Shown here: in pieces, positions 1 to 64,000 of the stretch
Layout: every line of letters begins with the position of its first letter
How positions within the stretch are numbered: position 1 is the stretch's first letter
Position numbers and translations under genes: made by a program
The notes under the pieces: model-generated
Told to the model about the DNA's origin: nothing
Databases searched by the model: none
What the model saw: the letters and a program-made list of their open reading frames with translations, nothing else
Source: Mucilaginibacter aquaedulcis
GTDB lineage: Bacteria > Bacteroidota > Bacteroidia > Sphingobacteriales > Sphingobacteriaceae
Length of the DNA: 64,000 bases
Reading direction: 5' to 3'
Assembly: GCF_030409325.1 (NCBI RefSeq)
Contig: NZ_JAUFPR010000002.1
Span: forward strand, 1,364,001 to 1,428,000

Positions 1-711
1 AAGATTGAAAAACAAGTAACTGCCCTATCATCCAGCAACGACAACGCTGTGGCTGTATGCAGTACCATAAATTTTTTTGACGGGACGCTGCCTTCTAGGA
101 GTGTACCATCAGCCTATGATGAACAATTTTTAAACAGTACAAATGATCCTGTAGATTTTATGATAAGACTTTGGGGTGGATACGACTTTAAGGGATCAAT
201 GGTGCAACCTAATGCTTGGCTTACGCCAAAATCACTGATTGATAGCAAGGGCTCCTGGAATGAATGTCTCACTTTAGATGACGATGGTGAGTTTTTTGCA
301 AGAGTTGTCCTCAATGCCGACCGTGTTGTGCGAACTGAAGGCTTTAATTATTACCGGAAATATCAATTTTCAAACGATAATCTATCATCCTTTGCAGGAA
401 ATGACGGCCTCCAAAGCCTTCTTGAATCAACATTATTAAAGAAAAAATATTTATTTGAACTACGTTCAGATGACAAGGCTTTACGCGCCGCATATCGCCA
501 GTTGATAGAGGTCGCTATGATTGCTTACCTTGTCAGTCCACAAGTTTTCCAATGTGCTGATGCAGAATTAAAACATCTACCCATGTATAAATTCAAAAAA
601 AATATGGGCGGAGTCGCAATAAATATATTAGCAAAAATGATGGGTTGGAAGTTCGCGAAAAGAATGCAGTTATTACGGAAGCTGTATAAATATTATTTTA
701 ATGACTTATGA
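1..711 (+). CDS. Glycosyltransferase family 2, C-terminal part (cut by window edge)
   Basis: The reading frame is open from base 1, so the gene starts before the window and only about 236 C-terminal residues are seen; a GTG at 49 is an internal codon, not a convincing start. The stretch PNAWLTPKSLIDSKGSWNE followed by DDDGEFFARVV is the acceptor-side signature of GT-A family 2 glycosyltransferases, in which the acidic residue of the ED/DD-G motif is the usual catalytic base. It would transfer a sugar from a nucleotide donor to a growing lipid-linked glycan on the cytoplasmic face of the inner membrane. Its stop overlaps the next start (ATGA), which puts it in the exopolysaccharide operon that follows. 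The sugar and linkage cannot be read from sequence. Confidence 0.8.
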   Translation, partial: KIEKQVTALSSSNDNAVAVCSTINFFDGTLPSRSVPSAYDEQFLNSTNDPVDFMIRLWGGYDFKGSMVQPNAWLTPKSLIDSKGSWNECLTLDDDGEFFARVVLNADRVVRTEGFNYYRKYQFSNDNLSSFAGNDGLQSLLESTLLKKKYLFELRSDDKALRAAYRQLIEVAMIAYLVSPQVFQCADAELKHLPMYKFKKNMGGVAINILAKMMGWKFAKRMQLLRKLYKYYFNDL

Positions 712-1379
712 AATTTGATAAAAATCTTTCAATAAATCGATATATATGGGCTGGTAACATTATTGAAATGCTATCGAAAAACCGATCTGAGGCAAGTTCA
801 TTGACCGATATAGGTGGTAGAGATGGGGCGTTGAAAGATTACTGCGATCCTCTATCTGTCAACTATCGAGGGTTTGATCTTGAACCAATGGGTGAAGCTT
901 GTCGGAAATGGAACATCGAACAGCCGTTTCCTTATACAGATCCCAAAGCTGATATTGTTACATTGCTCGAAGTAGTTGAGCATTTGACAAACCCATGGCT
1001 AGGCATGAAAAATCTGGCAGAACATTTAAATCCAGGTGGCTATCTTTTACTAACTACTCCCAACCCATCATGGAGCAATTCCAGGATAAACCTATTGATG
1101 AAAGGCGTATTAAGTTGTTTTTCACAAAAAGATCTGGACTTAAATCATCACGTTTTTACGCCGTGGCCACATATCTTAGAAAAGATGTTATTCGATAATG
1201 GGCTTAAACCCATTGAGGCCGTAACATTGGATGGACGCACACAGATGTTTGCCAAGCCGTTATCACCCGCCAGATTCCCACTGCAGTTCGGGTTCAGATC
1301 ATTAAAAAAGATGATTGAAGGGATGGATCCCTCTTCATGTGGTATGAGCTATGCTGTATTGGCACAGAAGATAAGATGA
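708..1379 (+). CDS. Class I SAM-dependent methyltransferase
   Basis: A 223-residue protein with a Rossmann-type methyltransferase core. The early motif LTDIGGRDGALKDY matches the glycine-rich SAM-binding loop, and DIVTLLEVVEHLTNPW is the post-motif typical of the Methyltransf_11/23 group, followed by a PGGYLLLTTPNP segment. It starts with ATG overlapping the stop of the upstream glycosyltransferase (ATGA), and its own stop overlaps the next ATG in the same way, so the three genes are translationally coupled. In a polysaccharide locus the likely job is methylation of a sugar hydroxyl or of a glycan end, but the substrate is inferred only from context. Confidence 0.8.
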   Translation: MKFDKNLSINRYIWAGNIIEMLSKNRSEASSLTDIGGRDGALKDYCDPLSVNYRGFDLEPMGEACRKWNIEQPFPYTDPKADIVTLLEVVEHLTNPWLGMKNLAEHLNPGGYLLLTTPNPSWSNSRINLLMKGVLSCFSQKDLDLNHHVFTPWPHILEKMLFDNGLKPIEAVTLDGRTQMFAKPLSPARFPLQFGFRSLKKMIEGMDPSSCGMSYAVLAQKIR

Positions 1380-2374
1380 TGACTCCTTTAAATATCTTTT
1401 ATCAAGAACCCGATCCGGATAGATGGATAAAATATGACCGATATCCCCGAAAAGTGATCAGGCGGATTGTCCGTGGTAAATCCAAACCTGGCGGAATGAT
1501 GATGTTTGCCCTTCAGTTGCTTCAGGGACTGAATAAAACTGCACACCCATATCGTTTTAATAATTTTAAGTACGCTGCCAATCATATCTGCGAGCCTGTT
1601 TGTATTGTCGGCAAACCACAAGTCTTATTAAGCAAAAATTGGAAAAATCCTATCATATTCGGTCCGGCAACTTATTCTCATCCCCTAGATTGCCCTGACC
1701 TTTTCGCACGTTATCCAACTGTCAAAAAAGTTATCGTGCCATGTAATTGGATGTATCAGATGTTTTTACCTTATTATGGCGCTGAAAATCTAATTATCTG
1801 GCCGGTAGGCATTGATACTGAAAGATGGAATCCCTTACTAAAAGAAACAAAAACGACTTACGATTTTCTAATTTATGATAAAATAAGATGGGAACACAAT
1901 CATTACGAAAAAGTATTGATATCGCCTTTAATTGTTGAACTGAAAGCTCAAAATTTCACCTATGATGTTATTAAGTACGGGCATTATGACCATGACATTT
2001 TGAGTGAAAAACTATCCAAATGCAAGGCTGTTATTTTCCTTTGCGAGCATGAAACCCAAGGCCTCGCCTATCAGCAGATATTATCAACCGGCACTCCGAT
2101 TTTGGCATGGGACAAAGGTGGTATGTGGAAAGATCCGGCATTTTATCCCCACTACATACAGTTTGAAGAGGTTAGCTCTGTACCGTACTGGGACAATCGT
2201 TGCGGAATGAAATTCAAGGATTTGAATACTTTTAAAGAACAATTATTTCCATTTATCAAAAATCTGAACAATGGAATCTTCGCACCCCGCGATTACATTA
2301 CGGAAAACCTTGAACTGGGGAAACAAGCGCTTAAGTTTGCAGAAATTGCGCAATCAGTAAAAGATAAATTATAA
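1376..2374 (+). CDS. Glycosyltransferase, GT4/GT-B-like
   Basis: About 332 residues from the ATG at 1376, chosen because it gives the ATGA overlap with the methyltransferase stop; a start at 1337 would extend far into the upstream gene. The C-terminal half has a GT-B donor-binding pattern: an IYDKIRWEHNHYEK strand-loop, then CEHETQGLAYQQILSTGTP, which resembles the acidic-residue-plus-glycine loop that contacts the nucleotide sugar in GT4 enzymes. The N-terminal half is divergent and has no motif I can name. It sits in the middle of the exopolysaccharide operon. Assignment to a glycosyltransferase is good, to an exact family weaker. Confidence 0.7.
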   Translation: MMTPLNIFYQEPDPDRWIKYDRYPRKVIRRIVRGKSKPGGMMMFALQLLQGLNKTAHPYRFNNFKYAANHICEPVCIVGKPQVLLSKNWKNPIIFGPATYSHPLDCPDLFARYPTVKKVIVPCNWMYQMFLPYYGAENLIIWPVGIDTERWNPLLKETKTTYDFLIYDKIRWEHNHYEKVLISPLIVELKAQNFTYDVIKYGHYDHDILSEKLSKCKAVIFLCEHETQGLAYQQILSTGTPILAWDKGGMWKDPAFYPHYIQFEEVSSVPYWDNRCGMKFKDLNTFKEQLFPFIKNLNNGIFAPRDYITENLELGKQALKFAEIAQSVKDKL

Positions 2375-2398
2375 AAATTTTATTTCCTCCGCGAGCAC

Positions 2399-3601
2399 AT
2401 GTGCAAAAATATTATCATTGTATCTCAAAGTCATTTATGTCGAAATCCAAGAGTGTTGAAAGAAGCGCTGGCGTTGGCTGGAGTTGGTTACCATATTACC
2501 ATTCTAACAGCTATTTATAGCGATGATCTCTATCGCGAAGACCTGTCTTTACTTGCCGGTCAAAAAATAAGATACGAGATTTACAGTGACTTACGACAGC
2601 GGAATTTCCGTTCGTTCAAAGCGCGGCTAATTAAAAGAGCGGCACTGTATATGAAAAAACTAGGTATCGAAAGCATTTATCTTTTAGGTTATGATGCTTA
2701 TCGTCTAAAAAAAACGATAGCACTACGAAGAGCCGGTTTGTATATTATGCACCAGGAGTTGGCAACTGTTATCGGAAGCGTTCTGGTGAAAAACCAGCGT
2801 GTAGCATTCGATATGGAGGACTGGTATTCCGAAGATTTGTTATCCCAAGCTTACAAGACCCGGCCTATAAAGCTTTTGAAAAATGCTGAAAAAACAGCCA
2901 TTGAAACAGGTGCAGCATGTTACACCACTTCTATTGCTATGGCAAAAACCATGCAATCCTATTATCGAACCTTGAGACAACCTGCGGTTATTTACAATTC
3001 ATTTAACTACACTGAAAGTATTGTTAGACAACCCCGGCAGGATATTTTACAACTATATTGGTTTTCCCAAACCATTGGTGAGGGTCGAGGGCTAGAGTTT
3101 TTTATCAAATGCATGGCAGAAAGTACCACCCGGTGCAGGCTGAGTTTGAGAGGGATTGTAACTGAAGCTTATCAAGCAAACCTGAGTAAACTGATCACGG
3201 CAAAAGATAGCATAGAATTTTTGCCAATGTTAAAAAACAATGAAATCCAGGCAGACATGATAAAATACGATGTAGGTTTGGCTCTTGAGTTAGAAAAGCC
3301 GCCGAATAAATACCTGACAATATCAAATAAGCTGTTTCATTACATGGCAGCAGGTTTACCGGTCATCGCTTCACACACGATGGGGCAACTAGAAATAGCT
3401 AGGCAATGTCCAGGTTTAATATTTTTGTACAAACAGAATCAATCCCATGAGCTGATTGAAATACTGAACATTATGGGTATTAAATTGCAGAACAATGAAT
3501 TGACTGGCTTAAAAAGAAAAATGCTCGAGCATTACCGATCCAAATTCTCATGGCAGATTGAGGTTAATAAGCTTGTTAAGCTCATCAAAACTATTTATTG
3601 A
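2399..3601 (+). CDS. Glycosyltransferase, GT4-like
   Basis: A 400-residue GT-B type glycosyltransferase. The N-terminus IIIVSQSHLCRNPRVLKEAL is the usual first strand and acceptor-side helix of GT4-like enzymes, and the C-terminal segment NKLFHYMAAGLPVIASHTMG is the donor-side helix that follows the catalytic Glu loop. It starts 24 bases after the preceding gene with ATG at 2399. Downstream there are 269 bases without a convincing gene before the next glycosyltransferase, so an operon break or internal promoter is possible there. Substrate unknown. Confidence 0.75.
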   Translation: MCKNIIIVSQSHLCRNPRVLKEALALAGVGYHITILTAIYSDDLYREDLSLLAGQKIRYEIYSDLRQRNFRSFKARLIKRAALYMKKLGIESIYLLGYDAYRLKKTIALRRAGLYIMHQELATVIGSVLVKNQRVAFDMEDWYSEDLLSQAYKTRPIKLLKNAEKTAIETGAACYTTSIAMAKTMQSYYRTLRQPAVIYNSFNYTESIVRQPRQDILQLYWFSQTIGEGRGLEFFIKCMAESTTRCRLSLRGIVTEAYQANLSKLITAKDSIEFLPMLKNNEIQADMIKYDVGLALELEKPPNKYLTISNKLFHYMAAGLPVIASHTMGQLEIARQCPGLIFLYKQNQSHELIEILNIMGIKLQNNELTGLKRKMLEHYRSKFSWQIEVNKLVKLIKTIY

Positions 3602-3870
3602 ATCAACCAGCTAGTTTACAGATCAATCTTTCCCCGGTAAATTATCCTTTGGCCAAGCAATTACTCGAGGATCAGCTTGAGATACTTTACAACATGGTTG
3701 ACGAGATTCTTTTAAAGGTATAGACTCTTCCAGCGGCGTCTTTTTGCTGAGTAGCATCAACATGGTATACACCTTGATTCGCTTATCAGCAAGAATATAT
3801 TTCTTCAATATCATATGACTATGACCTTTTTATGAAACTTTTTTTATACATTCCTCAATAAATCAAATAA

Positions 3871-5145
3871 TTGTCCAAAAAACTGCTTATAATTTCCCCA
3901 TACTTCCCGCCTGTCAATGCGGCCGATATGCAAAGAGTACGGATGAGTCTCCCATATTTTGCCGAAAACGGCTGGGACGTTGAAGTGGTTGCCGTCGCTC
4001 CTCAATATACCGATATTAACCAGGATGAATTACTTTTACAAACGGTACCAGACTCCGTTATCGTTCACCATGTTAAGGCATTGCGCAAGCAGTTTACTTC
4101 GAAGCTCGGCCTGGGAAGTATTGCGCTACGTTCTTTTTGGTATTACAAGCAAAAGGTCAATCACTTATTGAAAACTAGACATTACGACCTTATTTATTTC
4201 TCGACCACACAATTTCCAGTCTGTGTTTTAGGTGCCTATTGGAAAAAACGATTCGGGATACCTTATGTCATTGACCTTCAGGACCCATGGCACTCTGATT
4301 ATTATTTGCACAAGAATAAGAAAGACCGGCCTCCAAAATATTGGTTCTCTTACCGACTGAATAAATACCTGGAACCAATAGCGTTGAAAAACGCTGATGG
4401 ATTGATTAGCGTCTCTCAAGCTTATATTGTGCAAATCCAAACCCGCTATCCCGAAATTACGTCTATTCCTACGGCAGTAATTACCTTCGGAGGTTTCGCT
4501 GCAGATATGGGTGTTGCTCTTAGCAATCGCGGCTTGTTTAAACCGCTATTACCTGAACATACTATTAATATCGTTTATATCGGACGGGGAGGTAAGGATT
4601 TTCATTTGGCCATTTCTCCATTTTTTGAAGCATTCAGTGCAGCGATTAAAAATCATCCGAAACAGTATGCCGATTTTAGATTCCATTTCATCGGCACAAG
4701 TTACGCGACATCGGGTCAAGGCAGGCCCACCATTATGCCACTCGCGAGACAATTCGGGCTGGAATCTTTCGTAATCGAACAGACAGACCGGATCAGCTAT
4801 TATCATACGCTTATCACACTACTTAAAGCTAACGCACTATTCATTCCGGGATCAGATGATCCTGCTTACACAGGGTCGAAAATTTACCCCTATCTGCTCT
4901 GTCGCAAGCCATTACTGGCAATTCTGCATAAAGAAAGCTCGGCAGGTCAGATTCTAAAAGCATGTGGGGCAGCACATGTTTACAATTATGAACATATCAG
5001 CTTAAGAGAAGTTCATTTGTTTTTTGAGGAACTGCGCTGTGGAACACTCAAAAATCCAGATTATAATGCTGCCGTTATACACCAATATTCCGCCGAAGTA
5101 ATGACTAATGTCCAATCAAATTTATTTGATCAGGTTATACAATAA
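3871..5145 (+). CDS. Glycosyltransferase family 4, TTG start
   Basis: A 424-residue GT-B glycosyltransferase. The N-terminus begins with the strand KKLLIISPYFPPVNAADMQR, a classic GT4 opening in which the conserved FPP/G region lines the acceptor site; a central strand INIVYIGRGGKDF opens the donor domain. The start is TTG at 3871: the codons behind it run straight into the conserved first strand and no ATG lies in reach, so the weak codon is probably real. The gene overlaps or nearly abuts the next one. It is part of the exopolysaccharide operon; the sugar transferred is not predictable. Confidence 0.75.
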   Translation: MSKKLLIISPYFPPVNAADMQRVRMSLPYFAENGWDVEVVAVAPQYTDINQDELLLQTVPDSVIVHHVKALRKQFTSKLGLGSIALRSFWYYKQKVNHLLKTRHYDLIYFSTTQFPVCVLGAYWKKRFGIPYVIDLQDPWHSDYYLHKNKKDRPPKYWFSYRLNKYLEPIALKNADGLISVSQAYIVQIQTRYPEITSIPTAVITFGGFAADMGVALSNRGLFKPLLPEHTINIVYIGRGGKDFHLAISPFFEAFSAAIKNHPKQYADFRFHFIGTSYATSGQGRPTIMPLARQFGLESFVIEQTDRISYYHTLITLLKANALFIPGSDDPAYTGSKIYPYLLCRKPLLAILHKESSAGQILKACGAAHVYNYEHISLREVHLFFEELRCGTLKNPDYNAAVIHQYSAEVMTNVQSNLFDQVIQ

Positions 5146-5149
5146 AAAG

Positions 5150-6301
5150 GTGAAAAGATTAGCTATCGTTACAACTCATCCAATTCAATATTATGCACCG
5201 CTTTTCCGACTCCTACAAGAAAGGAAGCGCATTTCCATCCGTGTCTTTTACTCTGCAGGTAACTACGGAGACCAATTCTATGATCCAGGTTTTGGACAGC
5301 ATATCCGCTGGGATATTCCCTTGCTGGATGGCTATGAATACGAATGGGCAGAGAACAACGCCTCGAAACCAGGCACGCACCATTTCAGAGGAATTATCAC
5401 TCCTAGCCTTCCGGCCCAGATCACTTCTTGGCAACCAAACGCACTGCTAGTTATTGGCTGGGCTTTTCAAAGTCATTTGCAAACACTCAGACATTTTAGC
5501 GGCAAGCTTCCCATCTATTTTCGTGGTGATTCAACGTTACTGGATGAAGATAAAAACTTAAAAGAAAAGCTCAAATACCTTTTGCTCCGTCGAATATATC
5601 GTCACGTTGACCATGCTTTTTATGTAGGTACAGCAAATAAAGCTTATTTCCAGAAATACGGATTCAAAGACGAACAGTTGAGTTTTACCCCTCATGCGGT
5701 GGATAACGAACGCTTTAGCCTTAAGAGGTTGGAAGAAGCCCGCCAGTTGCGTACACAACTAAACATTCCTGAAGAAGCGATCGTAATTCTGTTTTCGGGA
5801 AAGTTCGAAGAGAAAAAATCCCCTATCCTACTACTTCAGGCATACTTAGAATCATCCGTTCGAGGTACGCATTTGCTTTTTTGCGGAGCCGGAAAGCTCG
5901 AAAGCAAGCTACGGCATTTGGCAAACGGACACCCTCATATACATTTTTTGCCTTTTCAAACACAGTCTTTCATGCCGGTTATTTATAATTGCTGTGATCT
6001 ATTCTGCCTCCCATCAGGTGGACCCGAAGAGAGCTGGGGGTTGGCAGTAAATGAAGCGATGGCTGTTGGCAAAGCAGTGCTCGTTTCCGACAAGACCGGT
6101 TGTGCCACTGATTTGGTTTCTTCAAAAAACGGAGCGATCTTTTCAAGTAATAATAGAAAAGCGTTAGCCCAACAATTAAAAATGATGACCCCATCGCTGG
6201 AATTCCTACGTAATCTTGGAAGAAATTCTCAAAAAATTATTCAGGACTGGAACTTTACTGCAATAGCCGTTGAAATTGAGCGCAAACTAATCGAGGATTA
6301 A
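5150..6301 (+). CDS. Glycosyltransferase family 4, GTG start
   Basis: About 383 residues from GTG at 5150, preferred over an ATG at 5108 because the conserved N-terminal strand KRLAIVTTHPIQYYAPLFR follows the GTG directly and the upstream codons overlap the preceding gene. The donor domain shows FSGKFEEKKSPILLLQA (hinge and first donor strand) and ESWGLAVNE, an EX7E motif that binds the nucleotide sugar and carries the catalytic glutamate in retaining GT4 enzymes. Typical length for the family. It is followed within five bases by the polymerase gene, consistent with one transcript. Confidence 0.85.
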   Translation: MKRLAIVTTHPIQYYAPLFRLLQERKRISIRVFYSAGNYGDQFYDPGFGQHIRWDIPLLDGYEYEWAENNASKPGTHHFRGIITPSLPAQITSWQPNALLVIGWAFQSHLQTLRHFSGKLPIYFRGDSTLLDEDKNLKEKLKYLLLRRIYRHVDHAFYVGTANKAYFQKYGFKDEQLSFTPHAVDNERFSLKRLEEARQLRTQLNIPEEAIVILFSGKFEEKKSPILLLQAYLESSVRGTHLLFCGAGKLESKLRHLANGHPHIHFLPFQTQSFMPVIYNCCDLFCLPSGGPEESWGLAVNEAMAVGKAVLVSDKTGCATDLVSSKNGAIFSSNNRKALAQQLKMMTPSLEFLRNLGRNSQKIIQDWNFTAIAVEIERKLIED

Positions 6302-6305
6302 ATAC

Positions 6306-7709
6306 ATGAAAAATAAAGAAGCGCCGGTTAAATATTTGCCGCTATTTTTGCCATGGATCATTGCTACATTAATCTCTGGATCGTCAACTGTATCCTATCT
6401 GGTGGCATGGCTTGGCTCCTTCTTTATTTTTTTCATGAGTTATTCCGGATCAATGAAGCCATTACCTGATGATCTCCCAATTTCCAGACAAATCATGAGG
6501 CCAATCTTTCTAGTGCAAATCATATTTGCGGGTTATATGTGTTGTACGTCAATTTTCTACGTGATGAACATTTATGGCTATCATAACTTTCAGAAGATAT
6601 ATGCTGTAGTGGATGAAAATCAACTTGCACTGGCAGCGGCTTGTCAACGCTACTACTGCCTTGGTCATGCTTCATTTACGACCGGCTTGCTGTGTTTTAT
6701 CGATTATCGCTTTAAAAAAAATTATGCATTAGCCAAACTGGATTTTGCAGATTTATTGTTTTGGGCAGCGGTCATCTCGTTTCCTTTGTCCATTATCTTT
6801 CTAGTCATTCCCGGACTGTCTCAGTTTTCAAATCAGTTTACCTCGCTCAGTTTTATTGGTTGTACAGTTGCACTTGCTTTTGCGATTCCTAGAAAAAAAA
6901 TTTTAAACACGCTAATCTGCTTGTTCCTTTATATTTCAAACTTCCTTACGGCTTTGACCTCGGGCTTTAAGGAGCCTATCTTATTAAGCGTATTAGTTCT
7001 CGGCATTTTCTTATATCCGACCTATAAACGAATGGTTCTGATCACATTTGTACCTGCAATACTCTTTCTCTTTCTGGTTTTGCCGACGTATGCTGCTGTC
7101 TTCCGTCAGAGTGCCTGGACGGGGGCAGAAAACGCAGAAGAAGCCAAATCGGAAGCACTGGATGCGGCCCTTAATAAAGAATCTGTAGCCGACGAAACTA
7201 CGTGGGATTTTTTGGTTTATCGCCTAAGTGAAATTGATATGTTCACCCAGTTCATCGAAACTACACCTGCAAAAATTCATTATTATAACTTTGACCTGAT
7301 CAAACAAGCTTTTATTGTTTTGGTTCCCAGGATCTTTTGGTCATCAAAACCGAACACTGAACAACTTGTGATGCAACGCGTTTACGCCGCCGGTGTCATC
7401 AATCCGAACTCGACTGTTTCTGCTAAACCAGCTTATGTTGTCGATGCCTACTTATCGGGAGGGGCGGTAGGAGTCTTTTTAAGTCTCTTTATTTACGGAG
7501 CCATAGTTCAATTAATTTCTTTAAGAGCAGAATCCCTCTTTGGCGGTTATGAAATAGGTACAGCGCTAATCTTTTCCGGACTCTTTCAAATCTTCTGGAG
7601 GGGTTTGAGTTTTGAATTCATTTTTAATAACGTGTTTTGGGGATATTGCACCATGATCCTTATTGCCGATATATTACGCAACAAAAACATACTAAAAGAA
7701 GTCGATTAG
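6306..7709 (+). CDS. Wzy-like polysaccharide polymerase (multi-pass membrane protein)
   Basis: A 467-residue, strongly hydrophobic protein with roughly ten to twelve membrane segments and one large soluble loop (about residues 265-340, rich in Glu/Asp/Ala). This layout of many helices and one long periplasmic loop is that of O-antigen/exopolysaccharide polymerases, which join lipid-linked repeat units on the periplasmic side. The segment RIFWSSKPNTEQLVM and the charged loop recall the Wzy-like proteins found beside exosortases in Bacteroidota, and an exosortase-like domain does occur at the end of this locus; that link is an inference. It lies five bases after the last glycosyltransferase and is the last gene before a 1.1 kb gap. 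Confidence 0.75.
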   Translation: MKNKEAPVKYLPLFLPWIIATLISGSSTVSYLVAWLGSFFIFFMSYSGSMKPLPDDLPISRQIMRPIFLVQIIFAGYMCCTSIFYVMNIYGYHNFQKIYAVVDENQLALAAACQRYYCLGHASFTTGLLCFIDYRFKKNYALAKLDFADLLFWAAVISFPLSIIFLVIPGLSQFSNQFTSLSFIGCTVALAFAIPRKKILNTLICLFLYISNFLTALTSGFKEPILLSVLVLGIFLYPTYKRMVLITFVPAILFLFLVLPTYAAVFRQSAWTGAENAEEAKSEALDAALNKESVADETTWDFLVYRLSEIDMFTQFIETTPAKIHYYNFDLIKQAFIVLVPRIFWSSKPNTEQLVMQRVYAAGVINPNSTVSAKPAYVVDAYLSGGAVGVFLSLFIYGAIVQLISLRAESLFGGYEIGTALIFSGLFQIFWRGLSFEFIFNNVFWGYCTMILIADILRNKNILKEVD

Positions 7710-8824
7710 ACTTCAACTATCAAAGCAGAACTTCTGACCAAAAACCAAAGGTGAATAATTCAGTGTATTGACTATCAACTTAGGTGAGATGCCTTATTTC
7801 CTGTTGAGAAGCTTTTTAAAATTCTATACATGGGTAATTTTCGAAACTTTCTCATGACCTTTCTCGGTTGTCCTACTTGATTCACAATTGAAGCATACCA
7901 ACCCAAACAGCTAATTTTTGCAGACAATTAATATCATGGAATTCGTCAGTGCAGATAAGAACTGGTATCTTTGTTACAGCACCAACACACGGAACCGAAC
8001 AAATCACTTTGGATAAGCGTCGTAGTTTTACATAATCAGTGATTAGATTCAGCACGGTCTTTCCAATTGGTAGAAATTGTCAGAAATATCATTTAAATTC
8101 AGTTACAATTTGGAAATCTGCTGATAGTTTGAAGTGAATAAACACAGCTGCTCCTATATTAAACTTCTAATCTTATTCTGGTTCTCACCAACCATCATCA
8201 GACCGTCACAAAATCCCCCAATTAGATCAGTTATTCTGGTCTGGTTTCTAAAATCGCGGCTCATTCCCATCTATATGCGTAATTGGTGATCTATATAGTT
8301 CTGGATGTTCACCCTATTCTCGGACTATCTTTAATTGATCTAAAGAGCATTGCGTTTCCAAAGCAGTTCTTTGTACGCTGTTTCAGTAAAGACAATATAG
8401 CTTTGCGGAAATATTCAAGTTCACCATAAAAAAAGAGGCTTAGCATACAAATTTCTTAGGCTTTTAACTTATTTACTAAAGCAGTGATCCTGCTAACAAT
8501 CATAGGAGCTTATTTATGAAAATTGTTCGTTTTTAACGAGGTACGGCAAAATCAAGCTAACTTAGAAATATCTACAGCTACGAATAATCACAAGGTCGAT
8601 CCCTGTGCTTTTTACACGATCCATATAAAATATCAGAGAACTTAAGATTTTAAATGCTCTTATCCAAGATGCTTTTTTGCTTTTGTACTAATTTGGAAGA
8701 ACTCGTTCTAAATATATTTACAATAATCAGTAACTGATTTGAGTAGGTCATGACGAAAGTGCTGAATACCTGAAAAATTGATTCAATATTTCAATTTTAT
8801 TATATTAATCTTAACAATTCTGCA
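7710..8824. other. 1.1 kb gene-poor interval inside the exopolysaccharide locus
   Basis: No reading frame of useful length and no family signature was found on either strand. The sequence is AT-rich with scattered stops. A weak TTG-N20-TATATTAA match ends about 50 bases before the next start and may be the promoter of the fucosyltransferase-like gene. Its size inside an otherwise tightly packed locus suggests decayed genes or a large untranslated leader. Confidence 0.5.
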
Positions 8825-9631
8825 ATGATAATATTAGAACCACTTGGTGGTTTAGCTAATCGCATTAGGGTAATTGCTACGGCAATTTCTTTAAAGAAAC
8901 AATTGAATCAACCGTTATCTGTGGTCTGGAACGAAAATCATGAATTGAACTGCGCCTTTCATTTGTTGTTTGAACCAATTCACGAGTTTAAAATAGTATC
9001 AAAAAAACGCGTTTATAGAAACATCTGTAGTTCTGTACAACCAGATTTGAAATGCAGAATCAAGGCAGCTCTAAAAAATAGACTTACCGGAGTAGATTAT
9101 GTCATTACTGAACGAGATTTTCCAATGGACAACATAACCGAAAGACTCTTGGGTTATGGAGATATTTACATCCAAACCTGCCAATGTCTCAACGATAATC
9201 AGGAAAATTTTAAATTGTTCAAGCCTGCTGTTGAAGTTGCCTATAAGATAGATAACGCATTGCAAAAATTTTCTCCAAACACCATTGGCATACAAATTAG
9301 GAGGACGGACAACGAGATGTCTATAATTAATAGCCCGATTGAGCTCTTTATTAGCCAAATGCATAAAGAAGTTGCCAAGGACAAATCCGTTACCTTTTTT
9401 TTGACAACCGATGACCAAGACGTGGAAAGGCAGGTTATTAACATTTTTGGCGAATATATTGTTTCCCACGCCAAAGAATTGAGCCGTAATACGGTAAGAG
9501 GTATGCAAGATGCTGCTACGGATTTGTTCACGCTGTCAAGAACTCAGAAAATACTCGGTTCTTATTGGAGTTCATTTGCCGAAGTAGCAGCGTGGATGGG
9601 TAATATTCCATTAGAGGTAGTCAAAAAGTAG
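8825..9631 (+). CDS. Fucosyltransferase-like GT-B enzyme
   Basis: A 268-residue protein. It opens with EPLGGLANRIRVIATAISL, the glycine-rich first loop of the O-/N-linked fucosyltransferase fold, and has IGIQIRRTDNE in the middle, matching the H/I-x-R-R-T-D motif that binds the GDP-fucose diphosphate in the FUT8/NodZ/POFUT group. Near the end is LGSYWSSFAEVAAWM, the equivalent of the conserved G-S-x-S-S-F segment. It would add fucose, or another GDP-sugar, to the glycan. It stands alone between two gene-poor stretches, unlike the rest of the locus, and may have its own promoter. Confidence 0.75.
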   Translation: MIILEPLGGLANRIRVIATAISLKKQLNQPLSVVWNENHELNCAFHLLFEPIHEFKIVSKKRVYRNICSSVQPDLKCRIKAALKNRLTGVDYVITERDFPMDNITERLLGYGDIYIQTCQCLNDNQENFKLFKPAVEVAYKIDNALQKFSPNTIGIQIRRTDNEMSIINSPIELFISQMHKEVAKDKSVTFFLTTDDQDVERQVINIFGEYIVSHAKELSRNTVRGMQDAATDLFTLSRTQKILGSYWSSFAEVAAWMGNIPLEVVKK

Positions 9632-9984
9632 TATATAGACATTACTTAGATAATTTGCCATTTGAGCATTCTTACTTTGCCTAAAATATCAAGTCAGAGA
9701 GCCTCCTCAGCTCAGTCACTATTATCAGGAATACAGTTTAGCGCTTGCTCTATTCAATACAAAAGCAAGGTGTCCTGAACCAGTCTGCACGACATTCTCT
9801 TCTTTTTAAATTAACGTCTCGCATGCAGATAGATAAATAGCTGCTTGTCTTTTCTGAGTGAAGAATTTACTTTGAGAGCGCTTTTAATACTAAAACAGCT
9901 AAACAAATTAAGATGATTTATCGTAAAAATTGATTAAAAAAACTCATAGTCAATTAAAAATCGTAAACTTGAAATTAACGGTTT
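9632..9984. other. Intergenic stretch upstream of the Wzc gene
   Basis: About 350 AT-rich bases without a supported gene. As the region precedes a Wzc / UpxY-type NusG pair, it is a candidate for a leader acted on by the antiterminator, but I see no clear promoter or hairpin in it. Confidence 0.35.
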
Positions 9985-10323
9985 TTGAAAAAAGGCAATG
10001 CAATTACAAATTTAACAACAGACAGAATTACTTTGGTTGAAATGATAAGTGAAGCAGATGGCCTTACAGCAAAAGCAAACTTTAAACGTGCGCATCATGT
10101 GTACGGAGAACAATTCAATATGCGGATAAAATTAATCAGCCGCAATAATAGCAGGCTTATCGATAACCTCTATCCTGCCCTTCAGAGCAGCTATATTGGA
10201 AGTATAAATCAAAACAAACAGGTTATGCACAATGAAAGCCTTAGAAAATTTTTGACTGTTACTCGACCTGCGTTGCTTTCACTAAATACTGTTTTGATTA
10301 GTTTCACGATCTCACATCGCTAA
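9985..10323 (+). CDS. Possible small basic protein before Wzc
   Basis: A 112-codon open frame beginning at TTG and ending in TAATG, so that its stop shares a base with the start of the Wzc gene. That coupling favours translation. The product is polar and basic with no membrane segment or motif that I recognise. The weak start codon and lack of any family resemblance leave a chance open frame as a real alternative. Confidence 0.35.
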   Translation: MKKGNAITNLTTDRITLVEMISEADGLTAKANFKRAHHVYGEQFNMRIKLISRNNSRLIDNLYPALQSSYIGSINQNKQVMHNESLRKFLTVTRPALLSLNTVLISFTISHR

Positions 10324-12746
10324 TGGAAGAAATTTCAAAAACGCAAAGAAAGCTACTTACCCAGGAAATCGATTATTTTAAGATCGCCAAAATATTGTTG
10401 AGCCGCTGGTATTGGATAGCTGCATCTGTTGGTTTAACTGTGATAATTTCCTATACGTATTTATGGTATACACCCAAAACGTATGCTTCTTCAGGCACAT
10501 TAAAAATTGAAGAGAAGAAATCAGAAATTTCGGACATCATCACTGTAATGAGTGTTCCAGACCGTGGACCTTCAAAAATACAAAGTATCACCACGGTATT
10601 ACAGAGCCGTAATCTAATACTAAATGCTATTAAAAAACTGGACTATCGGATTAGTTTTTATCTCATGGGGCGTGTTCGAACGACTGAACTATACCCCGCA
10701 AAACCACTCGACATTGACCTAATTAAGTTTGACAGTTTGAACTTTTATCATGATCAAATCAGTTTTAAATCTGTAAATCAAAACTCATTTGAACTAACAT
10801 ATGCCATTGCGGGTAAAGAAGTTCAAAAAAAATATGATTACGGTTCAACTGTAGACATCGGCCCAACAAGTTTTTCCATAAAATACCCAGGTGTTCTGAG
10901 TAAAAACACAACTTATTTATTCAAATTCAACATACCTGAAGACTATATTAATCGTGTGAGAGGGGGTTTGCAGATGGGTGAAACTGCAAAAAACTCCAAT
11001 ATCATAGGGCTGCAGGTAACCGACTCTAACCCGCAATTTGCCTCCGATATACTAAATAATATTATGACCGAATATGTTACTTTCGATCGTAATCAAAAGG
11101 CGCAGTCGGCCTCGCAGATGATAGATTTTATTGACAGCCAGCTATCTTTCCTCTCAACCGAAGTAAAGGGTTCTGAAAACTCCATTGAAAAGTATAAGAA
11201 AAAATCAAAGATCGTTGATATATCCACAGCATCCAGTAAATCAACAACCCAGGCTGCTGAAATAGAATCAAGCCAGGCGCTATTAAAAATACAACTCATC
11301 GCACTCGACCAGCTCAAGGATCAAATCACAAGAGAAAAAAATAATGTAAACTTTAACTTTACTAATATCGGTACAACTAATCCTACACTGGAATTAGCTA
11401 TAACTAAACTTGATAATCTAATTCAGGAAAGAGATGCCCTGCTAAAAACATATAACGCTGATTCTAAACCGATAATTGATATCAACCAAAAATTGCTACA
11501 AATTAAGGTTACCGCGCTTAATAATATCAAAGATATGCGCAGCGGTATTGAAAAAAACATGGATTTTCTTAACGGTCAGCTTGCCCAAGTAAATGAGGCT
11601 TTAATGGCCATGCCGGCGGCCCAGCGCGATATGGTAAGCCTGCAACGTGATTTTGAGATCAATGACAAAGTCTATTCGTTCTTATCAGAAAAGAAACTTG
11701 AAGCCCAGATAAGTCGGGCCGGTATATTGCCTGGTGCCACGATCATCGAGCTTTCGCAGCCTAACTTTGCAGCAGTATCACCTAATGAGCGGGACATACA
11801 TCGTTCCGCTATTATCTTGGGACTGGCCATAGGTCTCGGGTTGATCATCGTTGTAAGGGTGCTCAATCCCTATATTTATGATAAGGAAACCATCGAGAGC
11901 CTTACCACTATACCCATCCTTGGTGTGATTAGGAAATTCCAGGACCCTATTGATGAGGACAACAGTGAAATCTTAGCACTCATTAAACCCAGGTCTATAT
12001 TTGCAGAGTCGGTGAGGTCAGTACGTACTAATCTAAACTTTCTTTCTTCCGAAAAACAGCACAAAGTTATATGTGTCACATCAGAAGTTGCCGGAGAAGG
12101 GAAATCATTTGTTGCTGTTAATTTATCAAGCACGCTTTCTCTTATTGACAAAAAAGTTATCCTTATTGGTGCGGATCTACGGCGTTCACGACTTCATAAA
12201 ACCTTCCGGGTTAATAATGATAAGGGATTAAGTAATTACCTGGCTCATCAAATTGAAATGGAAGATATCATTCTCCATTCAGAGCATAAAAATCTTGATT
12301 TTATACCTTCCGGTCCGGTACCACCAAATCCTTCTGAATTATTACATAGCGAGAGAATGCGTGTTCTGATTGACCAGTTAAAGTTAAAGTATGATATCGT
12401 CATGATAGATACCGCTCCTATCGGCTTGGTCTCTGATGCCATTCCGCTTATTAGTATGAGCGACATTAATGTATTTGTGATAAGATCAGGTAAATCAAAA
12501 TTTTATGCAGCCTCTATACCACAGCGTATATCACAGGAGTATCAGCTCAACAACACAGTGATTGTACTCAACGCGTATGCAGAAGAAGTTCTGCATTCCA
12601 GGTATTATACAACAAAATTTAGCGGTGAGGGCGCTGGTTCTCACTATTATTATTATTCCGATTACAGTGGGTACGAAGATTCTGGCTATTATCTGAACGA
12701 TGAAAAGAGCCCATGGTGGAAAATAGGACGATGGTTTAAAAAATAA
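10323..12746 (+). CDS. Wzc-type polysaccharide co-polymerase with tyrosine kinase domain
   Basis: An 807-residue inner-membrane protein that controls chain length and export of the polysaccharide. Order: short cytoplasmic N-terminus, first membrane helix about residues 27-50, a periplasmic Wzz-like domain with a long coiled-coil region (about 250-470), second helix about 497-515, then a cytoplasmic BY-kinase domain. The kinase shows Walker A SEVAGEGKSF near 586, Walker A' ILIGADLRRSRLH and a Walker B-like DIVMIDTAPIG near 693. The C-terminal tail is rich in tyrosines (several YY pairs between about 760 and 795), the cluster autophosphorylated in this family. It is followed by an UpxY-type NusG gene, a usual pairing in Bacteroidota capsule loci. 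Confidence 0.92.
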   Translation: MEEISKTQRKLLTQEIDYFKIAKILLSRWYWIAASVGLTVIISYTYLWYTPKTYASSGTLKIEEKKSEISDIITVMSVPDRGPSKIQSITTVLQSRNLILNAIKKLDYRISFYLMGRVRTTELYPAKPLDIDLIKFDSLNFYHDQISFKSVNQNSFELTYAIAGKEVQKKYDYGSTVDIGPTSFSIKYPGVLSKNTTYLFKFNIPEDYINRVRGGLQMGETAKNSNIIGLQVTDSNPQFASDILNNIMTEYVTFDRNQKAQSASQMIDFIDSQLSFLSTEVKGSENSIEKYKKKSKIVDISTASSKSTTQAAEIESSQALLKIQLIALDQLKDQITREKNNVNFNFTNIGTTNPTLELAITKLDNLIQERDALLKTYNADSKPIIDINQKLLQIKVTALNNIKDMRSGIEKNMDFLNGQLAQVNEALMAMPAAQRDMVSLQRDFEINDKVYSFLSEKKLEAQISRAGILPGATIIELSQPNFAAVSPNERDIHRSAIILGLAIGLGLIIVVRVLNPYIYDKETIESLTTIPILGVIRKFQDPIDEDNSEILALIKPRSIFAESVRSVRTNLNFLSSEKQHKVICVTSEVAGEGKSFVAVNLSSTLSLIDKKVILIGADLRRSRLHKTFRVNNDKGLSNYLAHQIEMEDIILHSEHKNLDFIPSGPVPPNPSELLHSERMRVLIDQLKLKYDIVMIDTAPIGLVSDAIPLISMSDINVFVIRSGKSKFYAASIPQRISQEYQLNNTVIVLNAYAEEVLHSRYYTTKFSGEGAGSHYYYYSDYSGYEDSGYYLNDEKSPWWKIGRWFKK

Positions 12747-12762
12747 ATATATATCATTTAAT

Positions 12763-13278
12763 ATGAATTTAAGAACAAGCGTAACGGCAAAAAAATGGTA
12801 TCCTGTATATACACATCCACGTGCTGAAAAAAAAACACTTGAGGCATTAACCAGTAAAGGGATTCAAACCTACCTTCCTCTTCACCGTCAGCTCAAAAAA
12901 TGGAGTGACCGTAACAAATGGGTAGAAGAGCCATTGATCAAGTCTTATGTATTTGTAAACATAGCCGAACATGAACAGGCTGCCGTATTAATGACCAAAG
13001 GAATTTCCCGTTTTTTATATTTTTCGGGTAAACCTGCTTCGATGCCTGACCGACAGATCAGCGAATTAAAACTATTAATGGCAAGCTCTTTTGAGCTTGA
13101 AATTGTAGAAGAAGATCTTCAGCCTGGTGAAAAAATAATCATTAAAGCGGGTCCATTAAAAGGAATGATTGGAGAAGTGGTATCACGCCGGTCTCAAAAA
13201 CAACTTATTTTAAGATTGGAAAGTATAGGTCGCTCTATTATAGTACATGTTGCGGCATCGTTTATTGAACGTTTTTAG
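12763..13278 (+). CDS. UpxY-type NusG paralogue (transcription antiterminator)
   Basis: A 171-residue protein with an NGN domain at the N-terminus (KKWYPVYTHPRAEKKTLEAL is the typical first strand and helix) and a KOW-like C-terminal part (PLKGMIGEVV near residues 127-136). In Bacteroides, UpxY proteins of this form let RNA polymerase read through their own capsule operon. Here it sits 16 bases after the Wzc gene and before asnB, in the middle rather than at the front of the locus, so it may act mainly on the genes that follow. It is smaller than housekeeping NusG only by the usual margin. Confidence 0.88.
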   Translation: MNLRTSVTAKKWYPVYTHPRAEKKTLEALTSKGIQTYLPLHRQLKKWSDRNKWVEEPLIKSYVFVNIAEHEQAAVLMTKGISRFLYFSGKPASMPDRQISELKLLMASSFELEIVEEDLQPGEKIIIKAGPLKGMIGEVVSRRSQKQLILRLESIGRSIIVHVAASFIERF

Positions 13279-13293
13279 ACAGATCAGTAATAA

Positions 13294-13320
13294 ATTTCCA
13301 GTTATACACTAACCGGAAAT
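13294..13320 (+). promoter_or_regulatory. Hairpin downstream of the NusG-like gene
   Basis: ATTTCC-A-GTTA and TAAC-C-GGAAAT form a 10-pair stem with one internal mismatch and a five-base loop, in the 147 bases between the UpxY-type gene and asnB. No T-run follows, so it is not a standard terminator; a pause or antitermination signal is possible but unproven. Confidence 0.35.
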
Positions 13321-13425
13321 AACGTAAGACACTGCTTTATAAATAAATATAAAAAGCATTAAAGATCAATGAATTACATAATTAAAATGTAACTCATGAG
13401 GCGAAGCTATGAAAAATCATAAAGC

Positions 13426-15213
13426 ATGTGCAGGATAGCAGGAATAATTGACAGCCGGCTTCCCCTTTCGGAAATAGATCAAAGGGTACAGACTATGTGC
13501 CGAATGTTACAGCATGGCGGTCCTGACGATGAAGGTGTTTTCCTCGATGACCGGGGCCACCTGGGTTTGGGTCACCGCAGGCTTTCCATTATTGACCTAA
13601 GCAGCAAGGGACATCAGCCGATGGCTGATAATTTGCACCAGTTTTGGATTACTTTTAATGGTGAAATTTACAACTATCCTGAACTCCGGAATGAATTATT
13701 AAAGCTGGGCGCGGTATTCAGATCGGGCACGGATACAGAAATTATCCTTGCGGCCTTTTCTCAATGGGGAGTTGATGCGTTTGCAAGACTACGAGGCATG
13801 TTCGCCTTCGCGTTATATGACCGCCTCAACCAGCTAACGTATCTTGTAAGAGATACCGCCGGAATAAAACCCATATATTACTTAGCCCGGGATGGCGCTT
13901 TGGTTTTTGCTTCAGAGATCAGGGCATTTTCCGCTGCCGGTATCAATACAGAAAAAGACCACAAGTGGAGCATAAGGTTCCTGGCTTACGGCCATATCCC
14001 GGAACCTTGTACTACACTGAAAGATGTTTTCAGCTTACCCAAGGGACATTTTTTACGCTGGGACAATGCTTCATCATCGTATAATATAACTGCATATGGT
14101 GAACCTCAAACAAAAAATCTGGTCACAGATGTTCATGAGGCCCGGCAAATTGTGTACAATGCCTTGACAAAAAGCGTAAGCAGGCAATTGATAGCTGACG
14201 CCCCTGTTGGCGTATTTTTAAGCGGCGGTATCGATTCAAGCCTCATCGCGTTAATTGCCAATGGGCAAAAAGAAAAAAAGCTCAAAACGATATCCATTTT
14301 TTTCAACGAAAAAAAATATGATGAGCAGTCATATCAACGCAAAGTCATCGATAAGCTGGATGCTGAAAGTTTTTCGCACTTGGTACGCCAGCAGGATTTT
14401 GAAGCCGCGTTTCCACATATCATGAAGGCGATGGATATGCCTACAACCGATGGCATAAACAGCTGGTTTATTAGCAAGTATGCCCGTTTAAACGGATTGA
14501 AAGCTGTATTGTCTGGCATAGGCGCCGACGAGCTTTTTGGCGGATACCCATCCTTTAACCGGATAAAATATCTGAAATATCTGCGAAAAATTAATCCATC
14601 TTTATTTTCAGCTTTTTCAGTATTTCTGCCGGATAAATATAAAAAACTGGCTTTTCTGACAAACGAACACCCACTGGCTGACCATCTTTTGCTAAGGGGA
14701 CTATTTTCACCAAATGAAATTGCCAGGTTGCTGGATGCAGATAGTAATGAGATAAAGGAAACACTTTTTAACGCCGTACCTGTAATCCCCGCAAACACTT
14801 ACGATAAAGTTCATGCCTCATGGCTTGAAACCAATTTGTATATGCAGAATCAATTACTCCGTGACACCGATGTAATGAGCATGAGTCATGGCCTCGAAGT
14901 CAGGGTACCTTTTTTAGATGAAGATTTTACCGCTGCGGTGGCAAGCATTGATCCTGCTCTAAGATTTGATAACCGGCAGCCCAAAAAACTACTTGTTGAC
15001 AGTTTTAAAGACATGTTGCCTACTGATATATGGAACAGGCCTAAAATGGGTTTTACCTTCCCCCTCCAACAGTGGATGATGCAGCACCATGCTATCATTA
15101 ACGTTGATCATTACCGGGGTAAGATGGCCAAAAACCTGATTGGCAAATTCAGCAACAACGAAATACACTGGTCTAAGATTTTCGCACTTTACCAGATACA
15201 GGGCCATGCCTAA
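13426..15213 (+). CDS. asnB: Asparagine synthetase (glutamine-hydrolysing), AsnB type
   Basis: A 595-residue two-domain enzyme. The start ATG-TGC puts Cys2 at the N-terminus, where it is the glutaminase nucleophile after Met removal. The first about 200 residues are the class II amidotransferase domain (RGMFAFALYD near 125-134), and the synthetase domain has the ATP-pyrophosphatase loop FLSGGIDSS near residue 264. AsnB-like enzymes in exopolysaccharide and exosortase loci are thought to amidate a sugar acid or act in an associated modification rather than to feed protein synthesis; that is an inference from context. Its stop overlaps the start of the next glycosyltransferase by eight bases. 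Confidence 0.9.
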   Translation: MCRIAGIIDSRLPLSEIDQRVQTMCRMLQHGGPDDEGVFLDDRGHLGLGHRRLSIIDLSSKGHQPMADNLHQFWITFNGEIYNYPELRNELLKLGAVFRSGTDTEIILAAFSQWGVDAFARLRGMFAFALYDRLNQLTYLVRDTAGIKPIYYLARDGALVFASEIRAFSAAGINTEKDHKWSIRFLAYGHIPEPCTTLKDVFSLPKGHFLRWDNASSSYNITAYGEPQTKNLVTDVHEARQIVYNALTKSVSRQLIADAPVGVFLSGGIDSSLIALIANGQKEKKLKTISIFFNEKKYDEQSYQRKVIDKLDAESFSHLVRQQDFEAAFPHIMKAMDMPTTDGINSWFISKYARLNGLKAVLSGIGADELFGGYPSFNRIKYLKYLRKINPSLFSAFSVFLPDKYKKLAFLTNEHPLADHLLLRGLFSPNEIARLLDADSNEIKETLFNAVPVIPANTYDKVHASWLETNLYMQNQLLRDTDVMSMSHGLEVRVPFLDEDFTAAVASIDPALRFDNRQPKKLLVDSFKDMLPTDIWNRPKMGFTFPLQQWMMQHHAIINVDHYRGKMAKNLIGKFSNNEIHWSKIFALYQIQGHA

Positions 15214-16318
15214 AAAAATAATACTTTTTACATTACAAACTTTTAGCACGACAGGCGGCATTCAAAAAATGACCCGTACTTTGGGGCATTCGCTCCAAAA
15301 GATCGCCTCGGCCAACAACTGGACATCTGAGTTATGGTCCGCTTACGACAACCCGGCAGATCTGATGAGTCAATATGTGCCCAGGGAAAACTTCAGAGGA
15401 TTTGGCATTAACAAGGTAAAATTCGCTTTGCAGGCGCTGATAAAGCCGCCTGATATTATCATATTAAGCCACATTAATCTCGCCATCATAGGATTGCTCA
15501 TTAAACTCACCAATCCCAAATGTAAAGTATGGGCAATAGCCCATGGTATAGAAATCTGGCGACCACTTTCGTTCATCCAAAAAAGTCTGTTACAACGCTG
15601 TGACAAAATTATTTGCGTAAGTAGATACACAAGGCAGCAGATGATTCAAAGGCAGCAAGTAGCAAAAGAAGCTTGCGTGGTCTTGAACAATGCTATCGAT
15701 CCGTTCATGAAACTACCTGATACTTTTGAAAAAGCAGCCTATTTACTCGAGCGTTATGGTCTAAACGATAAGCACCGGGTTATTTTCACCCTGACTCGTA
15801 TGGCAGCCACAGAAAAATATAAAGGATATGAGCTTGTAATAGAAGCTATTAGTTATTTAAAAAAACAATTTCCTGACATCAGGTATGTATTATCGGGTAA
15901 ATATGACCCACTGGAGGATATAAGAATTCATGACCTTATTAGCCAGTATGATTTGTCGGAGCATATCATACTTACCGGTTTTATAGAAGAACATGAACTC
16001 GTTGATCATTTTTTACTTGCGGATCTATTTGTTTTACCCAGTAAAAAAGAAGGGTTTGGGATTGTATTTATTGAAGCCTTAGCCTGCGGATTGCCGGTTA
16101 TTTGCGGCAACGCCGATGGTAGTGTTGATGCTATCCGCGACGGAGAATTAGGCAAAGCTATCAATACAGATAATTTGACGGAATTGCATGCCTGCATAGC
16201 TGATTACCTGGATAAGCCATTAACACCGGCTAAACGTAAACAGTTACAAAAACAATGCTTGGGTTATTTCAACGAAGCAAAATATATTGATCAACTACAG
16301 GAGCTTTTACATGAATGA
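15206..16318 (+). CDS. Glycosyltransferase family 4
   Basis: About 370 residues from ATG at 15206, inside the last codons of asnB; an earlier ATG at 15140 would give a long overlap and a non-conserved leader. The first strand KKIILFTLQTFSTTGGIQKM includes the G-G-I-x-K/R acceptor-side loop. The donor domain has TRMAATEKYKGYELVIEAI and EGFGIVFIE, a clear EX7E motif. It is a cytoplasmic, retaining-type glycosyltransferase. It ends in an ATGA overlap with the ABC permease gene, so this block is transcribed together. Confidence 0.88.
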   Translation: MPKKIILFTLQTFSTTGGIQKMTRTLGHSLQKIASANNWTSELWSAYDNPADLMSQYVPRENFRGFGINKVKFALQALIKPPDIIILSHINLAIIGLLIKLTNPKCKVWAIAHGIEIWRPLSFIQKSLLQRCDKIICVSRYTRQQMIQRQQVAKEACVVLNNAIDPFMKLPDTFEKAAYLLERYGLNDKHRVIFTLTRMAATEKYKGYELVIEAISYLKKQFPDIRYVLSGKYDPLEDIRIHDLISQYDLSEHIILTGFIEEHELVDHFLLADLFVLPSKKEGFGIVFIEALACGLPVICGNADGSVDAIRDGELGKAINTDNLTELHACIADYLDKPLTPAKRKQLQKQCLGYFNEAKYIDQLQELLHE

Positions 16319-17181
16319 ATACGTTAACTGACGACGAAAACTGGGATATAGAAATTACTGCGAACAGCAAGCTTTTAGACTTAAAACTTAAAGATGTATG
16401 GCAATACCGCGACTTGCTCATATTGCTCGTACGCCGTGATTTTGTATCATTTTACAAACAAACGATACTCGGCCCAATCTGGTTTTTCATACAGCCGGTC
16501 ATCACTATACTTTTTTATACTTTGGTTTTCGGCAACCTGGCGGCTATACCTGTAGATGGTCTTCCGAAACCGTTGTTTTACCTTGCCGGAACTATTATCT
16601 GGAGTTACTTTGCAGAATGTCTTACAAAAACCTCGACCGTTTTTAGGGATAATGCAGGTCTGCTTGGAAAGGTTTATTTCCCCCGTTTAATCATGCCCCT
16701 GAGCATTGTATTATCAAACCTGATAAAATTTGGGGTCCAGTTTATTTTGTTTCTTCTGCTTTATCTTTTTTATTGGTTGAAAGGTTCGCTTATTAGCCCT
16801 AATATTTTCATTATAGCACTTCCGTTCCTAATTACCATGATTGCCGCTCTGGGTTTGGGTGCAGGTATGATTATATCAGCTATAACCACCAAATACCGCG
16901 ATCTTGCATTCATTGTATCTTTTGGCGTCCCACTTTTAATGTATACAACAACCGTTATCTTTCCCCTATCTGTTGTTGAACAAAAATACCCGGCTTACAG
17001 TTGGTTGATCAGATTTAATCCGGTAACGGCTATCATTGAAACTTTCAGGTATGGTTTTTTAGGGCGCGGAGCTTTCAGCTGGGAGCTTATAGGCTACAGT
17101 TTGATAACTACACTCATCATATTGCTGGTAGGTACAATTATATTTAACCGGGTTGAAAAAACCTTCATAGATAAGGTATAA
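16315..17181 (+). CDS. ABC-2 type polysaccharide export permease (Wzm/TagG family)
   Basis: A 288-residue membrane protein with six predicted helices. The amphipathic N-terminal segment LLILLVRRDFVSFYKQTILG and the following PIWFFIQPVITILFYT match the ABC2_membrane family, whose members form the channel that moves lipid-linked glycans to the periplasm. Such permeases need a nucleotide-binding partner (Wzt/TagH), normally the adjacent gene, but no ABC ATPase of that kind is found anywhere in this locus. The partner is either elsewhere in the genome or lost. The locus also contains a Wzy-like polymerase, so both export logics are represented. Confidence 0.88.
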   Translation: MNTLTDDENWDIEITANSKLLDLKLKDVWQYRDLLILLVRRDFVSFYKQTILGPIWFFIQPVITILFYTLVFGNLAAIPVDGLPKPLFYLAGTIIWSYFAECLTKTSTVFRDNAGLLGKVYFPRLIMPLSIVLSNLIKFGVQFILFLLLYLFYWLKGSLISPNIFIIALPFLITMIAALGLGAGMIISAITTKYRDLAFIVSFGVPLLMYTTTVIFPLSVVEQKYPAYSWLIRFNPVTAIIETFRYGFLGRGAFSWELIGYSLITTLIILLVGTIIFNRVEKTFIDKV

Positions 17182-17207
17182 ATGTCAAAGCAAACATCGC
17201 ATAACAT

Positions 17208-18368
17208 TTGTACATCAAAGCAAATTTGAAGATACTTCAAATATCGGCCTCATACAAACCCGCGTTTATTTACGGCGGCCCAATCATGTCTGTTGCCATG
17301 CTTTGTGAGCAACTTTCCAAAGCGGGCCACCCAGTGAATGTATTCACGACAACAGCAAACGGAGACCATGAGCTTGATGTGATACCCGGGAGCAGTGCAT
17401 TTATTGATGGAGTTCAGGTGAACTATTTCAAGCGCATCACTAAAGACCATAGCCATTTTTCGCCTGCTCTGTTAAAATCTTTGTGGAAAACCGTAAAAAA
17501 TTATAATGTAGTGCATATCCACGCCTGGTGGAACCTTGTATCCGTATTATCCTGTGTTATAGCAGTGTGGCGGGGGGTACCTGTATTAATATCTGCCAGA
17601 GGAACTTTAAGCCCTTATTCCTTTCAAAATAAACATAAGGGTGTCAAATTACTTATTCATCGCCTGCTTGGCATATCATTGTTAAAAAAATGCCATTTCC
17701 ATACTACTTCGGATAGGGAAAACGAAGCCGTTCGTGCTATCATCACCCCAAAGAGCATCACCAATATAGCTAATTTTGTAAAATCCTCTCCTTTGGAAAA
17801 TAAGTTGATCAGGCATATTTCATCCCCTTCCCGATTAATTTTCCTTTCGCGTATAGAAGAAAAAAAAGGCTTGGATATATTGATCCGCTCATTACCTGAG
17901 CTAACTTTCCCATACACACTCACAGTTGCCGGTGACGGGGATAAAAATTACATCAGCTGGTTAAAAATGCTGGCCAAAGAAAACCAGGTGGACCACCACA
18001 TCTCCTGGATAGGCTTTCAAAATGAGCAAAAGTTTGAACTGCTGCGAGAGCATGATCTGCTGGTGCTGACCTCTCATGATGAAAACTTCGGCAATGTGGT
18101 AATTGAAAGCCTAAGTCAGGGAACGCCAGTATTACTTAGTAAAAAAGTGGGTTTATCCAACTATGTTACGAAAGGCGGTTTAGGCTGGGACTGTGAGCTT
18201 AATCCGGGTGATATCAGCAATAAATTGAATCATATTCTTAATGATACTGATGAATTGGACCGCATTCGCAAAATAGCTCCTGCCAAAATCCTTGCAGATT
18301 TTGATAGTGAGAAGCTCCTTAAACAATACATTGCTCTTTACAATGGGATAACGGCTAATCATCAATGA
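17208..18368 (+). CDS. Glycosyltransferase family 4, TTG start
   Basis: About 380-386 residues. An ATG at 17181 runs into a stop, so the start must be TTG, either at 17208 or at 17226; the latter gives the common family opening MKILQISASYKPAFIYGGP. The donor domain has FLSRIEEKKGLDILIRSLPE and ENFGNVVIE, an EX7E motif with the two catalytic-site glutamates. The N-terminal G-G-P loop is the acceptor side. Its stop overlaps the ATG of the next gene, which is the glycosyltransferase-exosortase fusion. Confidence 0.85.
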   Translation: MYIKANLKILQISASYKPAFIYGGPIMSVAMLCEQLSKAGHPVNVFTTTANGDHELDVIPGSSAFIDGVQVNYFKRITKDHSHFSPALLKSLWKTVKNYNVVHIHAWWNLVSVLSCVIAVWRGVPVLISARGTLSPYSFQNKHKGVKLLIHRLLGISLLKKCHFHTTSDRENEAVRAIITPKSITNIANFVKSSPLENKLIRHISSPSRLIFLSRIEEKKGLDILIRSLPELTFPYTLTVAGDGDKNYISWLKMLAKENQVDHHISWIGFQNEQKFELLREHDLLVLTSHDENFGNVVIESLSQGTPVLLSKKVGLSNYVTKGGLGWDCELNPGDISNKLNHILNDTDELDRIRKIAPAKILADFDSEKLLKQYIALYNGITANHQ

Positions 18369-19762
18369 ATCCTTTCTATTCCGTTATCATTCTTACTTAT
18401 AATGAGGAGCAACATTTACCCCGCCTGCTGGCTTCCATTAATGGCTTAAATGCGCCATTGTTCATCCTGGATTCGGGCAGTACAGATGCAACTTTAGAAA
18501 TTGCAAAACTGGCAGGGGCTACTATTCTTATGCATAAGTTTGTTAATCACCCTATGCAATGGGATTACGCCTTACGAAATTTCGACATCGTCACGCCTTG
18601 GGTTATTTGCCTTGATGCAGATCAGGTAGTCAGCTCTGAGCTGATGGGAATGCTGAACAGCTTTGAGAAAGAAAATCCAGCGGAGATCAATGGCATATAC
18701 GTTAATCGTAAAAACTTTTTCAAGGGGCGCTGGATCCGGCACGGCGGCTATTATCCTTTTTACCAACTCAAAATATTCCGGTTTGGTATAGGACATTCTG
18801 ATCTGAACGAAAATATGGATCACCGGTTCATCGTTCCAGGTAAAAAACTAACCTGGAAAAGGGGTTATCTTATAGAAGAAAACTTAAAGGAAAACAACAT
18901 ATCTTTCTGGATAGATAAACATAATCGATATAGCGATTTGGTGGCCCAGGAGGAAGTAGAACGCTTGATGCATATCAGAGGCCAAACGCTTCAACCCAAT
19001 CTGATTGGCACGCCTGATGAACGTAAGGCGTGGTTCAAGCGGCTATGGTGGCAGTTGCCGCGCTATGTGAGGCCGGCCTTATATTTTTCCTATCGAATGA
19101 TATTTCAGTTGGGCATACTTGAAGGGCGCACTGGTATAATATTTCATTTTCTGCAGGCTTTCTGGTTCCGGCTTGTGGTTGACATTAAAATTGAGGAACT
19201 CCTTAAAAGCAATCCAAATCAGGTTTCAAATCATCAATTATCACCTTTCAAATTCGTATTGAAATTTTCAGTACTGTTTTTTGTTTTCTATTATTTTAAT
19301 CTATTGTTTCTGGGTATTACCAGTCCTGGAAACCATTACAACTCTTTTTTAGCAACACACCTGAACTATATTGAGGGACTGCGCTCTATTTTATTATCAG
19401 CGACCTCACTCGTCATTAACTGGTTTGGTTTTACAGTTATTCACAATCATATAGACTTATTGGTTGTTGGAAGGGACGCCATTCGTTTGGCTTATGATTG
19501 CCTGGGTTTTGGTCTGATGAGTTTTATCACAGCCTTTGTAATAGCATATCCCAAAAAACTAAGCCAAAAACTTTTATTTTTACTCCCGGCAATCCTGGTT
19601 ATACAGTTGCTCAACATAGCACGACTTGTCATACTGGCCTTATTCTGGAACCGAAAAGCTAATCAAGCAATCGATCATCATACCCTGTTTAATATCATCC
19701 TTTATATTATTATGATGGTGAGCATCTATAGCTGGGTTAAAAGGGATAATAATGCTTGTTGA
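18365..19762 (+). CDS. GT2 glycosyltransferase fused to an exosortase-like domain
   Basis: A 465-residue fusion. Residues 1 to about 265 are a GT2 enzyme of the WaaE/KdtX type: YSVIILTYNEEQHLPRLLAS at the start, LDSGSTD, and the metal-binding LDADQ near residue 80. Residues about 295-460 are a multi-helix membrane domain with the exosortase/archaeosortase layout: Cys379 in YDCLGFGLM, Arg420 in NIARLVILALFW and His438/His439 in DHHTLFN, the Cys-Arg-His set that forms the proposed active site of that family. Exosortases cleave C-terminal sorting tails or act with exopolysaccharide assembly; no protein with a recognisable sorting tail is in this window. It is the last gene of the locus, before a strong terminator. 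Confidence 0.8.
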   Translation: MNPFYSVIILTYNEEQHLPRLLASINGLNAPLFILDSGSTDATLEIAKLAGATILMHKFVNHPMQWDYALRNFDIVTPWVICLDADQVVSSELMGMLNSFEKENPAEINGIYVNRKNFFKGRWIRHGGYYPFYQLKIFRFGIGHSDLNENMDHRFIVPGKKLTWKRGYLIEENLKENNISFWIDKHNRYSDLVAQEEVERLMHIRGQTLQPNLIGTPDERKAWFKRLWWQLPRYVRPALYFSYRMIFQLGILEGRTGIIFHFLQAFWFRLVVDIKIEELLKSNPNQVSNHQLSPFKFVLKFSVLFFVFYYFNLLFLGITSPGNHYNSFLATHLNYIEGLRSILLSATSLVINWFGFTVIHNHIDLLVVGRDAIRLAYDCLGFGLMSFITAFVIAYPKKLSQKLLFLLPAILVIQLLNIARLVILALFWNRKANQAIDHHTLFNIILYIIMMVSIYSWVKRDNNAC

Positions 19763-20079
19763 ATATAATGCCCTCTTCCCAGTCAATACACTTCGAACAA
19801 ACATTATCCCAATTTAATTTCTCACCCGCGATAAGTTGATAATGAAAGTGCTGGAGGGATAATTATTTCTCGATATAATTATCGACCTAAAATTGTTATT
19901 TAACTAAAAAGCTGCAGATATGATATCTGCAGCTTTTTTTGTTATTGGATTTACAAGTACAAAATCCGCTTTATTTCTTTTATCGGATATTTGAATCAAT
20001 GCTAATACCGGCAGATGATTACAAGTCAGGCTACATATTTAAATATTCTCATTTGCTGTGTACTCATCGTTAAACTTAT
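19763..20079. other. Intergenic region between the exopolysaccharide locus and the decayed SusD gene
   Basis: About 320 AT-rich bases between a plus-strand gene and the end of a minus-strand pseudogene. The only structure seen is the terminator hairpin at 19906-19940; no coding frame is supported. Confidence 0.6.
19906..19940 (+). terminator. Strong intrinsic terminator of the exopolysaccharide operon
   Basis: AGCTGCAGATAT and ATATCTGCAGCT form a near-perfect stem with a very short loop, flanked by A5 on the left and T7 on the right. It ends the plus-strand locus and could also work for the minus-strand pseudogene. Confidence 0.9.
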
Positions 20080-20905
20080 TTACCAACCCGGGTTTTGACT
20101 CAATGCCGGATTTCTTTGTAACTGAATAAACGGAACCGGCCAGTGATAATGTTTAGGATCACCAAATTGCCTTCCGGTTTGAACAATCACGTAACCATCA
20201 TTATCAACAGCCACATTACTTACCTGGCTTTGAGATAACACTAATGACCTTTTCACTCCCATTACATCGTCACCAAGCAATGCACCTTGTTTCCAGCGCA
20301 TCATATCAAACCAATTCTGGCCTTCACGTGCTAATTCAACTCCACGTTTTCTTCTTATTTCAGTACGCAGGTCAAGCCCGTTAGCAGCAAGTTCGGTGAT
20401 TGACATTCTTTTCATCCCTACCCTGTCTCCTAATTTATTAATAGTAACATCAATATCAGTTTGGGTAAGCGTTCCCTCCTCCAACTTAGCTTCAGCATAA
20501 TTTAGCAGGATTTCGGCCAGGCGTAATATGTAAATATCGTTCTGATCTTTTGACATTTGAGATACAGTGGTCAGTTCAACTTATTTTGTGAAATTATACC
20601 CGGTTATGGTAACAGAACCCAGTTTATCAGACACGAACTTAGGTGCCGTAAAAATCAATGGATTGGTGTTGGCAGGGTTACCATCTTTTTTTTTCACCCC
20701 AGGATTCTCCCGGAGCCAGAATTGTCATCCGCATGCGGGGATCCCTGTTTGCCCATACATTTTCGTAGGTATCTTCTTTGTATACAGGTGATTTACCTAT
20801 TGGTAAACCATCTGTACATAAATAGGCATCAACTAAAGCTTTTGTTGGGTTATAACGTGAGCCCTGTTTGTTCAGATTTTGTTGGTAAAAGGTATTATCA
20901 TTTCA
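20080..20905 (-). pseudogene. RagB/SusD family lipoprotein, 5'-truncated and frameshifted remnant
   Basis: The minus strand encodes the C-terminal half of a SusD-type outer-membrane binding protein, with the family's hallmarks RYNPTKALVDAYLCTDG, YILRLAEILLNYAEAKLEEG and ELAREGQNWFDMMRWK. Three lesions are visible. There is no N-terminal half or signal peptide upstream of about 20905. A run of nine A (minus strand, around 20694-20702) shifts the frame between GESWG and DGNPANTNP. An in-frame TAA lies at 20581-20583, nine codons before the ATG of the last 158-codon piece. No SusC partner lies on this strand. It is a dead remnant of a second uptake locus. Confidence 0.85.
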
Positions 20906-21309
20906 CTTTTTTCATGAAATCTGCATTTTTTTTGAAAAAACTCTCTCTTCTTCGAACAATCCCATCGACTCATGAACATAAAATCCATGTTAGATAGACG
21001 CGTTTCATGTTTTTTCACACCAAATTTTTGACATTTTAGTCAATTTTAAGAGTAATATTTCCGTTACAGTTTAATTTCCACCTCTATTTTCCTAAAAAAA
21101 CCAATTATTCACTCATTATTTATAATAATAACATGAATTATTGATGAAGAATTAGTCAATTCAATAATTATTATAAATTTTCATAAAAAATACCACATAA
21201 ATTTATTATTTATCAACTAAAAACATTAAAATTTAAAATATTTTAAATTTTATTTTGCTTTTATTGTTAATAATATAATTTTGATAATTAACTATAACTG
21301 ATTTATACA
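20906..21309. other. AT-rich region upstream of susC
   Basis: About 400 bases, extremely AT-rich in the last 250, with no gene. It holds the putative susC promoter at 21253-21283. Confidence 0.6.
21253..21283 (+). promoter_or_regulatory. Bacteroidota-type promoter of the SusC/SusD operon
   Basis: TTTTG (21253-21257), an 18-base spacer and TAATTTTG (21276-21283) match the primary sigma consensus of Bacteroidota (TTTG about 19 bases before TAnnTTTG). The predicted start of transcription is near 21290, 20 bases before the susC ATG. Confidence 0.65.
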
Positions 21310-24300
21310 ATGAAAAAACTCTTACTCACAAGTTTTTGCTTTATTGTGTTATTTATTAACGCCGTATTTGCACAAAACACGATCGTTACCGGCACGGTAA
21401 CTGCAAAAGACGACGGATTACCCCTGCCTGGCGTATCTGTAGTTGTAAAAGGTACGACAATCGGGACGCAAACCAGCGCCGCCGGCAAATTCTCCGTAAG
21501 CGTTCCGGCCAACGCTATCCTGACCTTCAAGTTTATTGGTTACACTCCGTTGGAAATGGCGGCCAGCACTAATCCAATGAGCGTGGCTCTCGCGCCTGTG
21601 AACAACCAACTGGCCGAGGTTGTTGTAACAGGCGCTTTTAACACCAAGCAAACTTCACGCTCGGTTTCTTACGCTGCCCAGGTTGTAAAGTCTGATGCAC
21701 TGAACACTATTCGCCAGCCAAATGTCAACAACGCCTTGGCAGGTAAGGTTGCAGGTCTCCAGGTACGCAGCCAATCTGTAGGTGCGCTCGGTCGTAACAC
21801 ACAGGTAAGGTTGCGCGGTGCTACAGGTTTTGGCAACAGTGCAGGTGCACTTTATGTTGTTGACGGTACCATTTTACCTAACTCCGATGACCTTAACCCC
21901 GATGATGTTGAAAATATCACGGTATTGCAAGGTCCTGCCGCGTCTGCCCAGTTTGGTTCAGCCGGTGCAAACGGTGCCATTGTAATCACAACAAAAAAAG
22001 GCGGAAAAGTTAAAGGGGTTGGTATTGAGCTAAACGCAGGTGTAAACTTTGATAAGGTTTATATTTTGCCTAACTACCAGAACACTTATGCCGGTGGTGC
22101 CGCTGCAGATCTGATGCAATACCACTACAAAGCCGGAGACCCGGAAGGTTGGAAAGCACTGGATGGCAAATTTTATCCGGACTATACTGATGACAGCAGC
22201 TGGGGTCCCAAAATGGTAGGACAAGAATATATTCCCTGGTATGCATGGGCCGCGGGAACTAAATATTCCTTTAAAACGGCAAAGCTTGTAGCGCAACCAA
22301 ACAATGCCCGCGACTTTTTTGAAACAGGTACTGCTCTTAATAATGGTATTGCCTTTACAAAGTCAGCCGATGATTATAACATCAGGATGTCATACAATAA
22401 TCAGTATGTAAATGGTATAGTACCCTACTCTGATTTAAAGAAAAATGTATTTAACCTGAACGTTAACTATGATTTAGGTAAACATTTTACTGCTGGTGCA
22501 AATGTTAATTTTGTTAGTCAGCAGGTGCATGGTAATATCAGCGATGGTTATGCCAATGCTTCTTCAGGTAACTTTAATCAGTGGATGCACCGCGACCTGG
22601 ATATGGGCATTATAAAGGAACTTCAAGACCTTAAAAGTCCCGACGGTACTTATGTAAGCTGGAACCACCAAAATCCAACATCTTACACCGAAGATAACCC
22701 CGGTTATTTTTACGCGGGTAACTATTGGTACAACATGTACAAAATAGCCGAGCTTAACACTAAAGACAACCAACGCGATCGTTTATATGGCAGCATATAT
22801 TTACAATATAAGCTTAATAACGACTTTAACATAAAAGCAACTTACCGCAAAAACGCAAAAAACGAGTGGCAGGAAGAATTCATACCGGCTATACTTCAGC
22901 AAAGCGGTTCACAAACCGGTGTAAAAAACTATTATCGTACCTATAATTATTATGAGAATAGGGAAAATTACGAGTTGCTGGCAACTTATAACAAAAAGAT
23001 AGCCGACTTTAACATTAACGTGAACGCGGGTAGCGATATTTACAACAGAAGCTACAAAGATAACGGCGGTAACACGGTGGATGGCTTAAGCATTCCCGAT
23101 CTTTACAGCATAACCAACTCTGTTAGCGCGCCGGTAGTGTTTAACAATCGTACAAATGAGCAATACCGGGCTTTATTTGCCAAGGCGACATTGGGTTACA
23201 AAAATTTCTTATTTGTGGATGGCACGGTGCGCAATGATTGGTACTCCTCCCTTTTCCCTCAGGATAACAGCGTATTGGCAAAGTCATTTGGCGGTTCATT
23301 TGTGTTCAGCGAACTATTACCGCAATTTAACAACTGGTTAAGTTTCGGTAAAGTAAGGGTATCATACGGTGAAACCCCGCAGGCTCTTGCAACAGCAAAT
23401 GATAATTATGGTGGCTACAGAAACAATACTGTTTATGGTGTTAACCAATACAAATTTGGCCCCAACATATTAATGACCTCTCCAGATCAGAGTGTTGATC
23501 CTCAATTACACGGTGCCGTGTTTAAACAAACAGAATTTGGTTTGGATCTGCGTTTTCTTAATGACAGGTTAGCTTTATCAACTACCTATTACGTAGGTAC
23601 CGATGTTGATTTCCCTGCATCAGTAACCGTTAACCCAGCCAGCGGTTTTTCGAGCATATTGACAAACTTTGGAAAAATCAAGAGAAAAGGCATTGAGCTT
23701 ACCATAAGCGGCACGCCTGTAAGGATCAATAATTTTAATTGGGATGTAACCATCAATGGCGCCCGCCAGTTGCAGAACAAGGTTATAGAGGTTAGTAAGA
23801 AATATGGCGTAACACGCTATACAAACCCCGACGATAAGGTTTGGGGAACTGATATGCCTTATATGGTGTTTGAAGAAGGTAAAGAGTGGGGGCAGATTTA
23901 TGGCAACGGTATAAAACGTAATGCAGCCGGTGTTCCGATTATTGCTGCCAACGGTATGTATGCCAATGATCCAAACGTATACTTTGGCAGTGTGCTTCCA
24001 AAATGGACCGGCGGTATCCAAAACTCATTCACGCTATTCAAAAGCTTTGTAATTAATGCCAATATTGATTATCAGATTGGCGGTAAATTTGTTTCATTAT
24101 CAAACCGTTGGGGACAATTCAGCGGGTTAACCGCTGCAACCGCTGCACTTAATGATAAAGGTGTTCCTGTGCGTGATCCTGTTGCTGACGGTGGCGGTGT
24201 TAAAGTTAGTGGTGTTGACGAGAAAGGAGTCGCGGTAACTAATTACATTGATGCTAAAACCTATTTCCAGGGACTAACCAACAACAAAACTTACGATTCA

Positions 24301-24546
24301 TACATCTACGATCTAACCTTTGTTAAACTTCGTGAGGTATCTATCGGATACAAAATTCCGGTTGATAAATTAGGCTTAGGTAAAGTTATACAATCGGCCC
24401 GTTTTGATATAACCGGCCGTAACTTATGGCTAATGTACGCCAAATCAAAAGATTACGATCCATCAGAGATCAGCACACAACAAGGTGAAACAGGTCAGTT
24501 ACCAGGTACAAGAGGTTTAGGTTTTAATCTTAAAGTAACATTCTAA
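21310..24546 (+). CDS. SusC/RagA family TonB-dependent outer-membrane transporter
   Basis: A 1078-residue protein with a Sec signal peptide (about residues 1-21, cut after VFA). Next is a CarboxypepD_reg-like domain (GTVTAKDDGLPLPGVSVVVK), a TonB-box-like segment (LAEVVVTGAF near 103-112), a plug domain (ending in GANGAIVITTKKG near 217-229) and a long beta-barrel ending in LGFNLKVTF with the terminal aromatic residue of outer-membrane barrels. It pairs with the SusD-like lipoprotein gene 23 bases downstream, forming a bipartite uptake channel energised by TonB. No carbohydrate-active enzyme, peptidase or anti-sigma/ECF regulator lies beside it, so the cargo (glycan, peptide or other) is open. 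Confidence 0.93.
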   Translation: MKKLLLTSFCFIVLFINAVFAQNTIVTGTVTAKDDGLPLPGVSVVVKGTTIGTQTSAAGKFSVSVPANAILTFKFIGYTPLEMAASTNPMSVALAPVNNQLAEVVVTGAFNTKQTSRSVSYAAQVVKSDALNTIRQPNVNNALAGKVAGLQVRSQSVGALGRNTQVRLRGATGFGNSAGALYVVDGTILPNSDDLNPDDVENITVLQGPAASAQFGSAGANGAIVITTKKGGKVKGVGIELNAGVNFDKVYILPNYQNTYAGGAAADLMQYHYKAGDPEGWKALDGKFYPDYTDDSSWGPKMVGQEYIPWYAWAAGTKYSFKTAKLVAQPNNARDFFETGTALNNGIAFTKSADDYNIRMSYNNQYVNGIVPYSDLKKNVFNLNVNYDLGKHFTAGANVNFVSQQVHGNISDGYANASSGNFNQWMHRDLDMGIIKELQDLKSPDGTYVSWNHQNPTSYTEDNPGYFYAGNYWYNMYKIAELNTKDNQRDRLYGSIYLQYKLNNDFNIKATYRKNAKNEWQEEFIPAILQQSGSQTGVKNYYRTYNYYENRENYELLATYNKKIADFNINVNAGSDIYNRSYKDNGGNTVDGLSIPDLYSITNSVSAPVVFNNRTNEQYRALFAKATLGYKNFLFVDGTVRNDWYSSLFPQDNSVLAKSFGGSFVFSELLPQFNNWLSFGKVRVSYGETPQALATANDNYGGYRNNTVYGVNQYKFGPNILMTSPDQSVDPQLHGAVFKQTEFGLDLRFLNDRLALSTTYYVGTDVDFPASVTVNPASGFSSILTNFGKIKRKGIELTISGTPVRINNFNWDVTINGARQLQNKVIEVSKKYGVTRYTNPDDKVWGTDMPYMVFEEGKEWGQIYGNGIKRNAAGVPIIAANGMYANDPNVYFGSVLPKWTGGIQNSFTLFKSFVINANIDYQIGGKFVSLSNRWGQFSGLTAATAALNDKGVPVRDPVADGGGVKVSGVDEKGVAVTNYIDAKTYFQGLTNNKTYDSYIYDLTFVKLREVSIGYKIPVDKLGLGKVIQSARFDITGRNLWLMYAKSKDYDPSEISTQQGETGQLPGTRGLGFNLKVTF

Positions 24547-24569
24547 CTACACCATTAGATTTAAAGAAA

Positions 24570-26003
24570 ATGAAAAAAAGATATATTTATACACTGGCAG
24601 CCGCGTTTGTTTGGATTGGTTCGGGCTGTAACAAGTTGAAAGACTTTGGCAATGTTAACCAAAACCCAACCGCTACAACCCAACCTCTGATAGCTGGTTT
24701 ACTTACCAATGCAGAAGTAAGCGCTACCGGTTTGTCATCAACAGGTACTCCTGCCATTGCAGGCGGCCAGTACGCGCAATTTTTTACGGAAACGCAGTAT
24801 TCAGGCACATCATTATATACTTTACCCCAGAATGATTTTACACCTTATTATTCTGGCCCGTTGTATGACCTGCAAAACATTATTAATCTTAATCAAAGCA
24901 AAGCCTCGTCTGCAGTTGCCAAAATTTTACAACAATACATATTTTGGGTACTGACAGATTCATGGGGAGAACTTCCGTATACCGAAGCCCTGAAAGGATT
25001 GCAGGCCATTCAACCCAAATACGATACCCAGGAAACTATTTACAAGGGTATTATCGCTACGTTAACATCGGCACAGGCCGAGCTTGACGGCTCATCCCTG
25101 GCGGGAGATGTAATTTACAATGGCGATGTTGCATCATGGAAACGTGCTGCAAACTCCATTAAATTATTAGCTGCTGTTCAGCTTTCAAAGGTTCCCAGCG
25201 CCAGCGCTTACGCGGCAACTGCCGCCAAGGAAGCTATAGCAGCCGGTGTAATCGAAACCAACAGCCAAAATATGAAAGTTACCTTCCCCGGTGGCGGTAT
25301 TAAAAGCCCATGGTATAACATTTACGATGGTCGTAAAGATTTTGCAGAATCTGCAACCATGACCGATATGCTTAAAGGGCTAAACGATCCGCGGCTTAGC
25401 GTTTATGGAGGTAAAAGCGAGGTCATTGGCAATGTCGAATCATCTGATATTGGTGTAACCTACGGTTTGGCACGTAATAACGTACTTGCATTTATTGAAG
25501 CGAACCCCAATTGGGCCCGCGTAATGCGTGGCGATTTTCGCACAACTACCGGCGCTGTAACTATCATTACCGCTGGCGAGGTTTTTCTTGCCAGGGCCGA
25601 AGCCGCATCTTTAGGATGGACTTCTGAAGAAGTAGCAACGCTTTACGTTAAAGGTATTACCGCTTCAAATGATCAATGGGGTTTAGCAGCGCCAACCGCC
25701 GCTTATATTACCAATGCGCCTCCAACTATTGCCAACATTACTGTTCAAAGGTGGATTGCAAGCTACCCTGATGGTCATCAGGCATGGAACGTCTGGAGAA
25801 AATCGGCCACCGCCGCCAACCCAAAAGGTTATCCTGCATTGAATCCGGCGCCGGATGCGGTTAATGCTTCAAAATTGATTGTAAGCCGCTTTGTATACCC
25901 TACCAGCGAATACAGCTCAAATGAGGTTAATGTTAAAGCTTCGGTTGCCAGAACAGGTGGTGATACGCAAGATACTCACGTATGGTGGGATGTAGAGAAC
26001 TAA
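24570..26003 (+). CDS. SusD/RagB-like outer-membrane lipoprotein (SusD-like_2 type)
   Basis: A 477-residue lipoprotein. The signal peptide ends in the lipobox IGSGC with Cys20 as the lipidated residue. The helical body resembles the SusD-like family that binds nutrients above a SusC pore: NVNQNPTATT after the Cys is typical, as are EVFLARAEAASLGW in the middle and the late YPDGHQAWNVWRKSA segment. It is encoded directly after susC in the same operon and is shorter than classical SusD proteins, matching the second SusD-like group. Confidence 0.88.
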   Translation: MKKRYIYTLAAAFVWIGSGCNKLKDFGNVNQNPTATTQPLIAGLLTNAEVSATGLSSTGTPAIAGGQYAQFFTETQYSGTSLYTLPQNDFTPYYSGPLYDLQNIINLNQSKASSAVAKILQQYIFWVLTDSWGELPYTEALKGLQAIQPKYDTQETIYKGIIATLTSAQAELDGSSLAGDVIYNGDVASWKRAANSIKLLAAVQLSKVPSASAYAATAAKEAIAAGVIETNSQNMKVTFPGGGIKSPWYNIYDGRKDFAESATMTDMLKGLNDPRLSVYGGKSEVIGNVESSDIGVTYGLARNNVLAFIEANPNWARVMRGDFRTTTGAVTIITAGEVFLARAEAASLGWTSEEVATLYVKGITASNDQWGLAAPTAAYITNAPPTIANITVQRWIASYPDGHQAWNVWRKSATAANPKGYPALNPAPDAVNASKLIVSRFVYPTSEYSSNEVNVKASVARTGGDTQDTHVWWDVEN

Positions 26004-26026
26004 TTGCAACTATTAATTTAAAACAC

Positions 26027-26965
26027 ATGAAAAGGAATATATTTCTAAAACATATGCTGATTGCCTGTTCTGTTCTGACGATGTTTTCTGCTTGCCGCAA
26101 AGTGCCTGCAGGCGACTTGTCAAACGAGAACCCAACGGCAGGAACATCATACATCGGCTTTACCGGTTCTATGGAAAGCGCTACGTTTTTTGATCCGTTT
26201 ACTGATTTAAAAACCATCAGCGTATTTTCTGTAAAGAAAGACGCAGCCAAACCTGCTGATCTGGCAACAGGCCAGTCTGTAGTAGTAACTGCATTGCCAG
26301 GCGCTATTGATGCTTACAACGAAGCCAACGATGCATCATACGAGCTTTTGCCGCCATCATTTTATACACTTGCAAATACCAATGCAACTCAGGCAGCTGA
26401 CGGCTCCCTTACCTTTAATTTTGCCCCGGGTGACTTTCAAAAGGAATTTGCAATTAAGCTTGACGGTAGTAAGTTAGATCTTTCAAAAACTTATGCCCTG
26501 GCTTACAAAATCACCAAATCTGATGGCTTAGCGGTACATGCGGCCTCAAAGGACACTTTGTATGCATTTTATAGTGTTAAAAATAAATACGATGGTGTTT
26601 ATACGCTTGCCGGTAACATCAAAAGATTTGCAAATGGTGTAGCAGATGTCAGTTTAGGCGGAGATTTCCCTGATGGTCAGGAATCGGAAGTTGCAACTAT
26701 AGCAGCCAATGCTAATACTTTCCAGATATTCTGGCATGACGGTAGCGGTGTTGGCGGGGTGGCGGGCTTACAGTTAGCTGTTGACCCGGCAACCAATAAA
26801 GTAACCGTTACTGCGAGCGGTAACGCTGTTCTTAAAAATACTCCGGGAGTAGATAATTATTATGACCCGGCAACCAAAACCTTCCATTTAGGTTTTGATT
26901 GGGGTGCCGATGACAATAACAAAAGAATTGTTGTAGGAACTTTGACCTATAAAGGATCCAGATAA
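26027..26965 (+). CDS. Surface lipoprotein with DUF1735-like domain
   Basis: About 312 residues from ATG at 26027; a frame start at 25982 lies inside the upstream gene and lacks the signal peptide at its front. The signal peptide ends in FSAC (Cys23), marking a lipoprotein. Residues about 40-150 have the DUF1735 pattern found in third genes of SusC/SusD operons (a beta-sandwich in which YNEANDASYELLPPSFY and a FAPGDFQKEFAIKLD strand recur), followed by a second beta-rich domain with a GVYTLAGNIKR opening. Such proteins sit at the cell surface and help bind the SusC/SusD ligand. Last gene of the operon; a terminator follows. Confidence 0.78.
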   Translation: MKRNIFLKHMLIACSVLTMFSACRKVPAGDLSNENPTAGTSYIGFTGSMESATFFDPFTDLKTISVFSVKKDAAKPADLATGQSVVVTALPGAIDAYNEANDASYELLPPSFYTLANTNATQAADGSLTFNFAPGDFQKEFAIKLDGSKLDLSKTYALAYKITKSDGLAVHAASKDTLYAFYSVKNKYDGVYTLAGNIKRFANGVADVSLGGDFPDGQESEVATIAANANTFQIFWHDGSGVGGVAGLQLAVDPATNKVTVTASGNAVLKNTPGVDNYYDPATKTFHLGFDWGADDNNKRIVVGTLTYKGSR

Positions 26966-26976
26966 TTATCCCAAAG

Positions 26977-27020
26977 CTAAAAAAGGGGGAATTATATTAA
27001 ATATAATCCCCCCCTTTTTT
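26977..27020 (+). terminator. Terminator of the SusC/SusD operon
   Basis: AAAAAAGGGGGAATTATAT and ATATAATCCCCCCC pair across a short A/T loop and are followed by T6, eleven bases after the last stop codon. Confidence 0.9.
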
Positions 27021-27442
27021 CATAAAAACTTAATTGCCGGTGATTAGCCAAATACAAATGGTTACAGGAAAGATACTACTTATAAAAAGTGTGGTTATAC
27101 GAATGCAAAGTCGTGACTTATATGGTTCGCGAGCCTGCATTTATTCCCTTCCTTAAAACTCCACTTGAAAAATACTCCTTCGTTCTTCATTTACGTTATA
27201 AGATGAAAAGTTAATATTTAAGATGTGTCTGCTTAAGGAGAGCAGGCACATTTTTTCGTCTTTCTTAACTTTTATCGCGGAAACTCTTTTAATTACTATC
27301 AACAACATTTGTTGTCGATTCCGATTCGCAATTATGCCGATTTGCATTCAACTCGTGGCAATTTCATAAAATTTTATTTTGCCACGATTTTGCTACGAAC
27401 TTATGTGCATTCCTGGTGTTTTTTGGGTAAATGACCAAAATA

Positions 27443-27476
27443 AAAAAAGCCTGTAAGTTATTCATTTACAGGCTTT
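27443..27476 (-). terminator. Terminator-like hairpin beside the tRNA-Ser-like fragment
   Basis: AAAAGCCTGTAA and TTACAGGCTTTT form a 12-pair stem around a short loop. On the minus strand the distal arm runs into T7. It sits 22 bases beyond the 3' end of the tRNA-like fragment on that strand, as a normal tRNA terminator would. Confidence 0.7.
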
Positions 27477-27498
27477 TGTTGTCTTTTGTAATCACTCT

Positions 27499-27529
27499 TG
27501 GCGGTGAGGGAGGCACTTGAACCCTACCG
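27499..27529 (-). pseudogene. tRNA-Ser-like 3' fragment (possible attachment site)
   Basis: Read on the minus strand, the segment gives a T-loop TTCAAGT and the acceptor end CCTCACCGCCA with encoded CCA, closely like the 3' end of a bacterial tRNA-Ser. The T-stem is imperfect, and the sequence 5' of it shows no anticodon or D arm, so the tRNA is incomplete. The 3' part of a tRNA gene alone is what an integrative element leaves at one of its ends. Confidence 0.45.
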
Positions 27530-27856
27530 ATTTTTATTCTGTAAATCAACAGGTTAAGTTATATTTACTTCTCCATTGCCACGTATTTGCCATGAGTCTA
27601 AAACCCACTCTTAATAAGCACAATGCTCCCAGTATTATATCGTCAGTTATCAAATATCCAGGCTACTTAAGCTCAAGCCTTCCTATAACTGTAAATCGTT
27701 GTCTATTGTAAAGATAGACAAAATGCGTTTGCATCGCAAGCGAACTGATGTTTAAGAGTAAAACGCGCTGTAATTTAAAATTTCAACTTAGCACACATGT
27801 TTTTTGATCGACAGAATATTAATAAAAACGGAACTGATAAATTATGCAAATAAAAT

Positions 27857-27903
27857 CAGGGTTCATAACCCTAAGATCGGCAGTTCGATCTTCCTTACCG
27901 CTA
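27857..27903 (+). pseudogene. tRNA-Met-like 3' half (possible attachment site)
   Basis: The bases form an anticodon stem-loop CAGGG-TTCATAA-CCCT with a CAT anticodon, then a variable loop, a T-arm with loop TTCGATC, and a pyrimidine-rich acceptor half ending in CCGCTA. The 5' half (acceptor strand and D arm) is not recognisable in front of it. A terminator hairpin follows at once. A break at the anticodon loop is a usual crossover point of tyrosine recombinases, so this may be an attachment-site copy. Confidence 0.45.
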
Positions 27904-27911
27904 CTTGAAAA

Positions 27912-27948
27912 TGAAGTAGTTACACAACAATGTAGCTACTTTCCTTTT
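27912..27948 (+). terminator. Terminator after the tRNA-Met-like fragment
   Basis: AAGTAGTTACA and TGTAGCTACTT form an 11-pair stem (one G-T pair) around CACAA-type loop bases, followed by TCC and T7. It supports the idea that the preceding fragment descends from a transcribed tRNA gene. Confidence 0.7.
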
Positions 27949-28234
27949 TTTATGGTAAAACAATGTTCATACACACCAGCTACCGTATAAAATTAATTAA
28001 CGAGCGTCAGCGTCCCGGCTGTCGCTGAATAAAGATAGAAAATTTTCTATTCATGTTGAACATTCGCCTTTAATTAGGAACAGTTCTCTTGTAGCGACAC
28101 ATTCCAAAAAAATCCAGTTTGGATATATAAATTAGGTTTCCAGACTTTTTCGTCACATTTTTCGGTACGGCGATCGTATTTATTTTATAGCTATCCTGGT
28201 TGCCTTATGCTTAAGGCATAATCTTAATCAAGAT

Positions 28235-28423
28235 ATGAAATACAGTAAAATAGAGTTCTCCATCGCGACAGCCATCTGCGTGTTGATGATATATATCGCT
28301 GCACAAAGGAGCTTTAGTGGTTACGGAAATTTAGTAAACGAACCAAAAGTAGACCGGGTTAAGCAACTCCAACTCCATGTTGGGAAACAAACAATTCCTA
28401 TTAGTGGGAGTCTATTTGTTTAG
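28235..28423 (+). CDS. Possible small membrane-anchored protein
   Basis: A 62-codon frame starting at ATG with an N-terminal hydrophobic stretch (about residues 9-24, IATAICVLMIYIAAQ), which could be a signal anchor. No family resemblance, no clear ribosome-binding site and no coupled neighbour. It lies in the decayed region behind the tRNA fragments and may be chance. Confidence 0.25.
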   Translation: MKYSKIEFSIATAICVLMIYIAAQRSFSGYGNLVNEPKVDRVKQLQLHVGKQTIPISGSLFV

Positions 28424-29231
28424 CAAACTATGAACAAGGCTATACATACCACCCTTAATGGTTCGGAAACTTAAGGTAAAAATCCAGCCAGCAGCATTCC
28501 TTCGCCGCTCACAACGAATAACCTACCAGCTAATAACCACATGGTCGGCAAAGCTTGCCATCCATTTATTTACAACATACCATTCATCTGGCGTTTCTAT
28601 AGTGAAAGCCCGTGAAATAACCGATATCAATTCTATTGATAGCAGATTTAATATTTGAGTAGTTTCTAAGCTTAGGTTAGTGATCTTACCTGAGTTGACA
28701 AAGTCTGATATATTGTTGATTTTATCTGATAACCTTTCAGTAATTGCTCCACATACATATTCTGCTGCACTTAAAGCAGTGTTGAATTCAAATTCCGTCT
28801 GTATTGCAGGACTTTTGATTTAAACACACGTTTGCTCATTGATTAAGTTTAGGGCTGTGAATAGTTGTTTTTCATAAAAACCAGCTTATATTTTTCCAAA
28901 AAAACGCGTCAATTAATACTATTAAATAAATTAATAACTAGGCTGATTTAAATAATTGGGACAAAAAATCTGAAAATTTCCCAAATTGGACTATTTAATT
29001 CTTACTTATATTTACAAATAACATTAACACTCAGTCTTTTTGCATCAAAAAGAAATAATAATAATATTTTTATACAATAGAGAATACTATATCTCAGTTA
29101 TATAATCATATTTGAAATAATGCGTATTATTGGTGTTTTGATATAATCATGGTTCATAATTTCCCTATAGAGTCAATGCGCATTCGAGAATAAACTAGGA
29201 GACAGAACTTGAAAACTTTAAAGCTTTTTTT
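28424..29231. other. Gene-poor stretch with an unassigned minus-strand open frame
   Basis: Between about 28535 and 28830 the minus strand stays open for roughly 95 codons without an ATG near its 5' end; the reading includes SAAEYVCGAITERLSDK and TIETPDEWYVVNKWMASF, which look protein-like, but I cannot name a family. It could be the body of a truncated gene. The last 300 bases are very AT-rich and hold a promoter candidate at 28986-29015. Confidence 0.35.
28986..29015 (+). promoter_or_regulatory. Bacteroidota-type promoter candidate
   Basis: TTG (28986-28988), an 18-base spacer and TATATTTAC (29007-29015), close to the TAnnTTTG consensus. The next plausible gene on this strand starts at 29232, so a leader of about 200 bases would be implied. 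Confidence 0.35.
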
Positions 29232-29510
29232 ATGTTGATAAATAAATTTTCAATCAGAATGAGGTGTCGTTTATTAATTATGTTCCACTTATCAATCTTG
29301 ATTTTATTAAGTGCATGTCATGCTTCGGATAAACAGAATAATCGAACAGATGATAGCATAAAGAATCAATTTTCTAGGAAAGGCACAGTAAAAGACATTC
29401 AAACAGCACGTGATTCAGCGCGTTCAATCGACACAATTCCGACAAGCATTCCTGATTCAAATCAGAAAATGCCGGTAATCCATGTTGATTCACTAAGTAG
29501 ATATTTATAA
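29232..29510 (+). CDS. Small putative lipoprotein
   Basis: A 92-residue product whose N-terminal part is basic then hydrophobic (LLIMFHLSILILLSAC), ending in a lipobox LSAC with Cys29. The mature part of about 63 residues is very polar, rich in Asp, Ser, Thr and Lys, and has no fold I recognise. A second ATG at 29259 gives a tighter signal peptide and could be the true start. It stands alone; function unknown. The lipobox makes it more credible than a chance frame. Confidence 0.5.
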   Translation: MLINKFSIRMRCRLLIMFHLSILILLSACHASDKQNNRTDDSIKNQFSRKGTVKDIQTARDSARSIDTIPTSIPDSNQKMPVIHVDSLSRYL

Positions 29511-29659
29511 ATTTGGAGAGCTATCCTCGGCACTTTCTAATCATCCACACTCAAACCCTTACACAAAATCAGCCGCACCCAACCTGAAAATTTGGGCATA
29601 GCGATAGCTAACCGTCCTCTTCACGCGAAGAAAATGGACAACAAAAACCTTAAAAATTC

Positions 29660-29993
29660 TCAGAAGATTAACCAGTCGACAGCCGCATCCGCTTTCTTTT
29701 CTTTCGTTTGCGCTTTCAATTCCCAATCAATGGCTTGCTGCACCCAGTCCGCTTCCAACAAATACCTGCGCCAATCCAGGCATTCCTAAGCTGATATACT
29801 GCTCATGACTACTCCAGTTCTCTGAAAAACCACGCTCTTTTACCCCGTTCGCGTGACCGCCAAGCACCGCTTTTTCCGCTTCACCGTTTTGTTTTTTTCC
29901 CTCACTTGCCGCCATGTTCAGGAAGCGTTCCCTAATAGCATTGGCGCTGTAAGCTTTTCCTAAATTGCTATGGCACCTAATGGTCTAGCCGTC
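29660..29993 (-). pseudogene. Frameshifted coding remnant of unknown family
   Basis: On the minus strand one frame reads GKAYSANAIRERFLNMAASE through SENWSSHEQYISLGM, then closes, while a neighbouring frame opens at the same spot and reads ECLDWRRYLLEADWVQQ and on to a stop at 29660-29662. Joined by a single-base shift near 29785 they give a coherent C-terminal region of about 105 residues with a Lys/Glu-rich helical end. No start codon or N-terminal half remains. I cannot assign a family. It lies between the tRNA fragments and the defence operon, as decayed mobile-element cargo would. Confidence 0.45.
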
Positions 29994-30035
29994 ATGGTCA
30001 ATAGACTACGGAAATACGTGTCAAGACGATAACAC

Positions 30036-30075
30036 AAAAGGCAGGGAATGAATCGATCTATCCCTGCCTTTTTTT
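30036..30075 (-). terminator. Terminator at the end of the ABC-3C-like operon
   Basis: AAAAGGCAGGGA and TCCCTGCCTTTT form a 12-pair stem with a 13-base loop, with T-runs on both strands. It lies about 50 bases past the stop of the last (ATPase) gene. Confidence 0.85.
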
Positions 30076-30123
30076 AGCTCATAACTACCTGTACCTGTTG
30101 ATCAAAAATATAAAAGGAAATGA

Positions 30124-33100
30124 TCAACCTTTAACCTTGCCGAACGTCTCAAGTTCCAGAAATTTCGAATTAAATACGCCTGACGGTATCTTTTTCTGCA
30201 ACAGGCTATGGAAGTTCTCGTCGTGGGTCGACAAAATGATTTGTTTACCAAAGTTCACTACCAGGCTGCGAATGAGATCTATTGTCGACAAAATATTGAT
30301 ACTATCAAGCGACTGGATTGGGTCGTCGATGAAGATACAATCGATCTGTTCCCCATCGTCATCGCGTGCATTCAGTGCTTTCGCCAAAAAGATGCTTAAG
30401 CTAAGGATGTTTGTCTGTGCCGTACTGAAATATAAGTTGGGAATGATGTGTTCATCTTCCGATCCGGTAACGAACACGTTCAATTTCGGCTTATTATCGT
30501 TAAAATCGCACTTGAATTTTATTCGTTTATAGTTTGGATGCGGATCTATCTTTTGGTACAACTGATTGATGAGGTCCTCGTAAAAGAAGGATTGGATCTG
30601 TTCGTCAATGATAGCAGCTAACCGATTCTTCTCGCTGTAAAGGCGTTCGTTCAATTTTTCAGTTAAGAACGAAAGTCGCTCGTTGACCTTTTCTATCTTG
30701 TCCCGACCGGCAGTATAACGGAGTAATGGCATCACGTTGTTCTTAAACCCTTCTATTTTCTCCAGTTCTTCGATCAATACCTTTGTGCGTTCTGCACTTT
30801 CCGTGGTGTTGTTCTCGGCTTGGTTCAATAAATCTATTTCGTTCCCGGTCACCTGATCAAATTGCGGCGATAGGTATCTGGAGAGAAAGGTTTCAAACCC
30901 ATTCACAAATTCGCTGCTCTGACGCAACTGCTCTTCCAAAGTCGTTATATCGGTGCTAAGCTTTAGCTCGTTGTACTCTTTCAACCCTTCAGAAAGTGTA
31001 CGGATCTCGTCAGATACCTGTTTCTCATCAAGTATGACGGTCTCCAGATCTTTATTGAGCGCTGCCAGCAAGGAGGCGATCTCTTCAGCGCCATAATCAG
31101 TATAACCCCTTTTACGGAGGAACTGGTCAACGTTAATGAATTCCTCGGTAAGGCGGAAGGCCCGCATGCCATTCTCGAGGTTCTGGATCGTCTTTCGCCA
31201 CGATTCTATGAAGGTCTTTTGGTCATCCAATTTCTTCTGCAACTCCGCGATAGCATCCAATTTAGATTTGGATGATTTCTGTTGCTCGCTGAGCTGCTGT
31301 TCAAGCAATGCTGAATAATCCGTTATCGTTGCACCGTTGATCTTTACAAACAGGTCTTTCTGTTTCGCAACTGATGATGCCAGACGTGCCTTGATTTGTT
31401 CCCTTTGTGCTATCCACTGGCCTTTCTGAAGATTGAGACGGGTGGCATTGTTTTTCAAAGCAGCGAGTTCCTTATTCAATATATCCAGTATTGCCCTCTT
31501 CGCTTCGCTAATGCCGTTGACCTTAGCGGATATAGCAGTGTTCAATTCGTTTTTTGCGACTATCTTTTCCTGTACAGCATCATTGAGTAATGGATTCTTC
31601 AATATCCGCTCGAAAAGTATTTCAAAACTTTCGTATTGGTGCAGACAGACTGGGCAAGTATTGGTGTTGCTTTTATTGACGAATGCTGAGGAAAGGACAA
31701 CAAGTTGTTTAAGCTCATTATTGAGGTCTGTCTGACTGGCGATCTCTTCTTCTATCTGCTTCAGGTCAGCATTCAATTTTTTGAGATCTTCCTCAAGTGT
31801 TTTGATCCCCGAAAGTCGTTGGGCGATCTCAGATGCATGATCGGCCCTGGCCTCGAAATCATTTTTCGAGATCAGGTCAAGAAAGGTGGAGCTCTTCCTT
31901 TGCTGTTCAGTATTTGCCTGAGTCTCCTTATCGTTAGTATCTATATTCTGAACGAGTGTTTTTAGCTGTTCGTTAATCTGTTCGATCTCAACTGTCAACT
32001 CGTTGATCGAACGCTCAATGTTTGGGAGGTCAGATTGGCGCTGCGTAAGATCGAACAGAGTAGCGTTGATCGCCTTTAACTCCGCCTGCGCATTGGTCAG
32101 TAGCGTATTGATCCGGGTAAGTTCGTTCTCGGCGTCCAAAACTTTGCGCTTTTGGCTGTCCATCTCCACTGATTGCTCGCTGATCCTTTGGGTGCTGTTC
32201 AGGTAAAGTGGAAATTGTCTTGATATGTCTTCTCCTTCTTTATGATCTGCGGCGGTCTGGTTAAGCAATATCACGATATGCGCAAGCCGATTCTTTGCTT
32301 TGCTAAGTTCCTGGAACCGTGCTTGCGCTGCCTTCAGTACCTTTAACCTTTCCTCATCGCTGTTCTTCTTTTTCCGGAGCATACCGTATTCATCCTTTTT
32401 GAGTTGCTGCTCCCGGATCTGATCAAGATCGGTTGTGGTCGAGGCGAGATGATTTTGCAACTCTACTACCCTTTCTGCGATCGTATCTGAAAATTGAAGG
32501 AAATCGGTCTCGGAGAATTCGGGCGTAATTTTCTCTATCACTTCGCCTTGTTTGATTAGTTCAGCTATACGAAGGTTGATCTTTTCAAGTACCTGGTCGT
32601 CCACATCTTTTGGAAGTTCGAGCTCAAGCTTTTCTACTTCTTTACGAAGCAGTTCGATCTCGTTCTCATTGACCTTTATCAGGCAGAGGATATTCGTATA
32701 GATCCTGTTCAGGTCAGCGTCTCCGAAAAGCTTCATGAACTTATCGTAACGTTCACCGGGATCATCCTCACGCAAAAATGCATCGATATTGTCCTGCGTC
32801 AGGATGACATCACGAAATTTGATCGCCTCCGTTATCTTTTCATCGAAATGATAATCAGAGCTGTCTATCCTTCCCTTTTTTAGGGAGCGGAATTTTGGCA
32901 GAGGTTGATTGAGTAAATGAAGTCGCACGAAACTCTCACGGTCGGCGGGACTATTTTTATTGCGCAGGATAAATTGCGGAGACTTTTTGTTAGCTAACTC
33001 ATAATTGAGGTGCTTTTCATCACTTGCATAACTTTTGATGCGGTTTTGCCTGATGAAACGGTAGATATTATTGGTGACGCCCCATTCGACGGCATCGTAA

Positions 33101-33243
33101 AAAGATGTCTTTCCAAATCCGTTCGGCGCGTACAGCGATACAAAGTCGGCCGTCTTCCCATCGGGCAACGTAAAGTCGAAAGTACAATCTTTTAATTCGT
33201 CATAGGCCCTGAAGGCCTGTATCTCAACTTTGCTGATCTTCAT
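30124..33243 (-). CDS. ABC-3C-type ABC ATPase (SMC/Rad50-like, with zinc-hook-like CPVC)
   Basis: A 1039-residue ATPase. Walker A lies at about 39-48 (YAPNGFGKTSF), followed by long coiled-coil arms of roughly 180-500 and 560-850. At their junction is CPVC within SNTNTCPVCLHQYES, resembling the Rad50 zinc hook. The C-terminal lobe has an ABC signature-like STAQTNILSLSIFLAKAL, Walker B CIFIDDPIQSLD (about 969-980) and the H-loop STHDENF (about 1006-1012). This is the RecN/SMC-like ATPase class that forms the sensor-motor of ABC-three-component conflict systems. It is the fourth gene of the operon, overlapping the middle component by 20 bases. Alternatives are a plain SbcC-like repair protein, but the neighbours argue against it. 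Confidence 0.9.
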   Translation of the reverse strand: MKISKVEIQAFRAYDELKDCTFDFTLPDGKTADFVSLYAPNGFGKTSFYDAVEWGVTNNIYRFIRQNRIKSYASDEKHLNYELANKKSPQFILRNKNSPADRESFVRLHLLNQPLPKFRSLKKGRIDSSDYHFDEKITEAIKFRDVILTQDNIDAFLREDDPGERYDKFMKLFGDADLNRIYTNILCLIKVNENEIELLRKEVEKLELELPKDVDDQVLEKINLRIAELIKQGEVIEKITPEFSETDFLQFSDTIAERVVELQNHLASTTTDLDQIREQQLKKDEYGMLRKKKNSDEERLKVLKAAQARFQELSKAKNRLAHIVILLNQTAADHKEGEDISRQFPLYLNSTQRISEQSVEMDSQKRKVLDAENELTRINTLLTNAQAELKAINATLFDLTQRQSDLPNIERSINELTVEIEQINEQLKTLVQNIDTNDKETQANTEQQRKSSTFLDLISKNDFEARADHASEIAQRLSGIKTLEEDLKKLNADLKQIEEEIASQTDLNNELKQLVVLSSAFVNKSNTNTCPVCLHQYESFEILFERILKNPLLNDAVQEKIVAKNELNTAISAKVNGISEAKRAILDILNKELAALKNNATRLNLQKGQWIAQREQIKARLASSVAKQKDLFVKINGATITDYSALLEQQLSEQQKSSKSKLDAIAELQKKLDDQKTFIESWRKTIQNLENGMRAFRLTEEFINVDQFLRKRGYTDYGAEEIASLLAALNKDLETVILDEKQVSDEIRTLSEGLKEYNELKLSTDITTLEEQLRQSSEFVNGFETFLSRYLSPQFDQVTGNEIDLLNQAENNTTESAERTKVLIEELEKIEGFKNNVMPLLRYTAGRDKIEKVNERLSFLTEKLNERLYSEKNRLAAIIDEQIQSFFYEDLINQLYQKIDPHPNYKRIKFKCDFNDNKPKLNVFVTGSEDEHIIPNLYFSTAQTNILSLSIFLAKALNARDDDGEQIDCIFIDDPIQSLDSINILSTIDLIRSLVVNFGKQIILSTHDENFHSLLQKKIPSGVFNSKFLELETFGKVKG

Positions 33244-33790
33244 TTTTAATGTTCTGAGCTATCTGTGAAAGGATCTGTTCTGATTCAGTTATAGACTGTT
33301 TGCCGGGTCTGAGGGCCATATCTTTGATCAGGTCCCAGATCGCCGAATCAGTACTGGCATCAAGCGAAAGCGTGATCTTTTTTGTTTCTTTCGGCTTGTA
33401 AATAATATCAACATTCGTTATGTGTTCATTGATGATATCGTTGATGCCGATATCTGAGATCTCTTCATCGTAGTTATCCAATACGATCTTTCTGCTGGAA
33501 AACCGATCGTTCTCGATCTTGTACTTCAGGGCTAGTGAAATCTCTGACCTGCATATGTGGAACATGTATATATTCCACATATCGAAATCTTCAGTCAGCT
33601 CTGCCTGGTACAGCCCGGCAACATTTCCGGATACATTGTTCCATGTCTTTTCAAGCTGCTTTTCTTCTTCAAAATAAAAGACAAAAACGCTGACATTCCC
33701 TTTGTATTCGATCAGCTTGAAGGTGACGAACTCGTTTGGATAACGTTCCCGGAAGAATTTCGTAATATCATGGTTATGCGAAGATAGCAT
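33224..33790 (-). CDS. ABC-3C middle component (small adaptor)
   Basis: About 188 residues from ATG at 33790; a TTG at 33814 would extend it by eight residues. No signal peptide or membrane helix. It is acidic, with an alpha/beta N-terminal part (FRERYPNEFVTFKLIEYKGN) and a helical C-terminus. The position between the protease-adaptor gene and the ABC ATPase, with overlaps on both sides (17 and 20 bases), is that of the middle component which links effector and ATPase in ABC-three-component systems. I rely on size, order and coupling; the sequence itself has no motif that I can name. Confidence 0.7.
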   Translation of the reverse strand: MLSSHNHDITKFFRERYPNEFVTFKLIEYKGNVSVFVFYFEEEKQLEKTWNNVSGNVAGLYQAELTEDFDMWNIYMFHICRSEISLALKYKIENDRFSSRKIVLDNYDEEISDIGINDIINEHITNVDIIYKPKETKKITLSLDASTDSAIWDLIKDMALRPGKQSITESEQILSQIAQNIKNEDQQS

Positions 33791-35072
33791 TGAATTCAGT
33801 TTTAAGTTTTTCAAAAAGGTCAGCTTCGTTCAGCGCAGAGAAATTAAAGTATTCGTCTTCTTTATCGATGATCCCCATACGCTGAAAGGCATATAAATGC
33901 ATCAGTTTGAAATTCTGCAGTGGGTGTGTGAGGCCGATGTCGATCTGCATCTGTTTTTTCGTCACCGGGTTCGCATTGATGATGTTTGGGATCATTTTAT
34001 TGGCAATCACCCATTTTACTGGCGGCGCCTGAGTGGCAACGATCACCTTTGCGTTCGCAGCCATTCCATAAAAGTTCGATCGGAATATTTTTGGTAATTC
34101 GTCCGTCCAGTCACCATCTGTATCCGAATAGATCAGGCGAAACTCATTAAAAAGACTTTCGATGTTTTGATCGCTGATCTGTTCTTCCTTAATAATTCGG
34201 AGGATCACCAGGAACTCCAGCCATGCGATCCAAAGGCCACGGCTGCCGAGGACTGTCTCAACTTCCTCGTACACCAGCAGTTTATCGGTAAAAAAGTCCC
34301 TGATCACCGTCGGAGTGAGCTTATTTTCGATAATCTCTTCAGTGATATCTTGCAAGAATGCTCGGGTAAAATCCATTTGCGCTCCGCCATAGCATCCTTC
34401 TAACTTCAACGCATAACTTTTTAAGGTTGAAAAACAAAGAAGGTGCTCAGATATCAATGGCACAAGGTTTTCGTGCTTTGTTATGATCTCGTCAAAGAAC
34501 GCCAAGGGCATGATGTCGACGTTATTCAACATCTCATCATCATCGTCAGTGGCCATTTTGGACTGAATCCCCACAAGATAGTGTTGTCCGTTAGCAGAAT
34601 GGAAGATACCACCTCCTGAAAGCCCAACGATCTCGCCGTATGTGGACGGTGTGCTAAGCCTGCATTCAACATAGTTGTATTCCTTTATGTTCCGGGAGGT
34701 CAATTTATCCATCCTGAAGCCATAAGTTTTTTTTGAACGGCTATTAGGGAAACCTGCGAGCGTCATTTCCTTTTCGATGGTCAATGGTGTTTCCCACCTC
34801 GCAAGAGATTCGATCTGAGGGAAGGTCTCCACCTTTAATATTGCGGCATCTTTGTGAATATTGTCGTTCAGAAACGGGCCGGCCAGTACTTTTATTGGTA
34901 ATTCCTTTGGGTTCCCATGTTCATCGATGAAACGCTTCTTAACAGTTATATTTTGACCTTCGACCAAGTGTTTCGCGGTCAGTACATACATATAGTCGCC
35001 CCCGTAAACTTTGAAAATGCAACCACTTCCCCCACAGACGATCAGCGAAAAATCAATATAGTCGTGTTTCAT
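33774..35072 (-). CDS. Trypsin-like serine protease with ABC-3C-type C-terminal domain
   Basis: A 432-residue cytoplasmic protein (no signal peptide). The N-terminal about 200 residues form a chymotrypsin-fold protease with a complete triad by position: His35 in VLTAKHLV, Asp75 in HKDAAIL and Ser152 in IVGLSGGGIF. The remaining about 220 residues are helical, with PPVKWVIANKMIPNI and a last tail rich in Leu/Phe/Glu; effector proteins of ABC-three-component systems carry such a C-terminal domain to dock onto the middle component and ATPase. The start ATG overlaps the hydrolase stop (ATGA). The protease would be the killing or signalling effector, activated by the ATPase; that role is inferred. 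Confidence 0.82.
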   Translation of the reverse strand: MKHDYIDFSLIVCGGSGCIFKVYGGDYMYVLTAKHLVEGQNITVKKRFIDEHGNPKELPIKVLAGPFLNDNIHKDAAILKVETFPQIESLARWETPLTIEKEMTLAGFPNSRSKKTYGFRMDKLTSRNIKEYNYVECRLSTPSTYGEIVGLSGGGIFHSANGQHYLVGIQSKMATDDDDEMLNNVDIMPLAFFDEIITKHENLVPLISEHLLCFSTLKSYALKLEGCYGGAQMDFTRAFLQDITEEIIENKLTPTVIRDFFTDKLLVYEEVETVLGSRGLWIAWLEFLVILRIIKEEQISDQNIESLFNEFRLIYSDTDGDWTDELPKIFRSNFYGMAANAKVIVATQAPPVKWVIANKMIPNIINANPVTKKQMQIDIGLTHPLQNFKLMHLYAFQRMGIIDKEDEYFNFSALNEADLFEKLKTEFNAIFA

Positions 35073-36133
35073 TCTTCTTCAATAACAATTCCGTCCAGGG
35101 CGCTGTCTGTCCTGAACCCTATAAATTTACGATCCTCTGCTGTAAAGATATCGTCGATACGGTTTGGATAGTTGAACCTGATCAGCGGGTTCGTTTTACT
35201 TTTCAGGATCTTGGCAAGGCCTTTTTTGTCCGGATGGCCATGTTTATTGCCGTTTGTGGTCACCACGAACTGGTCGGTATCTATCATTTCCAAAAGCTCC
35301 AGGCTGATATTGCGGTTACTACCATGATGGCTGAGCTTAACGACCTCAGCCGGAATTGGGTGTTCCTGGTCATATTCAAATATCTTAAATCCGTTGATCA
35401 GCGTTTCAGCATGGGCATCAGCAAGGAAAATGTAGTTTTTTTCGTCGTACACCCAAATGAAAGCGATCGAACTGCCGTTATGTATGCTTCCGTCGGGATC
35501 TGAGACCAAGGCAGTGAGGTAGTATGCTAAACTTTGGTCGTAGTCAGTTGCTACTGAGGTCATCGAATCAGATGCTTCTCTAAACCATTTGTCGTGCAAG
35601 GCCTTCAGCCCATCTTTGGATGGTGATAATATCTTGAAAGTTGAGCCCTTGAAGTTTAGGCATTGCCCTTGTGTTATTATGCCTTCGTCCCATATTTTGG
35701 CTTCGCGGATAACTTTCTCAAAGGTAACGCCCTGATTTATCCCTGTGTCCGTCGTATCCTGTGGCACTAATGACAATTCTGGAATTTTAATCTCCGGCTC
35801 TTTCAGATAGCCGGCGATGATCTTCCCGCTATTAAACCAAACTTTGCCGATCAGGCCAGTTGCACCCTGGTCAATTTCGAACCATTTAAGGATACCTCCT
35901 ACATGATCGTCGTCGATGTGAGTCAGGATCAAAAGGTCGACCTTTTCTTTGCGTTCTCTAATGGCTTCGACGAGTAATTTAAGTGAACCGCTTATGATAG
36001 TATTCTTTTTTCCTTTAGTTTGGTAGGTCTGTTTTGTCCCGCCATCGATCAGGATGTTGACAGCGACATTCTGGTGAACGTAATTTATGCAGATTGCATC
36101 TCCATTGTACGCTGGTAAAAAATTAATACGCAT
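35069..36133 (-). CDS. Metallo-beta-lactamase-fold hydrolase of the ABC-3C-like operon
   Basis: About 354 residues from ATG at 36133; a frame start at 36184 is a TTG inside the promoter. The zinc-binding motif HxDxDH appears as THIDDDHVGG (His72, Asp74, Asp76, His77), followed by a later Asp/His (FLADAHAE) and the LSHHGSNRN segment, the pattern of ComEC/Rec2-like MBL proteins that hydrolyse phosphodiesters. No membrane segments, so it is a soluble hydrolase. It is the first gene of the operon and ends in an ATGA overlap with the protease gene. It could be a nuclease effector or cut a nucleotide second messenger. Confidence 0.85.
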   Translation of the reverse strand: MRINFLPAYNGDAICINYVHQNVAVNILIDGGTKQTYQTKGKKNTIISGSLKLLVEAIRERKEKVDLLILTHIDDDHVGGILKWFEIDQGATGLIGKVWFNSGKIIAGYLKEPEIKIPELSLVPQDTTDTGINQGVTFEKVIREAKIWDEGIITQGQCLNFKGSTFKILSPSKDGLKALHDKWFREASDSMTSVATDYDQSLAYYLTALVSDPDGSIHNGSSIAFIWVYDEKNYIFLADAHAETLINGFKIFEYDQEHPIPAEVVKLSHHGSNRNISLELLEMIDTDQFVVTTNGNKHGHPDKKGLAKILKSKTNPLIRFNYPNRIDDIFTAEDRKFIGFRTDSALDGIVIEEE

Positions 36134-36153
36134 TGTAATAAGCCAAGGTGGTT

Positions 36154-36185
36154 GTAAATATAGTTTTTTGATATTAATTGTCAAA
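36154..36185 (-). promoter_or_regulatory. Promoter of the ABC-3C-like operon
   Basis: Read on the minus strand: TTTG (36185-36182), a spacer of exactly 19 bases, and TATATTTAC (36162-36154), close to the Bacteroidota consensus TTTG-N19-TAnnTTTG. Transcription would begin near 36148, about 15 bases before the ATG at 36133, which supports that start. Confidence 0.7.
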
Positions 36186-36494
36186 CAAATTCATTTCTGC
36201 CGCTATGCAGTAACGTTTTCATTCAATGTAGTTACAAATTCCAAACTGCTGGCGGAAACTCATTGGTCAAACGGGTACGGAACACCATAATCAAGCATAA
36301 CAGATTACCTAGTTTGACTTTTAATATTGTCTTAACTATAACTTGAACTGTGTCTCCGCCATTAGCCAACTCCGCAAGCTACCAAAACTACTGATTCAAG
36401 AAATATAGATTTTTACCTTTTTTTATTGGCAAATATCTATACTTATTTTATTCCCCCCCGCCATTTGGCTTGATCCCATTAGGCTCAAATCCGG
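36186..36494. other. Intergenic region between the defence operon and the second polysaccharide block
   Basis: About 310 bases with no supported gene, holding a C-rich patch (36451-36458). It separates two minus-strand operons and should contain the terminator of the FAD oxidoreductase gene, but no good hairpin is seen. Confidence 0.45.
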
Positions 36495-37871
36495 TTATAG
36501 CAGCTCGGGCCGATACTGTTTGGTGATCTTATCCGCGAGGATAATGCCGTCTTCGATGGCGTTTTCCATTCCATAATTAAAATGCAACGATGCTATCCTA
36601 CCTGTAATGTAAAGGTTTCTAAACCCGAGCATCTGATCAAATAGTTTAGTCCGGCTATCCTCAAGATTTAAATCGGGAATTTGGAATGCATCTGCAACCT
36701 TCTTTACGGCATAATCGATTATGCTTAAATTGATGAACAAATTCGTTTTTTTAATTTCCTGCTCCAAAAAACGCATTAAATCATCATCGCTGTAATCCCA
36801 TATCAGGTCAGTTTTATCGCACCATATTTCAACCAAAAGTATGTTGAAGATATCCGGCTCGTCAGGCCTAAATTCGTTGAAATTGGTTACCCTTGTGATC
36901 TTGATCAGATCTGAATAGATATAAATACATTGCCCTTTGGCGGCATTTTCAAATTGTACTTTTAAATATACCAGGATGTCACTTCTGAAGTTCATTGCTG
37001 CGCTTGGCATAATAGGGAGACCTTCCTGCGTTTTTAATAGGCCAATTAGCGATAGAACCGGGATAGTGCAAATAATAAGGTCATATTCCTTGGTACCCCC
37101 GTCTGCCAAAATCAATTGAGTTATGCTGTCTCCAGATCCACTACATACCAATTTATTTATGGACACGCCTAAATAAAACTTTCCGCCTTGTAACTCGGCC
37201 TGGCATTTTAATGCCTTCCACAGATCGGAGAAGCCATTAGTGGGGTAAATGTAATTTGCCGGCTCTTTTTTGAGTTGAAACCGCTGAGTTAACTTGCGTG
37301 CAATTAAACGTACCGGTGATGAAAAATCATTAAATCCTAAAAGTGCTTTGGCAAAAACATCTGATAACTGGTCACCGTTTAGTGACCATAACTTTATACA
37401 AAAACTTTCAAAAAAATTTTTGTATAGAAATTCGCCCAGATGTTTTTTAACAAATATGCCTGCGGTACCATTGTCAGGCGTTGGGACAGAGAAAACTTGT
37501 TTTAGCATACCAGCTGTAGCTGCTAATAATTGTTTAGTGCTAAGTTTTTTGATAAGATCTGCCGGGCCCGGAGGGTAACTAAAAAGCTTATTTAAACTAT
37601 GAATAAATGTTCGGCGCTGATAGGGCCTGTATTTGCCTTCAAGTGCTGTTAATACCAATTCCTTAACGTTAGCCTTATTACCGATATCTAAAAAATGAGG
37701 TCCTATTTCGACGTTCCTATCCCATAATCTGATCGATTTGGCGAAACCACCAACTTCTTTAGCCGTATCATAAACATCAACAACAAAGCCGCTTTTTGTA
37801 AGCTGATGGGCAGCGGTCAGCCCAGCGGGCCCTGCACCCAAAACTGCAATTTTTATTGGGTTTCTACTCAT
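36495..37871 (-). CDS. FAD-dependent amine-oxidase-like oxidoreductase
   Basis: A 458-residue flavoprotein. The N-terminal dinucleotide-binding motif is VLGAGPAGLTAAHQL (about residues 9-23), with YDTAKEVGGFAKS supplying the acidic residue that binds the FAD ribose and the GG loop. The C-terminal GRIASLHFNYGMENAIEDG is the second FAD contact typical of the protoporphyrinogen-oxidase/UDP-galactopyranose-mutase superfamily. In polysaccharide loci such enzymes alter nucleotide sugars (mutase-like or oxidase-like), but the substrate is unknown. Last gene of the minus-strand block, 50 bases after the sugar transferase. Confidence 0.8.
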   Translation of the reverse strand: MSRNPIKIAVLGAGPAGLTAAHQLTKSGFVVDVYDTAKEVGGFAKSIRLWDRNVEIGPHFLDIGNKANVKELVLTALEGKYRPYQRRTFIHSLNKLFSYPPGPADLIKKLSTKQLLAATAGMLKQVFSVPTPDNGTAGIFVKKHLGEFLYKNFFESFCIKLWSLNGDQLSDVFAKALLGFNDFSSPVRLIARKLTQRFQLKKEPANYIYPTNGFSDLWKALKCQAELQGGKFYLGVSINKLVCSGSGDSITQLILADGGTKEYDLIICTIPVLSLIGLLKTQEGLPIMPSAAMNFRSDILVYLKVQFENAAKGQCIYIYSDLIKITRVTNFNEFRPDEPDIFNILLVEIWCDKTDLIWDYSDDDLMRFLEQEIKKTNLFINLSIIDYAVKKVADAFQIPDLNLEDSRTKLFDQMLGFRNLYITGRIASLHFNYGMENAIEDGIILADKITKQYRPELL

Positions 37872-37921
37872 TATGATTGATTAAACATGGGATTGAATTT
37901 GGATCCGAATCACCGAAATAA

Positions 37922-38518
37922 TTAAGGTTTATTGACGGCATTTATAGATTGCAGTAATATCGCCAAATCTAATTTAAGCGAGACGGAGCGCAGGTAAAAC
38001 AAATCGTATTTTAATTTCATACGTTCCTCATCCAATGTGGTAGTATATCCCTGCCTAACCTGAGCAAGTCCCGTTATGCCAGGCCGTATCTGGTGCCGAT
38101 TATTATAAAGGGGGATGTTTTGCAAATAGTAATCGTAAAAATTAACAGGTACAGGGCGTGGGCCAATCAAACTCATATCGCCCATCAGTACATTATACAA
38201 TTGTGGTAACTCATCCAAGCGGTACTTCCGTATAAATTTGCCGCTACGGGTAACCCGGTCATCTGCCTTTGAGGTAAGGTAGGAGGAGTCCGCATCCATA
38301 TACATGCTTCTTAATTTATATATCTTAAAAAGTTTGCCGTTTTTACCTGGGCGGAATTGATTAAAAAGCACGGATCCTGCAGAATCGAATTTGATCCAGA
38401 TAGATAAAAGCAGGAACAATACAATTAAAAAAGGAGAAAACAAAAAGATTAAAAGTAACTCTATAATTCTGCGAAAAACGAGGTATGCCGTGTTTACTTT
38501 ATTTTGTGAACCGTTCAT
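37922..38518 (-). CDS. Initiating sugar-1-phosphate transferase (bacterial sugar transferase, PglC/WcaJ type)
   Basis: A 198-residue membrane-anchored phosphoglycosyl transferase. One hydrophobic N-terminal (re-entrant) helix (about 14-40) precedes the conserved catalytic region: KIYKLRSMYMDADSS, then RKYRLDELPQLYNVLMGDMS and LIGPRPVPVNF, ending with RPGITGLAQV. The Asp-Glu pair in LDEL is the catalytic centre. This enzyme loads the first sugar phosphate on undecaprenyl phosphate, so it starts synthesis of the repeat unit. No such enzyme is present in the block at 1-19762, so this gene could serve both. Confidence 0.93.
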   Translation of the reverse strand: MNGSQNKVNTAYLVFRRIIELLLIFLFSPFLIVLFLLLSIWIKFDSAGSVLFNQFRPGKNGKLFKIYKLRSMYMDADSSYLTSKADDRVTRSGKFIRKYRLDELPQLYNVLMGDMSLIGPRPVPVNFYDYYLQNIPLYNNRHQIRPGITGLAQVRQGYTTTLDEERMKLKYDLFYLRSVSLKLDLAILLQSINAVNKP

Positions 38519-38523
38519 CGCCT

Positions 38524-39354
38524 TTAACCGATTTGTTCTTCAGTAAGTACAGCCTGTAACGAAGTAAACTCAAAGTCCTGCAAAAGCCGTTCAATTTTAC
38601 CGAAGGTTGAAGCAAGATTTGTATAATGTCTGATCGCCTTTAAGAAAGGCAATTTTACACGTGGCATCTCCGGGTCTATCTCCCAGGGGTGGATATAAAA
38701 AATGTAGGCCCTTCCTGATTTTACTACATTGTTAACTAATTGCTTATATAAAAAATAAGGTAAAAAACGCAGGTACGCGCCACCGCTGCAAGGTATATTT
38801 TTGTTAAATAACACTGCACATGACAGGGGAACTTCCATTAACCCGCTTTGTGGCGAATAAATGGTTAGGGGTGCATCGCCGATGCCATAATCAGGATGTA
38901 TGTTAGTTGGGTATACCGATGAATCATATGCAAAACCAAGTTTTTTAAGTATATCAAAGGCCCATTTTGTTGAATTTACAATCGTAAATGCAGGGGCACG
39001 ATAGCCTGCTGGTTTAATGCCGCAGGCGCGCTCTATGGCATTAACCGACTTTACTAAATCTTCTTCAAAAAAACAGGGAGTTATACCAGTTAATAGTTTG
39101 TGTGAATACCCGTGAGATGCTATTTCGTGTCCATCAACAGCAATTCTCTGTATCAGTTCCGGGTAGCGATCTGCCACCCACCCCAAAACAAAGAAAGTTG
39201 CTTTGCAATCGTACTTTTTTAATAATTCCAACAGGCGTAGAGTAGGCATTGTAACACGCCCTTCCAGATTATCCCAGTCTTCATATTTAATTTCGCTTAT
39301 TAGGTTATGGGAGCAAAACCAATCCTCTAAATCAATAGTAAAAGCATTCTTCAT
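38524..39354 (-). CDS. Polysaccharide deacetylase, exosortase-locus type
   Basis: A 276-residue NodB-fold deacetylase. The first strand FTIDLEDWF carries the catalytic-base Asp, and ASHGYSHKLL has the metal-binding His-x3-His set. The segment YRAPAFTI is the third motif, and the C-terminal part (YIFYIHPWEIDP) is the DUF3473 extension seen in deacetylases of PEP-CTERM/exosortase exopolysaccharide loci. It removes N-acetyl groups from the polymer or its precursor; no signal peptide is seen, so it may act in the cytoplasm. ATGA-coupled to the epimerase upstream, six bases from the sugar transferase. Confidence 0.88.
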   Translation of the reverse strand: MKNAFTIDLEDWFCSHNLISEIKYEDWDNLEGRVTMPTLRLLELLKKYDCKATFFVLGWVADRYPELIQRIAVDGHEIASHGYSHKLLTGITPCFFEEDLVKSVNAIERACGIKPAGYRAPAFTIVNSTKWAFDILKKLGFAYDSSVYPTNIHPDYGIGDAPLTIYSPQSGLMEVPLSCAVLFNKNIPCSGGAYLRFLPYFLYKQLVNNVVKSGRAYIFYIHPWEIDPEMPRVKLPFLKAIRHYTNLASTFGKIERLLQDFEFTSLQAVLTEEQIG

Positions 39355-40331
39355 ATTTGATAAACAGGATAACTTTTTGCATACAATTCGTTTATTATCT
39401 CATTTACAGATGTTTGCCATGAGATAACGGGTGACCAACCTGTTAATGCCCGGATCTTTTCTATACTGGGCTGCCTACTGTAAATTTCAATTTTGCCAAT
39501 CCTCTCCGGCGGTAACTTTGTATATAATATCTCCGATTTACTATTGCTTGTCTTAATAATATAACTGGCGAGTTCTTTAATAGTTGTAGTTATATTTTGA
39601 CCGATGTTATATACATCGCCCCATGCTTTGGGTTCCTGAATTAATGCCGTTACCGCGGTTAAAAAATCTTTAATGTTACAGAACCCGCGTGTTTGTAAAC
39701 CATCGCCGTACAATGTCAATGGGTTGCCTGATAGAGCTGCCTCTATAAATGTGGGTACCACCATACCGAATTCTTTACGCTGCTCCTGGCCAATGACGTT
39801 AAAGAGCCTGGCTATGATTACCGGGACACCTTTCAGATTATTATAATTAAGGCAACTTACCTCATTGGCCATCTTTGATATCACATAGGCGCTGCGCCCT
39901 TCGTTAGTGGTGTAAGCACTCAAAGGGTCTGTTTCCGCAAAAGGAACGCCCTTGGATTGCCCGTAAACTTCAGATGTGCTTGCGAAAAAGACTTTACATT
40001 TTTTTTTGTGTGCAACGTCTAACACGGCTGTCGTACTATCCAAGTTGTTTGTGAAGGTATGATGCGAATCGGCGAAAACTTTTTTTACGCCTACAGTAGC
40101 CGCTAAATGAAATATGATATCGCCTTCTGCCGCCTTATCACTCCATGATGCTTGATCTTGTACACAACAGGTTATCGTGGTTAATTGGGGGTGATCTTTA
40201 ACAGCGCTTAAATTATCAGCCGAGCCAGTAGAAAAATTATCAATGGCAATTATTTCGTAATTAAGTTTTAATAATTCTTTTGTAAGGTTTGAACCGATAA
40301 ATCCGGCCGCGCCGGTAATAATCATTTTCAT
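39351..40331 (-). CDS. NAD-dependent sugar epimerase/dehydratase
   Basis: About 326 residues from ATG at 40331; the longer frame to 40364 has no conserved leader. The Rossmann motif is IITGAAGFIGSNLTKEL (GxxGxxG), the catalytic Tyr-x3-Lys is YVISK within GRSAYVISKMANE, preceded by ASTSEVYG with the Ser/Thr of the triad. This is the short-chain extended (GalE/RmlB-like) family acting on a UDP- or dTDP-sugar. First gene of the minus-strand exopolysaccharide block and coupled by ATGA to the deacetylase, so it probably makes the sugar used there. Confidence 0.9.
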   Translation of the reverse strand: MKMIITGAAGFIGSNLTKELLKLNYEIIAIDNFSTGSADNLSAVKDHPQLTTITCCVQDQASWSDKAAEGDIIFHLAATVGVKKVFADSHHTFTNNLDSTTAVLDVAHKKKCKVFFASTSEVYGQSKGVPFAETDPLSAYTTNEGRSAYVISKMANEVSCLNYNNLKGVPVIIARLFNVIGQEQRKEFGMVVPTFIEAALSGNPLTLYGDGLQTRGFCNIKDFLTAVTALIQEPKAWGDVYNIGQNITTTIKELASYIIKTSNSKSEILYTKLPPERIGKIEIYSRQPSIEKIRALTGWSPVISWQTSVNEIINELYAKSYPVYQI

Positions 40332-40966
40332 AAACGGGGAACATATAATGCATCGAAGATACACTAAGAATTTACAATATAATTAATTTGGGCAGTATAA
40401 TAAACAAAAAAATATCCCCCGAGATAATGCTGCGAATTTGTTGCTTTAATTCAGCCTCATCACTAACACCTATCGCAAAGGCTTCTACGAACCTGGCAAC
40501 GGTTTTTAAATTTCCTTATGTATTGATAACCAACACTTTTAAAGCCTTAGAAAGTTGAGACACTCAGCTCTCAAATGGATGATTTGAATCGCTTTGGCAA
40601 TTACAGCTCAACTGTTTCTAAACTGGCGTAAATAGTATTTTCGTTTATTAGTAATAACTTGTTAAATATTTAATATCGGCACCTCGGCTAAAAACAGGGC
40701 GGCCTTCCTTTCTCTGAGATACTTCCTGAAATATTCATTGTAACAGCTGTCGGCAAACTTAAGATGGAAACTACAAAAGTTAAACTGGAAGATATAGCCA
40801 GGCTTTGGGAATTCGACACCGTTGGTGAACAGCGCTGGTTAAAGAAAAAAGAGAACACCTGAAATATCCGATTGCTCCGGGTATTTTAGGTGTTCAATTA
40901 AAATATAGATGCAGTGATAAAATGATTTAACAGTTACCGACTGTAACTGTTAAATCATTTTATAGA
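40332..40966. other. 635-base intergenic region
   Basis: Mostly AT-rich sequence. It holds a 32-codon plus-strand frame (40764-40862, product METTKVKLEDIARLWEFD onward) that might be a gene fragment but has no support, and at its right end the long perfect inverted repeat at 40917-40963. The promoter of the epimerase block should be near its left end. Confidence 0.5.
40917..40963 (-). terminator. Perfect 20-base inverted repeat at the end of the giant-gene operon
   Basis: Two perfectly complementary 20-base arms (40917-40936 and 40944-40963) enclose the loop CCGACTG, three bases past the last stop codon on the minus strand. The arms end in ATTTTAT, so it can terminate on both strands. The perfection and length of the stem are unusual for an ordinary terminator. 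Confidence 0.75.
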
Positions 40967-43900
40967 TTACTCTGGAAAGACTTCCTCCAAAATTAAACCG
41001 GCAATCCAAACCGGCTGGTCGCTGTATCTGAAATTCACGCCGACTTTCGGTGTCTGCTGGTTATTAATTACAGCATAGCCTAAGTCCGGGTCTCCGGCAA
41101 TGTAAGCGGATGTCACTGTTTTAAGAGATGTAAGGGAAATGCTATTTCCCGGTAAATTCGCAGAAAAATAATTTGTTTCCTGCCAGTTTTTATAGTAAAC
41201 CGACCGCGTGCCAGTATTATATTCATTAACCGTTAAAAGCAGCCTAACGTTGTACTCTTTAAGCGGATCAAGATTTTGGAAAATAGCCAGTGAGGTTGAA
41301 TTACCATAGGTTTGGTTAGCGATGCCGACACCAATGTCATTGACAACCGACGGAAAATAGTCATCGTTTACGTTCAGCATGTTTGATTCCGAATAACCAT
41401 TAGTAGACACAACCCCTTGCTGATAAGGCATCAAAAATTCAATGTTGGTAGTTACATTATCTCGGTCTTTCAACGCAACCGTATACGCCTGTTGATCTAT
41501 AGGGGTATTGCTTCCATTCGGATTTATGATAACGTCATTCCATCCGCTGCCCGCTAAATGCAGCTGATCAGTCAGATTAATCTGAATTTGCTTGGACAAT
41601 AAGGTCGTGTTATTTTTATTGTTAATAACAGAAAAATTTTGCAGGTCTAAGAGTTTGGTGCCTACAAAAGACTGGATGCTGGCTTTTGTAGCGTCATAGC
41701 TCAGCGTTAATGATGGGCTGGTTGCTGAGAGAATAGAATGATCTAAATACAGATATATTACACTTTTGTCTACCTCATCAATTACGCACTTCAATACATT
41801 ATAGGAAAAAGATCCGTTTGATTGTGAAGAACCGGCTGTAATAGTTTCAATAATACTGAATCCAGCTACCTGGCCCGCAGGATTCGCCATTTGATTATTG
41901 AATTTCAACTTAATCCGATCGCCCGAATAGTTGGTTTTAGCACTTTGTAATACAGGAGGATCCAGATTAACTGTTTGTGTTGTTTCTCCCGGCGAAAAAG
42001 CAAATTCGGAGTATCCAAAATCTTTTTTGGTCCTTATCTTATAATAATAAGTTGTATCAGCTGTTAAACCGAAATCAGTATAGCTTCTGGAGGTGGAAGG
42101 CGGGCTTGCTAAATACTGGTAAGTTCCATTTGATGTTAATGACCTGTATATTTCAAAATTATCTATTTTACTTTGTTCCGCTGCCGACAAATTCCACTTC
42201 AACGTAATACCATTGCTGGTAACTTCCGCGGCGGAGAAATTATCCGGAGATGCCAAAGTACTCAGTGTGGTGATGCCGATAGTATCTGATAATTCAGAGG
42301 TAAAAGCCCCTAATTGGAAACCGATTTTAAAGAAGTAGTTCTCACCCTGCGACAAGTTGGTCAATACGTATTCGCCGTTGTCAATATACTCACTTACCAC
42401 CTGTTCAAAACCTCCGTCAGGAGTGTTACTTTGATAAATTTTGGTAAGATTACCTCCAATGTTCCTATCAATCCACGCTAATTTAATGGTATTATAGGAT
42501 ATCGCTTCGACTTCTACTTTTTGCGGGTCTATCAATCTTGGCACACCTATATTTATTGTTTTAAAAATGCGCGGACATTCTGTTATTTCAACATTAACAA
42601 ATTTTCCGTTGCTATCCGATGCAGCCTGAACAAGACTGCTGAGCGGAGTGCTGTCTTTGCGGAATTCAGCATCTTCGAAATGAGTAACCGTGATAGTATT
42701 TTCTGATGGAGTTATTCGTAAAGTAGCTTGTAATGTTTGAAAAGATGTTGAATCCAGCCATGCAATTAATAAAGTATCTGTATCGCTTTTTTTGTAAGCC
42801 GCAACCCATAACCGCGGATCACTTTCGACAAATGTAATTTCATTAACTAACCTCTCCCCCTTTTTGATAACTAAGTGAGAAAACTGATATCCATCCGTCA
42901 CATTGATAAACGACGTGACATAATAAAAGGAAGGCAGTGGATATCGGGTAAGGTTAGAGGCGACATCGATACCATCAACATAACCGGAAGTTATGAACGG
43001 TGCAGTATTGTAATAGTTGGCAGATCCATCGGTATCAATGTGTACAACTACCTGTGTGTTGGCATACCAATACTGATTAAATACGTCAATTTCCATCCAT
43101 TGGCCAATGATAAAGGAGCGAATCAGCCAAAAGCTTTTGTGCCGTTGGCGTGTAGGTAAATCGCGGTAGTTCGGCGAATAAACTCCACCGTAGTGTTCAT
43201 CGTAGCCATATTCTGACAGAAAGAACTCACACTTCTGTAATTGCCTGTTTCTGAAATCAATGAATTTTTGAATAGTAGGCATGTAATCTCCCTGCTCCGG
43301 CGGGATACCATGTGCATCGCCTGAACCTGTTCCCCCGGCTTGCGAACCTCCCGTTGAGTTATAGTAGTGAACACTGATAAAATCAATAGGATAATCCCCA
43401 TAACCTCTGTTGGTGTCCCACCAGAGCATCATGATCTTAATATAACCTATATTATCAGAAATAGCCAAACCGGCATTACCCATTTTCATCGTAGGATCAG
43501 CGGCGCGGAACCCATAGCCTGCACCCATCTGTCCTTTATGACCATCGTAAATAGCCGACATGATAGCGGCCATTTCAGTTGCCGAATGATATCCGTTTGC
43601 TCCGGTCCAATACGCATCTTTTTCATTACCAAACTCTACATACTCCAGCAAATCAAGTCCTACCGCAAATGGCTCATCGGCTTCATATTGCACATAGTTC
43701 AGATCTACTTCCTTATTACGACCATATCTTGCAGCCACATTATAGGCAAGCCGGGCATAATGGGTGTAGCTAAACGGAGACGTCGTCACATTCAAATCCA
43801 TAGGATTCAGCCCAGGATCTACCGGTTTCGCCAAGCCGGCCGATGCGTAACCGGTATCTCTCAAATATAAAGGTGAATTATTTAAGGTAAATAACACTTT

Positions 43901-45298
43901 CTGATTCCTGGACTTATATTCAGTCAGTTCAGTATCCCAGTTCCAAACGTGAGAGGACGCAAACACAAAACGGACCTCATCGGCTGTTTTATTGTAACCC
44001 TGCCCCTGCGCGTGCCAATTCCCGTTTTGCCGAAATATCCAATCCGATTCTACGTAACATCTAAAAAATCCTGACACCTGGCGTGTCATATCCGGATCTT
44101 CCTGCACGAAGCCGTTGGTACCCAAGTATTGTTCGAATGTGCGGACAGGAACAGTTTTCTTATATTTAATTCCGGAAACTGTTCCACGCTGAGCCCGCTT
44201 ACCATAAAATAGCAATCCTTTAATAGAGTATTGCTTGGTTCTGAAAGCCAGCTGCACGTACCTGATATTGGAGGAATATAAGGAATTTACGGATAGCTTT
44301 GTCCAAACTCCGTGAGCAATTGAAGTACTTAACGAAGTAACCGTATTCCAAAATACACCATTGTTTGATGTGTTAATATCACATTCACCATTGGCTTCGA
44401 GCCAGACATAGATATAATCAATATCCCATTGCGCCTCGAGATCGATCAGTAAGTCCCACGATGGCCGGTTATATTGCGGCATATCACCCACACCGAAATT
44501 GATAATGCCGAACCCTACGGTAGGCGGGCTGCCTTCAGGTATACCAGCATTATCAACAATACCTGTCAGATCGGCTAAATGATATTCGTACATTTTTTGT
44601 CCGGTATCCGGATCTTTATCAATTACTAATGCATTGCCAAATATCGCATCTGGATTTAAGGGAATAATTGCTGACGCCGAAGCTGAAACCACGTCATTAG
44701 CTGGTGTGGTGAATGAAATAATGTTAGAAGCAAGAGAACTCTTCAACTTACTGTTAATTATTGTTTCGGCTACTACCGTTACATAGTATTTATGATTGGG
44801 AAGAAGCCCGGTTATCACAATCTGTTCTGGTGACCCGGGAGCCTGCGGAACCATGTTTTGCCTGAACCGTGGCAGGTCATTAATACTGTAGTTAATATCG
44901 ATTGCGCTTTCAGAATAATAAACTACATATCTTGTTGCTGGTTCAGCAGGGTCTGCGGGATTTCCCATCGGTGCAGACCACTTAATTTTAGCACCGTTGC
45001 TATCAACAATATAAAGTGACAAATCGGTAATCTTTTGCGGATTGAGAAACGCTATAGCCGGAGTGAGTATTGTAGAACTCCAGAATATACCTGTGTCATC
45101 TACATAATATTCCAGAAGCGTTGTTGTATTGGGTGCCGTCTCGATCACCACCTTACCAAAATTATTTTCCGGTAACAACACTTGATGTCCGCCAACGCTG
45201 TCCTGAACAACAAGCAGCTTCCCGACTTCGCCTTTGGTTGGAGTACTTACAATCAGAGTGGTATCTTTGGTTAACTTGATTTTATTTAATTTTGACAT
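40967..45298 (-). CDS. Giant modular protein: phage-tail-like, FN3, discoidin-like, clan GH-A glycosidase
   Basis: A 1443-residue protein without a signal peptide. Order: phage-tail-like beta module (1-85, with GKLLVVQDSVGGHQVLLPE), FN3 (85-200), discoidin-like sandwich (245-365), a TIM-barrel glycosidase core (about 375-760), FN3 repeats (about 920-1010 and 1010-1110), and a beta-rich tail with no recognised motif. In the barrel YVEFGNEKDAYW gives the probable acid/base Glu559 and FFLSEYGYD the nucleophile Glu696, the clan GH-A spacing. It would cut or bind a glycan. Last gene of the minus-strand run. The lack of an export signal in so adhesin-like a protein is odd. Confidence 0.75.
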   Translation of the reverse strand: MSKLNKIKLTKDTTLIVSTPTKGEVGKLLVVQDSVGGHQVLLPENNFGKVVIETAPNTTTLLEYYVDDTGIFWSSTILTPAIAFLNPQKITDLSLYIVDSNGAKIKWSAPMGNPADPAEPATRYVVYYSESAIDINYSINDLPRFRQNMVPQAPGSPEQIVITGLLPNHKYYVTVVAETIINSKLKSSLASNIISFTTPANDVVSASASAIIPLNPDAIFGNALVIDKDPDTGQKMYEYHLADLTGIVDNAGIPEGSPPTVGFGIINFGVGDMPQYNRPSWDLLIDLEAQWDIDYIYVWLEANGECDINTSNNGVFWNTVTSLSTSIAHGVWTKLSVNSLYSSNIRYVQLAFRTKQYSIKGLLFYGKRAQRGTVSGIKYKKTVPVRTFEQYLGTNGFVQEDPDMTRQVSGFFRCYVESDWIFRQNGNWHAQGQGYNKTADEVRFVFASSHVWNWDTELTEYKSRNQKVLFTLNNSPLYLRDTGYASAGLAKPVDPGLNPMDLNVTTSPFSYTHYARLAYNVAARYGRNKEVDLNYVQYEADEPFAVGLDLLEYVEFGNEKDAYWTGANGYHSATEMAAIMSAIYDGHKGQMGAGYGFRAADPTMKMGNAGLAISDNIGYIKIMMLWWDTNRGYGDYPIDFISVHYYNSTGGSQAGGTGSGDAHGIPPEQGDYMPTIQKFIDFRNRQLQKCEFFLSEYGYDEHYGGVYSPNYRDLPTRQRHKSFWLIRSFIIGQWMEIDVFNQYWYANTQVVVHIDTDGSANYYNTAPFITSGYVDGIDVASNLTRYPLPSFYYVTSFINVTDGYQFSHLVIKKGERLVNEITFVESDPRLWVAAYKKSDTDTLLIAWLDSTSFQTLQATLRITPSENTITVTHFEDAEFRKDSTPLSSLVQAASDSNGKFVNVEITECPRIFKTINIGVPRLIDPQKVEVEAISYNTIKLAWIDRNIGGNLTKIYQSNTPDGGFEQVVSEYIDNGEYVLTNLSQGENYFFKIGFQLGAFTSELSDTIGITTLSTLASPDNFSAAEVTSNGITLKWNLSAAEQSKIDNFEIYRSLTSNGTYQYLASPPSTSRSYTDFGLTADTTYYYKIRTKKDFGYSEFAFSPGETTQTVNLDPPVLQSAKTNYSGDRIKLKFNNQMANPAGQVAGFSIIETITAGSSQSNGSFSYNVLKCVIDEVDKSVIYLYLDHSILSATSPSLTLSYDATKASIQSFVGTKLLDLQNFSVINNKNNTTLLSKQIQINLTDQLHLAGSGWNDVIINPNGSNTPIDQQAYTVALKDRDNVTTNIEFLMPYQQGVVSTNGYSESNMLNVNDDYFPSVVNDIGVGIANQTYGNSTSLAIFQNLDPLKEYNVRLLLTVNEYNTGTRSVYYKNWQETNYFSANLPGNSISLTSLKTVTSAYIAGDPDLGYAVINNQQTPKVGVNFRYSDQPVWIAGLILEEVFPE

Positions 45299-45319
45299 GA
45301 GCTTTTAAGATTTTTTAAT

Positions 45320-45865
45320 TTATATTCCGTCTTCGATCCGTGCATTTCCATCGGCATCCGGAACGATATAGGTAAAAGAAGGATTGTCACCACCTGATGG
45401 GGGCGTAGTGCTGCCGGTTGTGGTCATAATGATTTCACTAGTCCAAACTGTCTGATCGGGCAAATTATACCAGGCAAGTTTAGCGATGGTTCCGGTGCTG
45501 GTATTCATCATGTCTGTAAGCCCCACGTTCTTATCCGCCAGTTGAATCTGATTTTGTCCGGGTGACTGATTATGAACAATTAATATCCCGTAACGGCCAG
45601 GAGTTTTATCTCCTACGTCAAGCAATATGCTTGTAGTCGCCACAACGTTTTCAATACCACCGGAAACAAGCAATCTTCCGGTAAGGTCAGGCTGAATGAC
45701 TTTGAAGTCATATTGGGTCAAACCCTGTTCAAAACGATCCCTTAACAATTTGATTAATAGCCGCAAGCCGCTTCCTGTCGTCTTTGGGTTGTTTTCACTG
45801 TCTGGTACGATGGATTTGATTATTCCATCAATAAAACCATCTGTAATAGGAGGAATATTTGCCAT
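45320..45865 (-). CDS. Phage-tail-like small beta protein
   Basis: A 181-residue protein with no signal peptide or membrane helix. A short helical N-terminal part (MANIPPITDGFIDGIIKSI) is followed by a beta-rich body with LVSGGIENVVATTSILLDVG and GILIVHNQSPGQNQIQLAD, strand patterns shared with the first module of the next gene and common in phage tail-fibre-like proteins. It is encoded 21 bases upstream of the giant glycosidase-bearing gene. A degenerate copy of its N-terminus seems to lie just upstream. Function unknown; an assembly or attachment partner of the giant protein is an inference. Confidence 0.6.
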   Translation of the reverse strand: MANIPPITDGFIDGIIKSIVPDSENNPKTTGSGLRLLIKLLRDRFEQGLTQYDFKVIQPDLTGRLLVSGGIENVVATTSILLDVGDKTPGRYGILIVHNQSPGQNQIQLADKNVGLTDMMNTSTGTIAKLAWYNLPDQTVWTSEIIMTTTGSTTPPSGGDNPSFTYIVPDADGNARIEDGI

Positions 45866-45898
45866 ATTTTAATTTTTTATAGAGTATAAGATTGGTTT

Positions 45899-46037
45899 TT
45901 AATAGATACAGGAACCGTACAACACGGTAACATTTGTCCATAATCCTGGCTGTGTTAACTTTAACAAGTCAATTGATAAGCCCGCCACGAGCGTGATTAA
46001 AGCTATTGTTCATCCTAATCGGTGTTATATTTGTCAT
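45899..46037 (-). pseudogene. Possible decayed copy of the tail-like gene
   Basis: The minus strand begins with MTNITPIRMN, close to the MANIPPIT opening of the following gene. It soon stops, while another frame continues with LSIDLLKLTQPGLWTNVTVL before ending in TAA. The two could be joined by a frameshift. It fills the 195-base gap between two genes of the operon. A chance resemblance over seven residues cannot be excluded. Confidence 0.3.
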
Positions 46038-46060
46038 AATTTTCAATTCGATAGAAGTTG

Positions 46061-49000
46061 CTAATTGATATTGACGGGTTTAATAGTTAACTCTTTGTCG
46101 GTCAGGTTGAGCAGGCCGGAGGCGTTTTCTACCTTAACTTTGAAACGGGGATAGATCGCGTTACCATCCGTGTCGATAAAGGACAGTGGAGCACTGAACG
46201 GATAGGTAACATCAATTACCTGGGAACCAGGTTGAATGGTAGAGATCTTTTCCCAGTTGCCACTTTTGTTTTGCCTGTATAAATAATAAATTCCATTATT
46301 GGTAGTCGCCGTCCAGGATAGGCTGTTGGATTCCGGATGATATATGATATTTGGGGCAGGAGGATTAACGGTGTCTATTATTTTTACCGCTGTTATGGCT
46401 GAGCCCGCAGAAATTATTTCCTCCGCCAGATCAAACTCGTTGTTAATGATCCGTACTGCGGCCAACCTATAATAAAACGTTTCGCCTGCCGGAAAGGGTA
46501 CGATATCGGACAAGGTATCCCTTATCTGATAACCGGTAGTTGAAATTCCATTGACAGGAATATCAACATGCGAGTCCATCGTTTGCAAGGCCCCCGCTTT
46601 GCTCATGTCATTCGTGCGGTAAATCCGGATCAGGGAAATCCGATCTTCTGGGGAAAACGGGGACAGTTGGAAGTCTATGAAAAGTGGTGGCGTTCCTGCA
46701 GACACAGCATTTCCAACCGTAAATGTTCTGATCAAAGGTGTTTCAGGCGGCAAAGACTGCAAGGTGTAAACCGGTTCGGTAAAAACGCTCAACGTGCCAC
46801 GCACCAGCTGGCTGGTTACTTCCGCTCCAGCGTAAAAATATAACTTATCTGACGAAGCCCTTAGACTGTAGTCAGTAAACCGTATAAACGTTGTACCGGG
46901 TTCCGCTTCGGTACTGTATTTCCTGATCATCGGGAACGGATCAAAATCCGGATTGGACGGATCGAGCATATTACCATTGATATCCCTGATCTTCGGCTCC
47001 TTATTTTCAGTCTGTAAACCTTCTTTTATGAATGCATTGATTGGGGTCTGCTGCGTAAGCGGTAAAAATGTGCTTTCGATCGCCGCCCGGTATTTGGCTG
47101 TTTTTACCGGAATACTGTCGCTATCAATGACCAGCCCGGTTTTGTCAGGAGCAGGAAATCCGTAAACATGCGGTTCCACGCCTAAAACATTAAACTGCCC
47201 TGGGTTACCGGGATTAAATACAAGGCTCGCCAGTTCCCAGAAGCGCTGATCGTAATATGCGTCGGTATCGGGCCCTGCCAATGATGCTTTGATCTGGGTG
47301 ATCGTTGTGCTGTTATATAGGGCATTTAAAATGTCGTCCTGACTCGTCCGGAAGAACACGAAGCCAAAAGGTGATCTTGGTAATCCGTCCGTTCCTGCCG
47401 AAATTCTGATATCAAAAGTAAAAGCCGCTTTGGAGGTGGCATCTGGTCTTACCTTCAAACCTACAATAGTCGGCGCTTCCATCACAGTAGCAAATGATCT
47501 GGCGAAGGCGTTGGTTTTTAGTATTGAGGTACCAGAGGTCTTTGCAAAGTTAGGCTGCTGGGACGAGACACCCGATCTGGCAGTGATCGGAGCATCTGGC
47601 TGTACGGGGGTTTCCATTTTTCTGGCGAGCATTACGGCCGGGATGGAAACACCAGAACGAAACCAGCTTTCATTAATTTTAGTCCCCACGGTCTGTAATC
47701 CGATCAGTGTTTTTCTGCTGTTGTCTGCACCAGTCGGTAAAATATTGGATTGGTTAAATACAGAGGCAGATGCCGGTTCGGCAAACAAATACGCTCTGTA
47801 ACCCGGGTGGAAATTCACCGCTACGGTTGGTGTTGATACTGAAGAAGTCATTATCGGCGTATCGAGATACTCAGGATCATAAACATAGAGTATCAAGGTG
47901 TCGCTTTGCTCGATGCGCATCACCTCAATCGTTTTTTTGGCAGCGCCGCCGGTACCAAAAGGGATTCTGATGTTCCCTTTATACCATTCCACATGGGCTT
48001 TGTTCAATTGCCCCGGGGGATTCAACAAGGGGTTTTGGGGATCAAAAGGGAGATTGAACTGCGGGTTTGTCGCCAATGTCACCCCGGTCCCGAATTCTAC
48101 CTTATAGTAGCCCGGCATATCATCATCGCTACCGATCTGACTGAACAGTGGTGTGATAATGGCGTTGGCGTTGATTCCACCGATCCAGTACTTGCTGATA
48201 TTTCCGGCGGTATCAACAGATGTTTCGATCACGGGATTGTTGATATCCGTGAGGCTGGTCAAAGCAATGTCCGCGTTAACAGGTTTCCAGTTGGCAGTAT
48301 TGTTGAGGTTCTCGACCATGGAAAAACGACTGTTGATTCCCGGGCTAAGGTAGGAGGTTTGCAGCCCGTAGTAGTTAGCAACATCCTCGCTTTCTGTGTT
48401 CTGGTGGATGGCCGCCTTTTCAATGGTAATTATCGGTCCGTCAGTACCAGGATCGACCCTGATCACCCTGAATTTACCTTCCGGTGTTGTCAGCAGGCTA
48501 TCTGTAAATCTAGAAAAATCACCCTGGGCTATCACAGGACTAATTGTGGTACCGTCAATTTGCTGGTACCCGGCAGTGAACAAACTTAGTTGCAAAGCAG
48601 CGCCGCTGACAGGTTGAATATACCTGATAAGCCCTGTGATTTCCGATGGCATTTGCAAACCAAAAAACACATCGATTTTATCAGGCCTCACCACAGTTGC
48701 AAGTTCCTGTACTGAGCTACCCTGCAATTGCGTTATATCTATGATATCTACCCAGTTGAACGTCACCCTGGTCAGGCCGGTATCCTGCCCCGGAAAAGCC
48801 AGGGAACGTCCCTGGTACCAGGCCTGCTCCGTCGCCGTAGTAAACAATAAGGTGTTCTCTTTTTGAATGTACTGGACAGCCACGTCTGAGGGGGGCAGCA
48901 AACGGTTTTTAGGCGTAAAATGAGTGGCATTTGTAGCGGCCTCCTCACTTAACGCTGATGCCCGCGCAAACCAGCTGATTCCGTAAATGGCGTAAAAATG

Positions 49001-51205
49001 CACACCTTCCTGGCGCTCGAGGTGATGATACAGGCTCGTAACGTTGTCAGGTACAGGTACTGTTTCGGGTATGCCGGTTTGGGGGTAGTCAATATCATAG
49101 GCATGATAAACTGTACCCATATTGGCGGGTGCAGCCGTAATTTCGGGCTTAACATATTTACTTTGATTAGCGGGCCGGTATTCAATGCCATAGAACACTG
49201 GCTTGGGCGTAATAAAAACGTTATGATTATCTACAGACGCGATATCCGCGAAGAAATCGTATCCGGGTATCTCATCGCTGAACGGCGCCCTGCTAATGTT
49301 AATGAAGCGAAGGTCATCAGTTTTAGCATACCCATCACCGTCAAAAGTATTATTGCCGATCTCGTCATCAGCTGGTGCAGTATAGCTTATCGGGTTTATA
49401 GCAGGTTTCTCGGGTATCAGTTTATCGAGCTTTGAGGTAGGAAGGCTCATATAAGTGTAGATGGCGCGTTGTTCGGAGCCCATGCTCACCCTGTTACTGT
49501 AAGTGACGCGGTAGATAAACTTGTCTGTTACAGCGCCTCCGCTAAACACATCGATATGGGCCATGCCCAGCATCCTGGCAATGTGATAATCGATCGCCAG
49601 CATATGCAGCACATCCAAATAGCTCACAATAAAGCCCGGATCACCAGGACCGGCATCCTCCTGCTTAAATATATCTTCTGCCCTGGAATCAGTATCGCTT
49701 AAATCGAGATATCGTGTTACAATTTCCTTGATCGATGGTTCATCCGGTCTTGAGGTCAGCCACTTATCCCTGTAATTGGCCACTTTAACCGTGGTACCCT
49801 CATTAAATTGCGGCCATACCTGATCAACCGGGTATGCCGAAGTTTCCAGCCTGTCAAATACTTCCGAATCGATTAATGACAGACTAAAGCCACGATCGCC
49901 CACAGGCGACCAGGCTGTTTCCGTGCGTGTTATCAGGAAATCGTGATAAGTTTCAAAATAAAATCGCTGCAAATATCCGTTGGCGGATTTTTTTAGTCGT
50001 ATTTTCCAGATATTTTCCGCACTGATCGATTCGTCAGCGCCTGAAACGTCATCCAGCAACATTGTCTTCCTGCTGTAAATAGTGCCTCCGGCAGCATCGC
50101 TTGTATTTTCTATAACGCTTTCGGTTTCAATTTTCAAAACAGCGATGCCCGACCCCGCATCCTTTTGGAAATCAAAACCGGCCATGTACAGGGATTTATT
50201 CTTTATTTCCAATAAGATAATGCCGGTGTATCGCGATAAGAAACCAAGTACGTTGGACTGTGGATCAATTATTGCCGCCAGTTGGTTGTAGAGGTCCGCG
50301 TCTGTGAAACTCAGCCTTATGCGATTGTAGACCGTTTGACCATTGATGTCTTGCGTGATAATATAGTTCCAGGTTTTATTCATCTGGTCAATTACCGGAA
50401 CATCTTTGTCGAAATCAATAACTGTACGCACGGCATTAGCGTAAGGCGTTCTCGACACCTGTATGTAGTCATTCGGTTGGTTGTAGCCGAATCCGCTTGC
50501 GCTATCATAATCCCCTTTTAATAAGTGGTTGGAGCCGATGTTGCCGGCTAAGCTCCAGCGCAAATGTATGCCTTCCGGAATTCCCCCGGCTCCGTCTGAA
50601 CCGGCGGCTTGAAGATAGAGGGAAGATGAGTTATTCAGGTAGTTGTCAACTGAATTACAGGGGTTAAGGCCAGCCGAAATTAAGTATTGCTGTATATCGT
50701 CGAAGGCCTCCAATACAAGTACCAGTGCGTTGGACAATGCCATGTTTTCCACGTTGCTGATCTCTGAGGAACGGCTGCAGAATTCGGCAAATATATTCAG
50801 TATGGTTTGGAAGCGGGAACTATATCCGGAATTTCTGGTATCCAGAAAAGCGCTGAAATAAGCCTGCTGAAAGAATACATCATTTTCAAGAACATTCTGA
50901 AAAATTGATGTCTGTCCGTCTGCACTTTCATTCGAATCGAAATCCTTTTCTAAAAAATCAACCGGGTCAAAGTCTCCTGGTAAAATGGCCGTACCTCCAC
51001 TGATGTTTCGCAGAATCAGCAAAGTGCGCAGGTATAATTTTCGTAAACTGTCCTGATCAAAAATACGAAGCATTTCCTGAGCAGTGGAGTCATTATTTAA
51101 TGTGCCTGCCGCTTCGGCATCTTGTATAGCGAACAGGCAGGTTGCAATCGCGCTGTAATCAGCACAAAATGGATATAGTGGTGTTCCTGACAAATTCTGG
51201 GTCAT
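46061..51205 (-). CDS. Giant protein of unknown function with FN3-like C-terminus
   Basis: A 1714-residue protein with no signal peptide, membrane helix or T9SS-type tail. Residues 1-200 are helical and acidic. The stretch GGAGGIPEGIHLRWSLAGN (about 205-225) is a pattern I have seen at the front of large bacterial surface proteins but cannot assign. The middle is long and beta-rich, and the last about 230 residues contain two FN3-like sandwiches (about 1485-1600 and 1618-1710, the latter with SLSWTATTNNGIYYLYRQN). It lies between the 2102-residue and 181-residue genes in the same direction, 41 bases from the former. Family not recognised. Confidence 0.65.
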   Translation of the reverse strand: MTQNLSGTPLYPFCADYSAIATCLFAIQDAEAAGTLNNDSTAQEMLRIFDQDSLRKLYLRTLLILRNISGGTAILPGDFDPVDFLEKDFDSNESADGQTSIFQNVLENDVFFQQAYFSAFLDTRNSGYSSRFQTILNIFAEFCSRSSEISNVENMALSNALVLVLEAFDDIQQYLISAGLNPCNSVDNYLNNSSSLYLQAAGSDGAGGIPEGIHLRWSLAGNIGSNHLLKGDYDSASGFGYNQPNDYIQVSRTPYANAVRTVIDFDKDVPVIDQMNKTWNYIITQDINGQTVYNRIRLSFTDADLYNQLAAIIDPQSNVLGFLSRYTGIILLEIKNKSLYMAGFDFQKDAGSGIAVLKIETESVIENTSDAAGGTIYSRKTMLLDDVSGADESISAENIWKIRLKKSANGYLQRFYFETYHDFLITRTETAWSPVGDRGFSLSLIDSEVFDRLETSAYPVDQVWPQFNEGTTVKVANYRDKWLTSRPDEPSIKEIVTRYLDLSDTDSRAEDIFKQEDAGPGDPGFIVSYLDVLHMLAIDYHIARMLGMAHIDVFSGGAVTDKFIYRVTYSNRVSMGSEQRAIYTYMSLPTSKLDKLIPEKPAINPISYTAPADDEIGNNTFDGDGYAKTDDLRFINISRAPFSDEIPGYDFFADIASVDNHNVFITPKPVFYGIEYRPANQSKYVKPEITAAPANMGTVYHAYDIDYPQTGIPETVPVPDNVTSLYHHLERQEGVHFYAIYGISWFARASALSEEAATNATHFTPKNRLLPPSDVAVQYIQKENTLLFTTATEQAWYQGRSLAFPGQDTGLTRVTFNWVDIIDITQLQGSSVQELATVVRPDKIDVFFGLQMPSEITGLIRYIQPVSGAALQLSLFTAGYQQIDGTTISPVIAQGDFSRFTDSLLTTPEGKFRVIRVDPGTDGPIITIEKAAIHQNTESEDVANYYGLQTSYLSPGINSRFSMVENLNNTANWKPVNADIALTSLTDINNPVIETSVDTAGNISKYWIGGINANAIITPLFSQIGSDDDMPGYYKVEFGTGVTLATNPQFNLPFDPQNPLLNPPGQLNKAHVEWYKGNIRIPFGTGGAAKKTIEVMRIEQSDTLILYVYDPEYLDTPIMTSSVSTPTVAVNFHPGYRAYLFAEPASASVFNQSNILPTGADNSRKTLIGLQTVGTKINESWFRSGVSIPAVMLARKMETPVQPDAPITARSGVSSQQPNFAKTSGTSILKTNAFARSFATVMEAPTIVGLKVRPDATSKAAFTFDIRISAGTDGLPRSPFGFVFFRTSQDDILNALYNSTTITQIKASLAGPDTDAYYDQRFWELASLVFNPGNPGQFNVLGVEPHVYGFPAPDKTGLVIDSDSIPVKTAKYRAAIESTFLPLTQQTPINAFIKEGLQTENKEPKIRDINGNMLDPSNPDFDPFPMIRKYSTEAEPGTTFIRFTDYSLRASSDKLYFYAGAEVTSQLVRGTLSVFTEPVYTLQSLPPETPLIRTFTVGNAVSAGTPPLFIDFQLSPFSPEDRISLIRIYRTNDMSKAGALQTMDSHVDIPVNGISTTGYQIRDTLSDIVPFPAGETFYYRLAAVRIINNEFDLAEEIISAGSAITAVKIIDTVNPPAPNIIYHPESNSLSWTATTNNGIYYLYRQNKSGNWEKISTIQPGSQVIDVTYPFSAPLSFIDTDGNAIYPRFKVKVENASGLLNLTDKELTIKPVNIN

Positions 51206-51246
51206 GATTTTTAAAAGTTAAATGATAACTGTAAACAGGTTGTCCT

Positions 51247-54200
51247 TTATAAATACGAGGTAATGGCGATTTCCGGACTGTTGTAATCGTCGTGATCAGT
51301 CTGATAGTCGTTCCCGTTGAATATTTTATACCGGAAGCTGAGCTGAATGTCTCCCGATGGCAGGTCCATCCCTTTATTCGTAATGAAGACTGACGAGGTA
51401 TCACGGGAATGGACATAAATGAACTGATCAGAGCTGATGATTGTACCGTCCGTTCGTTTTAACGTTAGCTTAAGCGTATCGGCCAGCAGCTCGGCCGGTA
51501 GTTTAGGATCGTTAAAAGGTTCGGGGTTTGTGATTAAAATACCCAGTAACCTTTTCTCGTTTGCATCGGTAGGATTGATATTTCTGATCAGAGTAATCGT
51601 ACTGTTTTCGGCGGCGCTTAGATTTTTCAGTTGTAAGCCGCCAAACACCAACCTGTCGAATTTCACGGCATAGCTCATGACTAAAGCCGGGTCATTTGAT
51701 GTGTCATCATCAAGCAGCGGAAATAGGACATTGATTATCGTATCTGTACCCAGGGAAACATCATGTGTATATAAGGCGAATTGGCCCGGTCCGTCGGTCG
51801 GCGAAAGTATGAAACTGGATGCCTGGCTCTGAAAACTGGCAAACCTAGAAGATTTCAGACTGAAGCGATGTACCTCGTTTTTTTGTTGCGTTTGGCCCGA
51901 CGGTTGGTAAATTGCATTAAAAACGGCAGTATATACTTTATTTGGTTCAAGGTCGGGAAATTGGTATAAGCCCTGTTTGGTTCTTCTTTTAAGATCAAGA
52001 GGACGCGGGTTGCATTGATCCTCCGACGCGGCTTCACCCATCAGGAAAAGTATCTGTTGGTCAAGCGGAAGGATTTTGTAATTGTTTTTGTCAATAACAA
52101 CATCGGGTAATTGTGTCCAAACCAGTTGCGGGCTCAATACTTTGCCGGAAAGGTCAAGCAACTGCACTTCCAGGCTGCTTTGAATGGCTGGCAGACCATT
52201 ATAGGTGTCCCAGTTGGCGTACATGGCATTGATGTATGGTTTAAGAAAAAACAAGCTGATTTCGGGATTATGATAAAATACCGGTTTACTTAGTTCGTAC
52301 CTACCCAGCGCATCGGGGAAAGAGCGTTCATAATCAACATAACTTTTCAGATCAGCCAGCTTGAACTCGGCAGTACGATCCTGTTTTTCCAAGGCTTCAT
52401 AAACCGCGCTCTGTTGCTGAAAGTGTCCAACGGGGCCCGCGGTCTTAAATCCGAATACCTGGGACTGGGTAACCGCGCCGGCCGAATTCTGGTCAACCAC
52501 ATCAGTAGATTTAACAACTATGGCAAAAGTGGTATTCGGGCGCCAGACTGGCTGAATCGTTTTATTCAGGTTATTGTTGAGTATTTCCAGATCAGTTATC
52601 AGTTGGTCTTGTTCGATAGGATTGTCTGTCTGTCTTTTTTGAAGGCTCTGAGTCAGATAACTTAACTGGTTCAGGTAGGTCTTTTTAGGTAAGAAGTCAA
52701 TTAACGCCAACTCCTGCATAATGGGCACACTTGCCGTATTTATTTTGTCGATGAAAATATCAACCGTCGCGTTGGTACGGTCTACAGATACTAAAATCTG
52801 TTTGTACTGCATTGTTGTTAATGCAGAACTAGAAGCATCTACCGTATATTTACCGCTTGCTTTAATGCCAGAATGGCTAATCCCTTCGTAACAGGTAAAC
52901 CAGACATCAAAGCCCGGCACAGATGCCTGATTTGTATAGGTAACGCCTTTGGGGGCTGCTTCCCGGTACAAATGAATGGCAAATCCTTTCTTATAGCCGG
53001 TTAACGGATCGGTTTTCACTTTATAAAACAGGGTACTTACACCTGCCGAAAACGGGTCAAATACGGCGGTTAGTTCTACAGCGAAATTTGCAGTCTCAAC
53101 CTTTAGTGACGCATTGAATGGAACAATAAGGGCATCATTATTAGCCGTAAATGCATAAATGGGATGCAGTTTCAGTACGCCGGAGGAGTCACCACTGTAA
53201 AAACCGGGAATCAGATCGGGGCTCCCGCCAATCAGGCCTTTATTATGATTTAATGTGTCGGCGGTAGAATCCATTGACCAATGCCCAACAGCATCCTGCA
53301 GGTCTCCATTCTGCCGACTTTGAACTTCCTGTTCGTCAAATGCTTTTTGAAACAAGGTTACAGATTGCATAGCCTTGTTGGCTTCAACTTCATGATAAAT
53401 CTGCGGTGTACCTTGAGAGAGATACTCAGACGGCAACTGTAAATGTCCGCCAATAACAAGGTCCCCGTCGAAGTCTGGCAAAATGGTTGATGTGATATGA
53501 ATAAGAATCCCGATCACCGGCTGATTGATGTCTTTGTACTGGATACTCTGATTTTGCTGGTTTCTGGTAAAATACAGCGGAGGTAAGTGTTTTTCCTGAG
53601 CTACGGATTGTCCATAATCACCCGGGGTGTAGACTGTCGTCAACGGGGTAATACTGATATCGTGCTGGTTGGGCCCGAAGTCAAGTGTAAAAACAGTTAC
53701 CGGCGCAGGAAGTCCGATCAGGATGCTACCGCCAGTACTCTCTATATACAGGCTTTTATCCCCGTAACCAGTATTGGTTTTTACTGCTCCCTGAATGTCG
53801 ACAAAATTGAAGGTAACACCATTTAATGTTAAACTACTGTTTTTGGGGTATACAGTATCCAGGGCTTCCGATTTCCAGTTGGTATCAATTTCTTTTAAAA
53901 TGGATTCATAGCAAAATATATCTTTTCTGACAAAGTTTTTAGCGTCGAGGCCGGTAAGCACGGTTTCAGAATTGTGTGCGTAGCTGAACATGTGCTGGGA
54001 CAATAAACGGATTTTGTTATATTTATTCGGCTCTGTAAATTGCCAGTAGCCCTGCACCAGCTTGCTTAAGTCTATCGCACCTTCACCGGTGTTTTCCTGG
54101 ACAATGGCTGTTACCGCTTCATAAATATGATAAGGAACCCAGGATCCGTTTCCGGTGTCATTCCACGCGTAAATATCCAGGCCGGTCAGTGTGTATTCAT

Positions 54201-57200
54201 GATTTACTTGATTACTAAGACCTTTGACAGGCGGGATAAGTTCGCTGTAACCCGCCGGAAGTTGGTTGTTTGCCCCACCAAGCAGCACTGTGCCGGGTTT
54301 AACTGGTTTTAATAATTCAATATCAATAAAACTGTCCAGGGGTATAGTTACCTGCTTCGCGTCTCCAGTGTCATTGAAATTGTGGGCCCACTGACCCGAT
54401 CCAGGAGCAGGTATGGATTCCCCATTACCGAGATTATGCGTAACATAATTAAGCGGAAATGTTTCATTAGACAGGATGTTCACGGCAACGGCGGGCGAAT
54501 ATTGTTTTGCCGGATCCGGTAATTCCAATATTGGCTGAGGCTGCAGCAGCGGGCCCCGATCATCATTAAAGTGCCAGCTGAACGGTAGGGAAAGGTTAAA
54601 TGTATGGAAAATGACATGCAGTCTGATTTCAAATTTTCCGCTGATATTGAACGGATGCGGCGCCTCCACCGCCAGGGTAATTCCTATGCCGACACCGAGT
54701 TTCAGCCAGAAAAATTTAAGATAAGCTTCCCCTGTTGCGCGGATGAAACCACCGGTTTGGATGGGCTTAAAGGAAACAAAGGTACCCATTTCCAGGGATG
54801 CGTTTAAGTTTACACTTACCGGCCCGATATGTTTATTGAAGCTGTAGCTCACCCCTGCCCCTGCCTTAAAGCCTTGAGAGGAGATCATCAGGTAGGCATA
54901 ACCTTCAAATAAATTCAGCACGCTGGCCCTTACCCTTGCACTTTCAGGCTGGTCTTTACCGATATTGAGGTACCAGCCGGAGGCATTGTTAAAGAAGAAG
55001 GCCATATCCAGCGTACCCTGCAATTTAAAAATTGCCCCTGTTAAAGAACCGCTTGAAGGCAATTTATAATTGACGGAAAGATTTCCCCGAAAGGAGCTAT
55101 CATCAATGGCGATAAAGGCGCTGAACGGTGGGTCGACATGGTCGTTCAACCCTATCCGGGAAGCGAGGATAGCAGCCTGTCCCTGGAGCAGGAACACATC
55201 CGGTAAACCAAGCATTACAAACAACTTGCTGGAAAACACAGTGCCTGAATCAAACTCCGTGGCGATAGAGATGCCCGCTCCCAGCGCTACCCCGGGTTTG
55301 TTGGCGAATTTATCGATCTCGATACCTTCCTGTTTGGTATCTTTGCTTTTTACTTTATAATAATCCCACCAGCTGGCAGATTCGGGCAGATCGACTGCCT
55401 GTTTGTCCGGGAGATAATGTTCAGCGATTAGTCCTCGGAAACCGTAGATGCCCAGCCCAGTAGCCCCTAACGGCAACGGTGTGCCCAGTTCCAAGCCAAT
55501 GTCTACCACAAAAGATGGGATACTTGGTGTTAAGCGCATGCCCGCACTGCCATTAAGGTCAAGTTTGGGAATGGTCACGGATACCGTACCCGAGTATTCC
55601 GTACCTGCGCTCGAGGTTGTTGCGGCAGTATCCGGGTTATGAGCCCGGAGGTGGCCTTTTATAATGATCGACGGATCATTGGACGGGATACTCAGGTCTA
55701 TACCGATGCCATCGATACTGATAAACGAATCAAATTTCCTGTCTATTCCATCGTCGTCGATGGTAAAATAATATTTGATCCCGTCTCCACTTAGGCCAAC
55801 GCCGCCAATACCGAGATTGGTCATGCCCTCGAACCCAAAAAACAGGTAGCGGCGGCTGATATTATTGACAGACCTGGTATACGGGCCTATTGTGATATTG
55901 CTCACCTCCATGTTTACCGGACCTGCATTCAGGGTGAAAGCGATAGGCAGTGTCACGGAACCGGTGTCAAATTCAATGTCGCCGTTGTCCCAGATCACCA
56001 GTTTTCTTATTTCTATGTTTTTGGGCAACACCCGTCCAAGGCCCGGAATGTCTGCTATAAAGTCAAGCTTTCCGGTAACGGCCATAAAAAAGCGACCGTT
56101 TTTATCCCCTACGCTCAGGCTGCGGACATTGAAGGTGAAAACACCAGGAAATTCTATCGGCGGAAAATTATTGCTCGGCAGGGCCGTAATAACAAAGTCG
56201 CCGCCATTGCCGATATGAGCCTGGATATCAACTACCGACGGTTGCCCATTCGTTGTGAAGCGGGGCAGCGTAAGTTTACCGCTGATATCGCAGTTGGTGA
56301 TATGGTTATGTTTAAAGGTAAGGGAGAACTTGTCCAGCTCTGCTGCAAACAAACCGAAATCACGGTTTATTTGTCCGCCCGTCTGCAATGATATGGTACC
56401 GTTAATCCCTCCCGTACCAATCAGCAGATCATCCGCAACAATGGCGGGAGCAGGTTTACCCGGACTTTCTGTACCGAAATTACTGAAACCGATGGTGGCG
56501 TGTTGCACATACAACCCCATGAAGTCAACAGGGTAGCCGGCAGCATCCGCTTCGGGGATATTGGTAGTGCGACTTAAATCAAGCTTGGCATTGGTAAAGC
56601 CGATAAGCAGCGGAGTCTTACCGATGCGTGACAACTGCGGGTAAAGGGATCCGGATAATTCCAGTTCTGAGCCAATACCGGTTTCGGAATCAGCGAAAAA
56701 AGTAGCTTCGGCAAACCGGAAAATAGTTTTGGTATCAGCGATGACCGAACCATCCGGATTTACAGGCTGTAAAATTTCAGTCGGGAACTCCAGTCCGGCT
56801 GAAAGCGTTAAGGTTGCTTTTACCCTCGGTTTGATTAAACTGCTGATATACTCTTCAATACCACCCGGAACTAGGAGATTGTAAAATTGCTGTAGGCGGT
56901 CCTGGCTAACAGCGATATCCGCATTGAAAATATACAGGTTGAAAATCAAAGCCGGGATACTTTCCGTGATATTGGGACTCGTGTTGATCAGCGTGGCTAT
57001 CAGCTCAACCGAAGGCAGTTGGTTTGCCGGTAAAATTATGCCGGCAGTGGGGCGAAATGCATTGATGTCATCAATTAACTGCTGGTATACCGAAACATTT
57101 GTATCTACAGGATTTACAAAATAGTTCAGCGAATGGGCGATTACCTGTGCGTCTGAAACTTTAAATATTTGCAGGCCGAGGTTAAAAAAGCCTTCAGGAT

Positions 57201-57555
57201 CAAATGAAAAGCTTTGCGGGTTAAATGATCTTAAAAAGGCCAGCACTCCCCATTGATATTGCAGCGATATCGGAAAGGACGATATTGTGCTGTCACCCTC
57301 AAGATCCGGGTTAAGTACAAAACGAAGCCCTAATGGTAGGTCAATACCAATATTATTGGTCACAATGTCCATGCTGTAAAAAGCGCTGTCGCCCCGATGG
57401 CTTTTAGAATATTGCAGGTTTTTGTAATGGATTTTATTTAATAAATCATCCAACCCGGTTTCGGCGAAATGTAAGAATTCCGGCAGGTCATCCACGGTTA
57501 TCAATTCGGACAATTGGGGATAATATCTTTGTGTTATAGATGTTGATGTCGCCAT
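51247..57555 (-). CDS. Giant beta-rich protein with LamG-like domain
   Basis: A 2102-residue protein without signal peptide. Residues about 1-1030 are a long series of amphipathic strands with amphipathic membrane-protein-like character (for example GLGIYGFRGLIAEHYLPD near 700 and FIRATGEAYLKFFWLKLG near 960); this resembles the very large DUF6603-type proteins, a weak recollection rather than a demonstrated match. Residues about 1421-1618 (HWSMDSTADTLNHNKGLIGG onward) have the LamG/concanavalin-like lectin pattern. The C-terminal 450 residues are beta-rich without a name. It is the largest gene of the run; a lipid- or glycan-binding scaffold is possible. Confidence 0.65.
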   Translation of the reverse strand: MATSTSITQRYYPQLSELITVDDLPEFLHFAETGLDDLLNKIHYKNLQYSKSHRGDSAFYSMDIVTNNIGIDLPLGLRFVLNPDLEGDSTISSFPISLQYQWGVLAFLRSFNPQSFSFDPEGFFNLGLQIFKVSDAQVIAHSLNYFVNPVDTNVSVYQQLIDDINAFRPTAGIILPANQLPSVELIATLINTSPNITESIPALIFNLYIFNADIAVSQDRLQQFYNLLVPGGIEEYISSLIKPRVKATLTLSAGLEFPTEILQPVNPDGSVIADTKTIFRFAEATFFADSETGIGSELELSGSLYPQLSRIGKTPLLIGFTNAKLDLSRTTNIPEADAAGYPVDFMGLYVQHATIGFSNFGTESPGKPAPAIVADDLLIGTGGINGTISLQTGGQINRDFGLFAAELDKFSLTFKHNHITNCDISGKLTLPRFTTNGQPSVVDIQAHIGNGGDFVITALPSNNFPPIEFPGVFTFNVRSLSVGDKNGRFFMAVTGKLDFIADIPGLGRVLPKNIEIRKLVIWDNGDIEFDTGSVTLPIAFTLNAGPVNMEVSNITIGPYTRSVNNISRRYLFFGFEGMTNLGIGGVGLSGDGIKYYFTIDDDGIDRKFDSFISIDGIGIDLSIPSNDPSIIIKGHLRAHNPDTAATTSSAGTEYSGTVSVTIPKLDLNGSAGMRLTPSIPSFVVDIGLELGTPLPLGATGLGIYGFRGLIAEHYLPDKQAVDLPESASWWDYYKVKSKDTKQEGIEIDKFANKPGVALGAGISIATEFDSGTVFSSKLFVMLGLPDVFLLQGQAAILASRIGLNDHVDPPFSAFIAIDDSSFRGNLSVNYKLPSSGSLTGAIFKLQGTLDMAFFFNNASGWYLNIGKDQPESARVRASVLNLFEGYAYLMISSQGFKAGAGVSYSFNKHIGPVSVNLNASLEMGTFVSFKPIQTGGFIRATGEAYLKFFWLKLGVGIGITLAVEAPHPFNISGKFEIRLHVIFHTFNLSLPFSWHFNDDRGPLLQPQPILELPDPAKQYSPAVAVNILSNETFPLNYVTHNLGNGESIPAPGSGQWAHNFNDTGDAKQVTIPLDSFIDIELLKPVKPGTVLLGGANNQLPAGYSELIPPVKGLSNQVNHEYTLTGLDIYAWNDTGNGSWVPYHIYEAVTAIVQENTGEGAIDLSKLVQGYWQFTEPNKYNKIRLLSQHMFSYAHNSETVLTGLDAKNFVRKDIFCYESILKEIDTNWKSEALDTVYPKNSSLTLNGVTFNFVDIQGAVKTNTGYGDKSLYIESTGGSILIGLPAPVTVFTLDFGPNQHDISITPLTTVYTPGDYGQSVAQEKHLPPLYFTRNQQNQSIQYKDINQPVIGILIHITSTILPDFDGDLVIGGHLQLPSEYLSQGTPQIYHEVEANKAMQSVTLFQKAFDEQEVQSRQNGDLQDAVGHWSMDSTADTLNHNKGLIGGSPDLIPGFYSGDSSGVLKLHPIYAFTANNDALIVPFNASLKVETANFAVELTAVFDPFSAGVSTLFYKVKTDPLTGYKKGFAIHLYREAAPKGVTYTNQASVPGFDVWFTCYEGISHSGIKASGKYTVDASSSALTTMQYKQILVSVDRTNATVDIFIDKINTASVPIMQELALIDFLPKKTYLNQLSYLTQSLQKRQTDNPIEQDQLITDLEILNNNLNKTIQPVWRPNTTFAIVVKSTDVVDQNSAGAVTQSQVFGFKTAGPVGHFQQQSAVYEALEKQDRTAEFKLADLKSYVDYERSFPDALGRYELSKPVFYHNPEISLFFLKPYINAMYANWDTYNGLPAIQSSLEVQLLDLSGKVLSPQLVWTQLPDVVIDKNNYKILPLDQQILFLMGEAASEDQCNPRPLDLKRRTKQGLYQFPDLEPNKVYTAVFNAIYQPSGQTQQKNEVHRFSLKSSRFASFQSQASSFILSPTDGPGQFALYTHDVSLGTDTIINVLFPLLDDDTSNDPALVMSYAVKFDRLVFGGLQLKNLSAAENSTITLIRNINPTDANEKRLLGILITNPEPFNDPKLPAELLADTLKLTLKRTDGTIISSDQFIYVHSRDTSSVFITNKGMDLPSGDIQLSFRYKIFNGNDYQTDHDDYNSPEIAITSYL

Positions 57556-57668
57556 GATTAGATTTGTGTGGTCGGTTATATGATGTTAAAAATTGGCAAC
57601 GGAATCCCCGTCTTATCGCAGTCAAGCGAAGATTCTGATTGCCCATGCTGTATTATTTGGCCAGGTTC

Positions 57669-58319
57669 CTATAAATTACCAAACGGCAAATAAGGTAACA
57701 CGGAGTGATAATATGGATGTTCGTCCCATGGAAAAACATCTTGCGAGAGATTGGCATCATCTAAGAACGTGGCTAAAGATATACCCTCGATATATCCATA
57801 GTTCTCATTTGAATCGAATACTAAATCAACATTTCCATTGGCATCATAGATGAATTCTAACAACAAATCTTCGGTTGGGCTTACAAATTGATTTCCGTGG
57901 TAATATTTTTGACTACCAGGTAGTAAGGCGTTTGTGGATTTATTGAATGAGCAAACAAATACAGTCCGTAGTTGACCATCAAATACCTCTTTTCCTTTAA
58001 AGTAAATTTCGGAAGATCTTTCATAGCTCTCCCAGTCCCATAAATCGAAACCGTTTGCCTGTATTCTATTTGAGAAAATCACGAGATTGGAGTTGGTACT
58101 AGGATCAACGTATTTCTGGATTATATCTTGTTTATTCTCAGTTGCATCGATAAAATATTTAACTGATTTATAACTAATATCGCCCACCTGTTCAAATATT
58201 TCAATAGTTTTGATGTCATTTGAAAGGAAAGTCATTTTTTTGAAATCGAGTAGGGTACTCTGCTGCTGGGCAGTAATTGGGTTTCCGAAGATGTTTGTAT
58301 ATTTAATCTGAGTGCTCAT
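57669..58319 (-). CDS. Candidate immunity protein 2
   Basis: A 216-residue soluble protein, acidic at the C-terminus (FLDDANLSQDVFPWDEHPYY), with many aromatic residues and no motif known to me. It sits in the AT-rich pocket after the 914-residue toxin-like gene, together with another small gene and an orphan tip-like fragment. Acidic, single-domain, lineage-specific genes directly downstream of a polymorphic toxin are usually its immunity proteins, and that is the basis of the call; the sequence itself does not show it. Confidence 0.5.
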   Translation of the reverse strand: MSTQIKYTNIFGNPITAQQQSTLLDFKKMTFLSNDIKTIEIFEQVGDISYKSVKYFIDATENKQDIIQKYVDPSTNSNLVIFSNRIQANGFDLWDWESYERSSEIYFKGKEVFDGQLRTVFVCSFNKSTNALLPGSQKYYHGNQFVSPTEDLLLEFIYDANGNVDLVFDSNENYGYIEGISLATFLDDANLSQDVFPWDEHPYYHSVLPYLPFGNL

Positions 58320-58322
58320 AGT

Positions 58323-58514
58323 TTAGAATTTTAATTTGTATTCGGGTAAATTATCATACTTACCACCTTTTTTTAAAATAGCAAAGGTAATTTTGGGTCC
58401 TTTACTTGTTGTTTTAAATCCAGTGTAAGGTTCACAGGCATCAACCATACTTTGGTAAAACAAAGAATTTCCTATCGGCAAATCTTGCCGGAATAAAACC
58501 TGCATTAGCAAGCT
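58323..58514 (-). pseudogene. Orphan tip-like fragment, in frame behind a stop codon
   Basis: A 62- to 63-codon open frame directly behind the TAG (58515-58517) of the gene upstream and in the same frame. It has no good start of its own (TTG at 58511 or ATG at 58505). The product ends in FKTTSKGPKITFAILKKGGK and NLPEYK, a short strand-turn-strand end like that of toxin tips. It may be a displaced toxin C-terminus, as in orphan cassettes of polymorphic toxin loci, or the second half of a once longer upstream gene. Confidence 0.4.
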
Positions 58515-58898
58515 CTATGACCCAAGATATTTTTCCAAATTGTTATCTGTAATCCAATCGCACCAGGCCTGAATAACATCTCTTATATCCTGTGTTGGGA
58601 TTGTTGCTGTCCCGGCTAATGCATTCGAGCTTTTAAAGCTTGATATCGATGTACCAATGGTTAAAAATGTCATAAAGCCACCTCCTTCTTTATTAAATGG
58701 TTGTCCATTGAGAGCTTTGTTAATCTCAGGTAAGATATCTTCCAGAAATATTTCAGGAGACATTGCCAGAAAATAAGAACTGATAAAATAATTAAGATCA
58801 GTTGGTATCTTTTGAGAAACATCTAAGGTTTTATCTCCATCCGAGTCAGAGACGATTCTGAATTCAATGTCGTATTTGTTTAAAATGCTTGTATTCAT
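58515..58898 (-). CDS. Candidate immunity protein 1
   Basis: A 127-residue acidic protein with no signal peptide, 24 bases after the stop of the 914-residue toxin-like gene. The N-terminal half has YDIEFRIVSDSDGDKTLDV, then a helical part (LAMSPEIFLEDILPEINKAL) and a Gly-rich turn. Small acidic genes directly behind a polymorphic toxin are normally the cognate immunity genes. No family assignment is possible from sequence; the call rests on position, size and charge. The coding frame may once have run on past its TAG into the fragment downstream. Confidence 0.55.
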   Translation of the reverse strand: MNTSILNKYDIEFRIVSDSDGDKTLDVSQKIPTDLNYFISSYFLAMSPEIFLEDILPEINKALNGQPFNKEGGGFMTFLTIGTSISSFKSSNALAGTATIPTQDIRDVIQAWCDWITDNNLEKYLGS

Positions 58899-58922
58899 AA
58901 TGTTAGGTGTTGTTTGTTCGAA

Positions 58923-61667
58923 TTAAAACTCTGGATTAATTAATACTGCCGAAAGATGGTTATCATAAGGATCATCTCCAATTAAATAAGGGTCTTCACG
59001 AACTAACGTTACTGGACAACCATCACTAAATGAAGATTTGTATCGAGTTAAGCGAGCGCCAGCTTTGTTTAGGTTTTCTGCCCCTTTCTTAGCCTTTGTG
59101 ATGGCATAAGCTACTTCTTCAGCAAATTCAGATTCCGTCAGGCCGTCTGCCCAAGTGTGCCATGAAGCTTTAGTTTTTGTGATATTTCCTGAAATCATTT
59201 TTAAATATGGGCTTTTTCTTATCTGCTTGTAGATAATTTGGCCCCCATATGACTTGGTTAAAACGTTTGCAGCTGGATCTAATTCTCCATAAATAGGTTT
59301 TGTCGTGTCAAATAAAACAGAACCTAAATGACCTCCCATCCATTCTCCATTTATTTCAACGATACCTTTTAATTTTTCGATAACCACAGGCTGAAGTGCA
59401 TATTTGAAATTCAAGAGAAATTTAAAATTGACTCTCGACGCTTTATTACGTGATACCTGGTTCCAAAAATCGATTAATTCTCCATTATTCGCATTTAAAG
59501 CGTCAAATGTTTGACTATCTGCGTTCGAAAAATCGTAAATAAAGTCTGCCCTGTTTCCTGCTGGTAAGGGTGTTATGGAACTTCCCGGGATGTCATTTAG
59601 TTTCTGCCAAATGGCCGAGTCGTTATTACCAAACTTTTGAAAAAGTTTTACTCTGAAAATTTCGGTCAATTCTGCCACATCGCCCGCAAATTTTTGCAAA
59701 ATAGCAAGCGCGTCCGGATGAAAATCATTTGGGATTGGACCTGCTAACATATTTTGAGAAGCTTTTCGTAATTGTACGGATGTTGCGACGTCTAAAGCTC
59801 CCGAGAAAAGTTGCAATACTAAAAGTATATCATGGAATTTTGTATAGAATTCACAATCAGCACGGCTAAACTTAGGACTGTTTACATCGCAATATCTTGA
59901 TTGATAATTAATGAAATAATCTACTATGATACTTGCCACGGAGCTACCAATTTGAATTACGGCACCAATTCCCTGCGCTAATTCATATGCTATTAAGGTC
60001 TGTCCTTCAACAATTGTATCCAAGCCTAATATAACTCTTCCCAATGCATTGAGTTCCCTTAGATGCGCCAATTTACCCAGGTTACCAATTCCGGAAAATA
60101 GTAATACTAAATCGAATGTAATTTTCATTGTAGTTACCAAATTTTCTGTCTCTTTCTTGTCGTCCAAGTATTTAAGATAAAAAATTGGCAAAGCAGCATT
60201 TGATTGACCATCTATTAAAACAGATATAAAATTACTTTCATTAGTATCTGTATGGCTATTGGTTATTGTTAGCGTTTGATACAAATCATAACTTCCTACA
60301 AAGTAATCGTAGGTTTGTAATAATTCGCCGTCAGGCTCATCTCGTGGGTAGATTACATCAATCTTATTTTTATTGAAATAAAAGTTATAGTTGGTTAAGT
60401 TAAATATCCAAAAAACTTTTTCAGACTCGTAGTTTAGACTAACCGCTTTTGATGTATAATTTGATGAGTTTATTAGGTTGTCTTTCACGGTTCCATCCAA
60501 ATTGTATGGATTATAGGTGCTCAATAGCCAAATCTTATATAACTCGTTAATCAAGATCTTTAAATTTTCAGCTCCAATCCCTCTATCATTAACTTTGTCA
60601 TATAAGGCTTGAAATAATGAAATGTCTTTAGTGTCATCGATAATAGAGAAATTTGTCAAACCTGCTAAAAATTCGCTGGCTTGTGTAGAATCAATAGACT
60701 GAACTATTTTGATAACATATTCTTCTTCATTTATTATATTGGGGATTACACCACTTATTTCACCTAAAATTGTTCCTGCCGCGATAAGCTTTAATATTAA
60801 AATCTTATTGTATACGGGGATAATTTTTAAGCCATTTATTGGTAAAACATAACCCAACCAGTACAGCCTATTTTCGATTTTTTCATTAACAGGACTTGAA
60901 ATTATAACTTGATTGGCAAAAGCACTATTATAAAATGCCGTCAAGTCATCGAGATATTCTTGGAAAGATTGTAGAGTTGCATTGATAAATAGATTACCAT
61001 TTGTCCATTCAAAATTTTGATTAGTTATATATAAACTTAGATCAGCATCTGTATTTAATATTGGAAAGATGTCTTTGTTTATTCTGTGTATTTGTAAGGC
61101 GATTAAAGATATTAAATAAGCTCCTGTATCTTTATCTTCTTGAAAACTACTATCTGTGATAAGATGAATATTATTCGCATAGAAATCTTTAGCATTGGGA
61201 TTTAAAAGAATATCTATCGGGGGAACTACATTAACTGTTCTTGCAGGAAGTAAAATAGTACCTAAGTCATCATCCAGGATTTTTTCAGTTCCAATAAAAT
61301 CCCAAGTATATTTATCTACTTTACAAAAATCAGTATAAGGCGACTTAGACCTTAACTTTTGAACAATTACTGTGTCCCCGTCAACAGCGAGTGGGATACG
61401 ATCTTCACTTAATTTAGCTGCGGGCAATTCTTTTAATTTGATCTTTTTAGCTAAATACTGTAGAAATTTGGCTTGATCGTAAAATCCAGCCGTAGCATAT
61501 TTCTTATCAATGTCTTCTGGTCGAAAATCACCTGAATAAATATGAGAATATTTGATGTTATCGAAAACAAACCCTGTTACGAACCCGGTTTTATTTTGAA
61601 ATAAAACTTCGGATACACTTGTTAGTTTCCTGACTTTAAAATCAATAAAAATTGCTGCATCTGTCAT
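58923..61667 (-). CDS. Polymorphic-toxin-like protein with EndoU-type C-terminal nuclease
   Basis: A 914-residue protein without signal peptide. Residues 1-510 are an unnamed carrier region. A hydrophobic helical region follows (about 514-590, VLLFSGIGNLGKLAHLREL; and 605-630), the pre-toxin translocation-like segment of large Bacteroidota toxins. The last about 145 residues resemble bacterial EndoU RNases: EINGEWMGGHL (His780) fits the GE-x-GGH motif, and KASWHTWADGLTESEFAEE (His837) the S-x-FP-x-W-S-x-E motif, followed by a strand-rich end. EndoU enzymes cut RNA, often tRNA. The gene starts one base after the preceding stop. Carrier plus swappable tip plus small downstream genes is the toxin-immunity layout. 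Confidence 0.65.
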   Translation of the reverse strand: MTDAAIFIDFKVRKLTSVSEVLFQNKTGFVTGFVFDNIKYSHIYSGDFRPEDIDKKYATAGFYDQAKFLQYLAKKIKLKELPAAKLSEDRIPLAVDGDTVIVQKLRSKSPYTDFCKVDKYTWDFIGTEKILDDDLGTILLPARTVNVVPPIDILLNPNAKDFYANNIHLITDSSFQEDKDTGAYLISLIALQIHRINKDIFPILNTDADLSLYITNQNFEWTNGNLFINATLQSFQEYLDDLTAFYNSAFANQVIISSPVNEKIENRLYWLGYVLPINGLKIIPVYNKILILKLIAAGTILGEISGVIPNIINEEEYVIKIVQSIDSTQASEFLAGLTNFSIIDDTKDISLFQALYDKVNDRGIGAENLKILINELYKIWLLSTYNPYNLDGTVKDNLINSSNYTSKAVSLNYESEKVFWIFNLTNYNFYFNKNKIDVIYPRDEPDGELLQTYDYFVGSYDLYQTLTITNSHTDTNESNFISVLIDGQSNAALPIFYLKYLDDKKETENLVTTMKITFDLVLLFSGIGNLGKLAHLRELNALGRVILGLDTIVEGQTLIAYELAQGIGAVIQIGSSVASIIVDYFINYQSRYCDVNSPKFSRADCEFYTKFHDILLVLQLFSGALDVATSVQLRKASQNMLAGPIPNDFHPDALAILQKFAGDVAELTEIFRVKLFQKFGNNDSAIWQKLNDIPGSSITPLPAGNRADFIYDFSNADSQTFDALNANNGELIDFWNQVSRNKASRVNFKFLLNFKYALQPVVIEKLKGIVEINGEWMGGHLGSVLFDTTKPIYGELDPAANVLTKSYGGQIIYKQIRKSPYLKMISGNITKTKASWHTWADGLTESEFAEEVAYAITKAKKGAENLNKAGARLTRYKSSFSDGCPVTLVREDPYLIGDDPYDNHLSAVLINPEF

Positions 61668-61668
61668 A

Positions 61669-63852
61669 TTATATAGAAATTTCGAGATCTAAAAATAATG
61701 TTGTTATAGGGGTATCTTTGATAAAATCTGAGTAGCCTTTAGAAAAGTAACAGGTTTTGTCTAATGAGTAGATAATTATGCTGTTGTCAGTTATTGCTAA
61801 TTTTAGCTCACCGGCAAGGGTTTCACCAACTACTCCTGCATAATATTTTTGATACAAAATGTTTTCTGTAGAAACTAACGCACTGCCGTCTTCATATAAA
61901 TTAATTAAGAACAAGCTTGAATTAATCAATCCAGCCGTAATAATCAAATTTTTCAGTTGATCATTTTCATTCTTCGTTATTCCCAAAAGTACTTTGGAAG
62001 GCACTACTCGCTCCGTTGATAGTAGCTTTATCCCTACAATGTTTTGTGAACTCTCCGTAAAAGTTTTTATATCAAAATAAAAGGGATTAGGTAATTGGTA
62101 TGTTTTACTTCCTGTTATAGACGCTGATACTGATGGGGAGGACTTGGTATCTGCCGTAATTCTCCCAGCATTGGCTACTACATTATTCAAAATATCGATA
62201 GAGTCAGTTATGTAAGTCACCCTGCTCATTCTAGGGTTGGTTGTATCTCCTGTATCGATAGTGTCGTTTACTATAGAAGTTTGAACCGCTGAAATCCCAT
62301 ATTGGGTATTATCATAGTAATGATTGATCAGCTTTAATTTTTGCGAAGTAAAGGATGAATACTGTGCATCCTGATCTGTCTTGAACAAAGGTCTGGCATT
62401 GATCAAATCAAAAATATCATCAAATAAAGCGGGTTGTGCGAATGTATTGGTTGTTACCGCCTGAGCGTCTGTTACCTGCGCAGAAATGTAATCATAAACA
62501 ACGCCCTGATATATCAGTATATTGAATGACGCAATATTCAACTTTGCCCCATCTGAACCGGTGTTAGGATTGGTCAGAATAATGGTCCTGGTAAGATTTT
62601 GCGATACACTGGTGCTGCCTCCCGTTGATTTAAGACTATCTGCACCGCAAAAATTATTGCTCTGCGCATTCTCAATCCGGCCGATCTGCCCATAAAGCAT
62701 CGTGTTAACGTTGTTGTCGGTAACCAGCTGCAAATAAATGCGGTTGCTCGTTTCATTATGGGACTGAGCGGCATTGTCTATTATTAATGGCCAGCCGTTG
62801 CTACTGTAAATGGAAGGAGAAAGTGAGGTTTCAGTGTATCCCCATAACAAAGAGTGATCGTCAGTATCGCTCATGCCATAGTTTTCATAAAAGTTATAGG
62901 AACGGGTGCGGTCGCTTTGGATATACAGGTACAGGTTGTTCCTGGTCTGAAAATTTTGAATGACATCTGTGTAAATGGCCTGTCCTGTCTTTTTTACTTT
63001 TGTTCCGTTGTTGTTGACCGTAACCGTTCCCTGATCAGTGCAGTGAAAACCAAAATAAGCAGCAACATCCAGAAACTGAAAAATCTGTTCTTTCGTCAGT
63101 TTTCTTTGGAAAGCATCTGTTATTTGGGTCAGGTCGATTGAATAATCATTATCCCGGGCATAGGCCAGGTCAAAAACAAACTGATCGTTTGATGCAGGTA
63201 ACTGGTAATCGCCATAATTCAAAACAATATCCAGTCCGCACTCTCCCACAGCAAAACGGCCTAAAGATGCTCCTGCAGGCATCATCGGTAATTCAAATGA
63301 TGTTTGCGTTGTTTCGGTTGAATTACCATTGTTGGTGACATATTCCGACTGTTTGAAAAACAAATCGGATATCGGCGAATTGTCTGGCTGATTAACCGGA
63401 TCAAAGCCAATGAATTTGGCTAAAAAATCGGGTTTAATCAATTTAGGATTTGCAGCATAGTACGAATCGAATGCGGTATTGATCCTGTTAACAAAATCAG
63501 ATGTACCTGCTCTGGGTTGTATTACTTTGTCGCCGTTGAAAAAATCAACCTTCTTCAGACCCCGATAAATAAAATATTTAATATTGATGCCTATAATCGG
63601 TTGTTTAAAAGGGCGTAAAATTAAATTGACAAGGTTGTTATTTCCGGTTTGTGGTTGTACTGATACTACGCCGGAGCAAATGGCAAAAGCCAGTGCGTCA
63701 GCAGTTATGTTGAAACTACTGGTTGTATGAAAAATGTTGGGCGACGCAGGCCCGAAAGCCTGCACAGCTGATTGGGTAACGACCGCCGGATCAGTAAAGA
63801 AATGCGATTGCGGCGCAAACAGTGAAATAAAATTGGAGGAACTGGCTGCCAT
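61669..63852 (-). CDS. Large beta-rich protein upstream of the toxin
   Basis: About 727 residues from ATG at 63852; the longer frame to 63891 begins at TTG and overlaps the preceding gene's stop at 63875. The N-terminal part (SSNFISLFAPQSHFFTDP, then a Tyr/Asn/Asp-rich body) and the C-terminal beta-rich part have no signal peptide, membrane helix or family motif I recognise. The coding composition becomes more AT-rich in the last about 250 codons, as in the toxin gene behind it. It is separated from that gene by one base, so the two products are made together and probably act together. Confidence 0.6.
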   Translation of the reverse strand: MAASSSNFISLFAPQSHFFTDPAVVTQSAVQAFGPASPNIFHTTSSFNITADALAFAICSGVVSVQPQTGNNNLVNLILRPFKQPIIGINIKYFIYRGLKKVDFFNGDKVIQPRAGTSDFVNRINTAFDSYYAANPKLIKPDFLAKFIGFDPVNQPDNSPISDLFFKQSEYVTNNGNSTETTQTSFELPMMPAGASLGRFAVGECGLDIVLNYGDYQLPASNDQFVFDLAYARDNDYSIDLTQITDAFQRKLTKEQIFQFLDVAAYFGFHCTDQGTVTVNNNGTKVKKTGQAIYTDVIQNFQTRNNLYLYIQSDRTRSYNFYENYGMSDTDDHSLLWGYTETSLSPSIYSSNGWPLIIDNAAQSHNETSNRIYLQLVTDNNVNTMLYGQIGRIENAQSNNFCGADSLKSTGGSTSVSQNLTRTIILTNPNTGSDGAKLNIASFNILIYQGVVYDYISAQVTDAQAVTTNTFAQPALFDDIFDLINARPLFKTDQDAQYSSFTSQKLKLINHYYDNTQYGISAVQTSIVNDTIDTGDTTNPRMSRVTYITDSIDILNNVVANAGRITADTKSSPSVSASITGSKTYQLPNPFYFDIKTFTESSQNIVGIKLLSTERVVPSKVLLGITKNENDQLKNLIITAGLINSSLFLINLYEDGSALVSTENILYQKYYAGVVGETLAGELKLAITDNSIIIYSLDKTCYFSKGYSDFIKDTPITTLFLDLEISI

Positions 63853-63874
63853 CTTGTTTTGCGTGTTATAAAGT

Positions 63875-64000
63875 TTATCCCTGTGGTTCAACAGGGCACA
63901 TGTTTAAATTCTGATAAGGAGCTATATAGTCCGCGTCTCCCTGGATGTTAGGTTTAGTAGCCTGTAGCTGGTCGGAAATTCTGCATGGAACGCCGTTGGC
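63875..64000 (-). CDS. C-terminal end of an upstream gene (cut by window edge)
   Basis: The minus strand is open from the right edge to a TAA at 63875-63877, giving 41 residues: GVPCRISDQLQATKPNIQGD, then YIAPYQNLNMCPVE and the end. The Asn/Gln-rich, Cys-containing, beta-like style resembles C-terminal ends of Bacteroidota surface-protein repeats. It is co-directional with the giant-gene run and 22 bases from the next start, so the operon extends beyond the window. Confidence 0.55.
   Translation of the reverse strand, partial: ANGVPCRISDQLQATKPNIQGDADYIAPYQNLNMCPVEPQG

Follow-up and report, generated by a model that had tools for sequence, protein, structure and literature searches.

A recurrent natural fusion of a GT2 glycosyltransferase with exosortase Y in an exopolysaccharide locus of Mucilaginibacter

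Exosortases are widespread. In the EpsH/XrtA-PEP-CTERM system the model foresees transfer onto a periplasmic nucleophile of undefined identity, and EpsH is also known fused to other domains (EpsI and a CAAX-protease-like domain) (PMC1569441). Cyanoexosortase B of Nostoc punctiforme lies within a Wzx/Wzy-type polysaccharide locus; as far as the accessible part of the report goes, PEP-CTERM proteins are its presumed targets, a possible covalent link between protein and hormogonium polysaccharide is suggested, and no fusion to a GT2 glycosyltransferase is mentioned (PMC12188702). Among the Bacteroidota, the exosortase XrtF of Flavobacterium johnsoniae (TIGR04128) is needed for biofilm formation and surface colonisation, and its targets are not known but are expected to differ from PEP-CTERM proteins (PMC10936215). 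XrtF has its own adjacent partner gene, and no GT2 fusion is reported for it. The exosortase Y (XrtY) system comprises three NCBIfam models, for the exosortase itself (NF046083), an XrtY-associated glycosyltransferase, XYAG1 (NF046085), and an XrtY-associated Wzy-like protein (NF046084). The literature searched held no published XrtY experiment and described no substrate or acceptor for either Bacteroidota exosortase, XrtF or XrtY.

We analyzed a stretch of 64,000 nucleotides of the Mucilaginibacter aquaedulcis genome (hereafter the window). A first reading of the sequence alone had proposed that one gene in it is a natural fusion of a GT2 glycosyltransferase with an exosortase-like domain, and both the fusion and the identity of its C-terminal part were borne out. 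The gene at 18365-19762 (+) is an uninterrupted ATG frame of 465 codons. The GT2 domain occupies approximately residues 1-278 (18365-19198, +). The first reading had described this part as WaaE/KdtX-like; residues 6-136 match PF00535, a model for GT2 enzymes in general, with 44.3 bits (cut-off 23.3), and the aspartates D36, D41, D84, and D86 (the last two in a DAD motif at 84-86) are invariant in an alignment of 21 fusions. No specific GT2 model scored above its cut-off in the NCBIfam profile search; stand-alone GT2 genes matched the fusion at 35-38% from residue 6 to approximately residue 280-290. Junction sequences and AF2 confidence delimit a variable linker of approximately residues 279-293 (19199-19243, +), in which pLDDT falls below 50 at residues 286-290. 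The exosortase Y domain follows at residues 294-458 (19244-19738, +), matching NF046083 over model positions 4-168 of 168 with 219.9 bits (cut-off 160); the C-terminal half also carries the exosortase/archaeosortase signature TIGR04178 (43.7 bits, cut-off 23). As XrtY is both the best and a full-length match, assignment of the domain to a different membrane family was ruled out. A sequencing error hiding a stop was also ruled out: the single frame occurs in 22 of 41 XrtY-bearing Mucilaginibacter genomes, and its presence in many species shows that it is neither chance nor a concealed stop.

Compared with the described systems, the locus fits XrtY best, with a full-length exosortase match and both partner genes present. 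The NF046083 model covers an exosortase only, whereas the window protein has an additional GT2 joined at its N-terminus, which also sets it apart from XrtF, whose model it matched at 42.5 bits (cut-off 90). It shares with EpsH/XrtA the exopolysaccharide (EPS) setting and the idea of a Cys-Arg-His site, but Pfam EpsH (PF09721) stayed under its cut-off of 25.7 (17.1 bits for the whole protein, 20.1 for the domain alone) and the host genome gave no match to the PEP-CTERM model TIGR02595 at E <= 1. The placement within a polysaccharide locus resembles that of cyanoexosortase B.

The surrounding genes belong to the EPS locus of the XrtY system of Mucilaginibacter and its relatives. The XYAG1 gene at 17208-18368 (+; 549.1 bits, cut-off 400) directly precedes the fusion gene, with the stop of the one and the start of the other sharing 4 bases (ATGA); the XYAG1 product resembles HpsP of hormogonium polysaccharide at 177.9 bits, below the HpsP cut-off. 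The Wzy-like protein is encoded at 6306-7709 (+; 710.9 bits, cut-off 420). Ahead of it lie two GT4-like glycosyltransferase genes at 2399-3601 (+; Glyco_trans_1_4 just below cut-off) and 3871-5145 (+; Glyco_transf_4) and a GT4 gene at 5108-6301 (+; Glycos_transf_1), all three also assigned to the locus by conserved order. The usual order in Mucilaginibacter relatives is GT4-like genes, Wzy, XYAG1, a methyltransferase, GT2, XrtY, and a WcaF-like acetyltransferase. Wzy and XYAG1 adjoin in most relatives; in the window a stretch of ∼8 kb lies between them (8825-17181, +). It encodes a 268-aa ORF, a Wzc-like tyrosine autokinase, an UpxY antiterminator, an asparagine synthase, a GT4, and an ABC-2 permease. 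This gene set is absent between Wzy and XYAG1 in the compared relatives, and the stretch is a rearrangement or insertion in the window. A truncated SusD-like fragment lies on the opposite strand after the fusion gene (20080-20556, -). In Mucilaginibacter, a conserved membrane protein of ∼523 aa that belongs to no Pfam or NCBIfam family is often encoded two genes past xrtY (for example 17094-18665 in locus L077, turned, and 17233-18804 in locus L064); it is not found at that place in the window.

We examined the proposed active site, which the sequence-only reading had placed at Cys379, Arg420, and His438/439. Across 36 aligned XrtY sequences, Cys379 (codon 19499-19501, +), the candidate nucleophile in a Y-x-C-L-G motif, Arg420 (19622-19624, +; L-N-x-x-R), and His439 (19679-19681, +; D-H-H) showed no variation, whereas His438 is replaced by Gln in one of the 36, which makes His439 the stronger candidate for the catalytic residue. 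In the AF2 model of the exosortase domain (pLDDT 85.3), long helices occupy domain residues 6-31, 94-106, 111-139, and 147-175. We predict four membrane helices with the Cys-Arg-His triad near the periplasmic face; if the proposed topology holds, an additional modelled helix at domain residues 47-65 must be non-spanning. The parts rich in Lys and Arg are the segment preceding helix 1, the 397-402 loop, and the C-terminal tail. In the XrtY sequences the inside segments carry approximately 1.6, 3.0, and 2.7 Lys plus Arg and fewer acidic residues, outside loops 1 and 2 (319-334 and 356-378) are slightly acidic, and loop 4 is near neutral. This positive-inside pattern agrees with a predicted exosortase active site at the outer face of the inner membrane. 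GT2 enzymes use nucleotide sugars and are hence cytoplasmic, so the GT2 site is placed on the cytoplasmic side. The two sites are thus predicted to lie on opposite sides of the membrane, and the fusion alone would be unable to hand a sugar from GT2 to a cleaved protein.

Structural searches of the exosortase domain (PDB profiles and Foldseek) gave no significant match, and a second structural comparison returned common helical arrangements only, so the family identity of the domain rests on sequence. For the whole model, Foldseek placed two peptide S-glycosyltransferases, SunS and ThuS, at the top. Sequence matches are confined to approximately the first 105 residues, and for this reason no function was deduced from these matches.

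Mucilaginibacter species are slime-making soil bacteria, and nearly all titled relatives of the fusion came from this genus and other Sphingobacteriaceae. The host genome encodes a single exosortase above cut-off. XrtY was above cut-off in 41 of 61 Mucilaginibacter genomes; adding the frame-broken genome G440 gives 42 XrtY-bearing genomes, all of which contain the GT2 (threshold E <= 1e-40). The GT2 was detected in one of the other 19 (G433), where two matches both end early at approximately residue 252 and one begins at contig base 1, so the locus was probably broken in assembly; this genome also carries Wzy. Wzy is distributed like XrtY in the 61 genomes except in three (G399, G430, and G433). 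In a wider sample, all seven XrtY-bearing genomes tested with the XYAG1 model scored above its cut-off, as did one genome that has no XrtY above the exosortase cut-off. The joint inheritance of GT2 and XrtY indicates that they probably belong to one shared pathway. In G440, two GT2-XrtY copies (locus L098 on contig C8, and contig C23) are each frameshifted within the exosortase.

The likeliest interpretation of these data is that two co-translated components of a known EPS system have been fused recurrently. In the explanation that we favor, and consider probable, neighbouring genes of the EPS locus became joined in a natural fusion that tethers two enzymes, a GT2 acting on the repeat unit and an XrtY acting on protein tails. 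The GT2 half would be cytoplasmic and act on the lipid-linked EPS repeat unit, and the XrtY half would cleave or transfer the C-terminal tail of at least one putative secreted protein that accompanies the polymer. The fusion may mainly fix the stoichiometry of GT2 and XrtY, and it would tether GT2 to the membrane site at which the locus polymerises and decorates its polymer; by itself it would make no linkage between glycan and protein.

How often the two parts are joined bears on the tethering step. A long GT2-XrtY frame of 465-510 codons is present in 22 of the 41 Mucilaginibacter genomes (one of them with an extra 327-codon partial copy), and a stand-alone XrtY of 188-208 codons in 20. Genome G446 contains a fused gene on one contig and a separate XrtY on another (C161 and C110) and may be a mixed bin. 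At 80 GTDB loci, a count that leaves out the window and two extra loci, GT2 and XrtY were fused in 42, adjacent but separate in 37, and gapped in one, whose GT2 frame ends ∼730 bases upstream of XrtY. Separate pairs overlap in 33 of 39 cases, mostly by 4 to 26 bases and in another frame, and 30 of the 39 share one particular other frame; a small indel is therefore enough to join or split the genes. Since the two genes are found split about as often as fused, the fusion is dispensable for function. Neither active-site motif was lost through joining or splitting, and the retention of both sites in separate genes is equally well explained by two functions linked by nothing more than a common operon.

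These counts suit a neutral fusion, in which genes that overlap shift between shared and different frames and joining brings no gain: split and fused forms are similar in frequency, and the split genes overlap by a few bases. The fused or separate state is strongly clustered on the trees, however, with 3 to 5 changes compared with 15 to 24 in shuffles, and one tree (3 changes vs. 24 shuffled) has large fused clades of 22 and 13 rows. Such clustering could be produced by shared descent alone. We consider neutral drift possible but somewhat unlikely as the whole account; it can be reconciled with the favored explanation in every step except tethering. Well-supported branches of the XrtY tree are compatible with one origin of the fusion, and the GT2 tree, on its well-supported branches, requires no fewer than two changes of state. 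Each of two GT2 subfamilies, ∼39% identical, is found both fused and separate, which shows that joining or splitting occurred more than once.

Lipid II serves as the acceptor of Gram-positive sortases, and by analogy GT2 could finish a lipid-linked glycan that is flipped across the membrane to become the acceptor onto which XrtY transfers the cleaved protein. The co-inheritance and repeated fusion of GT2 and XrtY speak for such indirect coupling, as do the periplasmic nucleophile expected as acceptor in the PEP-CTERM/EpsH model (PMC1569441) and the possible protein-polysaccharide link suggested for cyanoexosortase B (PMC12188702). The carrier needed to cross the membrane between the two sites could be such a flipped lipid-linked glycan. 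Set against this, the stretches scanned contained no substrate, and close relatives of the GT2 occur in EPS loci without an annotated exosortase, which suggests that the GT2 has an independent role. Those relatives are on alphaproteobacterial plasmids, in EPS loci where the gene tables, which are incomplete, annotate no exosortase nearby; one adjoins a methyltransferase, as in most relatives of the window. Indirect coupling is improbable on balance, and slightly more so its stronger form, a sortase module spanning the membrane in which XrtY takes the flipped GT2-made glycan as acceptor. If true, the latter would name the nucleophile of an exosortase. The sequence-only reading had proposed that protein processing and glycan transfer are coupled, for instance by attachment of the glycan to the cleaved protein. 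The EPS setting and the co-inheritance sustain an indirect link between the two activities; beyond that, the proposed coupling lost ground through the predicted topology, the roughly equal frequency of split and fused genes, and the lack of a sorting-tail substrate in the stretches scanned.

That reading had also called for a search for proteins with a C-terminal sorting tail, and none turned up in the stretches scanned. The window encodes no protein whose C-terminus combines a helix with a basic end. Beside xrtY in ∼120 loci there was no convincing tail substrate; the few automatic matches proved to be fragments of genes or small membrane proteins, none of them at more than two loci. A scan of 400 kb from the host chromosome gave a single match, a regulator-like protein that lacks a signal peptide. 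As the scan covered less than one tenth of the host genome, a substrate family can be ruled out only if it is very large. With no XrtY substrate in these stretches, proteolysis by XrtY is predicted from its family membership.

Alternatively, the exosortase half might not sort proteins here and might instead have the polysaccharide, or the lipid that carries it, as its substrate on the periplasmic side. Its linkage to a Wzy-like polymerase and glycosyltransferases fits this, as does the failure to find a sorting-tail protein in the scanned stretches or a PEP-CTERM match in the genome. However, the Cys-Arg-His motif in its exosortase surroundings is fully conserved, the tail scan was of limited extent, and XrtY tails may differ from PEP-CTERM, as proposed for XrtF (PMC10936215). 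We regard action on the polysaccharide as the most doubtful of these alternatives. Direct glycan-to-protein ligation by the fusion is disfavored by the predicted location of the active sites on opposite membrane faces.

The GT2 is inherited with XrtY, is repeatedly fused to it, and stays paired with it even when exchanged for a second subfamily, which suggests that the partner of the exosortase is the polysaccharide pathway. The fusion also limits how the exosortase core can be oriented. With fused, split, and XrtY-less species in one genus, Mucilaginibacter is suited to a substrate search by comparison. The exosortase family is already named; the GT2-XrtY architecture is new within the literature searched, but may well be familiar to those who curated the NCBIfam models.

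Two further loci deserve mention. In genome G397, the XrtY-associated Wzy gene is present in three tandem copies (contig C40, 102197-106972). In a genome of another family, an apparently secreted protein of 1060 aa is encoded directly before a divergent exosortase (locus L096, turned, 12380-15562) and is a possible substrate candidate of that exosortase.
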